From positions 53,568 through 117,567 of the forward strand of contig CAMVIM010000010.1 in the NCBI GenBank assembly GCA_947167515.1: a stretch of DNA of 64,000 nt, in the 5' to 3' direction. Made by a program: the position numbers and the translations under genes. The first letter of the stretch is position 1. Each line of letters opens with the position of its first letter. Positions 1 to 64,000 of the stretch are shown here, one piece after another. A model generated the notes under the pieces. That model searched no databases. It had not been told where the DNA came from and worked only from the letters and a program-made list of their open reading frames with translations. This stretch comes from an uncultured Prevotellaceae bacterium. GTDB lineage: Bacteria > Bacteroidota > Bacteroidia > Bacteroidales > Bacteroidaceae.

Positions 1-2
1 CT

Positions 3-1403
3 CAGCACATTGGTGCTTACAACGTGAAGATGAAGGATGGTCGCAGGATTACCTTCCTCGACACGCCTGGTCACGAGGCGTTCACCGCCATGCGTGCCCG
101 TGGTGCCAAGGTGACGGACATCGCCATCATCATTGTGGCTGCCGACGATGACGTGATGCCTCAGACGAAGGAGGCCATCGCCCATGCTCAGGCGGCTGGT
201 GTGCCGATGGTGTTTGCCATCAACAAGATTGATAAACCAGGAGCTAATCCTGAGAAGATAAAGGAACAGCTGGCGAACATGAACCTGCTCGTGGAAGAGT
301 GGGGCGGTAAGTATCAGAGCCAAGATATCAGTGCCAAGAAGGGCATCGGCGTGGAGGAACTGATGGACAAGGTGCTGCTGGAGGCCGAATTGCTTGACCT
401 GAAGGCGAACCCCAACCGTAAGGCTACGGGTTCCATCATCGAATCCACCCTTGACAAGGGACGTGGTTATGTGGCTACGGTGCTGGTGCAGAACGGCACA
501 CTCCATCAGGGCGACATCGTGCTGGCCGGCACACACTATGGCCGCATCAAGGCCATGTTCAACGAACGTGGACAGCGCATCGACAAGGCTCTGCCGGCCG
601 AACCGGCTGTGATTCTGGGTCTGAACGGCGCACCAACGGCTGGCGACACCTTCCACGTGATGGAGACCGAACAGGAAGCCCGCGAAATCTGTAACAAGCG
701 TGAACAACTGAAGCGTGAGCAGGGACTTCGCACCCAGACACGTCTGACACTCGACGAGTTGGGTCGTCGTATCGCTCTGGGCGACTTCAAGGAACTCAAC
801 CTGATTGTAAAGGGCGACGTGGACGGTTCTATCGAGGCACTATCCGACTCGCTCATCAAGCTTTCTACGGAGAAGATTCAGGTGAATGTCATCCACAAGG
901 CTGTGGGTCAAATCAGCGAGAACGATGTGGAGCTGGCACATGCTTCGGAGAATGTCATCATCATTGGTTTCCAAGTGCGTCCATCGGCTGCTGCCCGTCG
1001 TTTGGCAGAGCAGTATGGCGTCGATATCCGCCTCTACTCCATCATCTACGATGCCATCGAGGAGGTGAAGGATGCCATGGAAGGCATGTTGGCTCCAACG
1101 TTGAAGGAGGAGGTGACGGCTCAGGTGGATGTGCGTCAGGTGTACCACATCACGAAGGTCGGCACCGTGGCTGGCTGCTGGGTGACCGAAGGCAAGGTGC
1201 ATCGCACGGACAAGGTGCGTGTGGTGCGCGATGGTATCGTGGTTCACACAGGAGAAATCTTGGCACTGAAGCGTTTCAAGGATGATGTGAAGGAGGTGGG
1301 TCGAGACTTCGAGTGCGGTATCTCCATCGTCAATTTCAACGACATTCGTGAGGGCGACGTGCTCGAAACCTACACGGAAGTGGAAGTGAAGGCTAAACTT
1401 TGA
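3..1403 (+). CDS. infB: Translation initiation factor IF-2, C-terminal part (5' end outside window)
   Basis: [36 protein letters not shown] and NKID G-domain motifs plus IF-2 C-terminal domains; frame open to the window edge. Confidence 0.97.
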
Positions 1404-1420
1404 TAATTGATAATTAGTAA

Positions 1421-1981
1421 TTGGGTATGGATATACTCATCTATATCGTGCTCATTGTAGGGGCTATCATCGGCTTCAAACAGGGCGCATTCAAGCAGGT
1501 GGCTCACTTTCTGGGTGTGGCGATGGGTCTGCTCATTGCCGCAACCCTTTACCACCAGTTTGGCGACTTCTTGGCTGACAAGACGGGAACCAGCATCGGC
1601 TTTGGCCGTCTCATCGCTTTCGTGCTCATCGTCATCGTGGTGCCGATTGCGCTGGGTTGGATTGCCGCCTTCCTCACAGAGTTTTTCAAGAAACTAAAAC
1701 TGAATTTTCTCAACCGCTTGATTGGTGCCGTGGTGGGAGTGGTGTGCTATGCTATGATTCTCAGCGTGGCACTCAACCTCTTTGACTTCGTGAGCAGCAA
1801 TGCGGGTTTCAAAACTCAGCGGCTCACTCCACGTCCTGCCCTCTTTTACAAGGTGAAGCATGCTACTCAGGTGGTTATTCCCGACATTTTGCTGGTGACC
1901 GATGCCACCGAGGTGGCCAACGGCTGTGAGCCGAAGTATGGGCTGAAGCCTGTGGTGGAGAAGGTGAAGGGGAAGAAATGA
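1421..1981 (+). CDS. CvpA family membrane protein
   Basis: MGMDILIYIVLIVGAIIGFKQGAFKQVAHFLGV with several TM segments; typical CvpA N-terminus. Confidence 0.8.
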   Translation: MGMDILIYIVLIVGAIIGFKQGAFKQVAHFLGVAMGLLIAATLYHQFGDFLADKTGTSIGFGRLIAFVLIVIVVPIALGWIAAFLTEFFKKLKLNFLNRLIGAVVGVVCYAMILSVALNLFDFVSSNAGFKTQRLTPRPALFYKVKHATQVVIPDILLVTDATEVANGCEPKYGLKPVVEKVKGKK

Positions 1982-2017
1982 GGAAGGATAACAGACAACG
2001 AGGAAGGATAACGGATA

Positions 2018-3514
2018 ATGAACAACGGAGAAAAGGCAACGGATATCGGACAACGGACAGCGGACAACGGAGGAAACGAGTTTGTGCGTCAGGTGGCGGA
2101 GAAGAAGTATGAGTTTGGCTTCACCACCGATGTGCATACCGAGATTATCGACAAGGGACTGAACGAGGAGGTGGTTCGTCTCATCTCGCAAAAGAAGGGA
2201 GAACCCGACTGGCTCTTGCAGTTCCGTCTGGAAGCCTATCGCTACTGGCTCACACAGACACAGCCCTCGTGGGGGCACGTGCATCTGCCAGAGATAGACT
2301 ATCAGGCCATTTCCTACTATGCCGACCCCACTGCCGGCAACAAGAAGGGACCTAAAAGTGTGGAGGAGATTGACCCTGAGCTGATGAAGACCTTCGACAA
2401 GCTTGGCATCCCTCTTGAAGAGCGGCTGGCTTTGTCTGGCACGGCTGTCGATGCGGTGATGGACTCGGTGTCGGTGAAGACCACTTTCAAGGAAAAGCTC
2501 TCTGAGAAAGGCATCATCTTCTGCTCCATTAGCGAGGCGGTAAGGAACTATCCCGACCTGGTGAAGCAGTATCTGGGCAGTGTGGTGCCTCCGAAAGACA
2601 ACTACTTCGCAGCCCTCAACAGCGCGGTGTTCTCCGATGGCTCGTTCGTCTATATCCCGAAGAATACACGCTGTCCGATGGAACTCTCCACCTACTTCCG
2701 CATCAACGCCCGTAACACGGGACAGTTTGAGCGCACCCTCATTGTGTGTGACGAAGGTTCCTATGTGTCCTATCTTGAAGGATGCACAGCGCCGATGCGT
2801 GATGAGAACCAACTCCATGCCGCCATCGTGGAGATTGTGGTGATGGACAATGCGGAGGTGAAATACTCGACGGTGCAGAACTGGTACCCAGGCGATGCTG
2901 AAGGGCGTGGCGGTGTGCTCAATCTGGTGACAAAGCGAGGTGACTTGAGAGGTGTGAACAGCAAACTCTCGTGGACACAAGTGGAGACGGGTTCTGCCAT
3001 CACATGGAAATATCCCTCTTGTGTGCTCCGAGGCGACAACAGTCAGGCAGAGTTCTATAGTGTGGCGGTCACCAACCATCATCAGGAGGCTGACACGGGT
3101 ACCAAGATGATTCATCTGGGTAGAAACACGCGTTCCACCATCATCTCCAAGGGAATCTCGGCAGGACAGTCGCAGAACTCTTACCGAGGACTTGTCAGAG
3201 TGGGCAAGCTGGCCGACGGAGCCAGAAACTACTCTTCGTGTGACTCCCTGCTGCTGGGCAGCGAGTGCGGTGCTCACACTTTCCCCTATATGGACATTCA
3301 CAACAATACCGCCACCGTGGAGCATGAAGCCACGACCTCTAAAATTAACGAGGAACAGCTCTTCTACTGCAACCAGCGTGGCATCTCTACTGAAGAGGCT
3401 GTGGGGCTGATTGTGAATGGCTATGCCAAGGATGTGCTCAACAAACTCCCGATGGAATTCGCTGTCGAGGCACAGAAACTTTTATCTGTATCACTTGAAG
3501 GAACTGTAGGATAA
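2018..3514 (+). CDS. sufB: Fe-S cluster assembly protein SufB
   Basis: SufB core ([40 protein letters not shown]) followed by sufC, sufD, sufS. Confidence 0.96.
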
Positions 3515-3515
3515 T

Positions 3516-4265
3516 ATGTTAGAAATCAAGAATCTTCACGCCAAAGTAGGCGACAAAGAAATACTCAAAGGCATCACGTTGACCATACGTGATGGCGAAA
3601 TCCATGCCCTCATGGGTACCAATGGCGCAGGCAAATCCACCCTCTCGAATGTGATTGTGGGCAATCCTGCCTACGAAGTGACCGAGGGCAGTATCACCTT
3701 CAATGGGCAAGACCTTTTGGCGATGAGTACGGAGGAACGTGCCCATGCCGGCATCTTCATGTCCTTTCAGGCACCCATCGAGATTCCAGGGGTGAGCATG
3801 ACCAATTTCATGCGCGCTGCTGTGAATGCGCGGCGTGAGGCTTTGGGTAAGGAACCCCTCAAATCGACCGACTTCCTCAAAATCATGCGGGAAAAGCGCA
3901 AACTCGTTGAGATGGACCAGAAACTGATGAACCGTTCCGTCAACGAGGGATTTTCGGGTGGAGAGCGCAAACGCAACGAAATTTTCCAGATGGCGATGCT
4001 GGAGCCTACTTTCTGCATCCTTGACGAGACTGACTCGGGACTGGATGTCGATGCCCTCCGTATTGTGGCCGAAGGCTTCAACAAACTGCGCACCGCCGAG
4101 ACCTCTGCCATCGTCATCACCCACTACCAGCGACTGCTCGACTACATCCGTCCAGACTTCGTGCATGTGCTCATTGGCGGGCGCATTGTCAAGACTGGCA
4201 CAGCAGAACTGGCACAGCAGATTGAGAACCAAGGTTTCGACTGGATAAAGGAAGAGCAGGCATGA
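3516..4265 (+). CDS. sufC: Fe-S cluster assembly ATPase SufC
   Basis: Walker A GTNGAGKSTL, FSGGERKRNEIFQM, LDETDSGLDVDALR. Confidence 0.97.
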   Translation: MLEIKNLHAKVGDKEILKGITLTIRDGEIHALMGTNGAGKSTLSNVIVGNPAYEVTEGSITFNGQDLLAMSTEERAHAGIFMSFQAPIEIPGVSMTNFMRAAVNARREALGKEPLKSTDFLKIMREKRKLVEMDQKLMNRSVNEGFSGGERKRNEIFQMAMLEPTFCILDETDSGLDVDALRIVAEGFNKLRTAETSAIVITHYQRLLDYIRPDFVHVLIGGRIVKTGTAELAQQIENQGFDWIKEEQA

Positions 4266-5479
4266 AGAGCGAGCGGCAGTACATAGAACTATATCAGGAG
4301 GCAGGCGATCTCATCAAATCCAAGAGTTGCGCTGTCATGAACGCTGTGCGCGATGAAGCCTTTGCCACCTTTGAGCGGCAGGGATTTCCCACGAAGAAGG
4401 AAGAACGCTACAAATACACCGATGTGGATGCAGCCTTCTCGCCTAACTATGGCATCTCGCTCACCCCTCTAACCATTAAGCCTTCTCTCTATATATATAA
4501 TGTGAAAGATGCCCCTCTGGACATCACTCCCTACTATAACAGAGTCGCAAACACAAAAGACTCTATCACGGCACTGAATACGGCACTCGTCCATGACGCG
4601 CTCCTCATCCATGTGCCAGCCAACACACTGGTGGACGACCCCATCGTAGTGGATAACTGGCTTCGTGGAACTGCACCCACGATGACCAACCGACGCATCC
4701 TTCTCCTGATAGAAAAAGGAGCCAGTGCCACCGTCATCATCAACGACCATGCAGCCGACAAGCAGCGCTTCCTCCTCACACAGGTGGTTGAGGTCTATGT
4801 GCAGGACAACGCCCATCTCGACCTATACGAGATAGAAGAGACCCCCCCCCTGTGTTCACGCTTTTCCAACATCTACATACAGCAAGGACGCGACTCCTCC
4901 GTCAAGCACAATGCCATCACCCTCTTCAATGGGCAGACTCGCAACCTCTGCGATGTCTATCTGAAAGGAGAGGGAGCCGAAGTCACACTCAATGGATGTG
5001 CCATCGGCAGTGCCTCCCAGCGCATTGACAACAACACCCTCATCCATCATCAGGTGCCCCGTTGTCAGTCCAACCAACTCTACAAGTATGTCGTTGATGA
5101 CCATGCCGTCGGAGCCTTTGCCGGCAAGATACTTGTCGATAAAGGCGCACAGAAGACCACCTCGCAAGAGACCAACGCCAATCTCTGTGCCTCGTCCGAT
5201 GCTCGTATGTACACCCAGCCCATGCTTGAAATTTATGCTGACGATGTGAAATGTGCTCATGGCTCCACCGTCGGTGTGATGGATGAAGCAGCCCTCTTCT
5301 ACATGCGGCAGCGAGGCATCCCCGAAGTGGAGGCGCGCACCCTGCTCAAGAACGCCTTTATGGGGCAGGTCATCGACCAGATTAAGTTCGAGCCTCTGCG
5401 CCAACGGCTCTATGTGAAAGTGGAAAAACGCTTCCGCGGCGAACTCGACAAGTGTGAGGACTGCCGACTGTGCAAGTAG
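4262..5479 (+). CDS. sufD: Fe-S cluster assembly protein SufD
   Basis: 4-bp ATGA overlap with sufC; SufD C-terminus KCAHGSTVGVMDEAALFYMRQRGI. Confidence 0.95.
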   Translation: MKSERQYIELYQEAGDLIKSKSCAVMNAVRDEAFATFERQGFPTKKEERYKYTDVDAAFSPNYGISLTPLTIKPSLYIYNVKDAPLDITPYYNRVANTKDSITALNTALVHDALLIHVPANTLVDDPIVVDNWLRGTAPTMTNRRILLLIEKGASATVIINDHAADKQRFLLTQVVEVYVQDNAHLDLYEIEETPPLCSRFSNIYIQQGRDSSVKHNAITLFNGQTRNLCDVYLKGEGAEVTLNGCAIGSASQRIDNNTLIHHQVPRCQSNQLYKYVVDDHAVGAFAGKILVDKGAQKTTSQETNANLCASSDARMYTQPMLEIYADDVKCAHGSTVGVMDEAALFYMRQRGIPEVEARTLLKNAFMGQVIDQIKFEPLRQRLYVKVEKRFRGELDKCEDCRLCK

Positions 5480-5492
5480 TAAAAAAAGAATT

Positions 5493-6707
5493 ATGTACGA
5501 CATCAATAAGGTTCGGGAAGACTTTCCCATCCTTCAAAGAGAAATATATGGCAAGCCCCTTGTCTATCTTGACAACGGAGCTACCACCCAGAAGCCTCGA
5601 CAGGTGGTTGAGGCTATGGTTGACGAATACTACAACGTGAACGCCAACGTGCATCGTGGAGTCCACTTCCTCTCCCAGCAGGCCACAGATCTCCATGAAG
5701 CCAGCCGCGAAACCGTGCGCCGTTTCATCCATGCCCGCAGCACTTCTGAGATACTCTTCACCCGTGGCACCACCGAGAGCATCAACCTCTTGGCCTTCAC
5801 CTTTGGCGAAGCCTTTGTCCGCCAAGGCGACGAAATACTTGTCAGTACGATGGAGCACCACTCCAATATCGTGCCTTGGCAGATGATGTGTGAGCGTAAG
5901 GGAGCCACGCTGAAAGTCATCCCCATGACTGACAATGGCGAACTCCAGATGGAAGCCTACGAGGAACTCCTCACCGAACGTACGCGGTTGGTTTGCTGTA
6001 CCCATGTCAGCAACGTGCTTGGCACCATCAATCCCGTCGCTGACATTATCCGCATAGCTCATCAGCACGGAGTGCCCGTTCTCATCGATGGAGCCCAGTC
6101 TGTGCCCCACATGCCTGTTGATGTGCAAGTCCTCGATTGCGACTTCTTCGCCTTCTCTGGCCACAAGATATACGGTCCTACAGGTGTAGGGGTCCTCTAT
6201 GGAAAAGAGTCATGGCTTGAGAAACTTCCTCCCTATCAGGGTGGAGGTGAGATGATAAAGACCGTCAAGTTTGAGAAGACCACCTATAACGAACTGCCTT
6301 ATAAGTTTGAGGCAGGAACTCCCGACTATGTGGCCACTCATGGACTGGCCGTGGCACTCGATTACGTGACTGCTTTGGGCATGGAAAATATCTTTGCCCA
6401 CGAGCAGCAGCTCACTCTCTACGCCATGCAGCAGATGCAGCAGATAGAAGGTATGCGCATCTTCGGTCCAGCAGACCACCACGATGCCGTCATCAGTTTC
6501 CTTGTGGGCAACATTCATCACCTTGACATGGGCACTCTTCTCGACCGTCTCGGCATTGCTGTCCGCACCGGTCACCACTGCGCCGAACCCCTCATGCACC
6601 GCTTGGGCATCGAAGGCACCGTGCGCGCCTCCTTTGCTCTCTACAACACCACCGACGAAGTCGATGCTCTTGTAGCTGGTATTCGGCGTGTGCAGAAAAT
6701 GTTCTGA
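5493..6707 (+). CDS. sufS: Cysteine desulfurase SufS
   Basis: [40 protein letters not shown]; internal ATG at 5493 chosen over the longer ORF. Confidence 0.96.
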
Positions 6708-6756
6708 TTATTCAAAAAAACTCCAAACTTTTAACTGTCAACTCTCAACTCTAAAT

Positions 6757-8109
6757 ATGGCACAGAAACCAAGCATACCAAAAGGTACACGTGACTTTTC
6801 GCCTGTCGAAATGGCGAAACGCAATTACATCTTCGACACCATCCGTCAGGTCTATGCCCTCTATGGCTTTCAGCAGATAGAGACACCCGCCATGGAAAAC
6901 CTCTCCACCCTGATGGGCAAATATGGCGAGGAAGGTGACAAACTTCTTTTCAAGATACTTAACTCAGGCGATTTCCTCCATGGCATGACAGCCGACGAGG
7001 TGGCGAACACCAGCACCCTGAAACTCGCTGCCAAGTTCTGCGAGAAGGGACTGCGATATGACCTCACCGTGCCTTTCGCCCGTTATGTGGTGCAGCATCG
7101 TGAAGAACTGGCTCTCCCCTTCAAGCGTTACCAGATACAGCCCGTGTGGCGCGCTGACCGTCCGCAGAAAGGTCGTTACCGCGAGTTCTACCAGTGCGAT
7201 GCTGATGTTGTGGGCAGCGACTCCCTGCTCAACGAGGTTGAACTCATGCAGATTGTCGATACCGTCTTCACCAAGTTTGGTGTGCGTGCCTGCATCAAGA
7301 TGAACAACCGCAAGATACTATCTGGCATTGCCGAACTCATAGGACAGGCTGACAAGATAGTGGACATCACCGTCGCCATTGATAAGTTGGACAAGATTGG
7401 TCTTGATGCTGTCAATGCCGAACTCGCCGAAGTGGGCATCCCAGCAGAAGCCATCGACAAGTTGCAGCCTATCATCAGCCTCAGCGGTACGAATGACGAG
7501 AAACTCGCCACCATGCGGCAAGTGCTCAAAGACTCCGAAGTGGGTCTGAAGGGTGTGGAGGAGATGGAATACATCCTTTCCAAACTTCACGGACTGCACA
7601 ACGCCGTTGAACTCGACCTGACGCTGGCTCGTGGTCTGAACTACTACACGGGTGCCATTTTCGAAGTGAAGGCTCTCGATGTGCAGATTGGTTCCATCAC
7701 GGGTGGTGGCCGTTACGATAACCTTACAGGTATCTTTGGCATGCCAGGTCTCAGTGGCGTAGGCATCTCTTTTGGAGCAGACCGCATTTTCGATGTGCTC
7801 AACCAGCTTAATCTCTATCCCAAGGAGGCGGTCAATGCCACCCAAGTACTCTTCGTCAACTTTGGCGAGGCTGAGACGGATTTCTGCTTGCCTCTGCTTG
7901 CCCAACTTCGTGCCGCCGGTGTTCGTGCCGAAATCTACCCCGATGCCGCCAAGATGAAGAAGCAGATGAGTTATGCTAACGCCAAAGCCATCCCCTTCGT
8001 CGCTATCGTGGGCGAGAACGAGATGGCCGAAGGGAAGGTGATGCTCAAGGACATGACTACTGGCGAACAGCATCTGCTCACCCCCGAAGAGTTGGTGAAA
8101 AGTTTCTGA
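6757..8109 (+). CDS. hisS: Histidine--tRNA ligase
   Basis: [11 protein letters not shown], class II aaRS motifs, [21 protein letters not shown]; start at [10 protein letters not shown]. Confidence 0.97.
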
Positions 8110-8174
8110 TTTTTTCTTTATTGTCGTACTCCTTGACTACGCTGTATCGTAGTTGATGGGGGGTACGGATATAC

Positions 8175-8220
8175 AAAAAGAGCGGGACTGTATCTAATGA
8201 GATGCAGTCCCGCTCTTTTT
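8175..8220. terminator. Intrinsic, probably bidirectional terminator between convergent hisS and response regulator genes
   Basis: aaaaagagcgggactg-tatctaatgagatg-cagtcccgctcttttt: perfect stem flanked by A- and T-runs. Confidence 0.9.
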
Positions 8221-8260
8221 GTTTTTATCAAATGCCTTCCTCGGAGGAAAACTGTGTGTT

Positions 8261-8689
8261 TTAACCATTGAGTTGCTTTTTGGCAGCGGCGAGGTTAAGT
8301 TGTGTGGTGACGCTGCTGAGAAGTTTCTCCATGATGATGGGCTTGTTGATGAAATCGTTAGCTCCGAGCTGGAAACCCTTGGATATATCCTGCTCGGAGT
8401 TGAGTGCCGAGAGGATGATGATGGGCAGGTCTTTGGTCTTTTCGTCGGCACGGAGGCGTCGGATGACTTCAAATCCGTCGATGCCAGGCATCATGAGGTC
8501 GAGAAGCATGAGGTCGGGCATTTTCTGTGCTACGGCATCGAGTGCAGCCTGTCCACCGTTTGCTGTGCGGAGTTGGAAGGTGTACTGTGAGAGCATCTTT
8601 TTGATGAGCAAGATGTTGAGTGGCACGTCATCGACTACGAGAACGTTGAGACTTTCAACATTGATTCCAGGTGTGATTTGTTCGTTCAT
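8261..8689 (-). CDS. Response regulator receiver protein
   Basis: VLVVDDVPLNILLIKKML, LMLLDLMMPGIDGFEVIRRLR, IIILSALNS; single REC domain. Confidence 0.92.
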   Translation of the reverse strand: MNEQITPGINVESLNVLVVDDVPLNILLIKKMLSQYTFQLRTANGGQAALDAVAQKMPDLMLLDLMMPGIDGFEVIRRLRADEKTKDLPIIILSALNSEQDISKGFQLGANDFINKPIIMEKLLSSVTTQLNLAAAKKQLNG

Positions 8690-8703
8690 AGTTGTATGTT
8701 TTT

Positions 8704-10146
8704 TTAAGAGTTCTTTTCATTATATTCAAAACTATCGTCAGGAGTGGGAGAGATGAAGCCCATGTCCTTGATGAAGTCGTCGATGGTGGATTGGTTGCCT
8801 TGCAGCTTCATGTAGGTGTAGCATATCTTCTCGCCCGGATTGAGGATGGGGAGTGCTGCACGGATGGTCTCAGAGAGCATAACCTGGAAGTTGATGATGC
8901 CTTCTTCGGTGTCGGTCCCTTTGTATTCGCGAATGACGGAGCCGACATAGGTAATGTTGTTGGCTGCAGAAACCTTGTTGTTGGGGAAGTATTGGCACAC
9001 GAGTTCGATGACTTCGGGACGTATGGAAGTGGTGATGCCGTCGGCATCGAGAATCCAGATTTTTCCCACGAGAAGGTCGCCTTGTATGTTGCCAGAGAAT
9101 TTCTGCTCGGCCAGAAGCCGGATGCGGCTGATGAGGCGGTTGTATTCGATATAGTTATCGTAGAACTCGGTGTAGATGGTGAATCCGATGTTAGGCGAGA
9201 TGATGGATTGTTTGCCTTCGGATGTGATTTCGTAGATGTTGAAGTCTTGTGGAATGAGCTCCTCAGAGTTGAAGGTCTTCTTGCAGCTGGTGCAGAGAGT
9301 CTTGCTCTTGGGCTCGATGAAAGTGTTTCCACAAGTGTTGCAGGTGTAGATAATAGAGGGTCGGTCGTAGTCGAGTCCGATGTGCTGCAGCACTTTATGG
9401 CACTTGGGACAGCGCAGTTGCCCGCCGAAGTTGTATGTGTGTTCGGGCGAAACATTGGCACAGCGGAAGTGGTGGATGACTTCTTCGGTCTGAATGGATG
9501 ACTGTCCGCACTTAGGGCACGTCTGGATGTGGAGCACGTGTGAGTGGAGGCAGTTAGGGCAGAGATAGACTTTGTTGACAAACTTGGTGGCTCTAAAGAG
9601 GCCTTTCTCGGTCATGGACTGCATGAAGACGAAGTAGTCGCTGAGTTCGTAGTGTCCGAGTCGGTAGAAGAGGTCGAAGACGGGAATGACATAGCCTGTA
9701 GAGGCTGAGACTTCGAGTCTTGGCTCAAGGATGGTCTTCTTGCGCGAAATTAGGTAGCGCGTAAGTCGGATGAAGAACTGGTTGGAGGAGAGGATGGGGT
9801 CTTCGGTGGCCGAAAGTCCGATGAGGGTGTTGTAGTTGATGATGTTCTCGATTTGTGTCATCACCTCCATGCTGTTCATGTCATCAGCATATCCGTCGAT
9901 GATTTCATCGTGATTTCCCATCTTGCCCTTGAGGGAACTGGACACGAAGAGAGGTTTGTAGCAGCACTTGGTGGAGGTGACGGGGTTGATGCTGCTTAAG
10001 ATGGCTTTAGCCTCTTTGGGCGAGTTGTTGGTGATGAAGATGACATCGAACAAGTATTCGGGAAAGTCGGGGCTTTCGTCGAGCGCAAAGGGACTATCGA
10101 GCAGGAGCACTCTTCTGTCTCCGTCGTTGTTTTGGATGGTTATCAT
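8704..10146 (-). CDS. TackOD1-like multi-zinc-ribbon signalling protein
   Basis: Repeated CxxC motifs (CPNC, CPKC, CPKCHKVLQHIGLDYDRPS, CNTCG, CTSC); lies just upstream of the receiver gene on the same strand. Confidence 0.65.
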   Translation of the reverse strand: MITIQNNDGDRRVLLLDSPFALDESPDFPEYLFDVIFITNNSPKEAKAILSSINPVTSTKCCYKPLFVSSSLKGKMGNHDEIIDGYADDMNSMEVMTQIENIINYNTLIGLSATEDPILSSNQFFIRLTRYLISRKKTILEPRLEVSASTGYVIPVFDLFYRLGHYELSDYFVFMQSMTEKGLFRATKFVNKVYLCPNCLHSHVLHIQTCPKCGQSSIQTEEVIHHFRCANVSPEHTYNFGGQLRCPKCHKVLQHIGLDYDRPSIIYTCNTCGNTFIEPKSKTLCTSCKKTFNSEELIPQDFNIYEITSEGKQSIISPNIGFTIYTEFYDNYIEYNRLISRIRLLAEQKFSGNIQGDLLVGKIWILDADGITTSIRPEVIELVCQYFPNNKVSAANNITYVGSVIREYKGTDTEEGIINFQVMLSETIRAALPILNPGEKICYTYMKLQGNQSTIDDFIKDMGFISPTPDDSFEYNEKNS

Positions 10147-10342
10147 TTTGCAAAGAAATTATACAGTAATAAGGTTTAGTTATAACATCCCATGGCCTTT
10201 TTGAAAAGGCCAAATCTTTGTGTCTGATTTGTGTCAGATGTGCAAATTTATGATAATTTTTTCAAAAAAAGCAAATTTAGGGTCTTTTTTTTCAGAAAAA
10301 GTCTTTTTCTGGTGCTTTTAGGGTGGATTTTGAAGTGTGTAG

Positions 10343-10975
10343 TTAAATATACCCGGCTTTTTTTAATTCTTGTGCGGCGAGGTGACACTCGTCCCACCAG
10401 GCTTGTCCGAAGCGTCGAATGAGGGGTTCTTTGAGGAACTGATAGACAGGAATTTGTCGTTTTTGTCCCAGTTCCCGTGCGGGCTGGCAGATGTCCCACT
10501 TGTGTACGTTGAGGGCGGTCATGCCTCCCACGGTGGAGAGGCGCACAGGGTAGAGTGCGCAGGACATGGGTTTCTGCCAGTGGAAATGTCCCTGCCTGTA
10601 GGCGGCGTCAATGGCACAGTAGGCACAGGGGTGGGCGATGCCTTCTAGTGTGCCATGCTTGGCGAACACGCAATCCTTGCCATTCACGATTTGAGTGACC
10701 AGCTCGCCGTCCCGGTCGGGATAGACCACTCCTTCGGCTTCTATTTGTGCCTGTGCCTGACGGGATAACTGATTCCATACAGTAGGGTTTTCCACAGCTT
10801 CTTCCAGTAGTTCCACTTCTTCCATGGTGACGGGGGCGCCAGCATCGCCTTCCACGCAGCAGAGACCGTGGCAGCGGTCGAGGTCACAGCAGAAGAATAC
10901 CTTGAAGAGGTCTAACGAGACGAGGGTGTTGAGTATTTCTATCATAGAATAGGCTGTTTTTACGTTTTCTGTCAT
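10343..10975 (-). CDS. DUF3109 family protein (Cys-rich, putative metal binding)
   Basis: CCDLDRCHGLCCVEGDAGAP, CAYCAIDAAYRQG, KPMSCALYPVRL; ATGA overlap with the ribF stop. Confidence 0.85.
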   Translation of the reverse strand: MTENVKTAYSMIEILNTLVSLDLFKVFFCCDLDRCHGLCCVEGDAGAPVTMEEVELLEEAVENPTVWNQLSRQAQAQIEAEGVVYPDRDGELVTQIVNGKDCVFAKHGTLEGIAHPCAYCAIDAAYRQGHFHWQKPMSCALYPVRLSTVGGMTALNVHKWDICQPARELGQKRQIPVYQFLKEPLIRRFGQAWWDECHLAAQELKKAGYI

Positions 10976-11913
10976 GTAATCAGTTGCTTGCATCTTTTTT
11001 CGTCCTCTTCCAGCTGGACTTTCAACTCGTCGAGCGAACGAAATTCGCGTTCTCCTCTCAGGTGCTGCAGGAGTTGGATGCGGAGGGTTTTGCCATAGAG
11101 GTCACCGTCGAATCCAAAGAGGTGTACCTCGATGCTGCGTTGCTGCCCGTTGTGCAGGGTGGGGCGTGTGCCGATATTGAGCATGCCATCCCATGCACAG
11201 GCCGTCCCCCCTGTTGGCATTTCCCCTTTGGATGTCATGGGAAAGCATTTGACCAGATAGACTCCATTCTGGGGGATGAGTTTCTGGGGATAGACTTGCA
11301 GGTTGGCGGTGGGGTAGCCCATTCGCCGTCCGTTCTGAAAACCAGCCACCACGGTGCCTTGCAGGAAGTAGGGATAGCCCAGCAGGGTGTTGGCCTTCTC
11401 CACCCGCCCGTCCAGCAGAGCTTGGCGGATGGCGGTGGAGGAGATGCCTTCCTCAGCGGCGCATTCCTGACATCCCACCACCTCGATGCCTAGCGTCTCG
11501 CCCTCTTTGCGGTAGTCAGCCATGCTCTTGTGGTCGTGGCCGAAATGGTTGTCGTAGCCCATCATGAGCACCTGAACCCCCCACTGCTCTTTTAGCACGG
11601 AACGCATGAAGTCATGGGCTGTCATCTGTGCCAGTTCAGGGGTGAAGTCGAGCAGGGTTATCTGGTCGATGCCAGTCTGCCGCAGCAGTTCAACCTTTTC
11701 TTCCGTTGGCGTGAGCAAGAGCGGATGGACATCGGGTTGTAGCACCTGTAGGGGGTGGTTGGCAAAGGTGAACACTCTCGACGCTAAACCGCGTTGGCGA
11801 GCCAGCCCTACCAACTGCTCCATCACGAACTGATGTCCCCGATGTACTCCATCAAATGATCCTATCGTGGCGACACAGGGGAGGGCTGAGGGGCGCGGGT
11901 TGAGTCTTTCCAT
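10972..11913 (-). CDS. ribF: Bifunctional riboflavin kinase/FAD synthetase
   Basis: VATIGSFDGVHRGHQFV, GYPYFLQGTVVAGFQNGRRMGYPTANL. Confidence 0.95.
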   Translation of the reverse strand: MERLNPRPSALPCVATIGSFDGVHRGHQFVMEQLVGLARQRGLASRVFTFANHPLQVLQPDVHPLLLTPTEEKVELLRQTGIDQITLLDFTPELAQMTAHDFMRSVLKEQWGVQVLMMGYDNHFGHDHKSMADYRKEGETLGIEVVGCQECAAEEGISSTAIRQALLDGRVEKANTLLGYPYFLQGTVVAGFQNGRRMGYPTANLQVYPQKLIPQNGVYLVKCFPMTSKGEMPTGGTACAWDGMLNIGTRPTLHNGQQRSIEVHLFGFDGDLYGKTLRIQLLQHLRGEREFRSLDELKVQLEEDEKRCKQLIT

Positions 11914-11916
11914 TTT

Positions 11917-13203
11917 TTAACCGAAGAAGAAGTATGCTACTGCGATGGCTGCTAGAATGCCAGCCACGTCGGCTAAGAGTCCACAGGTTACAGCGTGGCG
12001 AGTATGGCGGATGCCCACCGATCCGAAATAGACGGCGAGAATGTAGAAGGTGGTGTCGGTGGAGCCTTGGAAGATGCAGGCCAAACGACCGGCAAAGGAG
12101 TCAGCTCCGTAGGTGGTCATGGTATCGACCATCATGCCGCGCGCTCCACTACCCGAAAGGGGCTTCATCAGGGCTGTGGGCAGGGCTGCCACGAAGTCGG
12201 TGTCGCCGCCGCACAGGGTGACGATCCAGTTGATGCCGTCGATGAGAAGATCCATGCCGCCACTGGCACGGAACACACCTATGGCTACAAGGATGGCCAC
12301 CAGATAAGGGATGACCCTCACGGCGGTGGTGAACCCGTCTTTGGCTCCCTCGATGAAGGCTTCATAGACGTTTACTTTTTTCACCATGCCAGCCACGATG
12401 AAGGTGAGTATGATGCCGAAGAGGATGATGTTGGCAGCCAAGGTGCTGGCGGTGTCCATCGTCTCCTTGTCCATCAGCGAGAAGCCCCAAATGACCGCAG
12501 CCACCACGGCACAGAGTCCGCCCAATGTGGCAAGCAGCACCGGTTGCAGCAAGTTGATGCGCTGGTAGAGGCTGGTCACCACGATGCCAGCCAGTGTGGC
12601 AGCCAGTGTGGCAAGCAAGATGGGCACAAACACGTCGGTAGGCTGTGCAGCCCCCATCTGTGCACGATAGACCATGATGCTGACGGGAATGATGGTGAGT
12701 CCCGATGTGTTCAGCACCAGGAACATGATCATCGGGTTGGAAGCGGTCACGTTGTGCTCCTCCAGTTGTGCCTGCGACCATCCATTCCGTTTGACCAGTT
12801 CGTTGTTTCGTTGGGTGTTGAGTTCCTGCATGCTCTCCATCGCTTTCAGTCCCAGCGGTGTGGCGGCATTGTCCAGCCCCAGCATGTTGGCGGCTATGTT
12901 CATGAAGATATGTCCCGTGGCAGGATGTCCTTTGGGAATGTCTGGAAAGAGTCGGGTGAAGAGCGGGCTTAGTCCTCGTGAAAGCACATTTACCATACCT
13001 CCCTTCTCTCCAATCTTCATCACGCCCATCCAGAGCGAGAGCACTCCTGTCAGGCCGATGGAAATTTCAAAGGCTGTCTTTGCGTTCTCGAATGTCGAGT
13101 TGATGATGTCGGCAAACACGCCCGTGTTGCCGATGAAGCACTGCACGATGGCACACACGGCTGCCAACAGAAAGAATGCTATCCAAATGTAGTTCAGAAC
13201 CAT
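11917..13203 (-). CDS. SpmA/SpmB-type (nucleoside recognition, gate domain) fused membrane protein
   Basis: NIAANMLGLDNAATPLGLKAMESMQ (SpmA-like) followed by SpmB-like GSGARGMMVDTMTTYGADSFAGRLACIFQGSTDTTFYILAVYFGSVGIR. Confidence 0.85.
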   Translation of the reverse strand: MVLNYIWIAFFLLAAVCAIVQCFIGNTGVFADIINSTFENAKTAFEISIGLTGVLSLWMGVMKIGEKGGMVNVLSRGLSPLFTRLFPDIPKGHPATGHIFMNIAANMLGLDNAATPLGLKAMESMQELNTQRNNELVKRNGWSQAQLEEHNVTASNPMIMFLVLNTSGLTIIPVSIMVYRAQMGAAQPTDVFVPILLATLAATLAGIVVTSLYQRINLLQPVLLATLGGLCAVVAAVIWGFSLMDKETMDTASTLAANIILFGIILTFIVAGMVKKVNVYEAFIEGAKDGFTTAVRVIPYLVAILVAIGVFRASGGMDLLIDGINWIVTLCGGDTDFVAALPTALMKPLSGSGARGMMVDTMTTYGADSFAGRLACIFQGSTDTTFYILAVYFGSVGIRHTRHAVTCGLLADVAGILAAIAVAYFFFG

Positions 13204-13225
13204 CTTGTCATTTACAATTTACCAT

Positions 13226-14239
13226 TTACAATTTACCACTTTGCAATTTTTCCTCATCCCTTTCCCCTTGGTGGGCAAAGAGGTTGGCCAGAATCGTGCC
13301 GCTGATGCTGTGCCATGCACACGAGATGGCGCATGGCACCACTGCCATCGGGTTGGTGGCCACGAAGAAGGTCATGGCCAGATTGGTGCCGAGGCCAGCG
13401 TTCTGCATGCCCACCTCAATGGAGAGGGTGCGCTTCTTGGCGGTGGAGAAGCCACACATCCTGCCGACTGAGTAACCCAGAACATAGCCAATGGTATTGT
13501 GGCAGAACACCATGCCGAACGTGAGCAGGAAGAGCACGATGCCATTCTCCACCAGCGGGTCGTGTACCGTGGTCACCACCCCGCCCACGATGCAGGCGAG
13601 GCTGAGCACCGACACGCCAGGCATGCAGCCCTGAATCTTCTTGAACACCTCCTTATGTCCCAGCCACACGTTCAGCATGAAGCCGATGGCGATGGGGATG
13701 ATGGTCACGATGAGTATCTGCTGAAACATGCCCCACGCATCTACCTCCACTCGCTCTCCGGCCAGCCACAGCACCAGCAGCGGAGTGAGCACGGGGGCCA
13801 GCAGGGTGGAGGCGCACGTCATGCCCACCGAGTAGGCTACATCGCCCTTGCAGAGGAAGGACATGATGTTGCTCGACACGCCGCCCGGGCAGCATCCCAC
13901 CAGAATGATGCCGATGGCCATCGCCGTACTGTAAGGGGCGAAGGCTGGCACTTGGCTGAACATCCATGAGAGGGTGAATGCCACCAGCGGCATGATGGTG
14001 AACTGAGCCGCCGCACCGATGAGGATGTCCAGCGGACGCTTGGCCAGCAACTTGAAGTCGTCGGGTGTGAGCGTCAACCCCATCGTCAGCATGATGATGC
14101 CGAGAATGACCGTCTGCACATTCCCTTTCACCCACTCAAAAAGCACAGGAAAGAAGAATGTGACCACTGCCGTCAGGATAATGAACACGCTTGCCTTGCC
14201 GCTCAGGGTGTCACTGATGAATTTGAGAATCTTATACAT
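13226..14239 (-). CDS. Bile acid:sodium symporter family (BASS) protein
   Basis: MLTMGLTLTPDDFKLLAKRP, GCCPGGVSSNIMSFLCKGDVAYSVGMT; start at MYKILKF. Confidence 0.88.
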   Translation of the reverse strand: MYKILKFISDTLSGKASVFIILTAVVTFFFPVLFEWVKGNVQTVILGIIMLTMGLTLTPDDFKLLAKRPLDILIGAAAQFTIMPLVAFTLSWMFSQVPAFAPYSTAMAIGIILVGCCPGGVSSNIMSFLCKGDVAYSVGMTCASTLLAPVLTPLLVLWLAGERVEVDAWGMFQQILIVTIIPIAIGFMLNVWLGHKEVFKKIQGCMPGVSVLSLACIVGGVVTTVHDPLVENGIVLFLLTFGMVFCHNTIGYVLGYSVGRMCGFSTAKKRTLSIEVGMQNAGLGTNLAMTFFVATNPMAVVPCAISCAWHSISGTILANLFAHQGERDEEKLQSGKL

Positions 14240-14280
14240 AGTTTTTGTTTCTGTTTTCCAATTCGGCTGCAAAGGTACGA

Positions 14281-14320
14281 AAAAAAGGTGGAAACCCGTA
14301 TGCAGGGTTTCCACCTTTTT
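14281..14320. terminator. Intrinsic terminator hairpin
   Basis: aaaaaaggtggaaaccc-gtatgca-gggtttccaccttttt; perfect stem flanked by A/T runs. Confidence 0.85.
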
Positions 14321-14387
14321 GTTTTTTCACTTCATTTTCAGGAGTGAGCGAGGGGAAAAGAACTCAAGTGGGCTTGGTTCTCTCCTC

Positions 14388-17300
14388 TCACTTCACCAGC
14401 ACTTTTTTCACCTTGCCGTCTGCCGTCTTCATGAGGTTGATGCCGCTGCGAGGTGCAGAGAGGCGAACGCCACCCACAGAGTAGAATTCTGTCCTGCCCG
14501 TTTCAGCCTTCAGGGTCACGTCCTCAATGCCCGTAGCCTCAGCCGTCACGTCAGCCCCTGCCGGTGCATCGTATGAGTCGTAGGTCAGACACCAGTTGTC
14601 GAGTTTGAACCAGCCCTTGCCTTGGTTCAGAGCGTTACCTTCCTTATCCACATTGTTGGTGCGGAAACCAATTTTGATGTCACCGCTTTCAGCCAGACCG
14701 AACGTGAGGCTGACCGTGTGAGAGTAGTCCGAACGTGGCGACACGCATTCATGGCCTGCATAGACGAGGTGTTTCACCTCTGCTTCGGGGGTGAGTCTGT
14801 CGATGTCGGCTGCAATCAGGGCATCGCTGGGCATGTTGTTCTCATAGTTCCCCTCATAAGAATACATGGCCACATAGTCATTGGCAAAGATGCGCTGCGT
14901 GGTGATGCAGTAGCCAGCCCAGTTGTACTGCACCAGCACATCGCACGACAGCGTGTAGGTGCCTGCAGGCATGTTCGTCAGCGTCTGCGAAAGTTCCACT
15001 TCGGGAATGACATCGTTCCAAATGCCCCACAGGTGAGTGCCGTCAGAGTATTGGTTGTACACCATTTCGCCATCCTCCAGTTCCACGTTGATGTTGTCGC
15101 CATTGTTGATGGCACACCAAGCCGACACGCCAGCCGCCTGAATCTCAGCAGCCGTCGTGGTCTGAGAGCCATTCAGGTAGAGGTTCCATCCCTTCGGAGC
15201 ATTCACTACGCCACCCGATGGGTTGTTGCCCTGAGCCGACAAGTCCTCAAACGAAGCATTCTTGATGTAGTCCTCCGTCAAGTCCTGTCCCTCCTCGATC
15301 TCGTCCGAAGTGCTGCAAGTTTCCCTTGCCTCCTCCAACTTCCGGATGAGCGCATTCACCTCCTCCTCGTTGGCAGCCTTGCCGTCAAAATAGTCATTCT
15401 CCACATCCTGTATCGTTTCGAGATATTCGCCATAGCCAGCCTTCTGCTGATACTCGTCAGCCTTGTTGTAGTGCTCCTCAATGGCAGCCTCCAGCCTCTC
15501 ATACATCTTCACTGCAGGCTGCACCTTGTCCAGCAGCTCCTTTCCCTGCTTGATGGCATTGATGAGTTCCTCCTGCGTAGAAGAAGAGCCCACACCGTCC
15601 AGATTATTCAGTCCTGTCTGCAGGTCGCTCTTCACCGCCGAAGGCATTGGCGTACCGTTCGTGTCATAGTCAGACAACGTCCTGTAGAAGTGCTCAAACA
15701 CATTCACGGCATCCTCCGTCAGATAGCCCAACTTCATGATTTTGAAGTTATCCACCTTAAACCATCCGTCGCCGCCAGCCGGGTTAGAAGACTCGCGGTC
15801 GGTGGCAGCCACGTTGCCGTCCGTGCGCACACCGAATGTCAGCGTACCGTCATACACAAAGGCGCGCACCGTCACAGGCTTCATCTCCGTGTCCGTCTGC
15901 TCAAGCGCATTCCACGCAAAGTCATACACCTCCGACTTGTCCAATTCCTCCTCGTCATAGTCCAAGTCACTGCCATAGTAGGTGGCATTCAGATTGCCGA
16001 AAATACGCTGAGTGGTCAGACGCGAGCCGTTCCCGTTGCTGCCAGCCATCAGACCAGCCGTGATTTCGTAGGTGCCGTTGTCCAGTCCATCGATGGTCTG
16101 CGAAATCTCATACACAGGCACAGCCGCAGACCACAGGCCGAAGCCGTATGTGCCCTGCTTCGGTTCGCCCGTGCAGTCAGCGTTCACACCGTGCCAGGCC
16201 GTGATGCCTGCAGCGCGCACCTCGTCAGCCGTGGTCACCTGAGTGCCGTTCACATAAACATTCCAGCCCACAGGCGCACCAGCCACACTCGAAGTGGGTT
16301 CGCCGCCCTGCGCCTCCAAGTCCTCAAACGACATGTTCTTGCCCAGCGAAGTCACCTCGCCCGTTCCCATCTCATAGTTCCTCACCGCCTCGTTCAGCGT
16401 GGTGAGCGCACCCTGCACCTCCTCCGCGCTGGTCTTTGTGTCGAAAGCCTCCTTCGCCGTGGCAATCGCCGCCTCCAGAATCTCGTCGTCCGCCTCCTCA
16501 TTCTTCAGGATAGCCTCATCAATGGCCTTGTAGAGACTCTCCTTCCCACTCAGCATCTCCAGAATAGGACTCTCTGCCAAGTCGTCCAGCGTTTCAGCCT
16601 CGTTGTAAACCTTCACGGCAGCCTCGTAGGTGGCCTTAAAGCCCGCACCATAGTCTTCATAGTCGCAGTAGCCCTCCATCTTCTTGATAGGGTCGAGGTA
16701 CTTCTTGTCGAGAGCAAAGTCCTCCATCCACTTCTCCAATTTATCCACCTGCACAAAGCCCCAGTAGAACGAGGCGGAGTCACGTGCGGCAAAATTGTCA
16801 AACTTGGCCCCTTCATCCTCGTTAGGCGTGGTATCTATCTCGCCGTAGATGTCGCCGAAGTAGGGACCTCCGATGTAGTTCACCACAAAGAAGTCCGCAT
16901 TCCTGTTCAGGTGCATGCGCAGGTCGCCCGTTGAGGTGTAGGGAGCCGTCTCCATAGCCGAAGGGTTGTTGCCCTCGCCCAAAATGAGGTGGTAGTAGTC
17001 GCCTTCCCTCAGTTGCGGAATCCACTTCACGGGGTCGGTTAGGTTCAGGTTCACGTTAGGCGATCCTGAAGGGAACCCGAAGTAGTAGGTCACCTCCTCC
17101 GTGCTCATGATGGGCTGACCGTCCCCATCCGTTTCGCCCGTGTCCACCTGTCGGGTGCCCTGTTGGGTGAACGACCACGTGCCGTCGCCATTGTTCACTG
17201 CTGTCAGCGCATGGCTGGCATAGTTGGAAGCTTCCTTCCCTTGGAAGTAGAAAGCCCCGTCCCATCCCGTGCGGCTCATGTACTGAGTGGGTTGTTGCAC

Positions 17301-17408
17301 TTGGTTCACCAGCACATACTGCTTGCCGGCCACCAACAATTCAGGCTTCACCTTCGGCTCCAGCATGTCTTGTGCGCTTGCTACAAGAGAGGAAGCCATC
17401 AGCCCCAA
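14388..17408 (-). CDS. Large secreted protein with two carbohydrate-binding-like modules and C-terminal sorting-like tail; start uncertain
   Basis: Signal-peptide remnant LGLMASSLVASAQ, two homologous SFEDL(E/S)AQG...GWN(V/L)Y(V/L)NG modules, tail SVGGVRLSAPRSGINLMKTADGKVKKVLVK; only a TTG start in frame. Confidence 0.75.
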   Translation of the reverse strand: MGLMASSLVASAQDMLEPKVKPELLVAGKQYVLVNQVQQPTQYMSRTGWDGAFYFQGKEASNYASHALTAVNNGDGTWSFTQQGTRQVDTGETDGDGQPIMSTEEVTYYFGFPSGSPNVNLNLTDPVKWIPQLREGDYYHLILGEGNNPSAMETAPYTSTGDLRMHLNRNADFFVVNYIGGPYFGDIYGEIDTTPNEDEGAKFDNFAARDSASFYWGFVQVDKLEKWMEDFALDKKYLDPIKKMEGYCDYEDYGAGFKATYEAAVKVYNEAETLDDLAESPILEMLSGKESLYKAIDEAILKNEEADDEILEAAIATAKEAFDTKTSAEEVQGALTTLNEAVRNYEMGTGEVTSLGKNMSFEDLEAQGGEPTSSVAGAPVGWNVYVNGTQVTTADEVRAAGITAWHGVNADCTGEPKQGTYGFGLWSAAVPVYEISQTIDGLDNGTYEITAGLMAGSNGNGSRLTTQRIFGNLNATYYGSDLDYDEEELDKSEVYDFAWNALEQTDTEMKPVTVRAFVYDGTLTFGVRTDGNVAATDRESSNPAGGDGWFKVDNFKIMKLGYLTEDAVNVFEHFYRTLSDYDTNGTPMPSAVKSDLQTGLNNLDGVGSSSTQEELINAIKQGKELLDKVQPAVKMYERLEAAIEEHYNKADEYQQKAGYGEYLETIQDVENDYFDGKAANEEEVNALIRKLEEARETCSTSDEIEEGQDLTEDYIKNASFEDLSAQGNNPSGGVVNAPKGWNLYLNGSQTTTAAEIQAAGVSAWCAINNGDNINVELEDGEMVYNQYSDGTHLWGIWNDVIPEVELSQTLTNMPAGTYTLSCDVLVQYNWAGYCITTQRIFANDYVAMYSYEGNYENNMPSDALIAADIDRLTPEAEVKHLVYAGHECVSPRSDYSHTVSLTFGLAESGDIKIGFRTNNVDKEGNALNQGKGWFKLDNWCLTYDSYDAPAGADVTAEATGIEDVTLKAETGRTEFYSVGGVRLSAPRSGINLMKTADGKVKKVLVK

Positions 17409-17448
17409 ACTTATATCATCAGCAGCAATGATGCTGCAGGCTCAAAAT

Positions 17449-17488
17449 CGACGTCCCCGATGTCGGTGCACCGACATCGGGGACGTCG
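17449..17488. repeat. 40-bp perfect palindrome (20-bp arms, no spacer)
   Basis: CGACGTCCCCGATGTCGGTG|CACCGACATCGGGGACGTCG read directly. Confidence 0.97.
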
Positions 17489-17551
17489 GTTGAGAGCGTG
17501 TGGAAGAGTCTGCTTTGACGTAGCACCTTCTTGTCAGAGGGGTTCATGCCG

Positions 17552-19936
17552 TTACTTCACCTTCAGTTCCTTGCCTGTGTAGGTGACGGTCTTTTCGGTG
17601 CCACCCAACACCTTCACCGTGAAAGTGCGGCTCTGTGGCATACCTGTGAAGGTGCCTGTACGCTTGCCAATGGTGAGCGTCTTGCTGCGTTCGTTCCAAG
17701 TGAGGAGAATGGTGCTGTACTGCCCCTTCTCGTAGTTGTAGGAGTCGCCTTCGTCTTCGTAGAGGGTGAAGGTGGCATCGGCTCCGGGATAGACGCAGAG
17801 GGTGAGGCGGTCGAACTTGTTCTCGTTGGCATACTGCACATCGGGTCCGAGGGGTAGGATGGAGCCTGCCTTCACATAGAGAGGCGAGTGGCTCAGCGGT
17901 GCGGCGGCGGTGAGGCTCTGTCCGCCGTCGTGGCGTGTGCCTGTCCAGAAGTCGTACCATGCCGTGCCTTTGGGCAGATAGACCTCATACTGTTTGTTGG
18001 CTTTCCAGTCGATGACGGGATAGCCGTTGTGCCGTTCGCCATTGCCTTCCTGCTTGTTCCAGCCGCTCATCTCGTCTGTCTTGACAATCTTCTCGGTGGT
18101 GTAGAGCGGATGGAGCACGGGGCAGACGAGCACGTTGCGGCCGAACATGTATTCCTTGGCATTGTTCCAGGTCTGCTTGTCCTGCTTGAAGTCCATGAAG
18201 AGGGCGCGCATGAAGGAGTCGTCGTTCTTGCTCACCTGCCATGCGGTGCTGTAGATGTAGGGGAGGAAGCGGTAGCGGAGGCGGACGGCATCGACGAGTG
18301 CGTCATAGACGGGTTCGCCCTGCTTGCCGTAGTAGTAGAGTTCGCGATACACGTCGGTGCCGTGGCTGCGCATCATGGGCATGAAGGCTCCGAACTGCAT
18401 CCATCGCACATAGAGTTCCTGATACTGCGGGTTGCGTGTGGCAGAGTTGTGGCCCTGTGTGTTGTAGGAGCCGGCAAAGAAGCCGCCGATGTCGCAGTTC
18501 ACGTTGGGGTTGGCTGTGAGCGTGTGGTTGAGGCAGAGGGGAATTTGCTTGCGCAGGTTCTCCCACGAAGAGCCGATGTCGCCGCTCCAGGTCTGTGCGC
18601 CCGTGCGCTGCTGACCTGCAAAGTAGGAACGGGTGAAGATATAGACGCGCTTCTGGCTGTCCGCTCCCCGCTGGTGGTCATACACGCCGCCCACGGTCAT
18701 GAGCGGGAAGGCGTTGCGCACACTGCGGTAACTGCCCAAGTGGCAGCGTTCGTCGAGGTCGCTGTCCTTGTAACTATGGTGGTCGGGGTCGGTCGAGTCC
18801 ATCCACCAGGCATCGATGCCCATCTGGTGCATGTGGGAGAGGTATTTCCAGTAGATGTCGCGGGCCTCGGGGTTGAAAGCGTCATACACGCGCACTCCGC
18901 TGGGATAGTCCATGCGCGGAGGCCACATGGGGAGTCCGCTCTGGGGCCATGTCTCGAAACTGAAGAGCATGTTCTTCTCTTTCAGTTCGCGGAACTGCTT
19001 GGTCTGTGGGCCGAACGATGCCCAGATGCTGATGCTCAGGTGGGCATTCTTCTGGTGCACTTCGTCTATCATGCGCTGTGCCTGGCCGAACTCCTCGTTG
19101 AGGAAGTCCATGGCATTCCACGTGTAGTTGCTGCCCCAGTATTGCCAGTCCTGCACGATGCCGTCGAAGGGCACTCCGAGGTCGCGATACTTGCGCACCA
19201 CCTCCAGCAGTTCCTGTTGGCTCTTGTAACGTTCGCGGCTCTGATGGAAGCCATAAGTCCACAACGGCACCATGGGCACATGGCCTGAGAGGTGGCGCAT
19301 CTCAGCAATCACGCCGTCGGCATCGCCGCCATAGATGAAGTAGTAGTCTATCTGCTTGCCCACTTCCGACTCCAGACTGACCTCTCCGGCCTGTCCCTCG
19401 GCAGGAGTGACGAGAACGGTGGGTGAGTAGTTGTCCCAGTAGATGCCGTAGCCCTTGATGCTCTGGTAGAAATGGGCATAGTCTTCGAGGTTCGACTGCT
19501 CCATGCGGCGGTTCTCGCCACGCTGGGAGAGTTTGCCGTTCTGCAGCATGCCCACACCATAGATGGTCTCGTCGGCATCGAGTGCCCAGGTCTGCTTCAC
19601 CTTGCTGGCTCCGGCATCGGGACCCGACGTGATGGGGGTGAAGGTGCTTTCGTTCTCACTGGTGAGGGGTGTGCCCTTGCTGTCGGCGAAGGACACCTTG
19701 CCGTCTTTCACGGTCACGGTGAGGACGGAAGACTTGTACACGGTGGCTGAGCCTTGTTGGGTTCGGCTCACCTTCACGTTCTGCGGCTGAACCGTAACGA
19801 CCAATGACTTTTTCTCTGGCTTGAGTCCATTGTCCTTCACCACACGGACCGTGCGGGGGGTGTAGAACTCGATGGTTTGTGCACCCGTGCTGACACAGGC
19901 TGTCAGCAAAAGGGCGGCGATGATGTTTCTTTTCAT
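17552..19936 (-). CDS. GH31 family glycoside hydrolase
   Basis: GIVQDWQYWG, GIDAWWMDSTDPD, WSGDIGSSWENL; signal peptide MKRNIIAALLLTACVSTGAQ. Confidence 0.93.
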   Translation of the reverse strand: MKRNIIAALLLTACVSTGAQTIEFYTPRTVRVVKDNGLKPEKKSLVVTVQPQNVKVSRTQQGSATVYKSSVLTVTVKDGKVSFADSKGTPLTSENESTFTPITSGPDAGASKVKQTWALDADETIYGVGMLQNGKLSQRGENRRMEQSNLEDYAHFYQSIKGYGIYWDNYSPTVLVTPAEGQAGEVSLESEVGKQIDYYFIYGGDADGVIAEMRHLSGHVPMVPLWTYGFHQSRERYKSQQELLEVVRKYRDLGVPFDGIVQDWQYWGSNYTWNAMDFLNEEFGQAQRMIDEVHQKNAHLSISIWASFGPQTKQFRELKEKNMLFSFETWPQSGLPMWPPRMDYPSGVRVYDAFNPEARDIYWKYLSHMHQMGIDAWWMDSTDPDHHSYKDSDLDERCHLGSYRSVRNAFPLMTVGGVYDHQRGADSQKRVYIFTRSYFAGQQRTGAQTWSGDIGSSWENLRKQIPLCLNHTLTANPNVNCDIGGFFAGSYNTQGHNSATRNPQYQELYVRWMQFGAFMPMMRSHGTDVYRELYYYGKQGEPVYDALVDAVRLRYRFLPYIYSTAWQVSKNDDSFMRALFMDFKQDKQTWNNAKEYMFGRNVLVCPVLHPLYTTEKIVKTDEMSGWNKQEGNGERHNGYPVIDWKANKQYEVYLPKGTAWYDFWTGTRHDGGQSLTAAAPLSHSPLYVKAGSILPLGPDVQYANENKFDRLTLCVYPGADATFTLYEDEGDSYNYEKGQYSTILLTWNERSKTLTIGKRTGTFTGMPQSRTFTVKVLGGTEKTVTYTGKELKVK

Positions 19937-20285
19937 ATTACTTATATAATAGGTTGATAGAGAATGTCTGTTTTGCTTTGTTTTTGGGGGATGTGTCTCT
20001 TGCTGGGGGTTACTCCCCTCTGCTGATGACGTTTTCTTCGGACAGCAACTGCGCCACACCCTCGAGTTTGCGCTGGAAGATGCGGTTCTCCAGCGTTCCT
20101 TCTGTCGCACAGCGCGAGGGCAGGATGTGGCAGGGACGGTCGCCTGTGATGTAGAAACCTTTTTCATCGTTTTGTCTTGATAGGTTTTGGATTGGGTTGG
20201 TTTTGATGGTGCAAAGGTAGGGAAAATAGGTGTTGGGGATGTATAACAAATGAAGATGTCTTTGGTAACAAATGTTGAAAAGGGC

Positions 20286-22238
20286 TTATTTCGGGGAAAA
20301 TTCTGATGGTTTGCAGCCAAATTCCTTCTGGAAGCATTTGCTAAAGTAACTGGTGGAGCCGAAGCCTGTGTGCTGGGCTATGTCGGTCACGGTCATGTTT
20401 CCCTCTTGTAGCATGCGGGCGGCGCGGTGGAGTCGGATGCTGCGGATGAAGGCCACGGGTGACTGCTGCATGAGGTGGGTGAGCCGCTTGTAGAGTCCTG
20501 TGCGCTCCATGCAGAGGTCGGCGGCCAATCGTTCCACGTTGTAGGTGGGGTCGGTGATGTGTTGCTCCACGAGCAGGGTGGCACGGGCCATGAATTCTTT
20601 TTCTTGGGGTGTGGGTTCGGGGAGTGTGGCTGTTGGGCTGACGGGGTCTGGCTCGTTGAGCATGACGATGGCTTCGGAGTGTTCGTAGCGGTTGATTTGC
20701 TCAACGAGGTTCTGGATGCGCAGCAGGAGCATGTCTTCACGGCTTTTGCGCTGCAGGTGGCGGCGGTAGAGGCCGAAGAGGATGAGGAGAGCGGCGATGC
20801 CTAATAATAAATAGGTGAGGTAGGCGATGGGGGTCTGCCACCAAGGAGGACGGATGGTGAAAGTGATGCGGCGCACATCGGCAGGGTTCCAGTGGGCAGG
20901 GTTGGTGGTGGCCATCACCTCAAGAGTGTAGTCGCCTGGCGAGAGGCTGACCAAGGGAAGGTAGAAGATGCCTTTGTCGTCGACTTGATGGTTGGTCGTG
21001 TCGGCGGAGAGAATGTGCCACTGTCCGCTGATACCCGAGAGACGGTAGCGGTAGTAGGTGCTGCGGGGTCGCACGTAGTTCATGGTGGAGAACTGAAAGG
21101 CCAGCGAGTTTTGGTCGTGGGCAAGGGAGAGGTGGCTGACGTAGGGTGGGGTGACGCTAAGCAGGGTGTCACCATCATAGGTCTGTCCTGCTTGCAGGGT
21201 CTGTCCGTGCAGGTATATGGCTGAGAGGATGGGGTGTACCTCAATGTCGATGGGACGGGTGTCGAAGAGGCCAGAGAGAGGAGATGTGTAGAGCAGTCCG
21301 TTGTTGTAGGTGCCAAGCCAGATGCCCCCTTCGCGGTCAAGCCATACGGTGTTGATGCCAGTGGTGAGAGTGGTGCCGTCTGGCAGACGCAGTTCTTTGA
21401 ACAACTCTTTCTCGCCTGTGGTGGGGTTGATGCGTAGGTAGCCGTCGGGGGTGGTCAGGTAGAGCATTCCCGTAGGTGTGGGTGTCAGGGTGTGCATCCA
21501 AGAGGAACTGGTCATCAATTGGTGCCATTGGTGAGTGCGAGGGTTGAACGATTGGAGGATGGAGCCGCCGTTGCCTGTACGCACTTGGTAGAAACAGTGG
21601 TCTGCTCCAAGAACGACCAGTGATGTGCTGGCATACTTTTCCCGTTGTGGTTCGCCATATGCTTTCGAAAGGTAAGCTATGTGTCCGTCTTTCTGATAGA
21701 CAGCAAGTTGTCCTGTACTGAAGAAGGCGTAGATGCTGTCGGCAAAGGACACGACATCTTGCAGGTTTCCTGCTTGGGCAGGCAGATGCAATTGGCGGTG
21801 GGTGGTGGGGTTTTGAAGTGTCAGTTCTTTCTGTAGCCATGTTTCTCCATTTTGTGTGATGAAGAAGTCGGTGGCAGTCCAATCTTTTGCCTTTTCCCAA
21901 TGGAGTGTGGGCAGATGGAGGCAGTAGAGCCGTCCCCATTGCTTCATCCAGAGGCGGTGGTGGCTGTCGGCAAAGAGGTGAGTGGCTCCTGTGTAGGAGG
22001 GCAGACTGACCCATCGGGTGGTGTCGATGGCTACGGACTGGAATCGGTGACCGTCGTAGATATCGACGGCTCGGTCGGTGACGATGACCATGCGTCCATC
22101 GGACAACTGCAACATCTGCAACACGTGGTTGCTGCTCAACCCATTCTGCTGGTTGAGGGTGTAGTAGTTGCTGCTGGCTTCAACTGCTCGACTGCTGAGA
22201 GGAAGAAGGAGGAGAAGAGGAAGGAAGAAACGTAGCAT
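20286..22238 (-). CDS. Membrane-spanning AraC-family regulator (SusR-like: sensor region, TM, HTH_AraC)
   Basis: Signal peptide, NQQNGLSSNHVLQMLQLSDG, Y_Y_Y-like domain, TM, then VERLAADLCMERTGLYKRL...VTDIAQHTGFGSTSYFSKCFQKEFGCKPSEF; no kinase or receiver motifs. Confidence 0.88.
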   Translation of the reverse strand: MLRFFLPLLLLLPLSSRAVEASSNYYTLNQQNGLSSNHVLQMLQLSDGRMVIVTDRAVDIYDGHRFQSVAIDTTRWVSLPSYTGATHLFADSHHRLWMKQWGRLYCLHLPTLHWEKAKDWTATDFFITQNGETWLQKELTLQNPTTHRQLHLPAQAGNLQDVVSFADSIYAFFSTGQLAVYQKDGHIAYLSKAYGEPQREKYASTSLVVLGADHCFYQVRTGNGGSILQSFNPRTHQWHQLMTSSSWMHTLTPTPTGMLYLTTPDGYLRINPTTGEKELFKELRLPDGTTLTTGINTVWLDREGGIWLGTYNNGLLYTSPLSGLFDTRPIDIEVHPILSAIYLHGQTLQAGQTYDGDTLLSVTPPYVSHLSLAHDQNSLAFQFSTMNYVRPRSTYYRYRLSGISGQWHILSADTTNHQVDDKGIFYLPLVSLSPGDYTLEVMATTNPAHWNPADVRRITFTIRPPWWQTPIAYLTYLLLGIAALLILFGLYRRHLQRKSREDMLLLRIQNLVEQINRYEHSEAIVMLNEPDPVSPTATLPEPTPQEKEFMARATLLVEQHITDPTYNVERLAADLCMERTGLYKRLTHLMQQSPVAFIRSIRLHRAARMLQEGNMTVTDIAQHTGFGSTSYFSKCFQKEFGCKPSEFSPK

Positions 22239-22293
22239 GGCAGTTGAGAGTTGCCTATTGAGAGTTGACAATTAGGAGTTACCTGTTGATGGT

Positions 22294-25149
22294 TTAGGGT
22301 CGAGAGTAGATTTTTTTCCTCCCTTGAATCAGTACACCGGTAGCACTTATTGAGGCAGGACGGCCACTCAGGTCGTAGGCTTGTCCATCTCCCTTTGTGG
22401 GCTGGGAGTCAGCGTTCACAGCATGGATGGCGGTGGGATAGGCTGGCTCGTAGTCGTCGCTGATGTCTTTGGATTGGGCTTCGAGGTCAGTCATGATGTC
22501 AGCCACCTCCTCGGCGGTGAGGGCATAGTTGTAGATGCGGAAGTCGTCGATGCGGCCGTTGAAGAAGGGGTCGGAGGTGAACTGGGAACGTCCGATGTAA
22601 CAGAGGGAGGGGGCGATGTCGGAGAGCCGGATGGTGAAGTCGTTGCGTGTGGCCACGGCTTGTCCGTCGAGGTAGAGGATGCCTTGTACCTTGTCGCCTA
22701 TGGGTTGGAGGGTAACGGCGATGTGGTGCCAAATGCCAGAGGTGAGCTTCTTGTTGTTGGTAAGGATTTCTTCATCGCCACCGTTCTTCATGACGAAGCG
22801 CATCTGGGAGCCGTTGCTGGGGGTGAAGAACATGTATTGTGCGGTGCCGTTGCCGAAGTCGAAGAGGCGTTGCCAGTTTGTGGCTGTTTGGCTGTTCCAG
22901 TACACCCATGTGGCGATGGTCATGGCATCGTGGTGGCTGATGGAGTAGGGGAGCATGAGGTAAGAGCTGCCATTGAGGGTAAGGCTTTTGGTGCCCGATT
23001 TGGCGAGGGTGCCTGTGCCGTAGGTGGCAGTGCCATAGAGGGTGGCATCGAGGTGGTTGGGCGTGAGGTCGGTCAGGTTGTTGTCGAACTGCCACTGAGC
23101 CACCAGTACCTTCTCCGTGAGGGGTGCGGCTTCCAGCACTTCAGATGCTTCTGAGCGGTTGTAGTGCTCATCCACCGCCTGCACCTTGTAGAGATAAGTC
23201 TGTCCTGCCACCGCCGTGTTGTCGATGAATGCAGTGCCTGCCACATTGCGTCCGATGGTGTTGTACGCAGCCGTTTCCAGTGCGCCGTCTGTCGGCTTCT
23301 CTGCTCGCAGGATGGTGTAGGAAATCACGTCCTCGTCGGCAGAAGCAGTCCATGTCAGTTCCACGCTGCCTGCTCTCTGCTTGGCTGCGAGACTGGTGGG
23401 GGCTTCGGGAGCCTTCATCACGGTCAGGGCTGGGATTTTCACGTCGGTGGGCAGGAATCGCCACAGATATTTGTTCACCTCCGAGGGTCGGGCATTGTCG
23501 GCAGGGGGAGTTTTCAATGTGACGGCCGTGCCTGTTGTGGTGCTGCTGCAATAGAGATACTTATTGGTCAGGCGGTTGATGATGTAGAAGGCTCCATCCT
23601 TTGCATACTTCACATACCACTGCTCTTCCATCGGGTGGTTTGTTCCTGCGTTATACACGATAACATTGCCGCCCGACAGGAAGATGGAAGATAGATTGCC
23701 CCAGTTCAGTTCTGAGTTGAGGTGCATATTCGTGTTGCCCGCATTGTCGAAGAACCAGTAGGAGATGTCGCCATCGGTGTATTTGGGATAGACCTTCCAC
23801 TGCTGGGTGGTGCCACTGGTCTTGCGGCTCTCGGATGTAGCGCTGCCTCCATTCATGGTCAGCAGTTTCTTGCTCGACAGGTTCAAAATCTGGTAGGTGC
23901 CGTTCACCTCAAAAGGAGCCACGTCATCTCCCCATGTGATGTCGAAGAGTCGCTCGGCGTTGATTTGTCCTTTCTGATAGCCGTTGCCGCCTGGCACATC
24001 ATACACATACATTCGGGTTGGGCCATAGCCGTTGATGAACACATCCTTGGTGGTGCTGATGAATGCGAACGATGAAGTGTTGGCCTGCCGTTCGCTCGAC
24101 CCCAGATAGCCATGCACCTCGCCCGTCTTCTCATTGCGATAGACGGCTCCGCTCGTCCATGCCGAACGGTTTTCGCCATAACCGATTCGCACACCCTCGT
24201 TGGAGTCGATGCAGAACTGTCCTCGGGCCTTCGAATCGAAGCCCCACCAGATGCCGTTCTCCATGCCGTACTGCACACCCACGATGGCTTCGCCCACATT
24301 GTGCAGCTCGTCGGCTGTGCCCACCTTGCCGTCGGCTTTCACCTTGGCGAAGAAGTTGGCGTAGTTGTCGAACGAGCCTGCCAGTTGGTGTGTGTTTCCC
24401 TCGTCGATGTAGTTATACAGATAGTTGTACCATGGGAGTGCCCTGTCATCGTTCAGCGTGTTGCCGCCACAGACGCGGATGTCCTTAAAGAACTCGTCAT
24501 CCTTCAGCAGTTTGGCGATAGCAAGGAAATCCTTCATTGCTTGACTCTCGTTGGTTGCCTGGTCCCACACAAAGTCTGGCTCGTTGAAGGGTGACACACT
24601 GACCACCTTCAGCCCCTGCTTCTGCACAAATTGCACACTCGCCTTGATGAGCTTGTACCACTCTTGAGGGTTGCCTTGATAGTTGGTTCTGCCTGTGTAG
24701 TCCGTTATCTTAGCCCCGTTCTTCTCGGGGTAGTTGCCGTTGTCATCCACCTGATAGAACAGTGCCTCGTGGTCACAATTCAAGTTCACCTCCTTCGTGC
24801 CTGTCCGTTTGATCAGGTCGCACCGCCATTTCAGTTTCTTCTGCTGACGGGCGGTCAGCGTCAAGGTGCCGTCACCATTGTCTGTCACGAGGTCGTTAGG
24901 CTGGAACGACACACGTCCAGTGGCAAGGTTCTCCTTGCCGATGTGAGCAATGCCGCGATACACGTTGTAGTCCCAGTCCCATGCGGCATCCATGCCCCAT
25001 GTCACACGGAACTCCTCGCCTGGAGCAGTCACGTCAAACGTAATGTCCACGCTCGCCTTCTTCATGGCTTTCATGAAGTCTGAACTTGTTTGTGCTTGTG
25101 TTGCGATGGCTGTCCATATTGCCATAGTCAGTAAAAGGTGCTTCTTCAT
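22294..25149 (-). CDS. Secreted GH30-like glycoside hydrolase with ricin-like, Fn3-like and LamG-like modules
   Basis: VVSVSPFNEPDFVWDQ (candidate acid/base Glu), LamG-like MTIATWVYWNSQ...RIDDFRIYNYALTAEEVADI. Confidence 0.75.
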   Translation of the reverse strand: MKKHLLLTMAIWTAIATQAQTSSDFMKAMKKASVDITFDVTAPGEEFRVTWGMDAAWDWDYNVYRGIAHIGKENLATGRVSFQPNDLVTDNGDGTLTLTARQQKKLKWRCDLIKRTGTKEVNLNCDHEALFYQVDDNGNYPEKNGAKITDYTGRTNYQGNPQEWYKLIKASVQFVQKQGLKVVSVSPFNEPDFVWDQATNESQAMKDFLAIAKLLKDDEFFKDIRVCGGNTLNDDRALPWYNYLYNYIDEGNTHQLAGSFDNYANFFAKVKADGKVGTADELHNVGEAIVGVQYGMENGIWWGFDSKARGQFCIDSNEGVRIGYGENRSAWTSGAVYRNEKTGEVHGYLGSSERQANTSSFAFISTTKDVFINGYGPTRMYVYDVPGGNGYQKGQINAERLFDITWGDDVAPFEVNGTYQILNLSSKKLLTMNGGSATSESRKTSGTTQQWKVYPKYTDGDISYWFFDNAGNTNMHLNSELNWGNLSSIFLSGGNVIVYNAGTNHPMEEQWYVKYAKDGAFYIINRLTNKYLYCSSTTTGTAVTLKTPPADNARPSEVNKYLWRFLPTDVKIPALTVMKAPEAPTSLAAKQRAGSVELTWTASADEDVISYTILRAEKPTDGALETAAYNTIGRNVAGTAFIDNTAVAGQTYLYKVQAVDEHYNRSEASEVLEAAPLTEKVLVAQWQFDNNLTDLTPNHLDATLYGTATYGTGTLAKSGTKSLTLNGSSYLMLPYSISHHDAMTIATWVYWNSQTATNWQRLFDFGNGTAQYMFFTPSNGSQMRFVMKNGGDEEILTNNKKLTSGIWHHIAVTLQPIGDKVQGILYLDGQAVATRNDFTIRLSDIAPSLCYIGRSQFTSDPFFNGRIDDFRIYNYALTAEEVADIMTDLEAQSKDISDDYEPAYPTAIHAVNADSQPTKGDGQAYDLSGRPASISATGVLIQGRKKIYSRP

Positions 25150-25203
25150 ATTTCAATGGAAGTTAGGAGTTACTTTAACTTTTAGTTTTTATGTTTTCAC
25201 TTT

Positions 25204-26427
25204 TCATTGCGCCTTTTCGTCGAGGTAGGAGTCTTTGAATCCGAGGAAGTAGAGCACACCGTCCAGTCCGATGGTGTTGATGCTCTGCTGGGCGTTCGCC
25301 ACCACACGGGGTTTGGCATGGAAAGCAATGCCCAGACCCGCCTGTGAGAGCATGGGCAGGTCGTTGGCTCCGTCGCCCACAGCGATGGTCTGCTGCAAAT
25401 CCACCTTCTCCACCTGCGCGATGAGCTTGAGGAGTTCAGCCTTGCGGCGGCCATCCACGATTTCGCCCACGTAGTTGCCCGTCAGGTGTCCTGTCTCGTC
25501 AATCTCCAGTTCGTTGGCATACACATAGTCGATGCCGTATTTCTTCTGGATGTATTCGCCAAAGAACGTGAAGCCACCGCTGAGGATGGCAATCTTGTAG
25601 CCGTACTTCTTCAGCACATACATCAGTCGATCGACCCCCTCGGTGAAAGGCAAGTTCTCCGCAATCTCACGCATCACGCTCACGTCCAGTCCCTTCAGCA
25701 ACTTGCACCGCTGGGTGAAACTCTCCTTGAAGTCAATCTCCCCTCTCATGGCACTCGCCGTGATGGCAGCCACCTGGTCATACACTCCATGCTTGCGCGC
25801 CAGTTCGTCAATCACCTCCGTCTGAATCAGCGTCGAGTCCATGTCGAAGCAGATGAGTCGGCGCATACGGCGGTACATATTGTCCGTCTGGAACGACCCG
25901 TCCACCTCCAGTTCGCTCGACATTCGGAGCAGTTCGGCATGCAGGGCTTCCGTGTCCTTCGGAGTGCCGCGCACCGAAAACTGGATGCAGGCCCTCGTCT
26001 TCTCCTTCGGATGCAGGATGCTGGCACGGCCCGACAGCCGCTTGATGCCGTCGATGTTCAGGCCCTGATTCACAATCAGTCGGCTCACCGCCTCAATCTG
26101 CCGTGCCGTCAGTTGTCTGCCCAATACCGTTAGGATATAGCGATTCTTTCCTTGTCGGGCCACCCAAGCTTCATATTCGTCCATGGTGACGGGGGCAAAG
26201 CCAATATTTACTCCCAGTTCGCTAGCCCTGAAAAGCAGCTCCTTCATCACGTGTCCTGACCTGTCTTCAGTCACACGGATGAGGATGCCCAGTGAGAGGG
26301 TTGAGTGTATGTCGGCCTGTCCAATGTCTTGAATGTCCACGTCATGACGCGCCAGCACATCCATGATGCTGGCCGTCAATCCTGGGCGGTCTTCGCCAGT
26401 GATACGCAATAGAATCAGTTCTTCCAT
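25204..26427 (-). CDS. serB: Phosphoserine phosphatase with N-terminal ACT-like region
   Basis: ICFDMDSTLIQTEVIDELA, AILSGGFTFF, VGDGANDLPML; N-terminal LLRITGEDRPGLTASIM. Confidence 0.95.
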   Translation of the reverse strand: MEELILLRITGEDRPGLTASIMDVLARHDVDIQDIGQADIHSTLSLGILIRVTEDRSGHVMKELLFRASELGVNIGFAPVTMDEYEAWVARQGKNRYILTVLGRQLTARQIEAVSRLIVNQGLNIDGIKRLSGRASILHPKEKTRACIQFSVRGTPKDTEALHAELLRMSSELEVDGSFQTDNMYRRMRRLICFDMDSTLIQTEVIDELARKHGVYDQVAAITASAMRGEIDFKESFTQRCKLLKGLDVSVMREIAENLPFTEGVDRLMYVLKKYGYKIAILSGGFTFFGEYIQKKYGIDYVYANELEIDETGHLTGNYVGEIVDGRRKAELLKLIAQVEKVDLQQTIAVGDGANDLPMLSQAGLGIAFHAKPRVVANAQQSINTIGLDGVLYFLGFKDSYLDEKAQ

Positions 26428-26617
26428 CTTTATATTACGGTTTTGACTGCAAAGATGGTGAAAAAAAACATATTTTCCCCATTTTTATAGATTTTTTTTT
26501 AGGTTTTAACTAGCTTTTTGGTACATACCCGCAAAAAGGTGTTACGACACAGAAATTAAGTCTGGGGGAAAATGACGACTTTTGCGTCCGCGAAAAAATA
26601 GAAAGGTAATCGATAAA

Positions 26618-29386
26618 ATGAAAAAGAAAGAATTAGTAAGGTTTGTACGCTCATTGAGGCGGGACGGAGTGATGGGGACATGTTTCTTGTTGTGTGGCAT
26701 GTTCTTCTATCCCCAGATAGTCAAGGCACAGTTGTCCTCGAACCCTGACAAGTTCCTTGGCAACATCACCACGGGAAACAACCAGGTGGATTGGGGGGGA
26801 GTGGAACCGTTCCGCTCGCTTTGGAACCAGATTACGCCGGAAAATGCGACCAAGTGGGATGCCTGCGAACCCAGCCGGAAGAACTTCACATTTGGAGGCG
26901 CTGATGTGTCGGCTAACTACGCCAAGAAGTGGGGATTCCCCTTCAAATTCCACACGCTCATCTGGGGTGCACAATATCCCAGTTGGGTGAACAATCTTTC
27001 CACGACAGAGCAGACCAAAGCCATCACCGAGTGGTTTGATGGCGTGAAGGCGCACTATCCGAACCTCGAAATCATCGACGTGGTCAACGAAGCCATTGCG
27101 GGCCATCAGCCAGCTCCCTACAGGGCGGCTCTCGGCGGTGAAGGTAAGACCGGGTACGACTGGATCATTAAGGCGTTTGAGATGGCGCACGAGCGGTGGC
27201 CCGACGCGATTCTCGTCTATAATGACTTTAACACCTTCCGTTGGCAGAAAACGGAGTTCATAGACCTGGTTCGTACCCTTCGTGATGCGGGTGCACCGAT
27301 TGATGCTTATGGATGTCAGTCGCACGACCTGACAGACATGGGAGTAGACGACTTCAAGTCAGCCATGACGGAGATACAGAACGCGCTCAAAATGCCCATG
27401 TACAGCACCGAGTACGACATCGGCACCAACAATGATGCCTTGCAGGAGCAGCGCTACAAGGAGCAGATTCCTTACATGTGGGAGGCGGACTACTGCGCAG
27501 GTGTAACCCTTTGGGGGTATGTTTATGGGCAGACATGGACAGGCAATGAAAAGGACGGGACGAGGGGAAATTCCGGAATCATCCGTGACGGCGAGGATCG
27601 CCCTGCCATGACCTGGTTGCGCAGCTACATGCAGAGCGAGAAGGCTAAGACGGCAAAGAGTCCTTTCCCTGGCATGAAAAAGGAAGCTTCCGTTTACATC
27701 AAGCCACAAGTCTTCACCCCCACCAAAGGGGAACCTTTGACCATCACAGTCAATGCTCGTCTCCGTACCAAGACCATCGACCATATCGACCTTTATGTGA
27801 AAGGTGTGAAATACAAGACCCTCACAGAGGTGGCTTCGGTGAATGCGAAGACCCTCGATGCAGCCTATGAAACCGAATACACTCCGGCGACAGCGGGCAA
27901 GTACAACCTGAAGGCCATCGTGTTCGACACCGAGGGCAACAAATATGAACGTCTGGGTGGATTTACAGCTTACAACCCGCGCGGCCCCTATAGAGATGTC
28001 ATCGATTTGCCTGGCACCATCCAGGGCGAAAACTTTGATGCGGGCGGCGAAGGCCTCACCTATCACGATAGCGACTCACAGAATCAGGGCAGCGGATCAT
28101 CGTATCGCTCCGACGCAGGCAGTGTGGATATCGAGAGGATCAGCAGTGGCTATGCTGTGGGATGGACGCATGCCGGCGAATGGTTTGAATACACCGTAAA
28201 CGTACTTGAGCCTGGACTCTACGAGTTCGATGCCTACTGTGCTTCGCAGGACGGTGGTGGCTCGTTCTCGCTGGCGTTGAGCAACGACGGGGTGTTGACC
28301 GATTTGACGGGCGAGGTGCCTGTCAACAAGACAAGCAACTGGAGCACCTATAAGGCTATCCACGGCCGTCTGACCAGACAATTGGCGGAAGGCCAGCAGG
28401 TACTGCGTTTCACCGTCAAGAGTGGTGACCTGCTCTTCAACTTCGATAAGATAGTGCTGCGCCGCATTGAGCAGGACAATAACATTAGTATATCAATGAA
28501 AGCCGACCCAGCACCCGCCACTGTCAATACCAACACCACGCTCACGGTCACCACTTCATCAACAACCAGTGACATAGCCAACGTGAAGATATATGTGGAC
28601 AACATCTTGTTGAAAACGCTCACGGCATCACCCTTCACCACCACCTACAAGCCCACGGCCAAGGGGACGGTGAACTTCACGGCTATAGCCACCGACGCGG
28701 AGGGGAAGCAGTCGCGCATCGCCAAATACACCCTCAAGGTCAATCCCAAGCGTACACCTTACGGGACAACGCCATTGGCCATTCCAGGTATCATCCAGGC
28801 TGAACGATTTGACAAGGGCGGCGAGGGCTTCACTTTCCACGACTCCGACACCAAGGCTGAAGGCGATGGCTCATCCTACCGTTCTGATGCTGAAGGTGTG
28901 GATATTGTGAAGTGCACCAATGGTTACGCTTTGGGCTATACCGCCCAGAACGAATGGACGGAGTACACCATCAATGTGAAGGAACCTGGCAAGTATGCTT
29001 ATGTGGCTACCGTGTCTTCTGGCACCACTGGCTCCAATTTCCGCATCAGCCTCGTCAACGCCAATGGCACCCTCACCCGTTTGGCTGATGTCAGTGTGCC
29101 GAAGACGGGTAATAACGACTGGAACACCTATGGAACGGTGGAGGGCAACTTCATCAGGAATCTTGCGGAGGGTGAACAAATCCTGCGTTTCACCATCACT
29201 GGTGCTAGTTGCAACATTGATAAGGTGCAGCTGAATTGCCTCATCAATACTGACATTGACGATGTTCAGGCTGAACCCACACCTGAAGTGGCCGATGGGG
29301 TAGTTTACAACCTTGCCGGACAGCAGGTCGATGACTCCTACAAAGGCATCGTCATCAAGAATGGCCGAAAATATCTGAAGAAATAA
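26618..29386 (+). CDS. GH10 endo-1,4-beta-xylanase with two CBM6-like domains
   Basis: ITPENATKWDACEP, DVVNEAI (acid/base), STEYDIG (nucleophile); two IPG/LPGTIQ(G/A)E.FD.GGEG.T.HDSD CBM6 modules. Confidence 0.95.
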   Translation: MKKKELVRFVRSLRRDGVMGTCFLLCGMFFYPQIVKAQLSSNPDKFLGNITTGNNQVDWGGVEPFRSLWNQITPENATKWDACEPSRKNFTFGGADVSANYAKKWGFPFKFHTLIWGAQYPSWVNNLSTTEQTKAITEWFDGVKAHYPNLEIIDVVNEAIAGHQPAPYRAALGGEGKTGYDWIIKAFEMAHERWPDAILVYNDFNTFRWQKTEFIDLVRTLRDAGAPIDAYGCQSHDLTDMGVDDFKSAMTEIQNALKMPMYSTEYDIGTNNDALQEQRYKEQIPYMWEADYCAGVTLWGYVYGQTWTGNEKDGTRGNSGIIRDGEDRPAMTWLRSYMQSEKAKTAKSPFPGMKKEASVYIKPQVFTPTKGEPLTITVNARLRTKTIDHIDLYVKGVKYKTLTEVASVNAKTLDAAYETEYTPATAGKYNLKAIVFDTEGNKYERLGGFTAYNPRGPYRDVIDLPGTIQGENFDAGGEGLTYHDSDSQNQGSGSSYRSDAGSVDIERISSGYAVGWTHAGEWFEYTVNVLEPGLYEFDAYCASQDGGGSFSLALSNDGVLTDLTGEVPVNKTSNWSTYKAIHGRLTRQLAEGQQVLRFTVKSGDLLFNFDKIVLRRIEQDNNISISMKADPAPATVNTNTTLTVTTSSTTSDIANVKIYVDNILLKTLTASPFTTTYKPTAKGTVNFTAIATDAEGKQSRIAKYTLKVNPKRTPYGTTPLAIPGIIQAERFDKGGEGFTFHDSDTKAEGDGSSYRSDAEGVDIVKCTNGYALGYTAQNEWTEYTINVKEPGKYAYVATVSSGTTGSNFRISLVNANGTLTRLADVSVPKTGNNDWNTYGTVEGNFIRNLAEGEQILRFTITGASCNIDKVQLNCLINTDIDDVQAEPTPEVADGVVYNLAGQQVDDSYKGIVIKNGRKYLKK

Positions 29387-29418
29387 TGTGAAAAAGTAAA
29401 ACTGAAAAGTGATAAATG

Positions 29419-29494
29419 AAAAGTGAAAAATTTGCTACCGCATTGGTAGGTCCACTAAACGACCAACAGCTGCGGTAGCAAATTTTTCACTTTT
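29419..29494. terminator. Bidirectional terminator-like inverted repeat between convergent GH10 and tyrS genes
   Basis: 24-bp perfect arms aaaagtgaaaaatttgctaccgca / tgcggtagcaaatttttcactttt plus inner ttggt/accaa. Confidence 0.8.
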
Positions 29495-29512
29495 TACTTT
29501 TACTTTCTCCCT

Positions 29513-30808
29513 TTATTTTGCGATGATAAGGTTGTACTTCTTCTTGCCTTGCTGCACAAGCAGGTATTTCCCGTCCAGCAGGTCGCCCGTCGTCAGCACT
29601 TGGTCAGCTGCCGTAGCCTTCTCCTTGTTGATGCTCACGCCGCCACCCTTGACGAGTGTCTTTACCTCGCCCTTGCTTGGGAAGGCTGCAGCATGGTCAA
29701 CTACCAAGTCAGCCAGTTTCACGCCCGTTTCAAAGAGTGCCTTGTCCACCTCGAACTGAGGCACACCCGCAAAGACATCCAGCAGCGTCTGCTCGTCCAG
29801 CTTGAGGAGGCTCTCCTTGGTGGATTTGCCAAAGAGGATGTTAGAAGCTTCGACAGCCATGTCATAGTCCTCGCGGGAGTGTACCATGACGGTCACTTCC
29901 TCTGCCAGACGTTTCTGCAGCACACGGCGACCAGGGTCGGTGTCGTGGTCGGCGATGAGGGCATCGATTTCCTCTTTCTCCAACGAGGTGAATATTTTGA
30001 TGTATCGCTTGGCATCCTCATCAGGCACGTTGAGCCAGAACTGGTAGAACTGGTAGGGGGAGGTGTAATTGCGGTCGAGCCACACGTTGCCTGACTCCGT
30101 CTTGCCGAACTTGCGGCCATCGCTCTTGGTGACGAGGGGGCAGGTGAGGGCGAAGCACTCATTGCCGTTCATGCGGCGGATGAGTTCGGAACCTGTGGTG
30201 ATGTTGCCCCATTGGTCGGCACCACCGAGCTGGAGCTTGCAGCCCTTGTGCTGGTTGAGGTAGTAGAAGTCGTAACCCTGCAGCAGCTGGTAGGTGAACT
30301 CCGTGAAGCTCAGACCATCGCGGGCCTCGCCGTTCAGTCGCTTCTGCACACTCTCCTTCGCCATCATGTAGTTGACGGTGATGTGCTTGCCGATGTCCCT
30401 GACGAAGTCGAGGAAGCGGAAGTCCTTCATCCAGTCGTAGTTGTTGACGAGTTCGGCGCGGTTGGGTGCGTCGCTGTCGAAGTCGAGGAAGTGGGCGAGC
30501 TGTGCCTTGATGCAGGCGACGTTGTGGCGCAGGGTCTCTTCGTCGAGGAGATTGCGTTCAGTGCTCTTGCCTGAGGGGTCGCCAATCATGCCAGTGGCTC
30601 CGCCGATGAGGGCGAGGGGCTTGTGGCCGCAGCGTTGGAAGTGGCGGAGCATCATCACGCCGCAGAGGTGTCCGATGTGGAGGGAGTCAGCGGTGGGGTC
30701 GATGCCGAGGTAGGCGGTGACCTGCTCCTTCCTGAGCAGTTCGTCGGTGCCTGGCATCATCTGATGGATCATGCCGCGCCAGGTGAGTTCTTGTACAAAA
30801 TCTTTCAT
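29513..30808 (-). CDS. tyrS: Tyrosine--tRNA ligase
   Basis: [37 protein letters not shown]-terminal S4 domain. Confidence 0.97.
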
Positions 30809-30952
30809 ATTTAGAATTGTTTGGATTGTTTCTTGGGTGCAAAGTTACGGAAAAGTTAGGAGTTAGGAGTCAGGAGTAGGGAATAAAATGGGTGAAAAGT
30901 GTGAGTTTTTCACTTGAAACATGTATCTTTGCACCCAATAAATGTGATTAGC

Positions 30953-33091
30953 ATGAAAAGGAAGGTACCTGTCATTATGCAGATGGAGGCGGCGGAATGT
31001 GGGGCTGCTTCGTTGGCGATGGTGTTGGCGTGGTGGGGTCGCTGGATGCCGCTGGAGAGGATGCGGGTGGACTGTGGCGTGTCGCGTGACGGGTCGAGTG
31101 CGCTCAACATCATGAAGGCGGCACGGCTGCATGGACTCTCTGCCCGTGGAGGGCGTGTGAAGGCTGACCGTCTGCACGAACTGCCCTGTCCTTGCATCTT
31201 GCATTGGGATATGAACCACTTCGTGGTGATGACGGAGTGCGGACAGAAGCGCGTCTGTCTGAACGACCCTGCCCGAGGGCGTGTGAGGATGTCGCTGGAA
31301 GAGTTGAAGGGCTACTACACGGGGGTGGCTCTGGTGTTTGAGCCCAACGAGAACTTTGTGAAGGAAGGTGCGCCAGCCTCTGTCCTGCGCTTTGTGCGCC
31401 GTCGCCTGAAGGGAGCAAGAAAGGCATTCTTCCTCTCGATGCTGATCGGGTTGCTGCTGACGCTCTCCACGTTGGCTTTCCCCATTTTCTCACAATATTT
31501 CTTAGATGTGGTGTTGCCAGGCGAGCACCCCGAGAGGTCGGGACTCTTCTTCCTGCTGCTGGGCGGTGTCATCCTCTATCAGTTGCTGATTCAGCTGTGT
31601 CAGGGCACCTATGCCAACCGACTGCTGATGAAACTGGGCATTGAGGCGAACAGCCAGTTCTTGTGGCATGCGCTGCGCCTGCCCATGCGGTTTTTCTCTC
31701 AGCGGTATGTGGGTGACATCCTCACCCGAATGCGCGGTGCGGAAAGCATCCCTGTCACGTTGGTGCGCAAGTTGGCTCCTGTGTTGGTCAACGTGGTGTT
31801 GCTGGTGGTCTATCTGGTCTTCATGGTGGTCTATAGCATGCCACTGTCGCTCGTCGCCATCGGAGCCTCGCTGGTCAATCTGCTGATGGCACGTTTCATC
31901 AGTGACAGGCAGGTGGATGTGAACCGTGTGATGGAACGTGAGATGGGTGCGCTGAACGGATTGACCATGAGCAGCGTGAAGGGGGTGGAGACCATCAAGG
32001 CGGCTGGTGCCGAAGCGGGCTTCTTCGAGCGTTGGGCCAAGCAGTACCTGCTGGCATCGGAGGCGCATATCAAGAGCGACACCTTCAGTGCCTACATGGA
32101 GTCCCTCTCACGATGGGTGGTGCTGGTGGCCGACAACCTCATTCTGGCGTTGGGTGTTTACTACATCATGGAGGGTTATCTCACCATCGGTATGCTGATG
32201 GCGTTCCAAGGTTTTGTGGGCAGTTACATGCAGCCAGTCAACGAACTGATTGGCTCCTTGAAGCAAATTCTGAACATGCGTACCCAGATGGAGCGCATGG
32301 AGGATGTCTATCGGACGGAACCCGATGTGGTTTCCACCCTGGAGGATGACCGTGACATGGGCATGGGCAAGCTGATGGGCAAGGTGGAACTGAAGCATGT
32401 GACGTTTGGCTACACCCCCATGCGTCCACCGCTCATCGAGGACTTCTCGCTCAGCATCGAACCAGGTAAGAGCGTGGCTTTTGTGGGGGCATCGGGCTGT
32501 GGAAAGAGTACGCTTGCCAAACTGATTTCGGGACTTTACGACCCTTGGGAAGGGGAGATTCTCTACGACGGGAAGCCTCGCAAGGACATCAACCGCAGCG
32601 TGTTTGTCAACTCGGTGGCGGTGATAGACCAGGACGTGGTGCTCTTCGACGGCACAGTGGCTGACAATGTGAAGATGTGGGACGAGTCCATCGAGGATTT
32701 CAGCATGATATTGGCATGCCATGATGTGCAGATGCACGAGGAGATAGCCTCACGTCCGAAAGCCTATGATACGGTGGTCTCGGAGAACGGCAAGAACTTT
32801 TCGGGCGGGCAGCGTCAGCGGCTGGAGATCGCGGCGGCCTTGGCCAAGGAGCCGACGGTGCTCATCATGGATGAAGCCACCAGTGCACTCGATGCTGACA
32901 CGGAGCAGAAGGTGATGCAGTCGCTCCGCAACTTAGGGGTGTCCCTCTTCGTCATCGCCCACCGCCTGAGCACCATTCGCGATTGCGACGAAATTATTGT
33001 GCTGGACGAAGGCCATGTGGTGGAACGAGGCACTCACCAGCAGCTGATGGAACAAAAGGGAGTGTATCATGAGTTGATGGAGAATGCGTAA
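30953..33091 (+). CDS. Peptidase C39-containing peptide-cleaving ABC transporter (PCAT)
   Basis: C39 motifs QMEAAECGAASLAMVLAWWG, HWDMNHFVVM, NDPARGRV; ABC TMD; GASGCGKSTLAKLISGLYDP and FSGGQRQRLEIAAALAKEPTVLIMDEATSALD. Confidence 0.95.
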   Translation: MKRKVPVIMQMEAAECGAASLAMVLAWWGRWMPLERMRVDCGVSRDGSSALNIMKAARLHGLSARGGRVKADRLHELPCPCILHWDMNHFVVMTECGQKRVCLNDPARGRVRMSLEELKGYYTGVALVFEPNENFVKEGAPASVLRFVRRRLKGARKAFFLSMLIGLLLTLSTLAFPIFSQYFLDVVLPGEHPERSGLFFLLLGGVILYQLLIQLCQGTYANRLLMKLGIEANSQFLWHALRLPMRFFSQRYVGDILTRMRGAESIPVTLVRKLAPVLVNVVLLVVYLVFMVVYSMPLSLVAIGASLVNLLMARFISDRQVDVNRVMEREMGALNGLTMSSVKGVETIKAAGAEAGFFERWAKQYLLASEAHIKSDTFSAYMESLSRWVVLVADNLILALGVYYIMEGYLTIGMLMAFQGFVGSYMQPVNELIGSLKQILNMRTQMERMEDVYRTEPDVVSTLEDDRDMGMGKLMGKVELKHVTFGYTPMRPPLIEDFSLSIEPGKSVAFVGASGCGKSTLAKLISGLYDPWEGEILYDGKPRKDINRSVFVNSVAVIDQDVVLFDGTVADNVKMWDESIEDFSMILACHDVQMHEEIASRPKAYDTVVSENGKNFSGGQRQRLEIAAALAKEPTVLIMDEATSALDADTEQKVMQSLRNLGVSLFVIAHRLSTIRDCDEIIVLDEGHVVERGTHQQLMEQKGVYHELMENA

Positions 33092-33112
33092 TGAAACTCA
33101 AATAAATAAAAT

Positions 33113-34987
33113 GTGCTGATGATTTTTAACGAACAACTGCAACAACGGACGGCTTATAACCGTCAGGCGCTGGAAGAGGCTCGGAAGGCCTTGGATGACA
33201 TGGTGGCCAAGCCTCAGAGAGACCCACGGAAGGATGGCGAGGGAAAGGGCATGCCTCATTCGGTGCGGATTGACCGACGTTTCCCCGACCGTCCCCTCAC
33301 GTTCAAGGATATTCTGTCGCTGGGATTCGAGTCCATCGACCAACGGGATGTCTTTTATCTGCTCCTGGCCTTTACCCTTGTGACGGCTGTGGGTATGGCG
33401 ACTCCCTACGTGACCGGCTGGATTTACGAGACGGTGATTCCTTCGGGAGTGTCAAGTACTGTCCTGTGGGTGTTGGGAGCACTGGTCGGCATCAGCGTGG
33501 GCACGGTCGTTTTCGAGACTGCCCGAACCATTCTGCTTCTGCGGATGCACTACAAGGTGGAGGCTTCGTTGCAGGCAGCCCTGATGGCGCGCACCTATGC
33601 TATGCCTGCCACCTTCTTCCGACGCTACACCTCTGGCGAAATCAGCAACAGGGTGATGAGCATGACTCCTCTGTGCTACTTCCTCCTCGATGGCATCGTC
33701 AGCAATCTGCTCACGCTGGTCTATTCGCTCATCTATTTCTATCAGGTTTTCTACTATGCCCACTCCCTGCTGGCAGTCAGCATCCTGATCATGCTGGTCA
33801 ATGCCCTGTTCCTGTGCTGGGAATACTGGATTCAGTACAGACAGGGACACCTCTACATGCCTCGCCAGTCGAGACTGCAAGGACTGCTTTTCTCCCTCTT
33901 CTCGGGCATTCAGAAAATCAAGACCACAGGCAGCGAGGTGCGGGCTTTCAGCAAGTGGGCAAAGGCCTATAACGAAAGCCGACCTTCAGCCTACAAGGAC
34001 TATGTGGCACGTTTTTCCACCCCCATCTCCAGCCTCATATCGGTGGCAGGCATGGCGCTCATCTACTATCAGGCGGTGGCTCATCAGGTGCCCATTCCCG
34101 ACTACATGGCGTTCTTTGCCGCCTTCGGCTTAGTCTCGTCGGGCTTCTCCACCTTGTCCCTCATCGTGCCGTCGATGGCGAATGTGAAGTCTTTGCTCGA
34201 ACTGCTCAAGCCTCTCATGGATGAAGTGCCCGAAGTGAAGGAAGAGGCTCCCAAGGTCGATTTCCTCAGTGGAGGCATAGAAGTTCACAACCTCTCCTTC
34301 CGCTATGACAAGGAATCCCCTTATGTGCTGAAAGACTTGAACCTGAAGATTCATCCAGGCGAATACGTCGCCATTGTGGGACATTCAGGTTGTGGAAAGA
34401 GTACGCTCATGCGCCTGCTCCTGGGTTTTGAAAAGCCTGAAAGCGGCTCCATCTTCTACGACACCTACAACATCGACAAGGTGGACAAGCAGAGCCTCCG
34501 TCAGCACATCGGCACCTGCATGCAGGACGGCGAACTCTTCAGTGGAAGCATCTTCAGCAACCTTACCATCACCGCTCCGCAGGCCTCGATGGAAGACGCA
34601 TGGGAGGCGGCTCGGCTGGCGGCGTTGGACAAGGATATTGAGAAGATGCCCATGAAGATGCACACCCTCTTGTCCGATGGCGGCTCTGGACTCAGCGGAG
34701 GGCAGCGTCAGCGCATCCTCATTGCCCGTGCCCTGATGAACAAGCCTGCCATCCTCTTCTTCGACGAGGCCACCAGCGCACTCGACAACCTCACCCAGAA
34801 GGAGGTGTCGCAGCATCTCGATGCCCTCCGTTGCACCCGCATCTGCGTGGCACATCGGCTCAGCACCATCATCCACTGCGACCGCATCATTCTGATTGAA
34901 GAAGGGCGAGTGGCTGAAGAAGGTAAATATCAGGAACTCATCGAAAAGAAAGGGCTGTTCTACCAGTTGGTGAGAAAGCAAATGTAG
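33113..34987 (+). CDS. Peptide/bacteriocin-type ABC transporter, permease plus ATPase, no C39 domain (NHLM ABC2-like)
   Basis: N-terminal extension, TMD, GHSGCGKSTLMRLLLG, LSGGQRQRILIARALMNKPAILFFDEATSALDN. Confidence 0.9.
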   Translation: MLMIFNEQLQQRTAYNRQALEEARKALDDMVAKPQRDPRKDGEGKGMPHSVRIDRRFPDRPLTFKDILSLGFESIDQRDVFYLLLAFTLVTAVGMATPYVTGWIYETVIPSGVSSTVLWVLGALVGISVGTVVFETARTILLLRMHYKVEASLQAALMARTYAMPATFFRRYTSGEISNRVMSMTPLCYFLLDGIVSNLLTLVYSLIYFYQVFYYAHSLLAVSILIMLVNALFLCWEYWIQYRQGHLYMPRQSRLQGLLFSLFSGIQKIKTTGSEVRAFSKWAKAYNESRPSAYKDYVARFSTPISSLISVAGMALIYYQAVAHQVPIPDYMAFFAAFGLVSSGFSTLSLIVPSMANVKSLLELLKPLMDEVPEVKEEAPKVDFLSGGIEVHNLSFRYDKESPYVLKDLNLKIHPGEYVAIVGHSGCGKSTLMRLLLGFEKPESGSIFYDTYNIDKVDKQSLRQHIGTCMQDGELFSGSIFSNLTITAPQASMEDAWEAARLAALDKDIEKMPMKMHTLLSDGGSGLSGGQRQRILIARALMNKPAILFFDEATSALDNLTQKEVSQHLDALRCTRICVAHRLSTIIHCDRIILIEEGRVAEEGKYQELIEKKGLFYQLVRKQM

Positions 34988-36366
34988 CCCACCTCTTCCA
35001 CCTCATACTCACGAGGCAGCAAATATCCGTCAATCAGCAGGGTGGGGGTGCTGCTGATGCCTGTCCGTTGGATAAATTCGTACACCTCGTCGTCTTTCTT
35101 GTCCGACAAGATGATATAGTCAATGCACAGTTGATCCTTCAGCAGTCGGGCCAACTGCCCGATGCGTGGCTTGATGCTTTGGCAGTGGGCGCAGTCAACA
35201 TGGGTCACCACCGTCAGTCGGTGAGGCGCATCGGGAATGCCCACTCGTTGGGTCACGTCGCTTTCCTCCACCTTGATGGGTGCCTTGCTCTTCAGCTTGG
35301 CCACCAGCACCGAAGGCTCATTGCGGAATGCCTGAAACACCCACTTTTGCCGACGTGCCTTCTGCTTCTGCTCCTCGCCCAGTGTCACCCAATGCGCTAA
35401 GATAATGCCCAGCCCCATCAGGAGCACGACCTTGGCGGCATGCAGTCCGAAGGGCTTGCTGCTGAAGTCCATTTCAAGGGGTGTCAGCCCTATGTGTCTT
35501 TCCCATATTTCAAAGTTGCAGATACTCACTCCTCCTTGCAGCACCAGTACCGCCACCACCAACAGGCAGAGCACACACCACTGCTTCTGTTTCCATTGCA
35601 CCACGATGCTCCAGGGGCAGAACAGCACCGCCAACACGCTGATGGCTGTCACGATGGCGCCTGATTCTGGCCACAGCGACAACGCCATCACCTGTGCACC
35701 AAAATAGCCCAGTCCCACACTGCTCAGCGACAACACACCCCCAATCTTCCCCTCCTTGCCTCGGTTGGGTTTGCATCCGTGTTCTCCCAAAGCTTGGCAC
35801 AATTTGTCACCCACACGGCTGCCGCCCCTCGTCGTTTTTTCAGCCAACAGGAAACTGATCCAGAAGCCGATCACCGCCAGCACCACCATTGCAGCCGATT
35901 TCAGCGAGGTGAAAGCGCCCCCCACAGCCAGCATGCCACCCATCGCCAACGCCATCCCCCAAGCAGGAATCTTCTCCATCCGTTCCTCCCTGCGGTTCTT
36001 CTCATAGTCAGGCTCCATCCCCTCTCCTTGTACTTTCACCAGTGCAAATCCGTCCCAGCGCCCCTGGAAGTCACTCCACGCCTCTCGCTTCCTTTCCCCC
36101 TTTTCTAAATATATAATATGTGTATCCTCCCGTCCTGTTCCCACCACGAACGCATCCTTCATGTGTAGGATACACGGAAACGACAACGTCCCTTCCTCTC
36201 CTTTAGCCACTCTGACACCCTCCATCCTGATGCCATAGCGCATCAACATCTGCTTCAGCCCCAAGAGGTTTCCGCGGTTGGGGTTGCCGTAGAAAACAGA
36301 ATCGGCATACAGGTTTGTGTAGGGCACACCTGCAGCCGATAAGAAGTCTTTCAGAATGGAATTCAA
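34960..36366 (-). CDS. Degenerate C39-like domain fused to VKOR-like membrane oxidoreductase and C-terminal thioredoxin-like domain
   Basis: N-term FPCILHMKDAFVVGTG (C39-like, catalytic residues absent), VKOR CQALGEHGC loop and WCVLC, C-terminal VDCAHCQSIKPRIGQL...TGISSTPTLLIDGYLLP. Confidence 0.82.
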   Translation of the reverse strand: MNSILKDFLSAAGVPYTNLYADSVFYGNPNRGNLLGLKQMLMRYGIRMEGVRVAKGEEGTLSFPCILHMKDAFVVGTGREDTHIIYLEKGERKREAWSDFQGRWDGFALVKVQGEGMEPDYEKNRREERMEKIPAWGMALAMGGMLAVGGAFTSLKSAAMVVLAVIGFWISFLLAEKTTRGGSRVGDKLCQALGEHGCKPNRGKEGKIGGVLSLSSVGLGYFGAQVMALSLWPESGAIVTAISVLAVLFCPWSIVVQWKQKQWCVLCLLVVAVLVLQGGVSICNFEIWERHIGLTPLEMDFSSKPFGLHAAKVVLLMGLGIILAHWVTLGEEQKQKARRQKWVFQAFRNEPSVLVAKLKSKAPIKVEESDVTQRVGIPDAPHRLTVVTHVDCAHCQSIKPRIGQLARLLKDQLCIDYIILSDKKDDEVYEFIQRTGISSTPTLLIDGYLLPREYEVEEVGYICFLTNW

Positions 36367-36402
36367 GAGAATTAGAAGTTAGTTCATTTGACAATAGGGG
36401 GA

Positions 36403-36594
36403 TTAGAGCAATCCGTATGTCCCCATACAATGGACGCGGCATTGTAGTCTCATGCGCTTCAAATTGGGGTAGGTAACATCACAGTTGTTGAGACATTCCT
36501 CCAGCATCTCATCATCATCAGAACTGCCGCCTGTGATACCAGCCAGTTCGTCATCAGACAAAGGCTGCATCAGTAAATCATTGTTCAGTACCAT
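36403..36594 (-). CDS. Double-glycine leader peptide precursor, 40-aa four-cysteine core
   Basis: MVLNNDLLMQPLSDDELAGITGG|SSDDDEMLEECLNNCDVTYPNLKRMRLQCRVHCMGTYGLL; same strand and immediately upstream of the VKOR fusion. Confidence 0.85.
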   Translation of the reverse strand: MVLNNDLLMQPLSDDELAGITGGSSDDDEMLEECLNNCDVTYPNLKRMRLQCRVHCMGTYGLL

Positions 36595-36665
36595 AGTCGT
36601 TGAGATTTGAGAGTTAATAATTGAGATTTGAGAGTTGATGAACGCTCTCCCCTCGAAAAGGTTCG

Positions 36666-36698
36666 CAAATATAGGAAGAAATCGTGCATTCTTGCAAA
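36666..36698 (-). promoter_or_regulatory. Bacteroidetes-type promoter for the precursor peptide gene
   Basis: Minus strand TTTG (36698-36695), 21-nt spacer, TATATTTG (36673-36666). Confidence 0.6.
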
Positions 36699-36797
36699 AA
36701 AATGCCCCTTTTTTATGGTTTTTTCACAAAAAGTTGCTCTGTTAAAAGAAAAATACCTAAATTCGTGGTCGAAAATGCTTAACTAACATAGAAGAAT

Positions 36798-37970
36798 ATG
36801 AAAACAAGAACATTCACACGCATCCTCGCAGTCCTGCTGCTCCTGCAGGCACCCCTCATGCTCACCGCACAGGAAAAAAGCGGACTCAAGCGCAAAGTGG
36901 GCAAGGCCGACAACTTCATCACCCGACTCGCCCGAAGCCAGTTCGACAGCACCTACGTGTCCCTCCCCCAGCACCGCTGGATGGTCTTTGTCAGCGGCAA
37001 CGGCTCCTACAACAAGTTCCACCTCCGTGTGCCTATGCCTGGCATCGTGGAAGACCTCGGACTCGAAGGCAATCCCGTGTTTGGCGACCGCGACATCTAC
37101 ACCTATGACATGGATCTCCATAGCGGCACCCAGTCAGCCTCCGTCGGTGTGAGCTACCGCACCCTTCGGCTCAAGTACTCCTTCAACATTGGCAAGGTGA
37201 ACGACCAGCAAATCAGCATCGAGTCCCTCGGCACTCGTTTCGGCTTCCTCGTTGACTATCGCCACACCAAGAAGATGAAGGGCGACATGTACGACCCCGA
37301 AGCAGGCATCGATGCATATCTCGACAACGCCATGACACAAGACGACCCCATGACCGCCTCTGACATCATCCGTGCAGGAACCCACCCCATCAACAAGTCC
37401 TACAACAACTTCACCCTCCTCCACCTCCAGGCACACTACGTCTTCAACTACAAGCATTTCTCCTACTCCGCAGGGCGAACCGCCTCACGCATCCAGCGCA
37501 AAAGCGCAGGTTCCCCCCTCGCCCTCATCGACTTCTACCAGAGCCGCGCCAAGTTCGAGAAAGACTTCATTGTCGGCACTGACGAGGTGTTCCGCACGTG
37601 GAAACTCTCCCTCGGCGGAGGCTACGGCTACAACTGGACACCCAACGCAGGCCGCTTCCTCGTTCAGGCATCCGTCATGCCCAGTCTCACCTTCTTCAGC
37701 CACTCCAAGCACCGCGCCACCCTCACCAATCTGACCGAGGACGAGCAGGAAGAAGCCGACGAAGAGATGAAACGAGTGGCCGACATGGTCGATGGCAGCA
37801 AAATCACCCTCAACTGCACCGCCCGACTCTCCACCACATGGAACATCAACAAGCACTATGTGCTCGGAGCCTACGGCAGTTACCAGTACAGCTACTTCAC
37901 CAACAAAGCCCACTACAAAATCAAGGAAAACTACTTCAGCGGCTCCGTCTGGGTAGGCTACAGGTTTTAG
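36798..37970 (+). CDS. DUF4421 family protein, predicted outer-membrane beta-barrel
   Basis: FDSTYVSLPQHRWMVFVSGNGSYN; signal peptide; C-terminal aromatic YFSGSVWVGYRF. Confidence 0.8.
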   Translation: MKTRTFTRILAVLLLLQAPLMLTAQEKSGLKRKVGKADNFITRLARSQFDSTYVSLPQHRWMVFVSGNGSYNKFHLRVPMPGIVEDLGLEGNPVFGDRDIYTYDMDLHSGTQSASVGVSYRTLRLKYSFNIGKVNDQQISIESLGTRFGFLVDYRHTKKMKGDMYDPEAGIDAYLDNAMTQDDPMTASDIIRAGTHPINKSYNNFTLLHLQAHYVFNYKHFSYSAGRTASRIQRKSAGSPLALIDFYQSRAKFEKDFIVGTDEVFRTWKLSLGGGYGYNWTPNAGRFLVQASVMPSLTFFSHSKHRATLTNLTEDEQEEADEEMKRVADMVDGSKITLNCTARLSTTWNINKHYVLGAYGSYQYSYFTNKAHYKIKENYFSGSVWVGYRF

Positions 37971-38169
37971 CGGGTCAGCCGACTATGTGCCCATCTTTGT
38001 GGGCAATCACGTGGAAAACGTGGTGTTCAGAAAGTGAAATGTAACATTTTTAGTACGATTTGCCACATATCTTGACCAAGGTATGTGGCTTTTTTTGTAT
38101 CTTTGTGCCGTTAAGTACAGAAAACCTAACATTTCTACAAAAATATCAATCAAAAAAACCTAAACAAGT

Positions 38170-40170
38170 ATGAATGTACGTAACACTTTGCAGGCCCTTG
38201 CGCTTGCAGCAACACTCGGAGCACCCCTGTCGGCAGCGGCACAGCAGGTGAAAGCTCCTGCGGGTGGAAAGCCCATCAGTGACGAACTTCTCGGCATCTT
38301 CTTCGAGGACATCAGCTATTCGGCTGACGGTGGACTCTATGCCGAACTGATACAGAACGGTTCGTTCGAGTTCAACCCCAACGAGCGTGACGGCTGGGGA
38401 CCCTCCACGGCGTGGAAGATGATTCGTCCCGGGCACTCGCTTGGCATGCTGGAGGTGAAGATGGATTCTCCCATCCACCCCAACAATCCCACCTATATGC
38501 GTCTGCACACCGAGCGTGTGAAGGAGTACCATGACTATGCCGGCTGGAAGGGCTTCGGTCTGGAAAATGGCGGTTTCGACGGCATCAGCGTGAAGGCTGG
38601 CGCCCAATATGACTTCTCGGTTTTCTTCCGCAACATCGGTGCTGCCAAGCAGGTGCGCGTGGTGCTGGCTCAGCCGCAAGGTTGGGGCAAAGACCCCAAG
38701 CTGTTGGCAGAAACCACCCTCGACGTGAACGGCACGGGCTGGAAGAAGTATGAGGCAGTGCTCACTCCCAGCGAAGACTGCACGAATGCTGTCCTTCAGA
38801 TGCTGGTGCTGACGGTGGGCGACCTCGATGTCGATATGATTTCCCTCATGCCTGAAGACACCTATAAGGGGCATGGCCTGCGCAAAGACCTCGCCGAAGC
38901 CCTCGAAGGCTTGCAGCCCAAGTTCATGCGATTCCCTGGCGGATGCGTGGTGCATGGCGGTGGCGACGGTTTCTGGAACACCTACCGCTGGAAGACCACC
39001 ATCGGTCCCAAGGAACAGCGTCGTGGACTGAAGAACACATGGGGCTACCACCAGTCGATGGGTCTGGGCTACTTTGAGTACTTCCAGTTCTGCGAAGACA
39101 TGGGCATGGAACCTCTGCCCATCCTCCCCTGTGGAGTGAGCTGCCAGGGTGCCAACGGTGGCTGGAACATGTGGCCCACTCAGGCACAGGATGTTTGTCC
39201 GATGGAGGACATGGACGAGTGGACACAGGATGCCCTCGACCTCATCGAGTGGGCCAACGGCGACGTGACCACCACTTGGGGCAAGAAGCGCGCTGAGCAG
39301 GGACACCCCAAACCCTTCGGCCTCAAGTATCTCGGCATCGGCAACGAGGAGAAGATCACCCCGGAGTTTGAGGAGCGTTTCAAGTATATGTATGAGCGAA
39401 TCATGGCCAAGTATCCCGACATCATCATCGTCGGCACCGCAGGTCCTGGTTCTCACAAGGGCAATCCCGACTACGAGGCTGGCTGGAAAGTGGCTGAGGA
39501 AACGGGTCTCCCCATCCTCGATGAACACTACTACGAGCAACGCGACTACTTCCTCAACAATCAGCAGAACTACGACAGCTATCCCCGCGACCGCAAGACC
39601 AAGGTCTATCTGGGCGAGTATGCCGCCAAGGACAAGAAACTGGCCGATGCCCTCTACGAAGGCCTCTACCTGCTGGGGGTGGAGCGCAATGGCGACGTGG
39701 TGACCATGACCAGCTACGCACCTCTCTTTGCCAAGAAAGGACATGAGTCGTGGAACCCCGACCTCATCTACTTCGACAACGAGCGTGTCATCCGCACCTG
39801 CAGCTACTACATCCAGCAGATGTTCGGCATCACTTCGGGACAGTACTACTATGGCGATGTGGCTCAGTTTGAAGGTGGCGACAAGTACCAGGGAACCTCT
39901 GCTGTGCTCAACACCAAGAAGGGCGAGCTGTACATCAAGCTCATCAATGCAGCAGCCGATGCCAAGACTGCCACTATCGACCTGAGCAAGTTCAAGGGCT
40001 TCCCCTCCAAGGCCACGATGACCACCATCGGTGGCTCGTCGCTCGACGCCGAGAACAATTTCGACGCCCAGCCCATCGCACCCATCGGCAAGGAAATCAA
40101 GATTTCCAAGAAGATGACCCTCTCCGTGGCACCTTACTCTGCCAACCTGATTTGTCTGAAGGTGAAATAG
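38170..40170 (+). CDS. GH51 alpha-L-arabinofuranosidase
   Basis: LLGIFFEDISYSADGGLYAELIQNGSFE, FPGGCVVHG, LGIGNEE. Confidence 0.94.
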   Translation: MNVRNTLQALALAATLGAPLSAAAQQVKAPAGGKPISDELLGIFFEDISYSADGGLYAELIQNGSFEFNPNERDGWGPSTAWKMIRPGHSLGMLEVKMDSPIHPNNPTYMRLHTERVKEYHDYAGWKGFGLENGGFDGISVKAGAQYDFSVFFRNIGAAKQVRVVLAQPQGWGKDPKLLAETTLDVNGTGWKKYEAVLTPSEDCTNAVLQMLVLTVGDLDVDMISLMPEDTYKGHGLRKDLAEALEGLQPKFMRFPGGCVVHGGGDGFWNTYRWKTTIGPKEQRRGLKNTWGYHQSMGLGYFEYFQFCEDMGMEPLPILPCGVSCQGANGGWNMWPTQAQDVCPMEDMDEWTQDALDLIEWANGDVTTTWGKKRAEQGHPKPFGLKYLGIGNEEKITPEFEERFKYMYERIMAKYPDIIIVGTAGPGSHKGNPDYEAGWKVAEETGLPILDEHYYEQRDYFLNNQQNYDSYPRDRKTKVYLGEYAAKDKKLADALYEGLYLLGVERNGDVVTMTSYAPLFAKKGHESWNPDLIYFDNERVIRTCSYYIQQMFGITSGQYYYGDVAQFEGGDKYQGTSAVLNTKKGELYIKLINAAADAKTATIDLSKFKGFPSKATMTTIGGSSLDAENNFDAQPIAPIGKEIKISKKMTLSVAPYSANLICLKVK

Positions 40171-40250
40171 AAGATTGCGCTTTAGCGTTTTGTCTTCCTC
40201 TCTTTCCCCGAATCCTCCCTACGTGCAACACCGTTGCACATCCAAATTGT

Positions 40251-40303
40251 ACGGCGTACCAATTGCATTTGGTACGCCGTTTCTATTGCAATTGGTACGT
40301 CGT
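40251..40303. repeat. Hairpin with two competing right arms downstream of GH51
   Basis: acggcgtaccaa-ttgcat-ttggtacgccgt, then second arm ttggtacgtcgt at 40292-40303. Confidence 0.8.
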
Positions 40304-40398
40304 TCCACTTCACATGCTTTTTCTTGCCTGTTCTTGCTCCTTCGCCGCCAAGGCAGCTTGGAAAAACGATAATTCCCAACAATTGACAATAATTTTAT

Positions 40399-40549
40399 AT
40401 GATTATCCGCAATGATACCACCACATTTTGTGCGAACACGAATCACCCGAATCTACACGAATAAAGGAACTTCCATCATATAAATTCGTGTCAATTCGGG
40501 CGATTCGTGTTCGTTTTTAAGGTTTGGTGGTACGATTGCGGATAATCAT
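40399..40549. repeat. Long imperfect inverted repeat (arms about 65 nt)
   Basis: atgattatccgcaatgataccacca...gaacacgaatcacccgaatctacacgaat versus reverse complement of attcgtgtcaattcgggcgattcgtgttcg...ttggtggtacgattgcggataatcat. Confidence 0.9.
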
Positions 40550-40568
40550 TTAATTTTATCCAATAATG

Positions 40569-40800
40569 ACTCAACTTTCGGGAGTAATAAAAACCACAGA
40601 TTAAGCAGATTAAACAGATTTTCTCCCACTGGTGTTTTAACTATTGAGCCGATTTTTAGGGATTTAACGGATGAGAGTCGTGGACGATTCTTGGATATTC
40701 TAGCCGCATGGGGCTTCGCTGAGAAGCCATAATCTGCAATCCGTCATAAATTGAGTCGAAATAATCCGCTTAATCCGCTTAATCCGTGGTTGAGTTCGAC
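40569..40800 (-). repeat. MITE-like repeat copy 1
   Basis: Terminal inverted repeats aaccac(a/g)gattaagc(a/g)gatta; reverse-complement match to 51550-51806. Confidence 0.85.
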
Positions 40801-40929
40801 CCAAATTTGTTCAATTCTTCCCTTGTTAATTTAAGTTAAATGCTAAAGTTCTGACCCAGAATCTCATGAACTCATGAGTCCATGTAAAGAAATACTCCGT
40901 ACCTTTACAACCCGAAAAGAAAGAAAAAT

Positions 40930-41151
40930 ATGGACTACCAGGAGAAAGCACAGAAGCTGAAGGTGCACATGCGTCCTGGCAAGCGTGCGCTTACCGATGA
41001 AGAACTGGAGAAGGAGCTGGAGGGGCTTCCCTCATGGGATGAGGTGGAACACCCCGACCTGTCAGATGTTGATTACACGCAAGTACAAAAGGCCTTGAGT
41101 GGCAGAGTGATGGTTCTACTTCCGAAAGTTGAATTATCCAATAATTTATGA
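40930..41151 (+). CDS. Small hypothetical protein, 73 aa
   Basis: MDYQEKAQKLKVHMRPGKRALTDEELEKELEGLPSWDEVEHPDLSDVDYTQVQKAL; last residues encoded by repeat sequence. Confidence 0.5.
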   Translation: MDYQEKAQKLKVHMRPGKRALTDEELEKELEGLPSWDEVEHPDLSDVDYTQVQKALSGRVMVLLPKVELSNNL

Positions 41152-41317
41152 TAATTGCCTACCGGCGAGCTGAAGGTTCGTGGCTAATTTGTGATAATTC
41201 GTGTCTTATTTTAACATAAATTCCCATGAATTAGCCACGAATTTATCATGAATTTATAAAATGCATTCGTCGTCACCCCCTATTTTTCACCCCATCCTCA
41301 CTTTTTTTACAAAAAAA

Positions 41318-41349
41318 TTTGGTGATTTCCCAAAAACCCCGTACTTTTG
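41318..41349 (+). promoter_or_regulatory. Bacteroidetes-type promoter for the 1200-aa secreted protein gene
   Basis: TTTG (41318-41321), 20-nt spacer, TACTTTTG (41342-41349). Confidence 0.65.
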
Positions 41350-41471
41350 CCATTTGAATAACAATCGGATAGAATTTGCAGGGGTGCGATAACTTCTCTT
41401 TAACTTCCAAAGAAAGTTTTCAAAACTATACTATAACATACATCAATCTTTATTAACTAAATTAACTTAAC

Positions 41472-44400
41472 ATGAAAAGAAAACTACTTTTGGCGGCACT
41501 ATGTGTCGTCGGTGCTCTGGGATTGAGGGCACAAACAGACGTGACGAGTACGTACATCACGAACCCTGGGTTTGATGCTTGCACAGCGGAAACTTCTGAT
41601 GTTGCCGCCAAAACAATGAAGGACTACTCCTCTAGCGGTTGGACCAGAACCTCTTCGGGCAGTTACGCCACAATTGCCGTAACAGCCTATGGTGGCGGAA
41701 AGAAAGTGGGTAACTCTACTACTCCCAGCACCAAGAAAGACGGGACAACAGTTTCTGGCAATACCCTTGGCATTATAGCAGGATGGGGCGATAACGTCAA
41801 TCTTCAAAGTGGTGATATCACCCTGCCTGCCGGTCAATACACCATTTCTGTTGACCACTATCTTTCTTCATCGACCAGTAATTACGATGGTACCTGTTCC
41901 CGTTTTGGTTTTGTAACAGCCAGTAAATCTTACCTGGTTTCCAGCACAACTTTCACTGCATCTACGTGGACTACCGAGACTGTCACTTTCACTCTGACAG
42001 AATCAACCACGGGCAAGATACAAATTGGCGTACAGGGATTAAACAAAGAAGGAAGTGGATCCCCTGCAGTGTTCTATGATGACATCAAGATTACTTATAC
42101 AGATCCCAATCTTGCTGCTGCCCAAACTAAACTGGATGGATATATCAAGAAAGCAACTGCATTGAACGGCGTATTGAGTGATGCAACTCTTGGTACTGCA
42201 ATCACAACAGCTGAAGGTGTTCGTAGCTCAGCTACCACTTCTTCTGCTTGTAACGATGCCAGTGATGATCTTAGCTCTGCAATTACAACTGCTTTGAATG
42301 GGGCAACTCCTGTTGCGTTGACAAATGGTAATTTCGATACTACACCAAACAATACATTGAATGGTGATAAAACAACTACTTTTGGAGGAACACTTTCTAC
42401 GGCTACATCGAATCCGGATAATACGAAGGACATGACTGCCAATACTGGCGATCATGGGTATCTGTATGATGTAACTAGTTGGACTCAATATTCTAAATTC
42501 AATTCTACAGCTGCTCAAGGCACAACCTCTGAGTATGGAACAGCAATGCCCGCTAATGGGTGGAGTACCAATGGTACAACTCCTCCTGCTACTGACATGC
42601 TTGGAGAAAGTACTGGTGCCGCATTGCACCTCTCTGCTGGTTGGAGCGACCAGGCTCGTTATCAGCAGACCATCAATGAGTTGCCTTCCGGCCGTTATCT
42701 GTTTTATTACGAAGTCATCAATCAATACAGCAATACTGGCATTGCCAGCAACTACACTGGTGTAAGTGGTGCAGCTGGTGACTTCTATGGCACAACCAAT
42801 GGTTTCGTTTTCTCTAGTTTGAGCAGCGCAGCTCAGGGCGAATGGATTGCTCAAGCCTTTGAGTTCGATGTGGCCAAGACTGCCAATATCAACTTTAATG
42901 TTGGTTTCACCACTTCTACGAGTGGTTCTGGGAATGGTGCTAAGCTCTGGATAGACAATGTGCTTGTTTATCGTTTTGCTGATGTTATTGTTACAGAAAG
43001 TGAGGCTAATGCGATTATCTCAAGTGCTGAAGCTTTGGCTGACGTTAAGTTTAACGCTACAGACAAGAGCGACCTTGCTGCCAAGCTTACAGCCTTCAAG
43101 AACGCTAAGAACATTGACAACTACAATGCACTTAATCTTTCTCTTGCTCAGGCAAATACAAGTAAGGGTGTTTATGAGACCCTCGATGCCGCTATAACTA
43201 AGGTGGAGGGCTGGACTGCAACAACAGCAGCAACTGGACTCCGCACGAAATATAATAATGGTGAATATGCAAATGATGTTACTGCTGATGCCATCTATGC
43301 AGAGTATCGTACAGCTGAGATTACGGCTCTGACATCTGCAGATGCTGTGGACTGGACTTCTGTTATCTTTGACCCCAGCTTCGAATCTGGTGGAATGACA
43401 TTCTGGTCTGCTGAAACGCGTACCGACACAGGTGTGAAAGACCAAAGTAACGGAACATATTCGATTACCAGTGGTGACCCTGTTGATGGCTCGAAACTCT
43501 TCAACTCATGGGGCGGTAGCGCAGAGAACAATGTATATCAAACCATCAAGAGCCTGCCTGCTGGCACATATACTTTGACTGCACTTCTTGCTGGTTTCAA
43601 GGATGAGACCCTTGAGCTCGCAGCCAATGAGACAATTGGTAATGTTGTTGTATCAGGTGACAAGACTGTAGGTTATACTGTTAGTGTTAAGTTCACTCTC
43701 GCTGATGCTGCGGATGTTGTCATTAAGGCCAGCAATACGAAGAGCCAAAACGGGAGTGATGCTTCATTCATCAAAGCTGATAACTTCCGACTCTACAAAG
43801 GTGATGTAATGACGAATGATTATACTGCATTGAACACCGCTATCACAAATGCTAAGGCTAAGACACTTGGTTTTGAGAATGGTCAGTATGCTCCTTATAA
43901 CAATGTTGATGCTCTCACGAAACTGGCAGCAGCAAAGGCCGTAAATCAATCTACCCCAATTGCTCAGCCCCTTCTCAATAGCATTGTAGATGATCTGAAT
44001 AATGCTACTTGGACAGCTAACGACGGTGATGTGGATGCTATCTACAATGGTATGTTTGACTCTACCGTAGAAGGTGATTGGGGCTTGACTGGTTGGACTC
44101 GCACCAATGGATGGGGTCAGCAACAGACGGGCCTTTCTGGCGACTATGCTACAGCTTATTACAACCAACCTGGTTCGCTCCAGTATGGTAATAAGGGTCT
44201 CTACACCATGCCACTCGCTGCCGACACTTGGTACACACTTACCTTCGCTTATCGTTCTCATGAGATTAAGGATGGGAAAGGCTCTAACAACAAAGTTACG
44301 GTTTCTGTTCTGAATGGCGAGGATGGTCTTGCTGCAACGGATTTCCCTGGCAATGGATCGACTTCTGAATGGAAGACAGTGACGAAGTACTTCCAAACGG

Positions 44401-45074
44401 GAGCAGCAGGAAACTATGTGCTGACTCTTGCTAATGATGGCAATACTTGGATGACAGGTGTATCGCTGGAGAAAAGAACTCCAGCTAACATCGAGTTGAC
44501 TTCTTCCGCGTACCTGCAAGGCTACAAGACCTTCTACAATGCTGATGGTAACTATCTGGTGGATGACTACACTACCATCTACATTGCAGGGGTTCCAAAC
44601 TCAAATGATAACTATGTGACCATCACTTCTATAGATGGTAATATTGTGCCAAAGAAGACTCCTGTTATCCTGAAGACGAATAAAACAGACTACACCATCA
44701 CGCTCACTCCTGCAACAGTAGGGGCAACTGCTATCACTAATAATGCACTGCAAGTAGCTCAGACAAAAGGCTCTATTGATGATGCTTATGTTCTTGGATA
44801 CTATGATGATGAAGAAGATGATGAAGAAGGAGCCCTTGGCTTCTATAAGTATGAAGCAGATCTCGAGGTCGGTGACGTCTATCTGACAGTTAGTGGTGGT
44901 AATGCACCCGCTCGTATGATCATCGTTGCCGATGGTGAAGCAACTGCCATCAACAGCGTGAAGACCGAGGCTGACAAGGCTAACGAAGCCACCTACAACA
45001 TGGCTGGTCAGCGTGTGAATGGCAGCTACAAGGGCATCGTCATCAAGAATGGTAAGAAGTATATGATTAAGTAA
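41472..45074 (+). CDS. Large secreted modular protein with C-terminal sorting-like tail
   Basis: Signal peptide MKRKLLLAALCVVGALGLRAQ; repeated beta-sandwich-like modules; tail TYNMAGQRVNGSYKGIVIKNGKKYMIK. Confidence 0.8.
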   Translation: MKRKLLLAALCVVGALGLRAQTDVTSTYITNPGFDACTAETSDVAAKTMKDYSSSGWTRTSSGSYATIAVTAYGGGKKVGNSTTPSTKKDGTTVSGNTLGIIAGWGDNVNLQSGDITLPAGQYTISVDHYLSSSTSNYDGTCSRFGFVTASKSYLVSSTTFTASTWTTETVTFTLTESTTGKIQIGVQGLNKEGSGSPAVFYDDIKITYTDPNLAAAQTKLDGYIKKATALNGVLSDATLGTAITTAEGVRSSATTSSACNDASDDLSSAITTALNGATPVALTNGNFDTTPNNTLNGDKTTTFGGTLSTATSNPDNTKDMTANTGDHGYLYDVTSWTQYSKFNSTAAQGTTSEYGTAMPANGWSTNGTTPPATDMLGESTGAALHLSAGWSDQARYQQTINELPSGRYLFYYEVINQYSNTGIASNYTGVSGAAGDFYGTTNGFVFSSLSSAAQGEWIAQAFEFDVAKTANINFNVGFTTSTSGSGNGAKLWIDNVLVYRFADVIVTESEANAIISSAEALADVKFNATDKSDLAAKLTAFKNAKNIDNYNALNLSLAQANTSKGVYETLDAAITKVEGWTATTAATGLRTKYNNGEYANDVTADAIYAEYRTAEITALTSADAVDWTSVIFDPSFESGGMTFWSAETRTDTGVKDQSNGTYSITSGDPVDGSKLFNSWGGSAENNVYQTIKSLPAGTYTLTALLAGFKDETLELAANETIGNVVVSGDKTVGYTVSVKFTLADAADVVIKASNTKSQNGSDASFIKADNFRLYKGDVMTNDYTALNTAITNAKAKTLGFENGQYAPYNNVDALTKLAAAKAVNQSTPIAQPLLNSIVDDLNNATWTANDGDVDAIYNGMFDSTVEGDWGLTGWTRTNGWGQQQTGLSGDYATAYYNQPGSLQYGNKGLYTMPLAADTWYTLTFAYRSHEIKDGKGSNNKVTVSVLNGEDGLAATDFPGNGSTSEWKTVTKYFQTGAAGNYVLTLANDGNTWMTGVSLEKRTPANIELTSSAYLQGYKTFYNADGNYLVDDYTTIYIAGVPNSNDNYVTITSIDGNIVPKKTPVILKTNKTDYTITLTPATVGATAITNNALQVAQTKGSIDDAYVLGYYDDEEDDEEGALGFYKYEADLEVGDVYLTVSGGNAPARMIIVADGEATAINSVKTEADKANEATYNMAGQRVNGSYKGIVIKNGKKYMIK

Positions 45075-45097
45075 CCCTCTAAAACAACGTAAGAACA

Positions 45098-45292
45098 ATG
45101 AAAACAAAAAATGTATATATCACCCCTGTGATGGAAGTTCACAGCGTACAGCTGGAAATGGTGTGTGAGTCCATTCAAATGAAAGAGACCAGCATCACCG
45201 AAAGCAATAAGGGTAGTTTCAGCAAGGCTGCCAACGACCGCCGTTCCGTAAACGAAGACGGTCTGCGCGACTGGAACATCAACCTTTGGTAA
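45098..45292 (+). CDS. Small protein, 64 aa, downstream of secreted protein
   Basis: MKTKNVYITPVMEVHSVQLEMVCESIQMKETS...; directly downstream on same strand, followed by a terminator. Confidence 0.6.
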   Translation: MKTKNVYITPVMEVHSVQLEMVCESIQMKETSITESNKGSFSKAANDRRSVNEDGLRDWNINLW

Positions 45293-45315
45293 AAGGCTCC
45301 AAACGATAAAAGAGA

Positions 45316-45347
45316 AGGGCACCCTCGCATGCGGGGATGCCCTTTTT
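45316..45347 (+). terminator. Intrinsic terminator
   Basis: gggcaccctcgcatgcggggatgccctttttc. Confidence 0.75.
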
Positions 45348-45349
45348 CA

Positions 45350-45445
45350 TTCGTTCCATTTGCCCGCAGGGCGATGTTATAAAAAAACATATTGCTTCGC
45401 AATGATTAAATGAACCTTCAGCTCGACGGAGTCAATGGAAACGAA
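45350..45445. repeat. Cloverleaf-like palindromic repeat, copy A
   Basis: Outer TTCGTTCCATT/AATGGAAACGAA; inner hairpins GCCCGCAGGGC, ATGTT..AACAT, ATTGCTTCGCAAT. Confidence 0.8.
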
Positions 45446-45449
45446 CGGA

Positions 45450-45538
45450 AATTTGTTTAATTCGTTCCATTTGCCCGCAGGGCGATGTTTTTTATTCCAA
45501 CATATTGCTATGCAATGATTAAACGAATTCAACAAATT
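45450..45538. repeat. Cloverleaf-like palindromic repeat, copy B
   Basis: Outer AATTTGTTtAATTCGTT/AACGAATTcAACAAATT; inner GCCCGCAGGGC, ATGTT..AACAT, ATTGCTATGCAAT. Confidence 0.85.
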
Positions 45539-45588
45539 AGTTTTTTCGTTCCGTTCGTTTGTCGGTTTTTCAGAAAGTCTTGTAAAAG

Positions 45589-45689
45589 TTTGGTGATGTT
45601 GAGAGATTCTGTTACTTTTGCCAGCGAAAAATCATAAAAAAGAAAAGGTTGATTTTGTTTGGAAGCTCCAAAGAAAAGCATTACCTTTG
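45589..45689 (+). promoter_or_regulatory. Tandem Bacteroidetes-type promoters upstream of the TA module
   Basis: TTTG 45589-45592 N20 TACTTTTG 45613-45620; TTTG 45658-45661 N20 TACCTTTG 45682-45689. Confidence 0.6.
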
Positions 45690-45706
45690 CAAAAAAGAAT
45701 TATGTT

Positions 45707-45937
45707 ATGGAACAGATGGCAAGAATAAATCCTGCACAATATGAAGTGTTAAACATGCTGTCATGCATCAATAAGGAAGAGGATGTGGCAGCATTGAGGA
45801 CTGTGATTGTACAATTTCTCAATACACGCTTGCAGAATGAGATAGAACGCTTGTGGGATAACGGGACTCTTACGGAAGAGAAGATGTCTAAATGGAGTCA
45901 CGAACACATGCGTACACCATATAAAGGACGTGTATGA
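45707..45937 (+). CDS. Putative antitoxin of PIN-type TA module
   Basis: Small ORF (MEQMARINPAQYEVLNMLSCINKEEDVAALRTVIVQFLNTRLQNEIERLWDNG) overlapping the PIN ORF by ATGA. Confidence 0.75.
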   Translation: MEQMARINPAQYEVLNMLSCINKEEDVAALRTVIVQFLNTRLQNEIERLWDNGTLTEEKMSKWSHEHMRTPYKGRV

Positions 45938-46350
45938 CAAGATATGTAGTTCTTGACACAAATTGCTTGCTGCAATCGCTTTCTCAGAGAAATCGGTATT
46001 ACAAAGTATGGGAAGACTTTGTGATGGGTAAGTATGTGTTGTGCGTGTCGAATGAAATCCTTGAAGAATATGAGGAGATTATATCTTCACACATGTCGCC
46101 AATAGCAGCCCGTTTGGCTGTGGAGACTATTCTTCGTGCCAACAATGTTATTAGGGTTGATGCGCAGTTCCGTTTCAACTTGATAACTACAGATATGGAT
46201 GACAACAAATTTGTGGATTGTGCCATTGTTGCGAATGCCGATTACATTGTGTCAGAAGATAGCCATTTCAATATATTGAAGTCCATTCCTTTTCCTCATG
46301 TCGAGGTGAAGAGATTACACGATTTCTACGAGGAACTTTGTGGCGAATAA
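45934..46350 (+). CDS. Putative toxin-antitoxin system toxin component, PIN family
   Basis: VVLDTNCLLQSLSQRN, NEILEEYEEII, DMDDNKFVDCAIVANADYIVSEDSHF. Confidence 0.9.
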   Translation: MTRYVVLDTNCLLQSLSQRNRYYKVWEDFVMGKYVLCVSNEILEEYEEIISSHMSPIAARLAVETILRANNVIRVDAQFRFNLITTDMDDNKFVDCAIVANADYIVSEDSHFNILKSIPFPHVEVKRLHDFYEELCGE

Positions 46351-46497
46351 GTTGTAGCGTACAAAATCTCTGCTTTTGTTAGTTCAAGGTGCCAACGAAA
46401 GGGAATTTGAGGCGGCGCACGTACCACGATACTCGCGGTGTGTGTCCGACATGACAGACGACGTGTAAGAAAAATTTGTGAACTTTTTCAGAGTTGG

Positions 46498-46535
46498 TTC
46501 TTTCCATTTGCCGCTTGCGGCGATGTTTTTCTTCT
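46498..46535. repeat. Partial cloverleaf-type repeat, copy C
   Basis: gttctttccatttgccgcttgcggcgatgttt. Confidence 0.7.
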
Positions 46536-46751
46536 GTGTCATCCGCTCAATCCGCTAAATCGTGCCAAGGGCACTTGTTTTTATAATCAGAGGGTGTCAA
46601 CTATATACATGACAAGGTCACTGGAACAGGGTGAAAACGAGTGTTGGGAGGGTGAAAAAGGATGTTTTTAGTGTTTGGAAACATTTTTTTTGATGCGATT
46701 ATGATGTTTGGAAACATTTTGCCATCTTTGCAGTTGAGGTCAGTTCGCCCC

Positions 46752-46935
46752 AAATTCGTTCAATTTTAATTTGCCCGCAGGGCGATGTAGTTTTTTATGT
46801 TCTTGCTCCTTCGCCGCCAAGGCGGCTTGGAAAAACGATAATTACCGACAATTACCAAAAATTGGTTTCAATAATAATTATTGGATAAAATTATTGTCAA
46901 CCTTCAGCTCGGCGTAGCCAATTATTGGTAATTGT
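46752..46935. repeat. Composite repeat with cloverleaf-type module (copy D) and flanking inverted repeat
   Basis: ttcgttcaattttaatttgcccgcagggcgatgt; gccgccaaggcggc hairpin; aaaaacgataattaccgacaattacc against ggtaattgttgtttttcg. Confidence 0.75.
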
Positions 46936-47005
46936 TGTTTTTCGAGACACCGCAAGGTGTTGAGTGCAAAAGCATGAGGCTACTTAGCATTCTCTCCACG
47001 GAGTT

Positions 47006-47251
47006 TTCGTTCCATTTGCCGCTTGCGGCGATGTTTTCTCCCTGTTTTGATGTTTTGACTCCTTTTTGATGTTTTGACCTTTTCTGTTGAGGCTTTCCAC
47101 TCTTTCTGTTGTCCCTTTGGGTGGACTGCCGTAAAGCTCACGGGCTTTCCCTCGTTACCCTCGCGAGCTTTGCGGCGCAAAGCCCACACCCGTAACGGCG
47201 GTGGAGTTAAAGAACATATTGCTGCGCAATAATTAAACGAATGGGAACGAA
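47006..47251. repeat. Expanded cloverleaf-type repeat, copy E
   Basis: ttcgttccatttgccgcttgcggcgatgtt ... gaacatattgctgcgcaataattaaacgaatgggaacgaa. Confidence 0.75.
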
Positions 47252-47391
47252 TTTATTTTATGATTTTTTTCGAACACGAATTGACACGAATGGCTTTTTC
47301 GACAAAAGCCCCGTGCGGCGAGCTGAAGGTTCGTGTAATTCGTGCAATTCGTTGTTGAGAAAAATCTGTGTAATCTGCTTAATCCGTGGTG

Positions 47392-48426
47392 TTAGTTTGT
47401 GGAGGATGGGGTGTTGACTGTTCCCCCGTTTGATTGTGCCAGGAACTCGGTGATGTGCTGCCGTAGCCGTTGGTAGATGTCGCAGTCCTTGTATTGGGTG
47501 TTGCGGCGGAGCATCTGGTCGGGTTGGAACTGGCTGTGGGAGTAGCAGGCGAGTTCGTTGTTCATCTGCTGGTTGTTGCCTCGTGCGAGGAGCTTGATGT
47601 CTTTCTCCCGTTCGCGTCGCAGGATGGTGCAGACGGGGGTGAGGGCGGCATCGACCACGTTTTCCATGAGGTGGTGGCCCTGGATGAAGAGGTAGGTGTT
47701 GTCTTTGTGTACGCCGAGCTGGGCCAGTTCCTGCTTGAGGGGGGTGAGCTTGCCTTTGGCGTCCTTCACGTGCTGCTGGAGCCATGCGAGCTTGCGGTTC
47801 ACCTGCCGGCGCACCCGTTCGAGGGCGTCGAGGGGCTTGTAGATGTTGAGCTGCTCGACGGACACGATGTTGTTGAAGTTGGTGAGGGGGAAGTCGTTGA
47901 AGCGTCCCTTGCGATGGAGCCAGATGAGCCAGATGAAGAGTTCGTAGATGATTTCGGAGTACTGCCGCAGGTATTCCTCGAAGTTGAAGAGGTTGCGGTC
48001 GTTGAGGGTGGCCATCACGCACACGTTGTGGAGTGAGGGTGCATAGCACTGGTAGCTCTCGATGGAGTAGGCGTAGGTGTGGATGACGTAGGGGTTGTTG
48101 AGCATGCGGGCTGACGAGGGGGTGTGTCCTTGCAGCAGGTAGTCGAGGTCGGCATCCACACAGGCTATCATGTAGCCGCCCAACGACTCGCCGAGACGGT
48201 TCATCAGGGCGGTTTTCTTGCCTCGGTTGAGGTTGGTGCGTGAGGGGAGCATCACCTCGAAGGCGGTCTGTTGGTCCTCAAACTCGCTGAGCACGCTGCG
48301 CCAGAAGAAGATGTCGTCGTAGGACTCTACATAGGCGACAATCTTCCGCTTCTTCGTCTGGGGACGCAATCGGTTGGCTGCCTCGATATAGGCGGAACTG
48401 ATGTTGGAAAGCAGATGACGAGCCAT
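47392..48426 (-). CDS. DUF4435 domain protein (Toprim-like)
   Basis: KIVAYVESYDDIFFWRSVL, MIACVDADLDYLL; downstream of an AAA ATPase on the same strand. Confidence 0.85.
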   Translation of the reverse strand: MARHLLSNISSAYIEAANRLRPQTKKRKIVAYVESYDDIFFWRSVLSEFEDQQTAFEVMLPSRTNLNRGKKTALMNRLGESLGGYMIACVDADLDYLLQGHTPSSARMLNNPYVIHTYAYSIESYQCYAPSLHNVCVMATLNDRNLFNFEEYLRQYSEIIYELFIWLIWLHRKGRFNDFPLTNFNNIVSVEQLNIYKPLDALERVRRQVNRKLAWLQQHVKDAKGKLTPLKQELAQLGVHKDNTYLFIQGHHLMENVVDAALTPVCTILRREREKDIKLLARGNNQQMNNELACYSHSQFQPDQMLRRNTQYKDCDIYQRLRQHITEFLAQSNGGTVNTPSSTN

Positions 48427-48460
48427 AACTCTTAACTTTTAACTCTTCACTCTCAACTGT

Positions 48461-48788
48461 TAATTATTGAAGTTTCGGGAGTTTTTTTGAACCACGGATT
48501 ACACGGATTACACAGATTGGCTTCGCCTTTCTCCTTCGCACCTCGGTCAATCAAGCTAGCTTGTTGACACTCGGTTTGGCGTCGGTTTTTCTTCGCTTAT
48601 GAGTAAGCTATTACACAGATTCTATTTTGATTGCACAGATTCAGAGTCGTGGACGACTCTTGTAATCATCCGGATGGGCTTTCGCCAAGAAAGCAGTAAA
48701 TCCGTGTAATCTGTCAAAATCAGAAGGATTAAATCTGTGTAATCTGCTTAATCTGTGGTTCTATTTAACTTCCGAAAGTTGAATTAAT
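48461..48788. repeat. MITE-like repeat copy 3 between the AAA and DUF4435 genes
   Basis: taattattgaagtttcgggag...aaccacggattacacggatt ... aatctgcttaatctgtggttctatttaacttccgaaagttgaattaatta. Confidence 0.8.
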
Positions 48789-49626
48789 TACTAATGTCTC
48801 CCACTTCTGTCACGTTGCCCATCCAGCCGTCCATGATGAGGGCGGGGGAGTGGGTGGAGAGGATGATTTGGACGTTGGGGTTGAGCTGGCGGATGAGGTC
48901 GATGAGCCGTTGCTGCCAGTCGATGTGGAGGGAGATTTCGGGTTCGTCCATCAGGAGGGCGTAGGGTTCGCGGTCTTCCACCAGCACGGTGAGCAGGATG
49001 GCGAGCATCTGTTTCTCGCCGCTGGAGAGCTGGTAGGGGGTGATGACCTCGGTGGTGCCGCTCGGGTTGGTCTGGATGAACTGTATCTCGTTGCTCTTGC
49101 GGTCTATCTTCTTCTGGGTGTCGGCAAAAAGCTCGTCAATCATGTCCTGGAACTGCTTCTTGGGGGCGCTGACTTCGGCTGCCTTCTGTTGCTCGTCGGG
49201 GTCGCCGCCGCTGAGCAGTTCGATGATGCGGTTGCCGATGTTGACCTGATAGTCGAGGTATCGCTTTTGCAGGCGGTAAATCTGCCAGTCCAGTTCGGTC
49301 TTCACCCGCGAGTCGGAGAGTTTTTCGAGCAGGTCGCTGTGGAGCAGGGGACGGTCGAAAGAACGGATGACGTCGAATTTGATGTAGGTGGCGTCTTCGG
49401 GCATCAGCTTGATGCGCACCCCCTGTGGGGCATCGCCTGGCACGAGTTCTCCCTTGTCGATGGCATCGAGCATGCGGGCCGAGTGGTTGATGATGGTGCT
49501 CTTGCCCACACCGTTGATGCCGCTGAGGATGTTCACGTCGGGCTGCAGCTCCCATGTGACGTGTCTGCCGCCCTTCCACAAAGCCTTGATTTCGATGCTT
49601 TGGATGTAGTCTGCTCTTTTTCTCAT
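48784..49626 (-). CDS. AAA family ATPase (ABC/SMC-like, OLD-type)
   Basis: LSGINGVGKSTIINHSAR, PYQLSSGEKQMLAILL, ALLMDEPEISLHIDWQQRLID, STHSPALI. Confidence 0.9.
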   Translation of the reverse strand: MRKRADYIQSIEIKALWKGGRHVTWELQPDVNILSGINGVGKSTIINHSARMLDAIDKGELVPGDAPQGVRIKLMPEDATYIKFDVIRSFDRPLLHSDLLEKLSDSRVKTELDWQIYRLQKRYLDYQVNIGNRIIELLSGGDPDEQQKAAEVSAPKKQFQDMIDELFADTQKKIDRKSNEIQFIQTNPSGTTEVITPYQLSSGEKQMLAILLTVLVEDREPYALLMDEPEISLHIDWQQRLIDLIRQLNPNVQIILSTHSPALIMDGWMGNVTEVGDISN

Positions 49627-49812
49627 GGTCTTGTTCTTTGGTTGATATTGCAAAAGTACAAAAAAGTTGGGAGTTAGGTGTGAGGAGTTGAGAGTTTTTT
49701 TGTCATTCGATATATTTTTTCGTTCCGAAGAAGCATTTTATTCATCACAACTCACACCTAACTCCAAACTTTTTCTTACCTTTGCACTCGAATTACAACA
49801 AAGGACTGTTTT

Positions 49813-51300
49813 ATGGGAGGTTTTTTCGGAACCGTATCAATGAAAAAATGTGCGGCAGACCTTTTCTATGGCACTGATTATCAGTCACACCTCGGTACAC
49901 GTCGTGGAGGTATGGCGAGCTACAGTAAGGAAAAGGGGTTTTACCGCGCCATCCACAATCTGGAGAGCACTTATTTTCGTACACGCTTTGAAGCGGAACT
50001 GCCTAAGTTTGAGGGCGAAGCTGGCATTGGCATCATCAGCGACACCGATGCGCAGCCGATGCTGTTCAACAGCCACTTGGGGCGTTTCGCCATCGTGACT
50101 GTGGCGAAAATCAATAATATGGAGGAGATCGCCGACCGGCTGCTGGAAGAAAACATGTATCTGTCGGAGTTCTCTTCGGGAAAGATTAACCCCACGGAGT
50201 TGATTGGCGTGCTGATTGTGCAGGGCAAGAACTTTGTGGAGGGCATCGAGAATGTGTTCCGCACGGTGAAGGGTTCCTGTTCCATGCTGCTGCTCACCGA
50301 GGACGGCATCATCGCCGCCCGCGATGCTTGGGGACGCACCCCGATTGTCATCGGCCAGAAGGAGGGTGCGATGGCTGCCACGAGCGAGGACACCGCTTTC
50401 GCCAACCTGGGCTACGAGACCTCCTACTATGTGGGGCCAGGTGAGATTGTGCGCCTGCGTGCCGAAGGCATGGAGCAGTTGCGCAAGCCCAACAAGAAGA
50501 TGCAGATTTGTTCTTTCCTCTGGATATACTACGGATTCCCCACTTCCACCTACGAAGGCAAGACGGTGGAGGATGTGCGCTTCGAGACAGGTCGCGTGAT
50601 GGGCGAGACGGACGACACGGAGGTGGATTGTGTGGGTGGTATCCCCGACTCGGGTATCGGCATGGCTGTGGGTTACAGTGCCGGCAGCAAGATTCCTTAT
50701 CAGCGCGGCATCAGCAAATATACGCCCACGTGGCCACGCTCGTTCATGCCGCCCAGCCAGGAGGTGCGCAATCTCGTGGCGAAGATGAAGCTCATCCCCA
50801 ACAAGGACATGCTCAGAGGCAAGCGTTGCCTCTTCTGCGACGACTCTATCGTGCGAGGTACGCAGCTGAGGGAGAACACGAAGGTGCTGAAGGATATGGG
50901 CGCGAAGGAGGTGCACATGCGCATAGCCTGTCCACCGCTGATATACGCTTGTCCGTTCGTCAATTTCTCTGCTTCGAAGTCGGAACTGGAGCTGATTACA
51001 CGCCGTGTCATCAAGGATTTGGAGACGCACTCGAACACTGCCACCATGTTGGCTGATGCCCAGACGGCACAGAACGTGGAAGTGCCGGCCGAGCGCATCA
51101 AGGCATACGCCACGACTGACTCGCCTGAATATAAGGAAATGGTGGCTGAAATAGCCCGTCGCCTCAATCTCGACAGCCTCAAGTTCTCTACGCTGGAGAC
51201 CATCGTGAAGGCTATCGGTCTGGAGAAGTGTCAGGTCTGCACCCACTGCTTCGACGGCAGTTCGTTCCACTCGCTGGAGGAGGAAAACCCGAACGAGTGA
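49813..51300 (+). CDS. Amidophosphoribosyltransferase (PurF) paralogue lacking the N-terminal nucleophile Cys
   Basis: MGGFFGTVS...GTRRGGMA (Ntn glutaminase fold), PRTase loop CLFCDDSIVRGTQL, PSQEVRNLVAKMKLI. Confidence 0.85.
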   Translation: MGGFFGTVSMKKCAADLFYGTDYQSHLGTRRGGMASYSKEKGFYRAIHNLESTYFRTRFEAELPKFEGEAGIGIISDTDAQPMLFNSHLGRFAIVTVAKINNMEEIADRLLEENMYLSEFSSGKINPTELIGVLIVQGKNFVEGIENVFRTVKGSCSMLLLTEDGIIAARDAWGRTPIVIGQKEGAMAATSEDTAFANLGYETSYYVGPGEIVRLRAEGMEQLRKPNKKMQICSFLWIYYGFPTSTYEGKTVEDVRFETGRVMGETDDTEVDCVGGIPDSGIGMAVGYSAGSKIPYQRGISKYTPTWPRSFMPPSQEVRNLVAKMKLIPNKDMLRGKRCLFCDDSIVRGTQLRENTKVLKDMGAKEVHMRIACPPLIYACPFVNFSASKSELELITRRVIKDLETHSNTATMLADAQTAQNVEVPAERIKAYATTDSPEYKEMVAEIARRLNLDSLKFSTLETIVKAIGLEKCQVCTHCFDGSSFHSLEEENPNE

Positions 51301-51392
51301 AGCGGTTGTGAAACGAGCAGGAGTCTCTACTTATATAATATATTTAAGTTTGACTTCGTCGAGCTAAAGATTCGCATGTGCTCAATGTCTTT

Positions 51393-51524
51393 GTAGTTAA
51401 GGAGTTAAGTAGTTATCGCTACGCTCGTCCTGCGGACAGGAGTTAAGCCAAATGTTTTGTTCGTCAGTTCATCGATGGAAACCATTAACATGGTATCGGC
51501 TTAACTACTTAACTTCTTAACTAC
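51393..51524. repeat. Inverted repeat, 23-bp arms
   Basis: gtagttaaggagttaagtagtta (51393-51415) / taactacttaacttcttaactac (51502-51524), 22/23 paired. Confidence 0.85.
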
Positions 51525-51549
51525 TTAACTACTTCAGAAAGTTGAGTAA

Positions 51550-51806
51550 TATATAATTGAAGTTCCGGGAGTTTTTTAAAACCACGGATTGAGCGGATTA
51601 AGCGGATTATTTCAACTCAATTTATGACGATTAAACAGATTCTGACTTCTCGGTGAAGCCCCATGCGGATAGAATACCCAAGAGTCGTCCGCGACTCTCA
51701 TCCGTTAAATCTCTAAAAATCGGCTAATAGCTCAGATACCCAGCGGAAAAAATCCGTTTAATCTGCTTAATCTGTGGTTCTATTTAACATTCCGAAAGTT
51801 GAGTAT
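51550..51806 (+). repeat. MITE-like repeat copy 2
   Basis: aaccacggattgagcggattaagcggattattt...aatctgcttaatctgtggttctatttaacattccgaaagttgag; reverse complement of copy 1. Confidence 0.85.
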
Positions 51807-51880
51807 ATCATAAAAACGAATGACACGAATTCATGCAGTCTTTTCGCTGCGCAGAATTCGTGTCATTCGTTTTATGATAA
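51806..51880. terminator. Terminator-like inverted repeat downstream of lipoprotein gene
   Basis: tatcataaaaacgaatgacacgaattc / gaattcgtgtcattcgttttatgata. Confidence 0.65.
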
Positions 51881-51891
51881 TGGAATGTCAA

Positions 51892-52695
51892 TTACTGGAA
51901 GAGCATCTTGCGTGATGCGCTAATCTCCTCCTTGCACTCTTCGAGCTGAGACTTGAACTGATCCACCGTGATGGCGTTGAGCACCTTGAGAGGCTCGATA
52001 GCATCGCTGATGGGCTGGAGCTCTGGGTCATAAACGGCGAGGCGCTCGATAGCGTCCTGAAGCAGGATGATGCGGAATGTCACACTCTCAGCGCTGCTGT
52101 CGTCGAAAGCAGAGATGAACTTTTCAGTGTTCTGTGTGGTGACATAGAGCTGCTCAACGAGGGCTGCAGCGGCCATCTGCCAGAAGTAGTTGATGCGACC
52201 GTTCTCTTCCATGGCATCGTAGAGCTTGGAAGAGGCTTCGAAAGCAGTGGAAACATTGTCCAGCACCTTGAAAGAGGGGTCGTTGATGTCGGCGCTCAAC
52301 TTGGCAATGGCCTCGTCGTACTCGTCGGTGGGCATGTCGTAGGCGCTGGCAATCTGCTTGTCGAGAGAGAGGGCGCTGAGTGTGCGGTACTTCTCGGCGA
52401 GTGTGACTGCATTCTCGGCAGCTGATGGGCTGAGGAGGTAGTCGGGCTTCACCTGCTTTTCCTCATCGGAAAGAACGACAGTACCATTCTGGTCTTTCAG
52501 GATGGGGAGTGCCTTGAGCTTACCAAATTCGGCGGCGAGGCTGTCAATCTGTACCTTGATGTTCTCTTCAATCTGCTCTTGTTCGAAAGACTTCACGGAG
52601 TCTTTGTCATCCTGACCAGTCTGAGGTTTGTTTCCAGTGCATGCTGCAAAGGCAACGGCTGCAAGAGCTACAGCGAAAATTGATAACTTCTTCAT
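51892..52695 (-). CDS. Putative lipoprotein, 267 aa
   Basis: MKKLSIFAVALAAVAFAACTGNKPQTGQ lipobox-like AFAAC. Confidence 0.75.
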   Translation of the reverse strand: MKKLSIFAVALAAVAFAACTGNKPQTGQDDKDSVKSFEQEQIEENIKVQIDSLAAEFGKLKALPILKDQNGTVVLSDEEKQVKPDYLLSPSAAENAVTLAEKYRTLSALSLDKQIASAYDMPTDEYDEAIAKLSADINDPSFKVLDNVSTAFEASSKLYDAMEENGRINYFWQMAAAALVEQLYVTTQNTEKFISAFDDSSAESVTFRIILLQDAIERLAVYDPELQPISDAIEPLKVLNAITVDQFKSQLEECKEEISASRKMLFQ

Positions 52696-52779
52696 TTTTT
52701 GAATGTTTTTGTTAGTTTATGATTAATTGTTAATATGTTTTTTACTGTTGATGTGATGCCGGGGTGTCTGCCGTGGAGG

Positions 52780-55680
52780 TCAGTAGGTCTCTTTTCTGAT
52801 GTAGCGTCCGGGGCAGTCGGTGAACAGGAGGCAGGCCATGAGGATGCACATGAGTCCCATCACGGCGAGGTTGAACCATAGGGTCTTGATGTGCCAGGTG
52901 CCCAGTATCTTTTCACAACTGTAGAACGGGGCACTCCCCCAATGGCTTCGTGGGGTCAGGTAGATGAGGCCGGAGCGGGGCACGATGTGGCTATCAACGA
53001 TGTCGAAGACTTTCCGCTGGTCGGCACCTGTCACGCAGTCTTTCAGCTTCAGGTTGTAGTGTCTCCGCTTCAGGTCGAGCACTCCGTCCTTCCCCATCTG
53101 TTGTATCTTGTCCGCCATCAGGGCATCGGCCTTGAGGGTCACTTTGTTGCCTTGCTTGACGAGCCAGCGCTCTGCGTCCTTCATGTATTGACGGAGCGAG
53201 CTGTAGGAGCTATCGCCTTGGTAGGGCTTCATGTCGCAGTATTCGCTCACCAGCGGCAGGTTGGTGTGTATCACCTCCATGTGTTCTGGCTTGACCTCCT
53301 TGCCGTGGGTCTGCTCGTCTTTCATCGTCTCTAACTGTGACTGCAGTTCGTAGAGCAGTACAGAGTTGTGGTAGAGGTTCTCGTATTTCTTCCTTTCGGC
53401 CTCGAACAGGTCTTTCTCGTACTCGTTATCGGTGAAGACTGTCACGGCCAGGGCTTCGTAGGCCCAGCGTGAGGGGATGACATTGCCAATCGCCGGCACA
53501 TAGCCTGTCGTGCTCTTGGGGGTGAGGTCGGAGAAGTTCACGACCAGTCCGCAGAGGAGGATTTGCGGGATGAGGAGCATGGGGATGCTGATGTAGATGG
53601 CGACCACCGAACTGAGGCATTGCGACAAAAGCAGTCCGATGAGGTTGGACAGCAGTGCTGTGGCAAAGAGGATGAGCCACCACACGCCGAAGAGCCCTTC
53701 CAGTCCCATGATGGAGTTGCCGATGAGGATGAACAGCAGGGTCTGTAGGAGTGACACGCTGGCCATGTAGATGATTTTTGACCAGATGTAGCTGCTGTAG
53801 GACAGGTGCAGGAACTTCTCCCGCCTGAGCAGGGCGCGGTCTTTGATGATTTCTTCCGCGCTGCCACTCATGCCGATGAAAGTGGCTACGATGACAGCCA
53901 TGAAGAAGTAGCTGACCAGATTCTTGTTGTCCATCACACTGTAGCCTTCGGGGGGCGCATAGCGTGTGAGCAGGGCACACACCACTGCCAGCACGGGTGC
54001 TTCCAAGAGGGTGATGCACAGGTACTGGAGGTTGGTGATTTTGGTCTTTATGTTGCGTTGCAGGAAGATGGCGAACTGCTTCAGGGCGTTGGGTCGCTTC
54101 TGATCGGAAGGAGGAACGGTGCTGACCGCAGGGGTGGGCAGTTCTTTCCTTCGTTCGAGATACAGTTGATGCCACTCCTGGGGCGATGTCTTGCGCTCGT
54201 CGGAGATCTCTCCGCTGTGGTTCAACGACCGCTCGTCGATGATGTTCAGCACAATTTCGGGGTTCACGTTTCCGCAGGTGGGACAGGCGCTGGTCTCGGC
54301 ATCGGCATAGTTGGCTGCCTCCTTGAAGTAGGTGATGGCATCGATGGGATTGCCGTCATAGACCGGATAACCGCCTCTGTCCAACAACCACAGCCGGTCG
54401 AAGAGTTGATAGACGTCGCTCGATGGCTGGTGGATGTTCACCACGATGAGTTTCCCCTTGTAGGTCTGCTCTTTCAGCAGGTTGATGACTTTCTCGGTGT
54501 CGGATGAAGAGAGGCCGGAGGTGGGTTCGTCGAGGAAGAGTACGGCGGGTTCGCGTATCAGTTCCAACGCGATGTTCAGTCGCTTGCGCTGACCGCCTGA
54601 GATGTATTTGTTGATGGGTGACCCGACTTTCAGGTCTTTCACCGCGTCTAATCCCAGGTCTTTCAGGGTCTTCATCACCCGCTTGTCCAGTTCTTCGTCT
54701 GACATGCCGTCAAAGCAGAGCTTGGCGGTGAACAAGAGGTTCTGATAGACGGTGAGTTCCTCAATCAGCAGGTCGTCCTGCGGCACAAAGCCGATGAGTT
54801 GCTTGGCATCAGGTTCGGCGATGTCATGACCGTTGATGGTGACGCGTCCTTCCTGAGGCTTGATATTGCCGTTCAGAAGGGACAGAAGGGTCGATTTTCC
54901 AGTTCCAGAACCTCCCATGACAGCCAGCAGTTCGCCGCTTCTCAGCGTGAAACTCAAGTCGTGCATGCCGTTGTCGCTATGGGGGAAGCGGAAGTTGATG
55001 TCGCGTCCGCAGAACTCCACCGTCTCGTGAGTGCTTTCCGTTTGGTTCTTCTTCTTCTGGTAGGCCTCGATGATGGAGGAGTAGTAAACGGGTTTGCCAT
55101 TCTGTCTTTTCAGCACACTGCTCTGAATGAGAATCTGGTAGGAGCCTGACAATACGGGAATGTCGTTGAGTAGCACGATGTCTTCCCCTATATAGGTGAA
55201 AATCAGCGTTCCGTGTCTGGTCAGCAGTGTCTTCAACACGCCGTTCCATCCTTCCTGTCTGTGCAGCAGCACACGGTCGGTCTCTTTCCCCGTCACAAAG
55301 TCAACGAAATCCTCGAACACCTCCTGCTCCAGCTGGAACTTCTCGGCGATGATGCGGAATAGTTCGTGCGCATTCTTCCCATTGTTCCCAAACTCCATCA
55401 GACGTAACAGCAGGAACGCGCCGTCTCTGGCACGAATCTTTCCATGCAGGTTGGTGCAGATGGAACCCACGACCTCGGCTGTGTTCAGGTTGCCTGCCAT
55501 CATTTCGTAGGTCTGCCTCATGTCATCATACAACGTGACATAGGCATCAGTGTTTCTGATGCCCAGATGATGGCGCAGATAGCTGATCAGCATCGCCTTG
55601 GCCTGCTTCTCATCAACATTCTCCTCCTTGCCTAAGAGGGCAAACAGGCTAATGAAACTGGATAGTATGATGTCTGTCAT
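52780..55680 (-). CDS. ABCG-like ABC transporter (N-terminal helical extension, ATPase, ABC-2 type membrane domain)
   Basis: GGSGTGKSTLLSLLNG, YISGGQRKRLNIALELIREPAVLFLDEPTSGLSSSD, C-terminal TM region. Confidence 0.88.
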   Translation of the reverse strand: MTDIILSSFISLFALLGKEENVDEKQAKAMLISYLRHHLGIRNTDAYVTLYDDMRQTYEMMAGNLNTAEVVGSICTNLHGKIRARDGAFLLLRLMEFGNNGKNAHELFRIIAEKFQLEQEVFEDFVDFVTGKETDRVLLHRQEGWNGVLKTLLTRHGTLIFTYIGEDIVLLNDIPVLSGSYQILIQSSVLKRQNGKPVYYSSIIEAYQKKKNQTESTHETVEFCGRDINFRFPHSDNGMHDLSFTLRSGELLAVMGGSGTGKSTLLSLLNGNIKPQEGRVTINGHDIAEPDAKQLIGFVPQDDLLIEELTVYQNLLFTAKLCFDGMSDEELDKRVMKTLKDLGLDAVKDLKVGSPINKYISGGQRKRLNIALELIREPAVLFLDEPTSGLSSSDTEKVINLLKEQTYKGKLIVVNIHQPSSDVYQLFDRLWLLDRGGYPVYDGNPIDAITYFKEAANYADAETSACPTCGNVNPEIVLNIIDERSLNHSGEISDERKTSPQEWHQLYLERRKELPTPAVSTVPPSDQKRPNALKQFAIFLQRNIKTKITNLQYLCITLLEAPVLAVVCALLTRYAPPEGYSVMDNKNLVSYFFMAVIVATFIGMSGSAEEIIKDRALLRREKFLHLSYSSYIWSKIIYMASVSLLQTLLFILIGNSIMGLEGLFGVWWLILFATALLSNLIGLLLSQCLSSVVAIYISIPMLLIPQILLCGLVVNFSDLTPKSTTGYVPAIGNVIPSRWAYEALAVTVFTDNEYEKDLFEAERKKYENLYHNSVLLYELQSQLETMKDEQTHGKEVKPEHMEVIHTNLPLVSEYCDMKPYQGDSSYSSLRQYMKDAERWLVKQGNKVTLKADALMADKIQQMGKDGVLDLKRRHYNLKLKDCVTGADQRKVFDIVDSHIVPRSGLIYLTPRSHWGSAPFYSCEKILGTWHIKTLWFNLAVMGLMCILMACLLFTDCPGRYIRKETY

Positions 55681-55838
55681 TGTCTATGATGTGATTCTTG
55701 TCAATAGCAGCAGCACATAAGCCACAGCATATACGCACACGAACAAGCGGATGCTCCTCCGATGACGCACCTTGGACTATCATGTGCAAATGTATGAAAA
55801 ATATTAGAGTGCGGTCGGTGGCGAAAGGTTAAAAAAGA

Positions 55839-56558
55839 TTAAACTTGACTCATTTGCCCTTTCAGGTAATCAATCACTCTTTCGTTTGCCACTTTCAGAG
55901 CGTCGCATGCCTGGTGAAGATTGCGCGAGAACTCCTCGAAGGTTTCGGCACCACTATCGCAGAGGTCGGTGACGGACTTGACGTAGAGGATGGGCACCTG
56001 GAACAGCGAGCAGACGAAGCCCACAGCTGCACCTTCCATGTCTTTCAACTCGCCTCCGTTCTTCTGGATAATCTCCTGGTCGCAGGGCTGCATGTCGAGT
56101 GAAGAGCCTGTTGTCACTTTCCCCATCTCGTATCCTAAGCGCTGGGCCAGCTTCTCGCTCCCTTCCCAAACGGGGTAGTTGCCCAGACTCTGGGTGGCCC
56201 AGGTATCGTCGCCTGGCACACGGCGGTCGTGGAACATCACGCCGTTGCCAATGTACACCTTGGCAATCTCGGCACCTTTGGCACGAAAACCACCACAAGT
56301 GCCTGAGTTGATGATGATGTCGGGATGCAGTCGCTGGATGGCACTCAGTGTGGCCATCGTCGCTGCTTCGCATCCGATGAGGTCACTTCCGTGTTCTTGT
56401 CCGTTCAGCACGACATTAAGCGTCACGCCATCCACCTCGCCTTCATAGAGCAGACAGGGCAGGGGGGCAAAGAATCCTTTCACTTCTTGGATATGGTAGC
56501 GCTCGATGAAGGGCTTGGCTTCCGCCACCATCGCCACTACGTAACAAATTCTTTTCAT
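55839..56558 (-). CDS. 5'-methylthioadenosine/S-adenosylhomocysteine nucleosidase-like phosphorylase-fold protein
   Basis: INSGTCGGFRAKGAEIAKVYIGNGVMFHDRR, LKDMEGAAVGFVCSLFQVPILYVKSVTD. Confidence 0.8.
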   Translation of the reverse strand: MKRICYVVAMVAEAKPFIERYHIQEVKGFFAPLPCLLYEGEVDGVTLNVVLNGQEHGSDLIGCEAATMATLSAIQRLHPDIIINSGTCGGFRAKGAEIAKVYIGNGVMFHDRRVPGDDTWATQSLGNYPVWEGSEKLAQRLGYEMGKVTTGSSLDMQPCDQEIIQKNGGELKDMEGAAVGFVCSLFQVPILYVKSVTDLCDSGAETFEEFSRNLHQACDALKVANERVIDYLKGQMSQV

Positions 56559-56770
56559 GTGTGTCTATTTTTGTGAATCACTATTGGGGGACAAAGGTAG
56601 TCTTTTCTTGCCGAAAAACCAACAAGATAAGCGGGAAAAAGGTGCTACAGGTCTGAAAATGGACCTCCGATAGCAGGAAATGTGACATGGCGGCAAATAA
56701 ATGAAACAAAGACGAAAACGTGATTGACCCATTCGACGTACTTTTGTACATAATAAATTATTTAATGATT

Positions 56771-58411
56771 ATGAAACTTAAACCTATTTATCTCGCCATC
56801 TTCCTGATGGTGTCTCTTTGTGCCAACGCCTACAAGAAAGAGAGCGTTGACATCGTCGTGAATCAGCAATCGCGCAACATGGTGGTCTTCACCCCCGACA
56901 AGGCTAAGAAGAACATGCCGCTTATGATTGTGACTCACGGCATGAACCAGAACCCAGAGTATCAGTATGAACACGACCAGCTCTATGCGCTCATCGACAC
57001 TGCCAAGTTCGTCGTTGCCTATCTGCGTAGCGACGGCAACACTTGGGATATAGGCGGCACGAAAGACCAGGACTTTGTGCTTCAGACCATCGACGAAATG
57101 GCCTCACGTCATGGCATCGACCGTGACCGCGTGTATTGGTCGGGCTTCTCGATGGGTTCCATGCTTATGTACCACTGCATGGACAAGGTGCAGGACAAGA
57201 TTGCTGCCTTCGCCCCCACCAGCGGTGTGCAGTTCACTGAGCAGCCCTGGATCAAGTGCAAGAAGGCTGTCAACCTCATCCACTGCCATGCCTACGCTGA
57301 TGATGTGTTCAAGTATGAACAGTACAAAATTCATGAATACGTGGAAAATATGGCCAAGATGAATCAGTTCACCACCTACATCAAGCTGGATAACTACCGC
57401 ACTGGTGGCGAATATACAGGTGAAAAGGAGGTGTGGAGCAGTGACCAGTACGGTAGTGTGGTGGAACTCTATGCTTATCGTGATGGCGGACATTGCCCCG
57501 CAGCTGGAAATGCTGTCGAAATATGGAACTTCTGCAAGCGTTTCCGCCTCTCCGACGTGAAAGAGTTGAAGGCTCCGCAGGCACAAGCGGCAGCCAAACG
57601 TGAGGGTGGGGCCATCGAACAACCCACGCAGTTCGACCCCAACTTCCACATCTACCTCTGTTTCGGACAGTCAAACATGGAGGGCAATGCGCGCATTGAA
57701 GCACAGGATTACGAAGGGCTCAGCCCGCGTTTCCTCATGATGTCACCCGTCAATATGCCCACTTCTGGACGTGTGAAGGGCGACTGGTATGTGGCTTATC
57801 CTCCGCTTTGCCGCGACCACACCGGTCTTACGCCTGCCGACTATTTTGGCCGCACGATGGTGGAACGTCTGCCAGAGAACATCAAGGTGGGTGTCATCAA
57901 CGTGGCTGTGGGTGGATGTTCCATCGATCTCTTCGACGAGGACAAATGTGCTGCATACATTGCTCAGTCGCCCAACTGGTTGCAGGGCTTCTGCAGAGAT
58001 TACGACAATAACCCATATCGTGTCCTCATCGATATGGCCAAAAAGGCTCAGAAGGTGGGTGTCATCAAGGGCATTCTCCTCCATCAGGGATGCACCAATA
58101 ACGGTCAACAAGATTGGCCCGAGCGGGTTAACCTTGTCTATACCCGTATGCTGAAAGAACTGAACCTCAAGGCAGAAGACACACCACTCCTTATCGGCGA
58201 ACTGCTCTCCCAGCCCAAGGGAGGCGTCTGCTGGGGACACAACAGCATCATTGCCGTCACTCCCTCCACCATTCCCACTGCCCATGTTGTCTCTTCGGCT
58301 GACTGTCCCGGTGCAGCCGATGGTCTCCACTTCACTGCTGAAGGCTACCGTATGCTGGGGCGCAACTATGCCGAGGTGATGCTCCAACTGCTGGGGCAAC
58401 CGACCAAATAA
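56771..58411 (+). CDS. Bifunctional esterase: CE1-like alpha/beta hydrolase plus CE6/SGNH-like acetylesterase
   Basis: VYWSGFSMGSMLMYHCMDKV...FAPTSG; FHIYLCFGQSNMEGNARIEAQD ... GILLHQGCTNNG ... DGLHFTAEGYRMLG. Confidence 0.88.
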   Translation: MKLKPIYLAIFLMVSLCANAYKKESVDIVVNQQSRNMVVFTPDKAKKNMPLMIVTHGMNQNPEYQYEHDQLYALIDTAKFVVAYLRSDGNTWDIGGTKDQDFVLQTIDEMASRHGIDRDRVYWSGFSMGSMLMYHCMDKVQDKIAAFAPTSGVQFTEQPWIKCKKAVNLIHCHAYADDVFKYEQYKIHEYVENMAKMNQFTTYIKLDNYRTGGEYTGEKEVWSSDQYGSVVELYAYRDGGHCPAAGNAVEIWNFCKRFRLSDVKELKAPQAQAAAKREGGAIEQPTQFDPNFHIYLCFGQSNMEGNARIEAQDYEGLSPRFLMMSPVNMPTSGRVKGDWYVAYPPLCRDHTGLTPADYFGRTMVERLPENIKVGVINVAVGGCSIDLFDEDKCAAYIAQSPNWLQGFCRDYDNNPYRVLIDMAKKAQKVGVIKGILLHQGCTNNGQQDWPERVNLVYTRMLKELNLKAEDTPLLIGELLSQPKGGVCWGHNSIIAVTPSTIPTAHVVSSADCPGAADGLHFTAEGYRMLGRNYAEVMLQLLGQPTK

Positions 58412-58435
58412 CGTTTACGCGTTGGGTACGTACAC

Positions 58436-58485
58436 AAAGCGGTCCCGCAAAAGTCGCTCAAGAACTTGTGCGGGACCGCCTTTTC
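58436..58485. terminator. Terminator hairpin between convergent genes
   Basis: gcggtcccgcaaaag ... cttgtgcgggaccgc followed by ctttt; 14/15 pairs. Confidence 0.85.
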
Positions 58486-58504
58486 AATAGGAATTTCTTC
58501 AATT

Positions 58505-58726
58505 CTAATACTCATCCTCGTCCCAGAGGAAGTCTTCTTTGGAGGGGTAGTCGGGCCATATTTCTTCGATGGATTCATAGACGTCGCCCTCGTCTTCAAT
58601 TTCTTCGAGGTTTTCAATCACTTCGAGAGGGGCGCCAGAACGGGTGGCGTAGTCGATGAGTTCTTCCTTGGTGGCTGGCCAGGGAGCGTCTTCCAGTTTT
58701 GATGCTAATTCAAGTGTCCAATACAT
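58505..58726 (-). CDS. DUF2795-like small protein
   Basis: MYWTLELASKLEDAPWPATKEELIDYATRSGAPLEVIENLEEIEDEGDVYESIEEIWPDYP. Confidence 0.8.
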   Translation of the reverse strand: MYWTLELASKLEDAPWPATKEELIDYATRSGAPLEVIENLEEIEDEGDVYESIEEIWPDYPSKEDFLWDEDEY

Positions 58727-58825
58727 GATATTTAGTTGTTTTAATATATTTTTTGTTTGGTGTATTTGTTGTTGTTTTGTTACTCTGTGGTAGGCTATTT
58801 CTTTTTGAGCGTGCAAAAGTACAAT

Positions 58826-59380
58826 TTATTTTGTTCTCTGCCAAATAATTTCCTCATGTTTTTCATCGGCGTTGAGTTTTCGTGCCAGAACGAAGAGGTA
58901 GTCACTGAGGCGATTGATGTAGGCGATGACTTGGGTATCGACTTCTGCCCCTTCTTCGCAGAGGGCGAGGATGCGGCGTTCGGCCCGTCGGCACACGGTT
59001 CGGCATACGTGGCATACAGCGGCGGCTCGGCATCCGCCGGGCAGGATGAAGCAGCGGAAGGGGGGCAGGGTGGCGTTGATGCGGTCAATCTCTGTTTCGA
59101 TGGCGGTCACCATGTCGGGGGTGACGATGTTCCCTGGCCGCACGTCGCGCTGACTGTTGTCGGTGGCCAGATAGCCGCCTACGACGAAGAGGGTGTTCTG
59201 CACTTGGGTGAGGCTTTGCAGGTCGTGGTCATCGGTGCAGTAGGTGATGAGGAGTCCGATTTGTGAGCAGAGTTCGTCAATGGTGCCATAGGATTCCAGA
59301 CGTGCGCAGGTCTTGCTGACACGTTGGCCGCCTACGAGCGAGGTCTGTCCTTGGTCGCCTGTTCGGGTATAGATTTTCAT
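58826..59380 (-). CDS. Cob(I)yrinic acid a,c-diamide adenosyltransferase, PduO type
   Basis: MKIYTRTGDQGQTSLVGGQRVSK, YGTIDELCSQIG, FILPGGCRAAAVCHVCRTVCRRAER, INRLSDYLFVLAR. Confidence 0.94.
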   Translation of the reverse strand: MKIYTRTGDQGQTSLVGGQRVSKTCARLESYGTIDELCSQIGLLITYCTDDHDLQSLTQVQNTLFVVGGYLATDNSQRDVRPGNIVTPDMVTAIETEIDRINATLPPFRCFILPGGCRAAAVCHVCRTVCRRAERRILALCEEGAEVDTQVIAYINRLSDYLFVLARKLNADEKHEEIIWQRTK

Positions 59381-59453
59381 GGGGAGTTGGGAGTTAGGAA
59401 TTGGAAGTTATGAATTGGGAGTTAGGAGTTAGGAGTTGGGAATTGAGGGGGGA

Positions 59454-59894
59454 TTAGAGGAGGTAGTTCTGTTTGATGCGTTTGGGGTCGAAGGTGACCA
59501 TGCCGCGTCGTCCCATATCGAAGGTGATGATGGCGCGGGGGTCGGCCACGATGCGGTTCCACAGGTCGGCATTCTCGTTGTGGGTATGTTCGACGATGAG
59601 GATGCTGTCAGGGGTGGCGTGTGTCAGGAGTGCGTTGTAGCGGGCTTCTGCTTCGGTGCCTTTTTCGTCGATGAGGAGGATGGGGTGTTCCTTGTAGTGG
59701 TTTTTGATTCGGAAGAGCTGTTGCTGCAAGGGGGTATTGAGTTGCTGTTCCTGATAGGCATAGTAGGAGGCGGATTCGAAGAGCACGTCGCGGATGAGTT
59801 CGTAGGCCCATGGTGACTGCACACCAAAACCGCGCCGGTGTAGGGCGCGGGTGGGTGAGGTTAGGATGAGGTGTGTGGTGCGTCGCAGATTCAT
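59454..59894 (-). CDS. Conserved-looking hypothetical protein
   Basis: ORF overlapping the upstream kinase gene by 4 bp; HRRGFGVQSPWAYELIRDVLFE. Confidence 0.65.
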   Translation of the reverse strand: MNLRRTTHLILTSPTRALHRRGFGVQSPWAYELIRDVLFESASYYAYQEQQLNTPLQQQLFRIKNHYKEHPILLIDEKGTEAEARYNALLTHATPDSILIVEHTHNENADLWNRIVADPRAIITFDMGRRGMVTFDPKRIKQNYLL

Positions 59895-61786
59895 TGAGGC
59901 CTTGCTTGAGGTGTGTGAGGGGGTCTTTGTCTGTTTTTCTGACTTTTTGGAGAGGAGGAGTCGTTGGATTCTTTCTCTTTATGGTTGGGCACTGTGAAGA
60001 CGAATCGTGCGCCTGTGTCGTAGCGTGTGTCGAGGTAGATGTCTCCACCGAGGGCTACTGCAATGAGGTGGCAGACGTAGAGTCCAAGTCCGAGTCCTGG
60101 GCTGTATTGGTCGAGTTTCTCGAAGTGTTCGAAGATGACCTTGGCCTTATCGGGCGGAACGCCTGGGCCTGTGTCGGTCACGACGAACTGTATGCAGTCC
60201 TCAGCGATGTAATGTGCCACGTTGAGGGTGATGGAGCCTGTGGTGGTGTACTTGCAGGCGTTGGCGAGCAGGTTGTGGAGCACTTGTCCGACGCGTTGAC
60301 GGTCGGAGCGGAGCATCAATCCTTCTTCCAAGGGCTGGTACGTGTATGTCACGTTGGCAGGCAGGAGTTCTCGCACGTCTTCCATGCGTTCGCGGCAGAG
60401 CTGATCCACGCTGAACTCGCTGAACTGGAAGTTGAAGGTGCCCACCTCCATGTTGCTCACGTCGATGATGTTGTCGAGTGTGGAGAGGAGTTGATTGTTG
60501 CTTTCCTGTATGAAACCGTTGTAGAGGGTTCGTTCTTCGTCGGAGAGGTCGTTCGACATGAGTTGTGCAAAGCCCATGATGGCGTTGAGGGGTGTGCGTA
60601 TCTCGTGCCGCATGTTTTGGATGAAGACGGTTTTCACTCGGTCGGCGATGGTGGCTTGATCCAGCGCCTTTTGCAGTTCGTTGGCACGTTTCTTTTCATT
60701 AGCCACGCTGTTTTGTCGCCATCCGAGGAGGAGGGTCACGCCGATGCTGAGTGCCAACAGGATGAAGGTGATGATGAGTGAGTTTCGTCTGGTGTTCTCC
60801 GTCTGTTCCGTTTTCTTTTGGGCTTCGCCGTATTTGGTGTTAAGCAGCGGGAAATATCTTGACACATCGAGCGAGAGGCCTCGCGAGGGGTATTTGTTGG
60901 CGTCTTCCATCATGCAGAGCAGATAGTTGTAGGCGCGGTTGATGTCGGTCTCGTAGATGGCGTGTGTGAGTCGGATGAGTGCCACATATTCGGTGGCACC
61001 GTTCTGGATGTTCTCGATGGCAGCCTGGGCGAGGTAGTAAACGTGGTTCTCCTGGTTGTTGAGTTGTCTGGAGATGTTGGCCATAGCCAGAAGCAGCCGA
61101 ACGCGTTCTTTCCCCTTAGCGTTTGGCAGCGCATACTTGATGCTGGCCAGCGCCTTGTTGGGATGGCTGAGATAAGCCTCCTTGTTGGCGGTGGTGATGC
61201 ATTGCATGATGCTGTCGGGTTGTAGGGCGAGGATTTGGTCGTAATATGCGATCATGTTCAGTTCCTCGTCGTGCAGAATGCTGATGTCTGAAATGTAGTC
61301 GGCCATCTTCTCGTAATTGGCGAGACAGATATTATAATAATGTATCTGCTCCTGCTTCGAGAGTTGTGAGGGGTCGATTTCGTCGATGAGGTCGTTGGCT
61401 TTGTGGTATAGTCCCATGATGCCATACACGTGTGAACGGTTCAGCATCACCCAAGCGCGCAGATCGGAGTCGGTTTTGTATTGTGGTGCCTTCTCCATCA
61501 TCTCCAGCACCCGCAGGGCGTGTCGCCCGTCGAAGTCGCTGTAGGCATTGTAGAGTTGCTTGCACTGGTCGATGTATTGTTCGCGGGGACACGAGTTGAC
61601 GATGCGCTCGATGCTGTCGGCTCGCATCTGTCGGCGTTGCTGAAATTCCTTCTTGTGGGCAATGGTGCTATCGAGTTTTGTCAAAAGCGTTTCCACCTCT
61701 CCCTTGCTGTAGTTGATGTCTTGGGCAAGTAGAGTGCATGGCAGTAGAAGCAGATAGGTTAATATGACAAAACAATAGTGTCTCAT
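59891..61786 (-). CDS. Membrane sensor histidine kinase with N-terminal TPR-like helical region
   Basis: QNMRHEIRTPLNAIMGFAQLM (H-box), NLLANACKYTTTGSI (N-box), DTGPGVPPDKA; no receiver domain. Confidence 0.92.
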   Translation of the reverse strand: MRHYCFVILTYLLLLPCTLLAQDINYSKGEVETLLTKLDSTIAHKKEFQQRRQMRADSIERIVNSCPREQYIDQCKQLYNAYSDFDGRHALRVLEMMEKAPQYKTDSDLRAWVMLNRSHVYGIMGLYHKANDLIDEIDPSQLSKQEQIHYYNICLANYEKMADYISDISILHDEELNMIAYYDQILALQPDSIMQCITTANKEAYLSHPNKALASIKYALPNAKGKERVRLLLAMANISRQLNNQENHVYYLAQAAIENIQNGATEYVALIRLTHAIYETDINRAYNYLLCMMEDANKYPSRGLSLDVSRYFPLLNTKYGEAQKKTEQTENTRRNSLIITFILLALSIGVTLLLGWRQNSVANEKKRANELQKALDQATIADRVKTVFIQNMRHEIRTPLNAIMGFAQLMSNDLSDEERTLYNGFIQESNNQLLSTLDNIIDVSNMEVGTFNFQFSEFSVDQLCRERMEDVRELLPANVTYTYQPLEEGLMLRSDRQRVGQVLHNLLANACKYTTTGSITLNVAHYIAEDCIQFVVTDTGPGVPPDKAKVIFEHFEKLDQYSPGLGLGLYVCHLIAVALGGDIYLDTRYDTGARFVFTVPNHKEKESNDSSSPKSQKNRQRPPHTPQARPQ

Positions 61787-61973
61787 GAGGTAATCAAAAG
61801 GTCATTTGACTGGTCTTTTTTGTCCCGGCCTTGTAAAAAAGTGGACAAATGTAGTGAATAGTTTCCTTAAAAGCACAAAAAAAATGAGTTTTTTTCTTGC
61901 TGAGGCTTAAAAAGCATCATAATCGAGGCTTTTTTTGATGTTTTGTAGTAACTTTGCATGAAAATACAGAAAC

Positions 61974-62774
61974 ATGGAGCAAGTAGCGCGCATCAATCTT
62001 CCGGTGGTTGACTCGACCAATCTTTTCGTCCGCGAAATGCTGGCAGAGGAAAGTACAGGGCGGGTGATGTCGGCCAACGAGTTGGCTGGCTTCACGCTGG
62101 TGGTGGCCGACGACCAGGCACACGGTCGCGGTCAGCAGGGCAACTCGTGGGAGACCGAGCGGGGCAAGAACCTCACTTTCTCCCTGCTGTGCCATCCCGA
62201 CTTCATCCGCCCCGCGGAGCAGTTCCTGCTCTCGCAGTGCATGGCTGTGGCAGTCAGAGAGGCTTTGGCGCAGTATGTGGAAGGGGTGGAGGTGAAGTGG
62301 CCCAACGACATCTATGTGGGTGAGGAAAAAATCAGCGGCACCCTGATAGAGTGCGACCTGCAAGGCAAGCACATCGCCAACTGCATCATCGGTGTGGGCA
62401 TCAACATCAACCAGACGGAGTTCCGCAGCGATGCCCCCAATCCCACGTCGCTCCGTTTGCTTACTGGCAGGGAGCACGACCGCGAGGAGGTGCTGTCCGC
62501 CATCATGAGGGGCTTCCAGCAATACTACGGATGGTTGCAGGAGGGACGCGCAGAGGCTCTGCGTGAACGCTACATGCAGCACCTCTATCGTCGCAACGGC
62601 ATGCACCGCTACAGCGATGTGCGAGGAGAGTTCATGGCCGAGATAGCTGCCATCGAACCTACGGGGCACATGCGCCTGCGGTTCGACAACGGCAATGTGG
62701 TTCGCTACGAGTTGAAGGAGGTGCGTTTCGAACCCGACACTACTTCTTCCATCCCCATTCCGCATTCACCATAG
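61974..62774 (+). CDS. birA: Biotin--[acetyl-CoA-carboxylase] ligase
   Basis: VVDSTNLFVREM, GRGQQGNSWETERGKNLTFSLL, VKWPNDIYVGEEKISGTLIEC, GVGININQ. Confidence 0.94.
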   Translation: MEQVARINLPVVDSTNLFVREMLAEESTGRVMSANELAGFTLVVADDQAHGRGQQGNSWETERGKNLTFSLLCHPDFIRPAEQFLLSQCMAVAVREALAQYVEGVEVKWPNDIYVGEEKISGTLIECDLQGKHIANCIIGVGININQTEFRSDAPNPTSLRLLTGREHDREEVLSAIMRGFQQYYGWLQEGRAEALRERYMQHLYRRNGMHRYSDVRGEFMAEIAAIEPTGHMRLRFDNGNVVRYELKEVRFEPDTTSSIPIPHSP

Positions 62775-62778
62775 TGTG

Positions 62779-62876
62779 CCTTCGAAAGTACCGCAGTACT
62801 TCTTCGTCAGTACTCTAATACGCCTTCGTCAGTACTGCAGTACTTGTGGGAAAGTACTGGAGTACTTTTGAAGGAG
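62779..62876. repeat. Cluster of palindromic AGTACT repeats with outer inverted arms
   Basis: ccttcgaaagtaccgcagtactt / aaagtactggagtacttttgaagg with internal cttcgtcagtact copies. Confidence 0.85.
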
Positions 62877-62956
62877 GAGAAAAGTGAGGACTAAGGAGCA
62901 CTTCAATACTGACAAAGGATGACTGAAATACTGATGAAGGAACACTCCTGTCTTGA

Positions 62957-63025
62957 TGAACAGATACTGAAACAGATGTTGAACAGATACTGAAACAGAC
63001 ATTGAACAGATACTAAAACAGAATA
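62957..63025 (+). repeat. 23-bp direct tandem repeat, three units
   Basis: tgaacagatactgaaacagatgt / tgaacagatactgaaacagacat / tgaacagatactaaaacagaata. Confidence 0.9.
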
Positions 63026-63032
63026 TAAAGCA

Positions 63033-64000
63033 TTGAATCCGAAGAATATACATATTGCCGACTACGACTACGACCTGCCCGATGAGCGCATCGCCAAGTT
63101 CCCTTTGGCGGAGCGAGACGCGAGCAAACTGCTGGTGTATCAGCATGGCGAGGTGAGCGAGGACGTGTTCACCTCCCTGCCCAAGTATCTGCCTCAGGGA
63201 GCGTTGATGGTGTTTAACAACACCAAGGTGATACAGGCACGGTTGCATTTCCGCAAGGCTTCAGCCGATTCCCATGTGCTTGGTGCCCTCATTGAGGTGT
63301 TTTGCCTCGAACCTGCTGTGCCTAACGACTATCAGTTGAACTTCTCCCAACGGGGTGCGGTGCAGTGGTTTTGTCTGGTGGGAAACCTGAAGAAGTGGAA
63401 AGAGGGGAAGCTTTCGCGCGAAATCACGATGCCCGATGGTGAGAAAGTGGTGCTGACCTGTGAGCGGAAGGGGCTGCATGGCACTTCCCACATCGTGGAG
63501 TTCACTTGGGAAGGCAACTACACTTGGGCAGAACTGCTCGATGCCGTGGGCGAACTGCCTATTCCTCCCTACCTGAACCGCGAGACGCAGGAGAGCGACA
63601 AGCGAACCTATCAGACGGTGTATTCCAAAATCAAAGGTTCGGTGGCTGCTCCGACCGCAGGACTGCACTTTACGGAGCGGGTGCTCAAGGCACTGGACGA
63701 GGCTGGCATTGACCGCGAGGAACTGACCCTCCATGTGGGTGCAGGCACCTTCAAGCCAGTGAAGAGCGAGGAGATTGGCGACCACGACATGCACACCGAG
63801 CATATCGCCGTGCGTAGGCAAACCATCGAGAAACTCATTGCGCATGGTGGCGAAGCCATTGCGGTGGGCACCACAAGTGTGCGCACCCTCGAAAGCCTCT
63901 ACTACATGGGCATCCTCGCCATGCAGGGCAAGGAAGACCTCCATGTGCCCCAATGGATGCCCTACGAAACAGCCAACTCTCAACTCTCAACTCTCAACTC
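63033..64000 (+). CDS. queA: S-adenosylmethionine:tRNA ribosyltransferase-isomerase (partial, runs off window)
   Basis: TTG start; NPKNIHIADYDYDLPDERIAKFPLAERDASKLLVY, VFNNTKVIQARL, AAPTAGLHFTERVL, THVGAGTFKPV-like LTLHVGAGTFKPVKSEEI. Confidence 0.93.
   Translation, partial: MNPKNIHIADYDYDLPDERIAKFPLAERDASKLLVYQHGEVSEDVFTSLPKYLPQGALMVFNNTKVIQARLHFRKASADSHVLGALIEVFCLEPAVPNDYQLNFSQRGAVQWFCLVGNLKKWKEGKLSREITMPDGEKVVLTCERKGLHGTSHIVEFTWEGNYTWAELLDAVGELPIPPYLNRETQESDKRTYQTVYSKIKGSVAAPTAGLHFTERVLKALDEAGIDREELTLHVGAGTFKPVKSEEIGDHDMHTEHIAVRRQTIEKLIAHGGEAIAVGTTSVRTLESLYYMGILAMQGKEDLHVPQWMPYETANSQLSTLN
63974..64000 (+). repeat. Perfect 7-bp tandem repeat (CAACTCT)n inside the queA reading frame, continuing past window
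   Basis: caactctcaactctcaactctcaactc. Confidence 0.9.

Follow-up and report, generated by a model that had tools for sequence, protein, structure and literature searches.

What does a gene for a small peptide with four regularly spaced cysteines do in the genome of an uncultured Prevotellaceae bacterium of gut or rumen type? The gene lies in a 64,000-nucleotide stretch of contig CAMVIM010000010.1 (the window), and our leading answer, to which we give a probability of about 0.6, is that its product is the precursor of a bacteriocin-like peptide that is locked by disulfides and exported. The open reading frame (ORF) proposed by the initial annotation, which gave no strand, was borne out and lies on the minus strand (Table 1). 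It starts with ATG and translates to MVLNNDLLMQPLSDDELAGITGG/SSDDDEMLEECLNNCDVTYPNLKRMRLQCRVHCMGTYGLL*. The sequence contains the proposed 23-residue leader with its terminal GG as well as the two CX3C motifs, 13 residues apart, with cysteines at positions 11, 15, 29 and 33 of the 40-residue core. Up to the GG, the leader follows the hydrophobic/acidic pattern of double-glycine leaders, both in this sequence and in an alignment of six related peptides. TIGR01847, the generic bacteriocin leader model of NCBIfam, aligns exactly to residues 10–23 and scores 15.4 bits against a cut-off of 15.7. The segment KRMRLQCRVHC had been described as basic, and it is; the core as a whole is nevertheless acidic (net charge −3, counted as K+R−D−E). 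Scans of NCBIfam and Pfam returned no family above cut-off for the peptide. A match to the Pfam family SAMP (E 0.02) was rejected as below threshold and functionally implausible.

Since the ORF is short and carries no family annotation above cut-off, we considered that it may be no gene at all, merely a chance reading frame with a chance cysteine pattern. No other small ORF in the window has the leader pattern, and none has a twin CX3C motif either. First-order Markov simulation of 64-kb sequences, repeated 40 times, gave mean ORF counts per window of 0.78 with twin CX3C, 4.2 with the leader pattern and 0.0 with both; no simulated ORF combined the two. The decisive evidence is conservation. 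Because the peptide is conserved in four genomes at saturated dS, together with its promoter and its gene neighborhood, the chance reading is refuted to the point of being negligible, and the ORF is a real gene.

Including the window, the family comprises six peptides in four genomes. The relatives are found on contigs DGSP01000029.1 (G014, Prevotellaceae MAG UBA4359; one peptide), CAJOGQ010000019.1 (G023, a sheep MAG; two tandem peptides, a and b) and CADAPC010000041.1 (G025, RUG13499; two tandem peptides, a and b). Ten alignment columns are invariant: M1, D14, E16, L17, A18, G22 and the four cysteines. All six peptides keep these cysteines and five of the six keep GG, the leader of G025b ending in GA, so that the homologues leave the initial annotation standing. 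Four peptides have a spacer of 13 residues between the CX3C pairs and the other two a spacer of 14. A fifth cysteine is present in one relative, leaders of the relatives measure 21–23 residues, and cores measure 40–48 residues with four cysteines across the family. The window peptide and that of G014 (60% identical) differ by dN 0.27 at dS 3.6 (saturated), and both are under purifying selection. Divergence is higher in the core (dN 0.38) than in the leader (dN 0.10).

The rapid evolution of the peptide defeats pattern scans, so we sought its relatives through the protein encoded next to it, P0002. No further family members were detected in 399 genomes of the family and 393 of the order, and the restriction of the family to four genomes counts against our leading answer. 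The peptide-family alignment found no relatives among viral contigs, nor did the peptide sequence alone among genome contigs. Matches with E 0.01–1 in most of 50/200 genomes, and weak alignment matches in G116, G411, G461 and G771, were rejected as chance or leader-only; the match in G116 is an ORF with a GG leader (MKKNFMNALSNEELAKINGG...) that lacks the twin CX3C.

At all four loci, the genes form a cassette of identical order, namely DUF4421, peptide(s), P0002, ABC2 and ABC1. The DUF4421 gene diverges from the peptide gene(s), P0002 follows these, and a convergent ABC2–ABC1 pair completes the cassette. Orthologues of the peptide, P0002, ABC1 and ABC2 co-occur in exactly the same 4 of the 45 genomes of the genus, with order and orientation unchanged. 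In G023 and G025, the stop codon of the last peptide overlaps the start of P0002 (TTGA and GTGA, respectively), by which peptide and P0002 look translationally coupled. In G014, peptide and P0002 are separated by a stretch with tandem TTAGGAGT-like repeats (L041, about 6850–6985) that the other loci lack. The best-conserved block upstream of the peptide genes at all four loci is TTCTTCCTAYATTTG. Bacteroides promoters take the form TTTG followed by TAnnTTTG; the four loci share TTTG (TTTC in G023), a spacing of 20–21 nt and then TAnnTTTG. This pattern is unique in the window, with 0 occurrences expected by chance.

Table 1. Features of the peptide cassette, in positions of the window
Feature	Position	Strand	Evidence or detail
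Peptide gene, 63-aa precursor	36403..36594	−	ORF, stop 36403-36405; conservation in four genomes; dN/dS
Double-glycine leader, 23 aa, MVLNNDLLMQPLSDDELAGITGG	36526..36594	−	Alignment of relatives; near-threshold TIGR01847
Core, 40 aa, CX3C-X13-CX3C, predicted hairpin	36406..36525	−	AlphaFold2; invariant Cys11, 15, 29, 33
Bacteroides-type promoter	36666..36698	−	−33 TTTG 36695-36698; 21 nt spacer; −7 TATATTTG 36666-36673
P0002, 468 aa, TTG start	34960..36366	−	Domain model; fold and sequence matches; invariant Cys
P0002, catalytically dead C39-like domain	about 36031-36366	−	
P0002, six-TM VKOR-like core	about 35374-35979	−	
P0002, thioredoxin domain	about 34972-35250	−	
ABC1, peptidase-C39 ABC exporter	30914..33091, probable ATG start 30953	+	Orthologue in all four cassette genomes
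ABC2, ABC exporter half without peptidase, NHLM_ABC2-like	33113..34987	+	TIGR03797 638 bits, below cut-off 709
DUF4421 secreted protein	36798..37970	+	PF14391 1.4e-29

The claim of a C39-type leader gains support from this cassette, in which ABC1 (P0003) matches the C39 exporter model TIGR03796 above its cut-off (874 bits) and Peptidase_C39 with E 5e-33. By these domain matches, ABC1 would cut the leader and export the peptide. ABC2 is its probable partner; its tail overlaps P0002 convergently by 28 bp, and its orthologues of more than 60% identity within the genus occur solely in the four cassette genomes. Elsewhere in the genus, the closest ABC1/ABC2 pair (G041, 45–51% identity) lies in a locus that, by ORF reading, has HlyD- and TolC-like genes. 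The cassette itself has neither an HlyD adaptor nor a TolC gene, and a search of the window's own genome for an NHLM-type HlyD gave nothing above cut-off; both absences count against our leading answer.

The DUF4421 protein is, as judged from its sequence, probably an outer-membrane barrel and a candidate factor for immunity or for passage through the outer membrane. The flanks of the locus beyond DUF4421 differ among the cassette genomes, and DUF4421 relatives are also found away from the cassette (G022, G034 and G031; near queA in two). Because the copies from the four cassettes group together in a single clade (support 96/96), we rejected the notion that DUF4421 is a mere chromosomal neighbor and kept it, with low confidence, as a member of the cassette.

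The initial annotation had also suggested a helical hairpin similar to alpha-hairpinins. AlphaFold2, given the six natural cores, modeled helices at residues 2–18 and 23–36 with a mean pLDDT of 91.8, which supports this suggestion. A fold look-up in the PDB gave four matches, three of which (9q1l_C, 7uv1 and 7uv3) are alpha-hairpinin-type hairpins from vicilin leaders; 9q1l_C superimposes on the core with TM scores of 0.78/0.81 and 1.0 Å rmsd. All these matches have E >1, a consequence of the very short chain. The sole match of a sequence-profile search against the PDB was BWI-2c, an alpha-hairpinin trypsin inhibitor (E 2.1). These similarities to plant peptides are pointers, not homology. The cysteines mirror each other across the loop (11+33 = 15+29), as nested pairs require, and the putative disulfides would be Cys11–Cys33 and Cys15–Cys29. 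That these disulfides are probably real is argued most strongly by the putative disulfide oxidase gene that adjoins the peptide, which the initial annotation had not noticed. YGNGV is absent from all six cores, and the initial annotation was right to reject a pediocin-type peptide.

The adjoining gene encodes P0002, which we propose to be a dedicated disulfide oxidase for the peptide. Its fold matches include 3zua (HlyB C39-like), 6mpz, PCAT1, 4nv5 (Synechococcus VKOR) and thioredoxins. 6mpz, the LahT C39 domain solved with a bound leader, also matches residues 38–111 by sequence (E 0.004), and proteins of thioredoxin fold match the C-terminal part, about residues 363–463. An alignment reading of the C39-like domain found no catalytic cysteine at the expected place in 14 of 14 homologues. 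This dead domain, similar to the domain by which double-glycine exporters bind leaders, may instead bind the leader. P0002 contains the loop cysteine pair, the CXXC in a TM helix and the thioredoxin CXXC of VKOR-thioredoxin proteins; C190/C198, C264/C267 and C392/C395 are invariant in 14 homologues. The thioredoxin motif reads CAHC in the window and CPHC, a DsbA-type motif, in the three cassette relatives. In the window protein, PF07884 (VKOR) falls below detection, a point against our leading answer; paralogues match it over the same segment with E 1e-11 to 1e-13. Paralogues, including one from the window's own genome (L046), exceed the Pfam thresholds for C39, VKOR and Thioredoxin_4. The C39-VKOR fusion is probably already present as an architecture in domain databases. 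Our literature search, which covered few subscription papers, turned up nothing on its association with GG peptides or on how it is oriented in the membrane.

On which side of the membrane would such an enzyme act? A six-TM model of P0002 places the C39-like domain, the catalytic loops and the thioredoxin domain on one side. For 24 C39-VKOR homologues, we counted K+R over the loops and 15-residue flanks. TM positions were assigned by alignment to the modeled protein; sliding-window counts missed one helix in many homologues. In 24 of 24 proteins, the catalytic side carries 10–19 K+R and the far side 0–2 (window P0002: 19 and 2), whereas ordinary VKOR-thioredoxin proteins of the same phylum show the reverse (3–5 vs 10–12). 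By the positive-inside rule, this bias would place the catalytic side of P0002 in the cytosol, an assignment that depends on this rule, on a model of pLDDT 73 and on short far-side loops. P0002 thus departs by its K+R bias from the VKOR-thioredoxin oxidases, whose catalytic side lies outside the cytosol. No signal peptide precedes the C39-like domain. Together, the sequence features suggest that oxidation of the peptide may be guided by the leader and occur before export. The classical order, in which disulfides form in the periplasm after export through a DsbA/DsbB- or VKOR-like system and the C39-like domain of P0002 has some other role, has nearly an even chance of being correct. It draws on the match of the P0002 model to 4nv5 and on the fact that the structurally known VKOR-thioredoxin proteins, such as Synechococcus VKOR, act outside the cytosol; the K+R bias, opposite to that of the ordinary controls in all 24 proteins, and the lack of a signal peptide speak against it.

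The comparison with other C39-VKOR loci extends beyond this cassette. When loci were scored by pattern and by-eye reading for an ORF with a GG leader and two or more cysteines in the core near a C39-VKOR gene, such multi-cysteine peptides were found in about 26 of 28 Bacteroidota loci (17/18 in Bacteroidales, 9/10 in the rest of the phylum). None of eight ordinary VKOR loci had a convincing GG peptide; the few ORFs there that passed the pattern lack a believable leader. Some of the neighboring peptides are labeled bacteriocin-like or RiPP by NCBIfam (NF047798, TIGR04149). We tentatively propose, as a possibility short of even odds, that Bacteroidota possess a leader-guided, cytosol-facing oxidase of which the twin-CX3C hairpin would be one client in a phylum-wide system. 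The leader would be recognized by the dead C39 domain, and the disulfides would be closed before export by a six-TM VKOR of inverted topology whose thioredoxin domain lies in the cytosol.

Several of these loci have features of their own. The window's genome contains a second C39-VKOR-thioredoxin gene (L046 8014-9618; C14:78000-79600), which adjoins another multi-cysteine GG peptide (7739-7963, MRKLKRFCLSSSCESLCNEAMIEIVGG...) and a C39 ABC exporter of its own. Three to five different multi-cysteine GG peptides surround a single C39-VKOR gene in L054 (14074-17931), L057 (5984-13333) and L058 (4719-5540), which suggests that one oxidase serves several peptides. In L048, 122-aa ORFs with the same start flank a C39-VKOR gene (4999-5367 and 13581-13949), a possible within-locus duplication.

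How the exported peptide may act is the remaining part of the question. In our leading answer, the leader would address the precursor both to the ABC1/ABC2 exporter and to the C39-like domain of P0002. P0002 would oxidize the four cysteines, with the quinone pool as electron acceptor, and thereby close the two nested disulfides that would lock the two-helix hairpin, a step that probably precedes export. ABC1 would then cut after the GG, ABC1 and ABC2 would release the 40-residue hairpin, which most likely inhibits related Bacteroidales, and DUF4421 may serve immunity or outer-membrane passage. Of the functions offered by the initial annotation (bacteriocin, signal or immunomodulator), the context favors the bacteriocin-like one; the immunomodulator found no support. 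The acidic core, unlike most class II bacteriocins, and the lack of a recognized immunity gene in the cassette count against this choice.

These two features are shared by a different explanation, in which the hairpin is a pheromone-like secreted signal that kin sense and that regulates expression: the core is acidic rather than cationic, there is no obvious immunity gene, and C39 exporters also carry pheromones (ComA/ComC). Yet the cassette encodes neither a sensor kinase nor a response regulator, and both the faster divergence of the core and the two dissimilar tandem peptides in two genomes (one basic, one acidic/neutral) fit weapons better, which makes a signal improbable. The same tandem genes, present at two of the four loci with charges of +3/+5 (a) and −2/0 (b), could also mean that the basic and the acidic or neutral hairpins of G023 and G025 act together as a two-component bacteriocin. 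The window peptide would then act alone, with an unlinked partner, or be a remnant. No second copy was found in the window's own genome, and the single peptides of the window and G014 are both under purifying selection. We consider this arrangement unlikely, if a shade more plausible than a signal.

The bacteriocin-like peptide that we favor finds its closest counterpart in the bacteroidetocins, class IIf bacteriocins described by Coyne et al. in 2019 (PMC6671954), which target BamA (PMC8546649). Deletion of the thiol oxidoreductase in bacteroidetocin regions attenuates toxin activity, which counts in favor of our reading, and these regions likewise have no immunity gene (PMC6671954). Both systems occur in Bacteroidales and combine a short GG-leader precursor, a core of about 40 residues with four cysteines, a C39 ABC exporter, a membrane protein and a thiol oxidoreductase, without an immunity gene. 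They differ in leader length (23 residues here and 21–23 in the relatives, against 15–16) and in the helical twin-CX3C core, a distinction drawn from published descriptions. Bacteroidetocin mature peptides are 42–53 residues long with at least two cysteines (here 40–48 with four). In addition, bacteroidetocin regions have a separate five-TM protein and thiol oxidoreductase and one ABC/peptidase gene, in place of the single fused C39-VKOR-thioredoxin protein and the two-gene NHLM-like pair found here.

Glycocins such as sublancin and glycocin F share the GG leader, PCAT export, a helical hairpin with nested disulfides and thiol oxidoreductases in the cluster. Their cysteine pairs are CX6C and their Cys or Ser is glycosylated, whereas the present peptides have CX3C and the cassette has no glycosyltransferase. 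The class II microcins of Enterobacterales are similar in coming from Gram-negative bacteria with a GG leader, C39 ABC export and often disulfides, but they use an HlyD-type adaptor, TolC and the general DsbA, and have no C39-VKOR protein. By analogy, our best reading is that the peptide may work like a bacteroidetocin or a class II microcin. It departs from the bacteroidetocins in two defining features, leader length and gene make-up, and has no pediocin box. We file it as a new form of the double-glycine, disulfide-bonded, bacteriocin-like peptides.

Plant alpha-hairpinins have a four-cysteine motif CX3C-X4-20-CX3C with two disulfides (PMC11591084). The core has this motif and a predicted helix-loop-helix, but it differs from the plant peptides in its bacterial origin, GG leader and C39 export and has no detectable homology to them. 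The similarity is presumably convergent, and we found no description in the literature of an exported peptide of this shape in Bacteroidales. P0002 resembles the VKOR-thioredoxin oxidases of the 4nv5 type in its four VKOR cysteines and fused thioredoxin domain, and differs from them in carrying a dead C39 domain and an additional TM helix and in its inverted charge distribution.

Bacteroides lack general machinery for disulfide-bond formation, according to Coyne et al. (PMC6671954), and yet many of their exported peptides have at least four cysteines. A C39-VKOR-thioredoxin enzyme beside nearly every such peptide would explain how these are oxidized, and offers a handle for finding new anti-Bacteroidales peptides through their partner enzyme. 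If the inverted topology holds true, disulfides would form in the cytosol on a leader-tagged client, reversing the usual order of export and oxidation.

The window contains further elements outside the cassette. An anti-phage PARIS pair consists of an AriB-like DUF4435 gene (47392-48426, minus strand; PADLOC E 1.8e-59) and an AriA-like ATPase gene (48784-49653, minus strand; 5e-56), both of which also occur near the G023 cassette with 86–88% identity. A 66-nt direct repeat (91%) occupies 40329-40394 and 46798-46863, and several 32–34 nt repeats (CATTTGCCCGCAGGGCGATGTT) are scattered around a large surface protein gene between 45345 and 47037. The cassette is flanked by genes for a GH10 xylanase with CBM6/CBM35 and an alpha-L-arabinofuranosidase (26582-29386 and 38170-40170), which fit a plant-fibre-degrading host.
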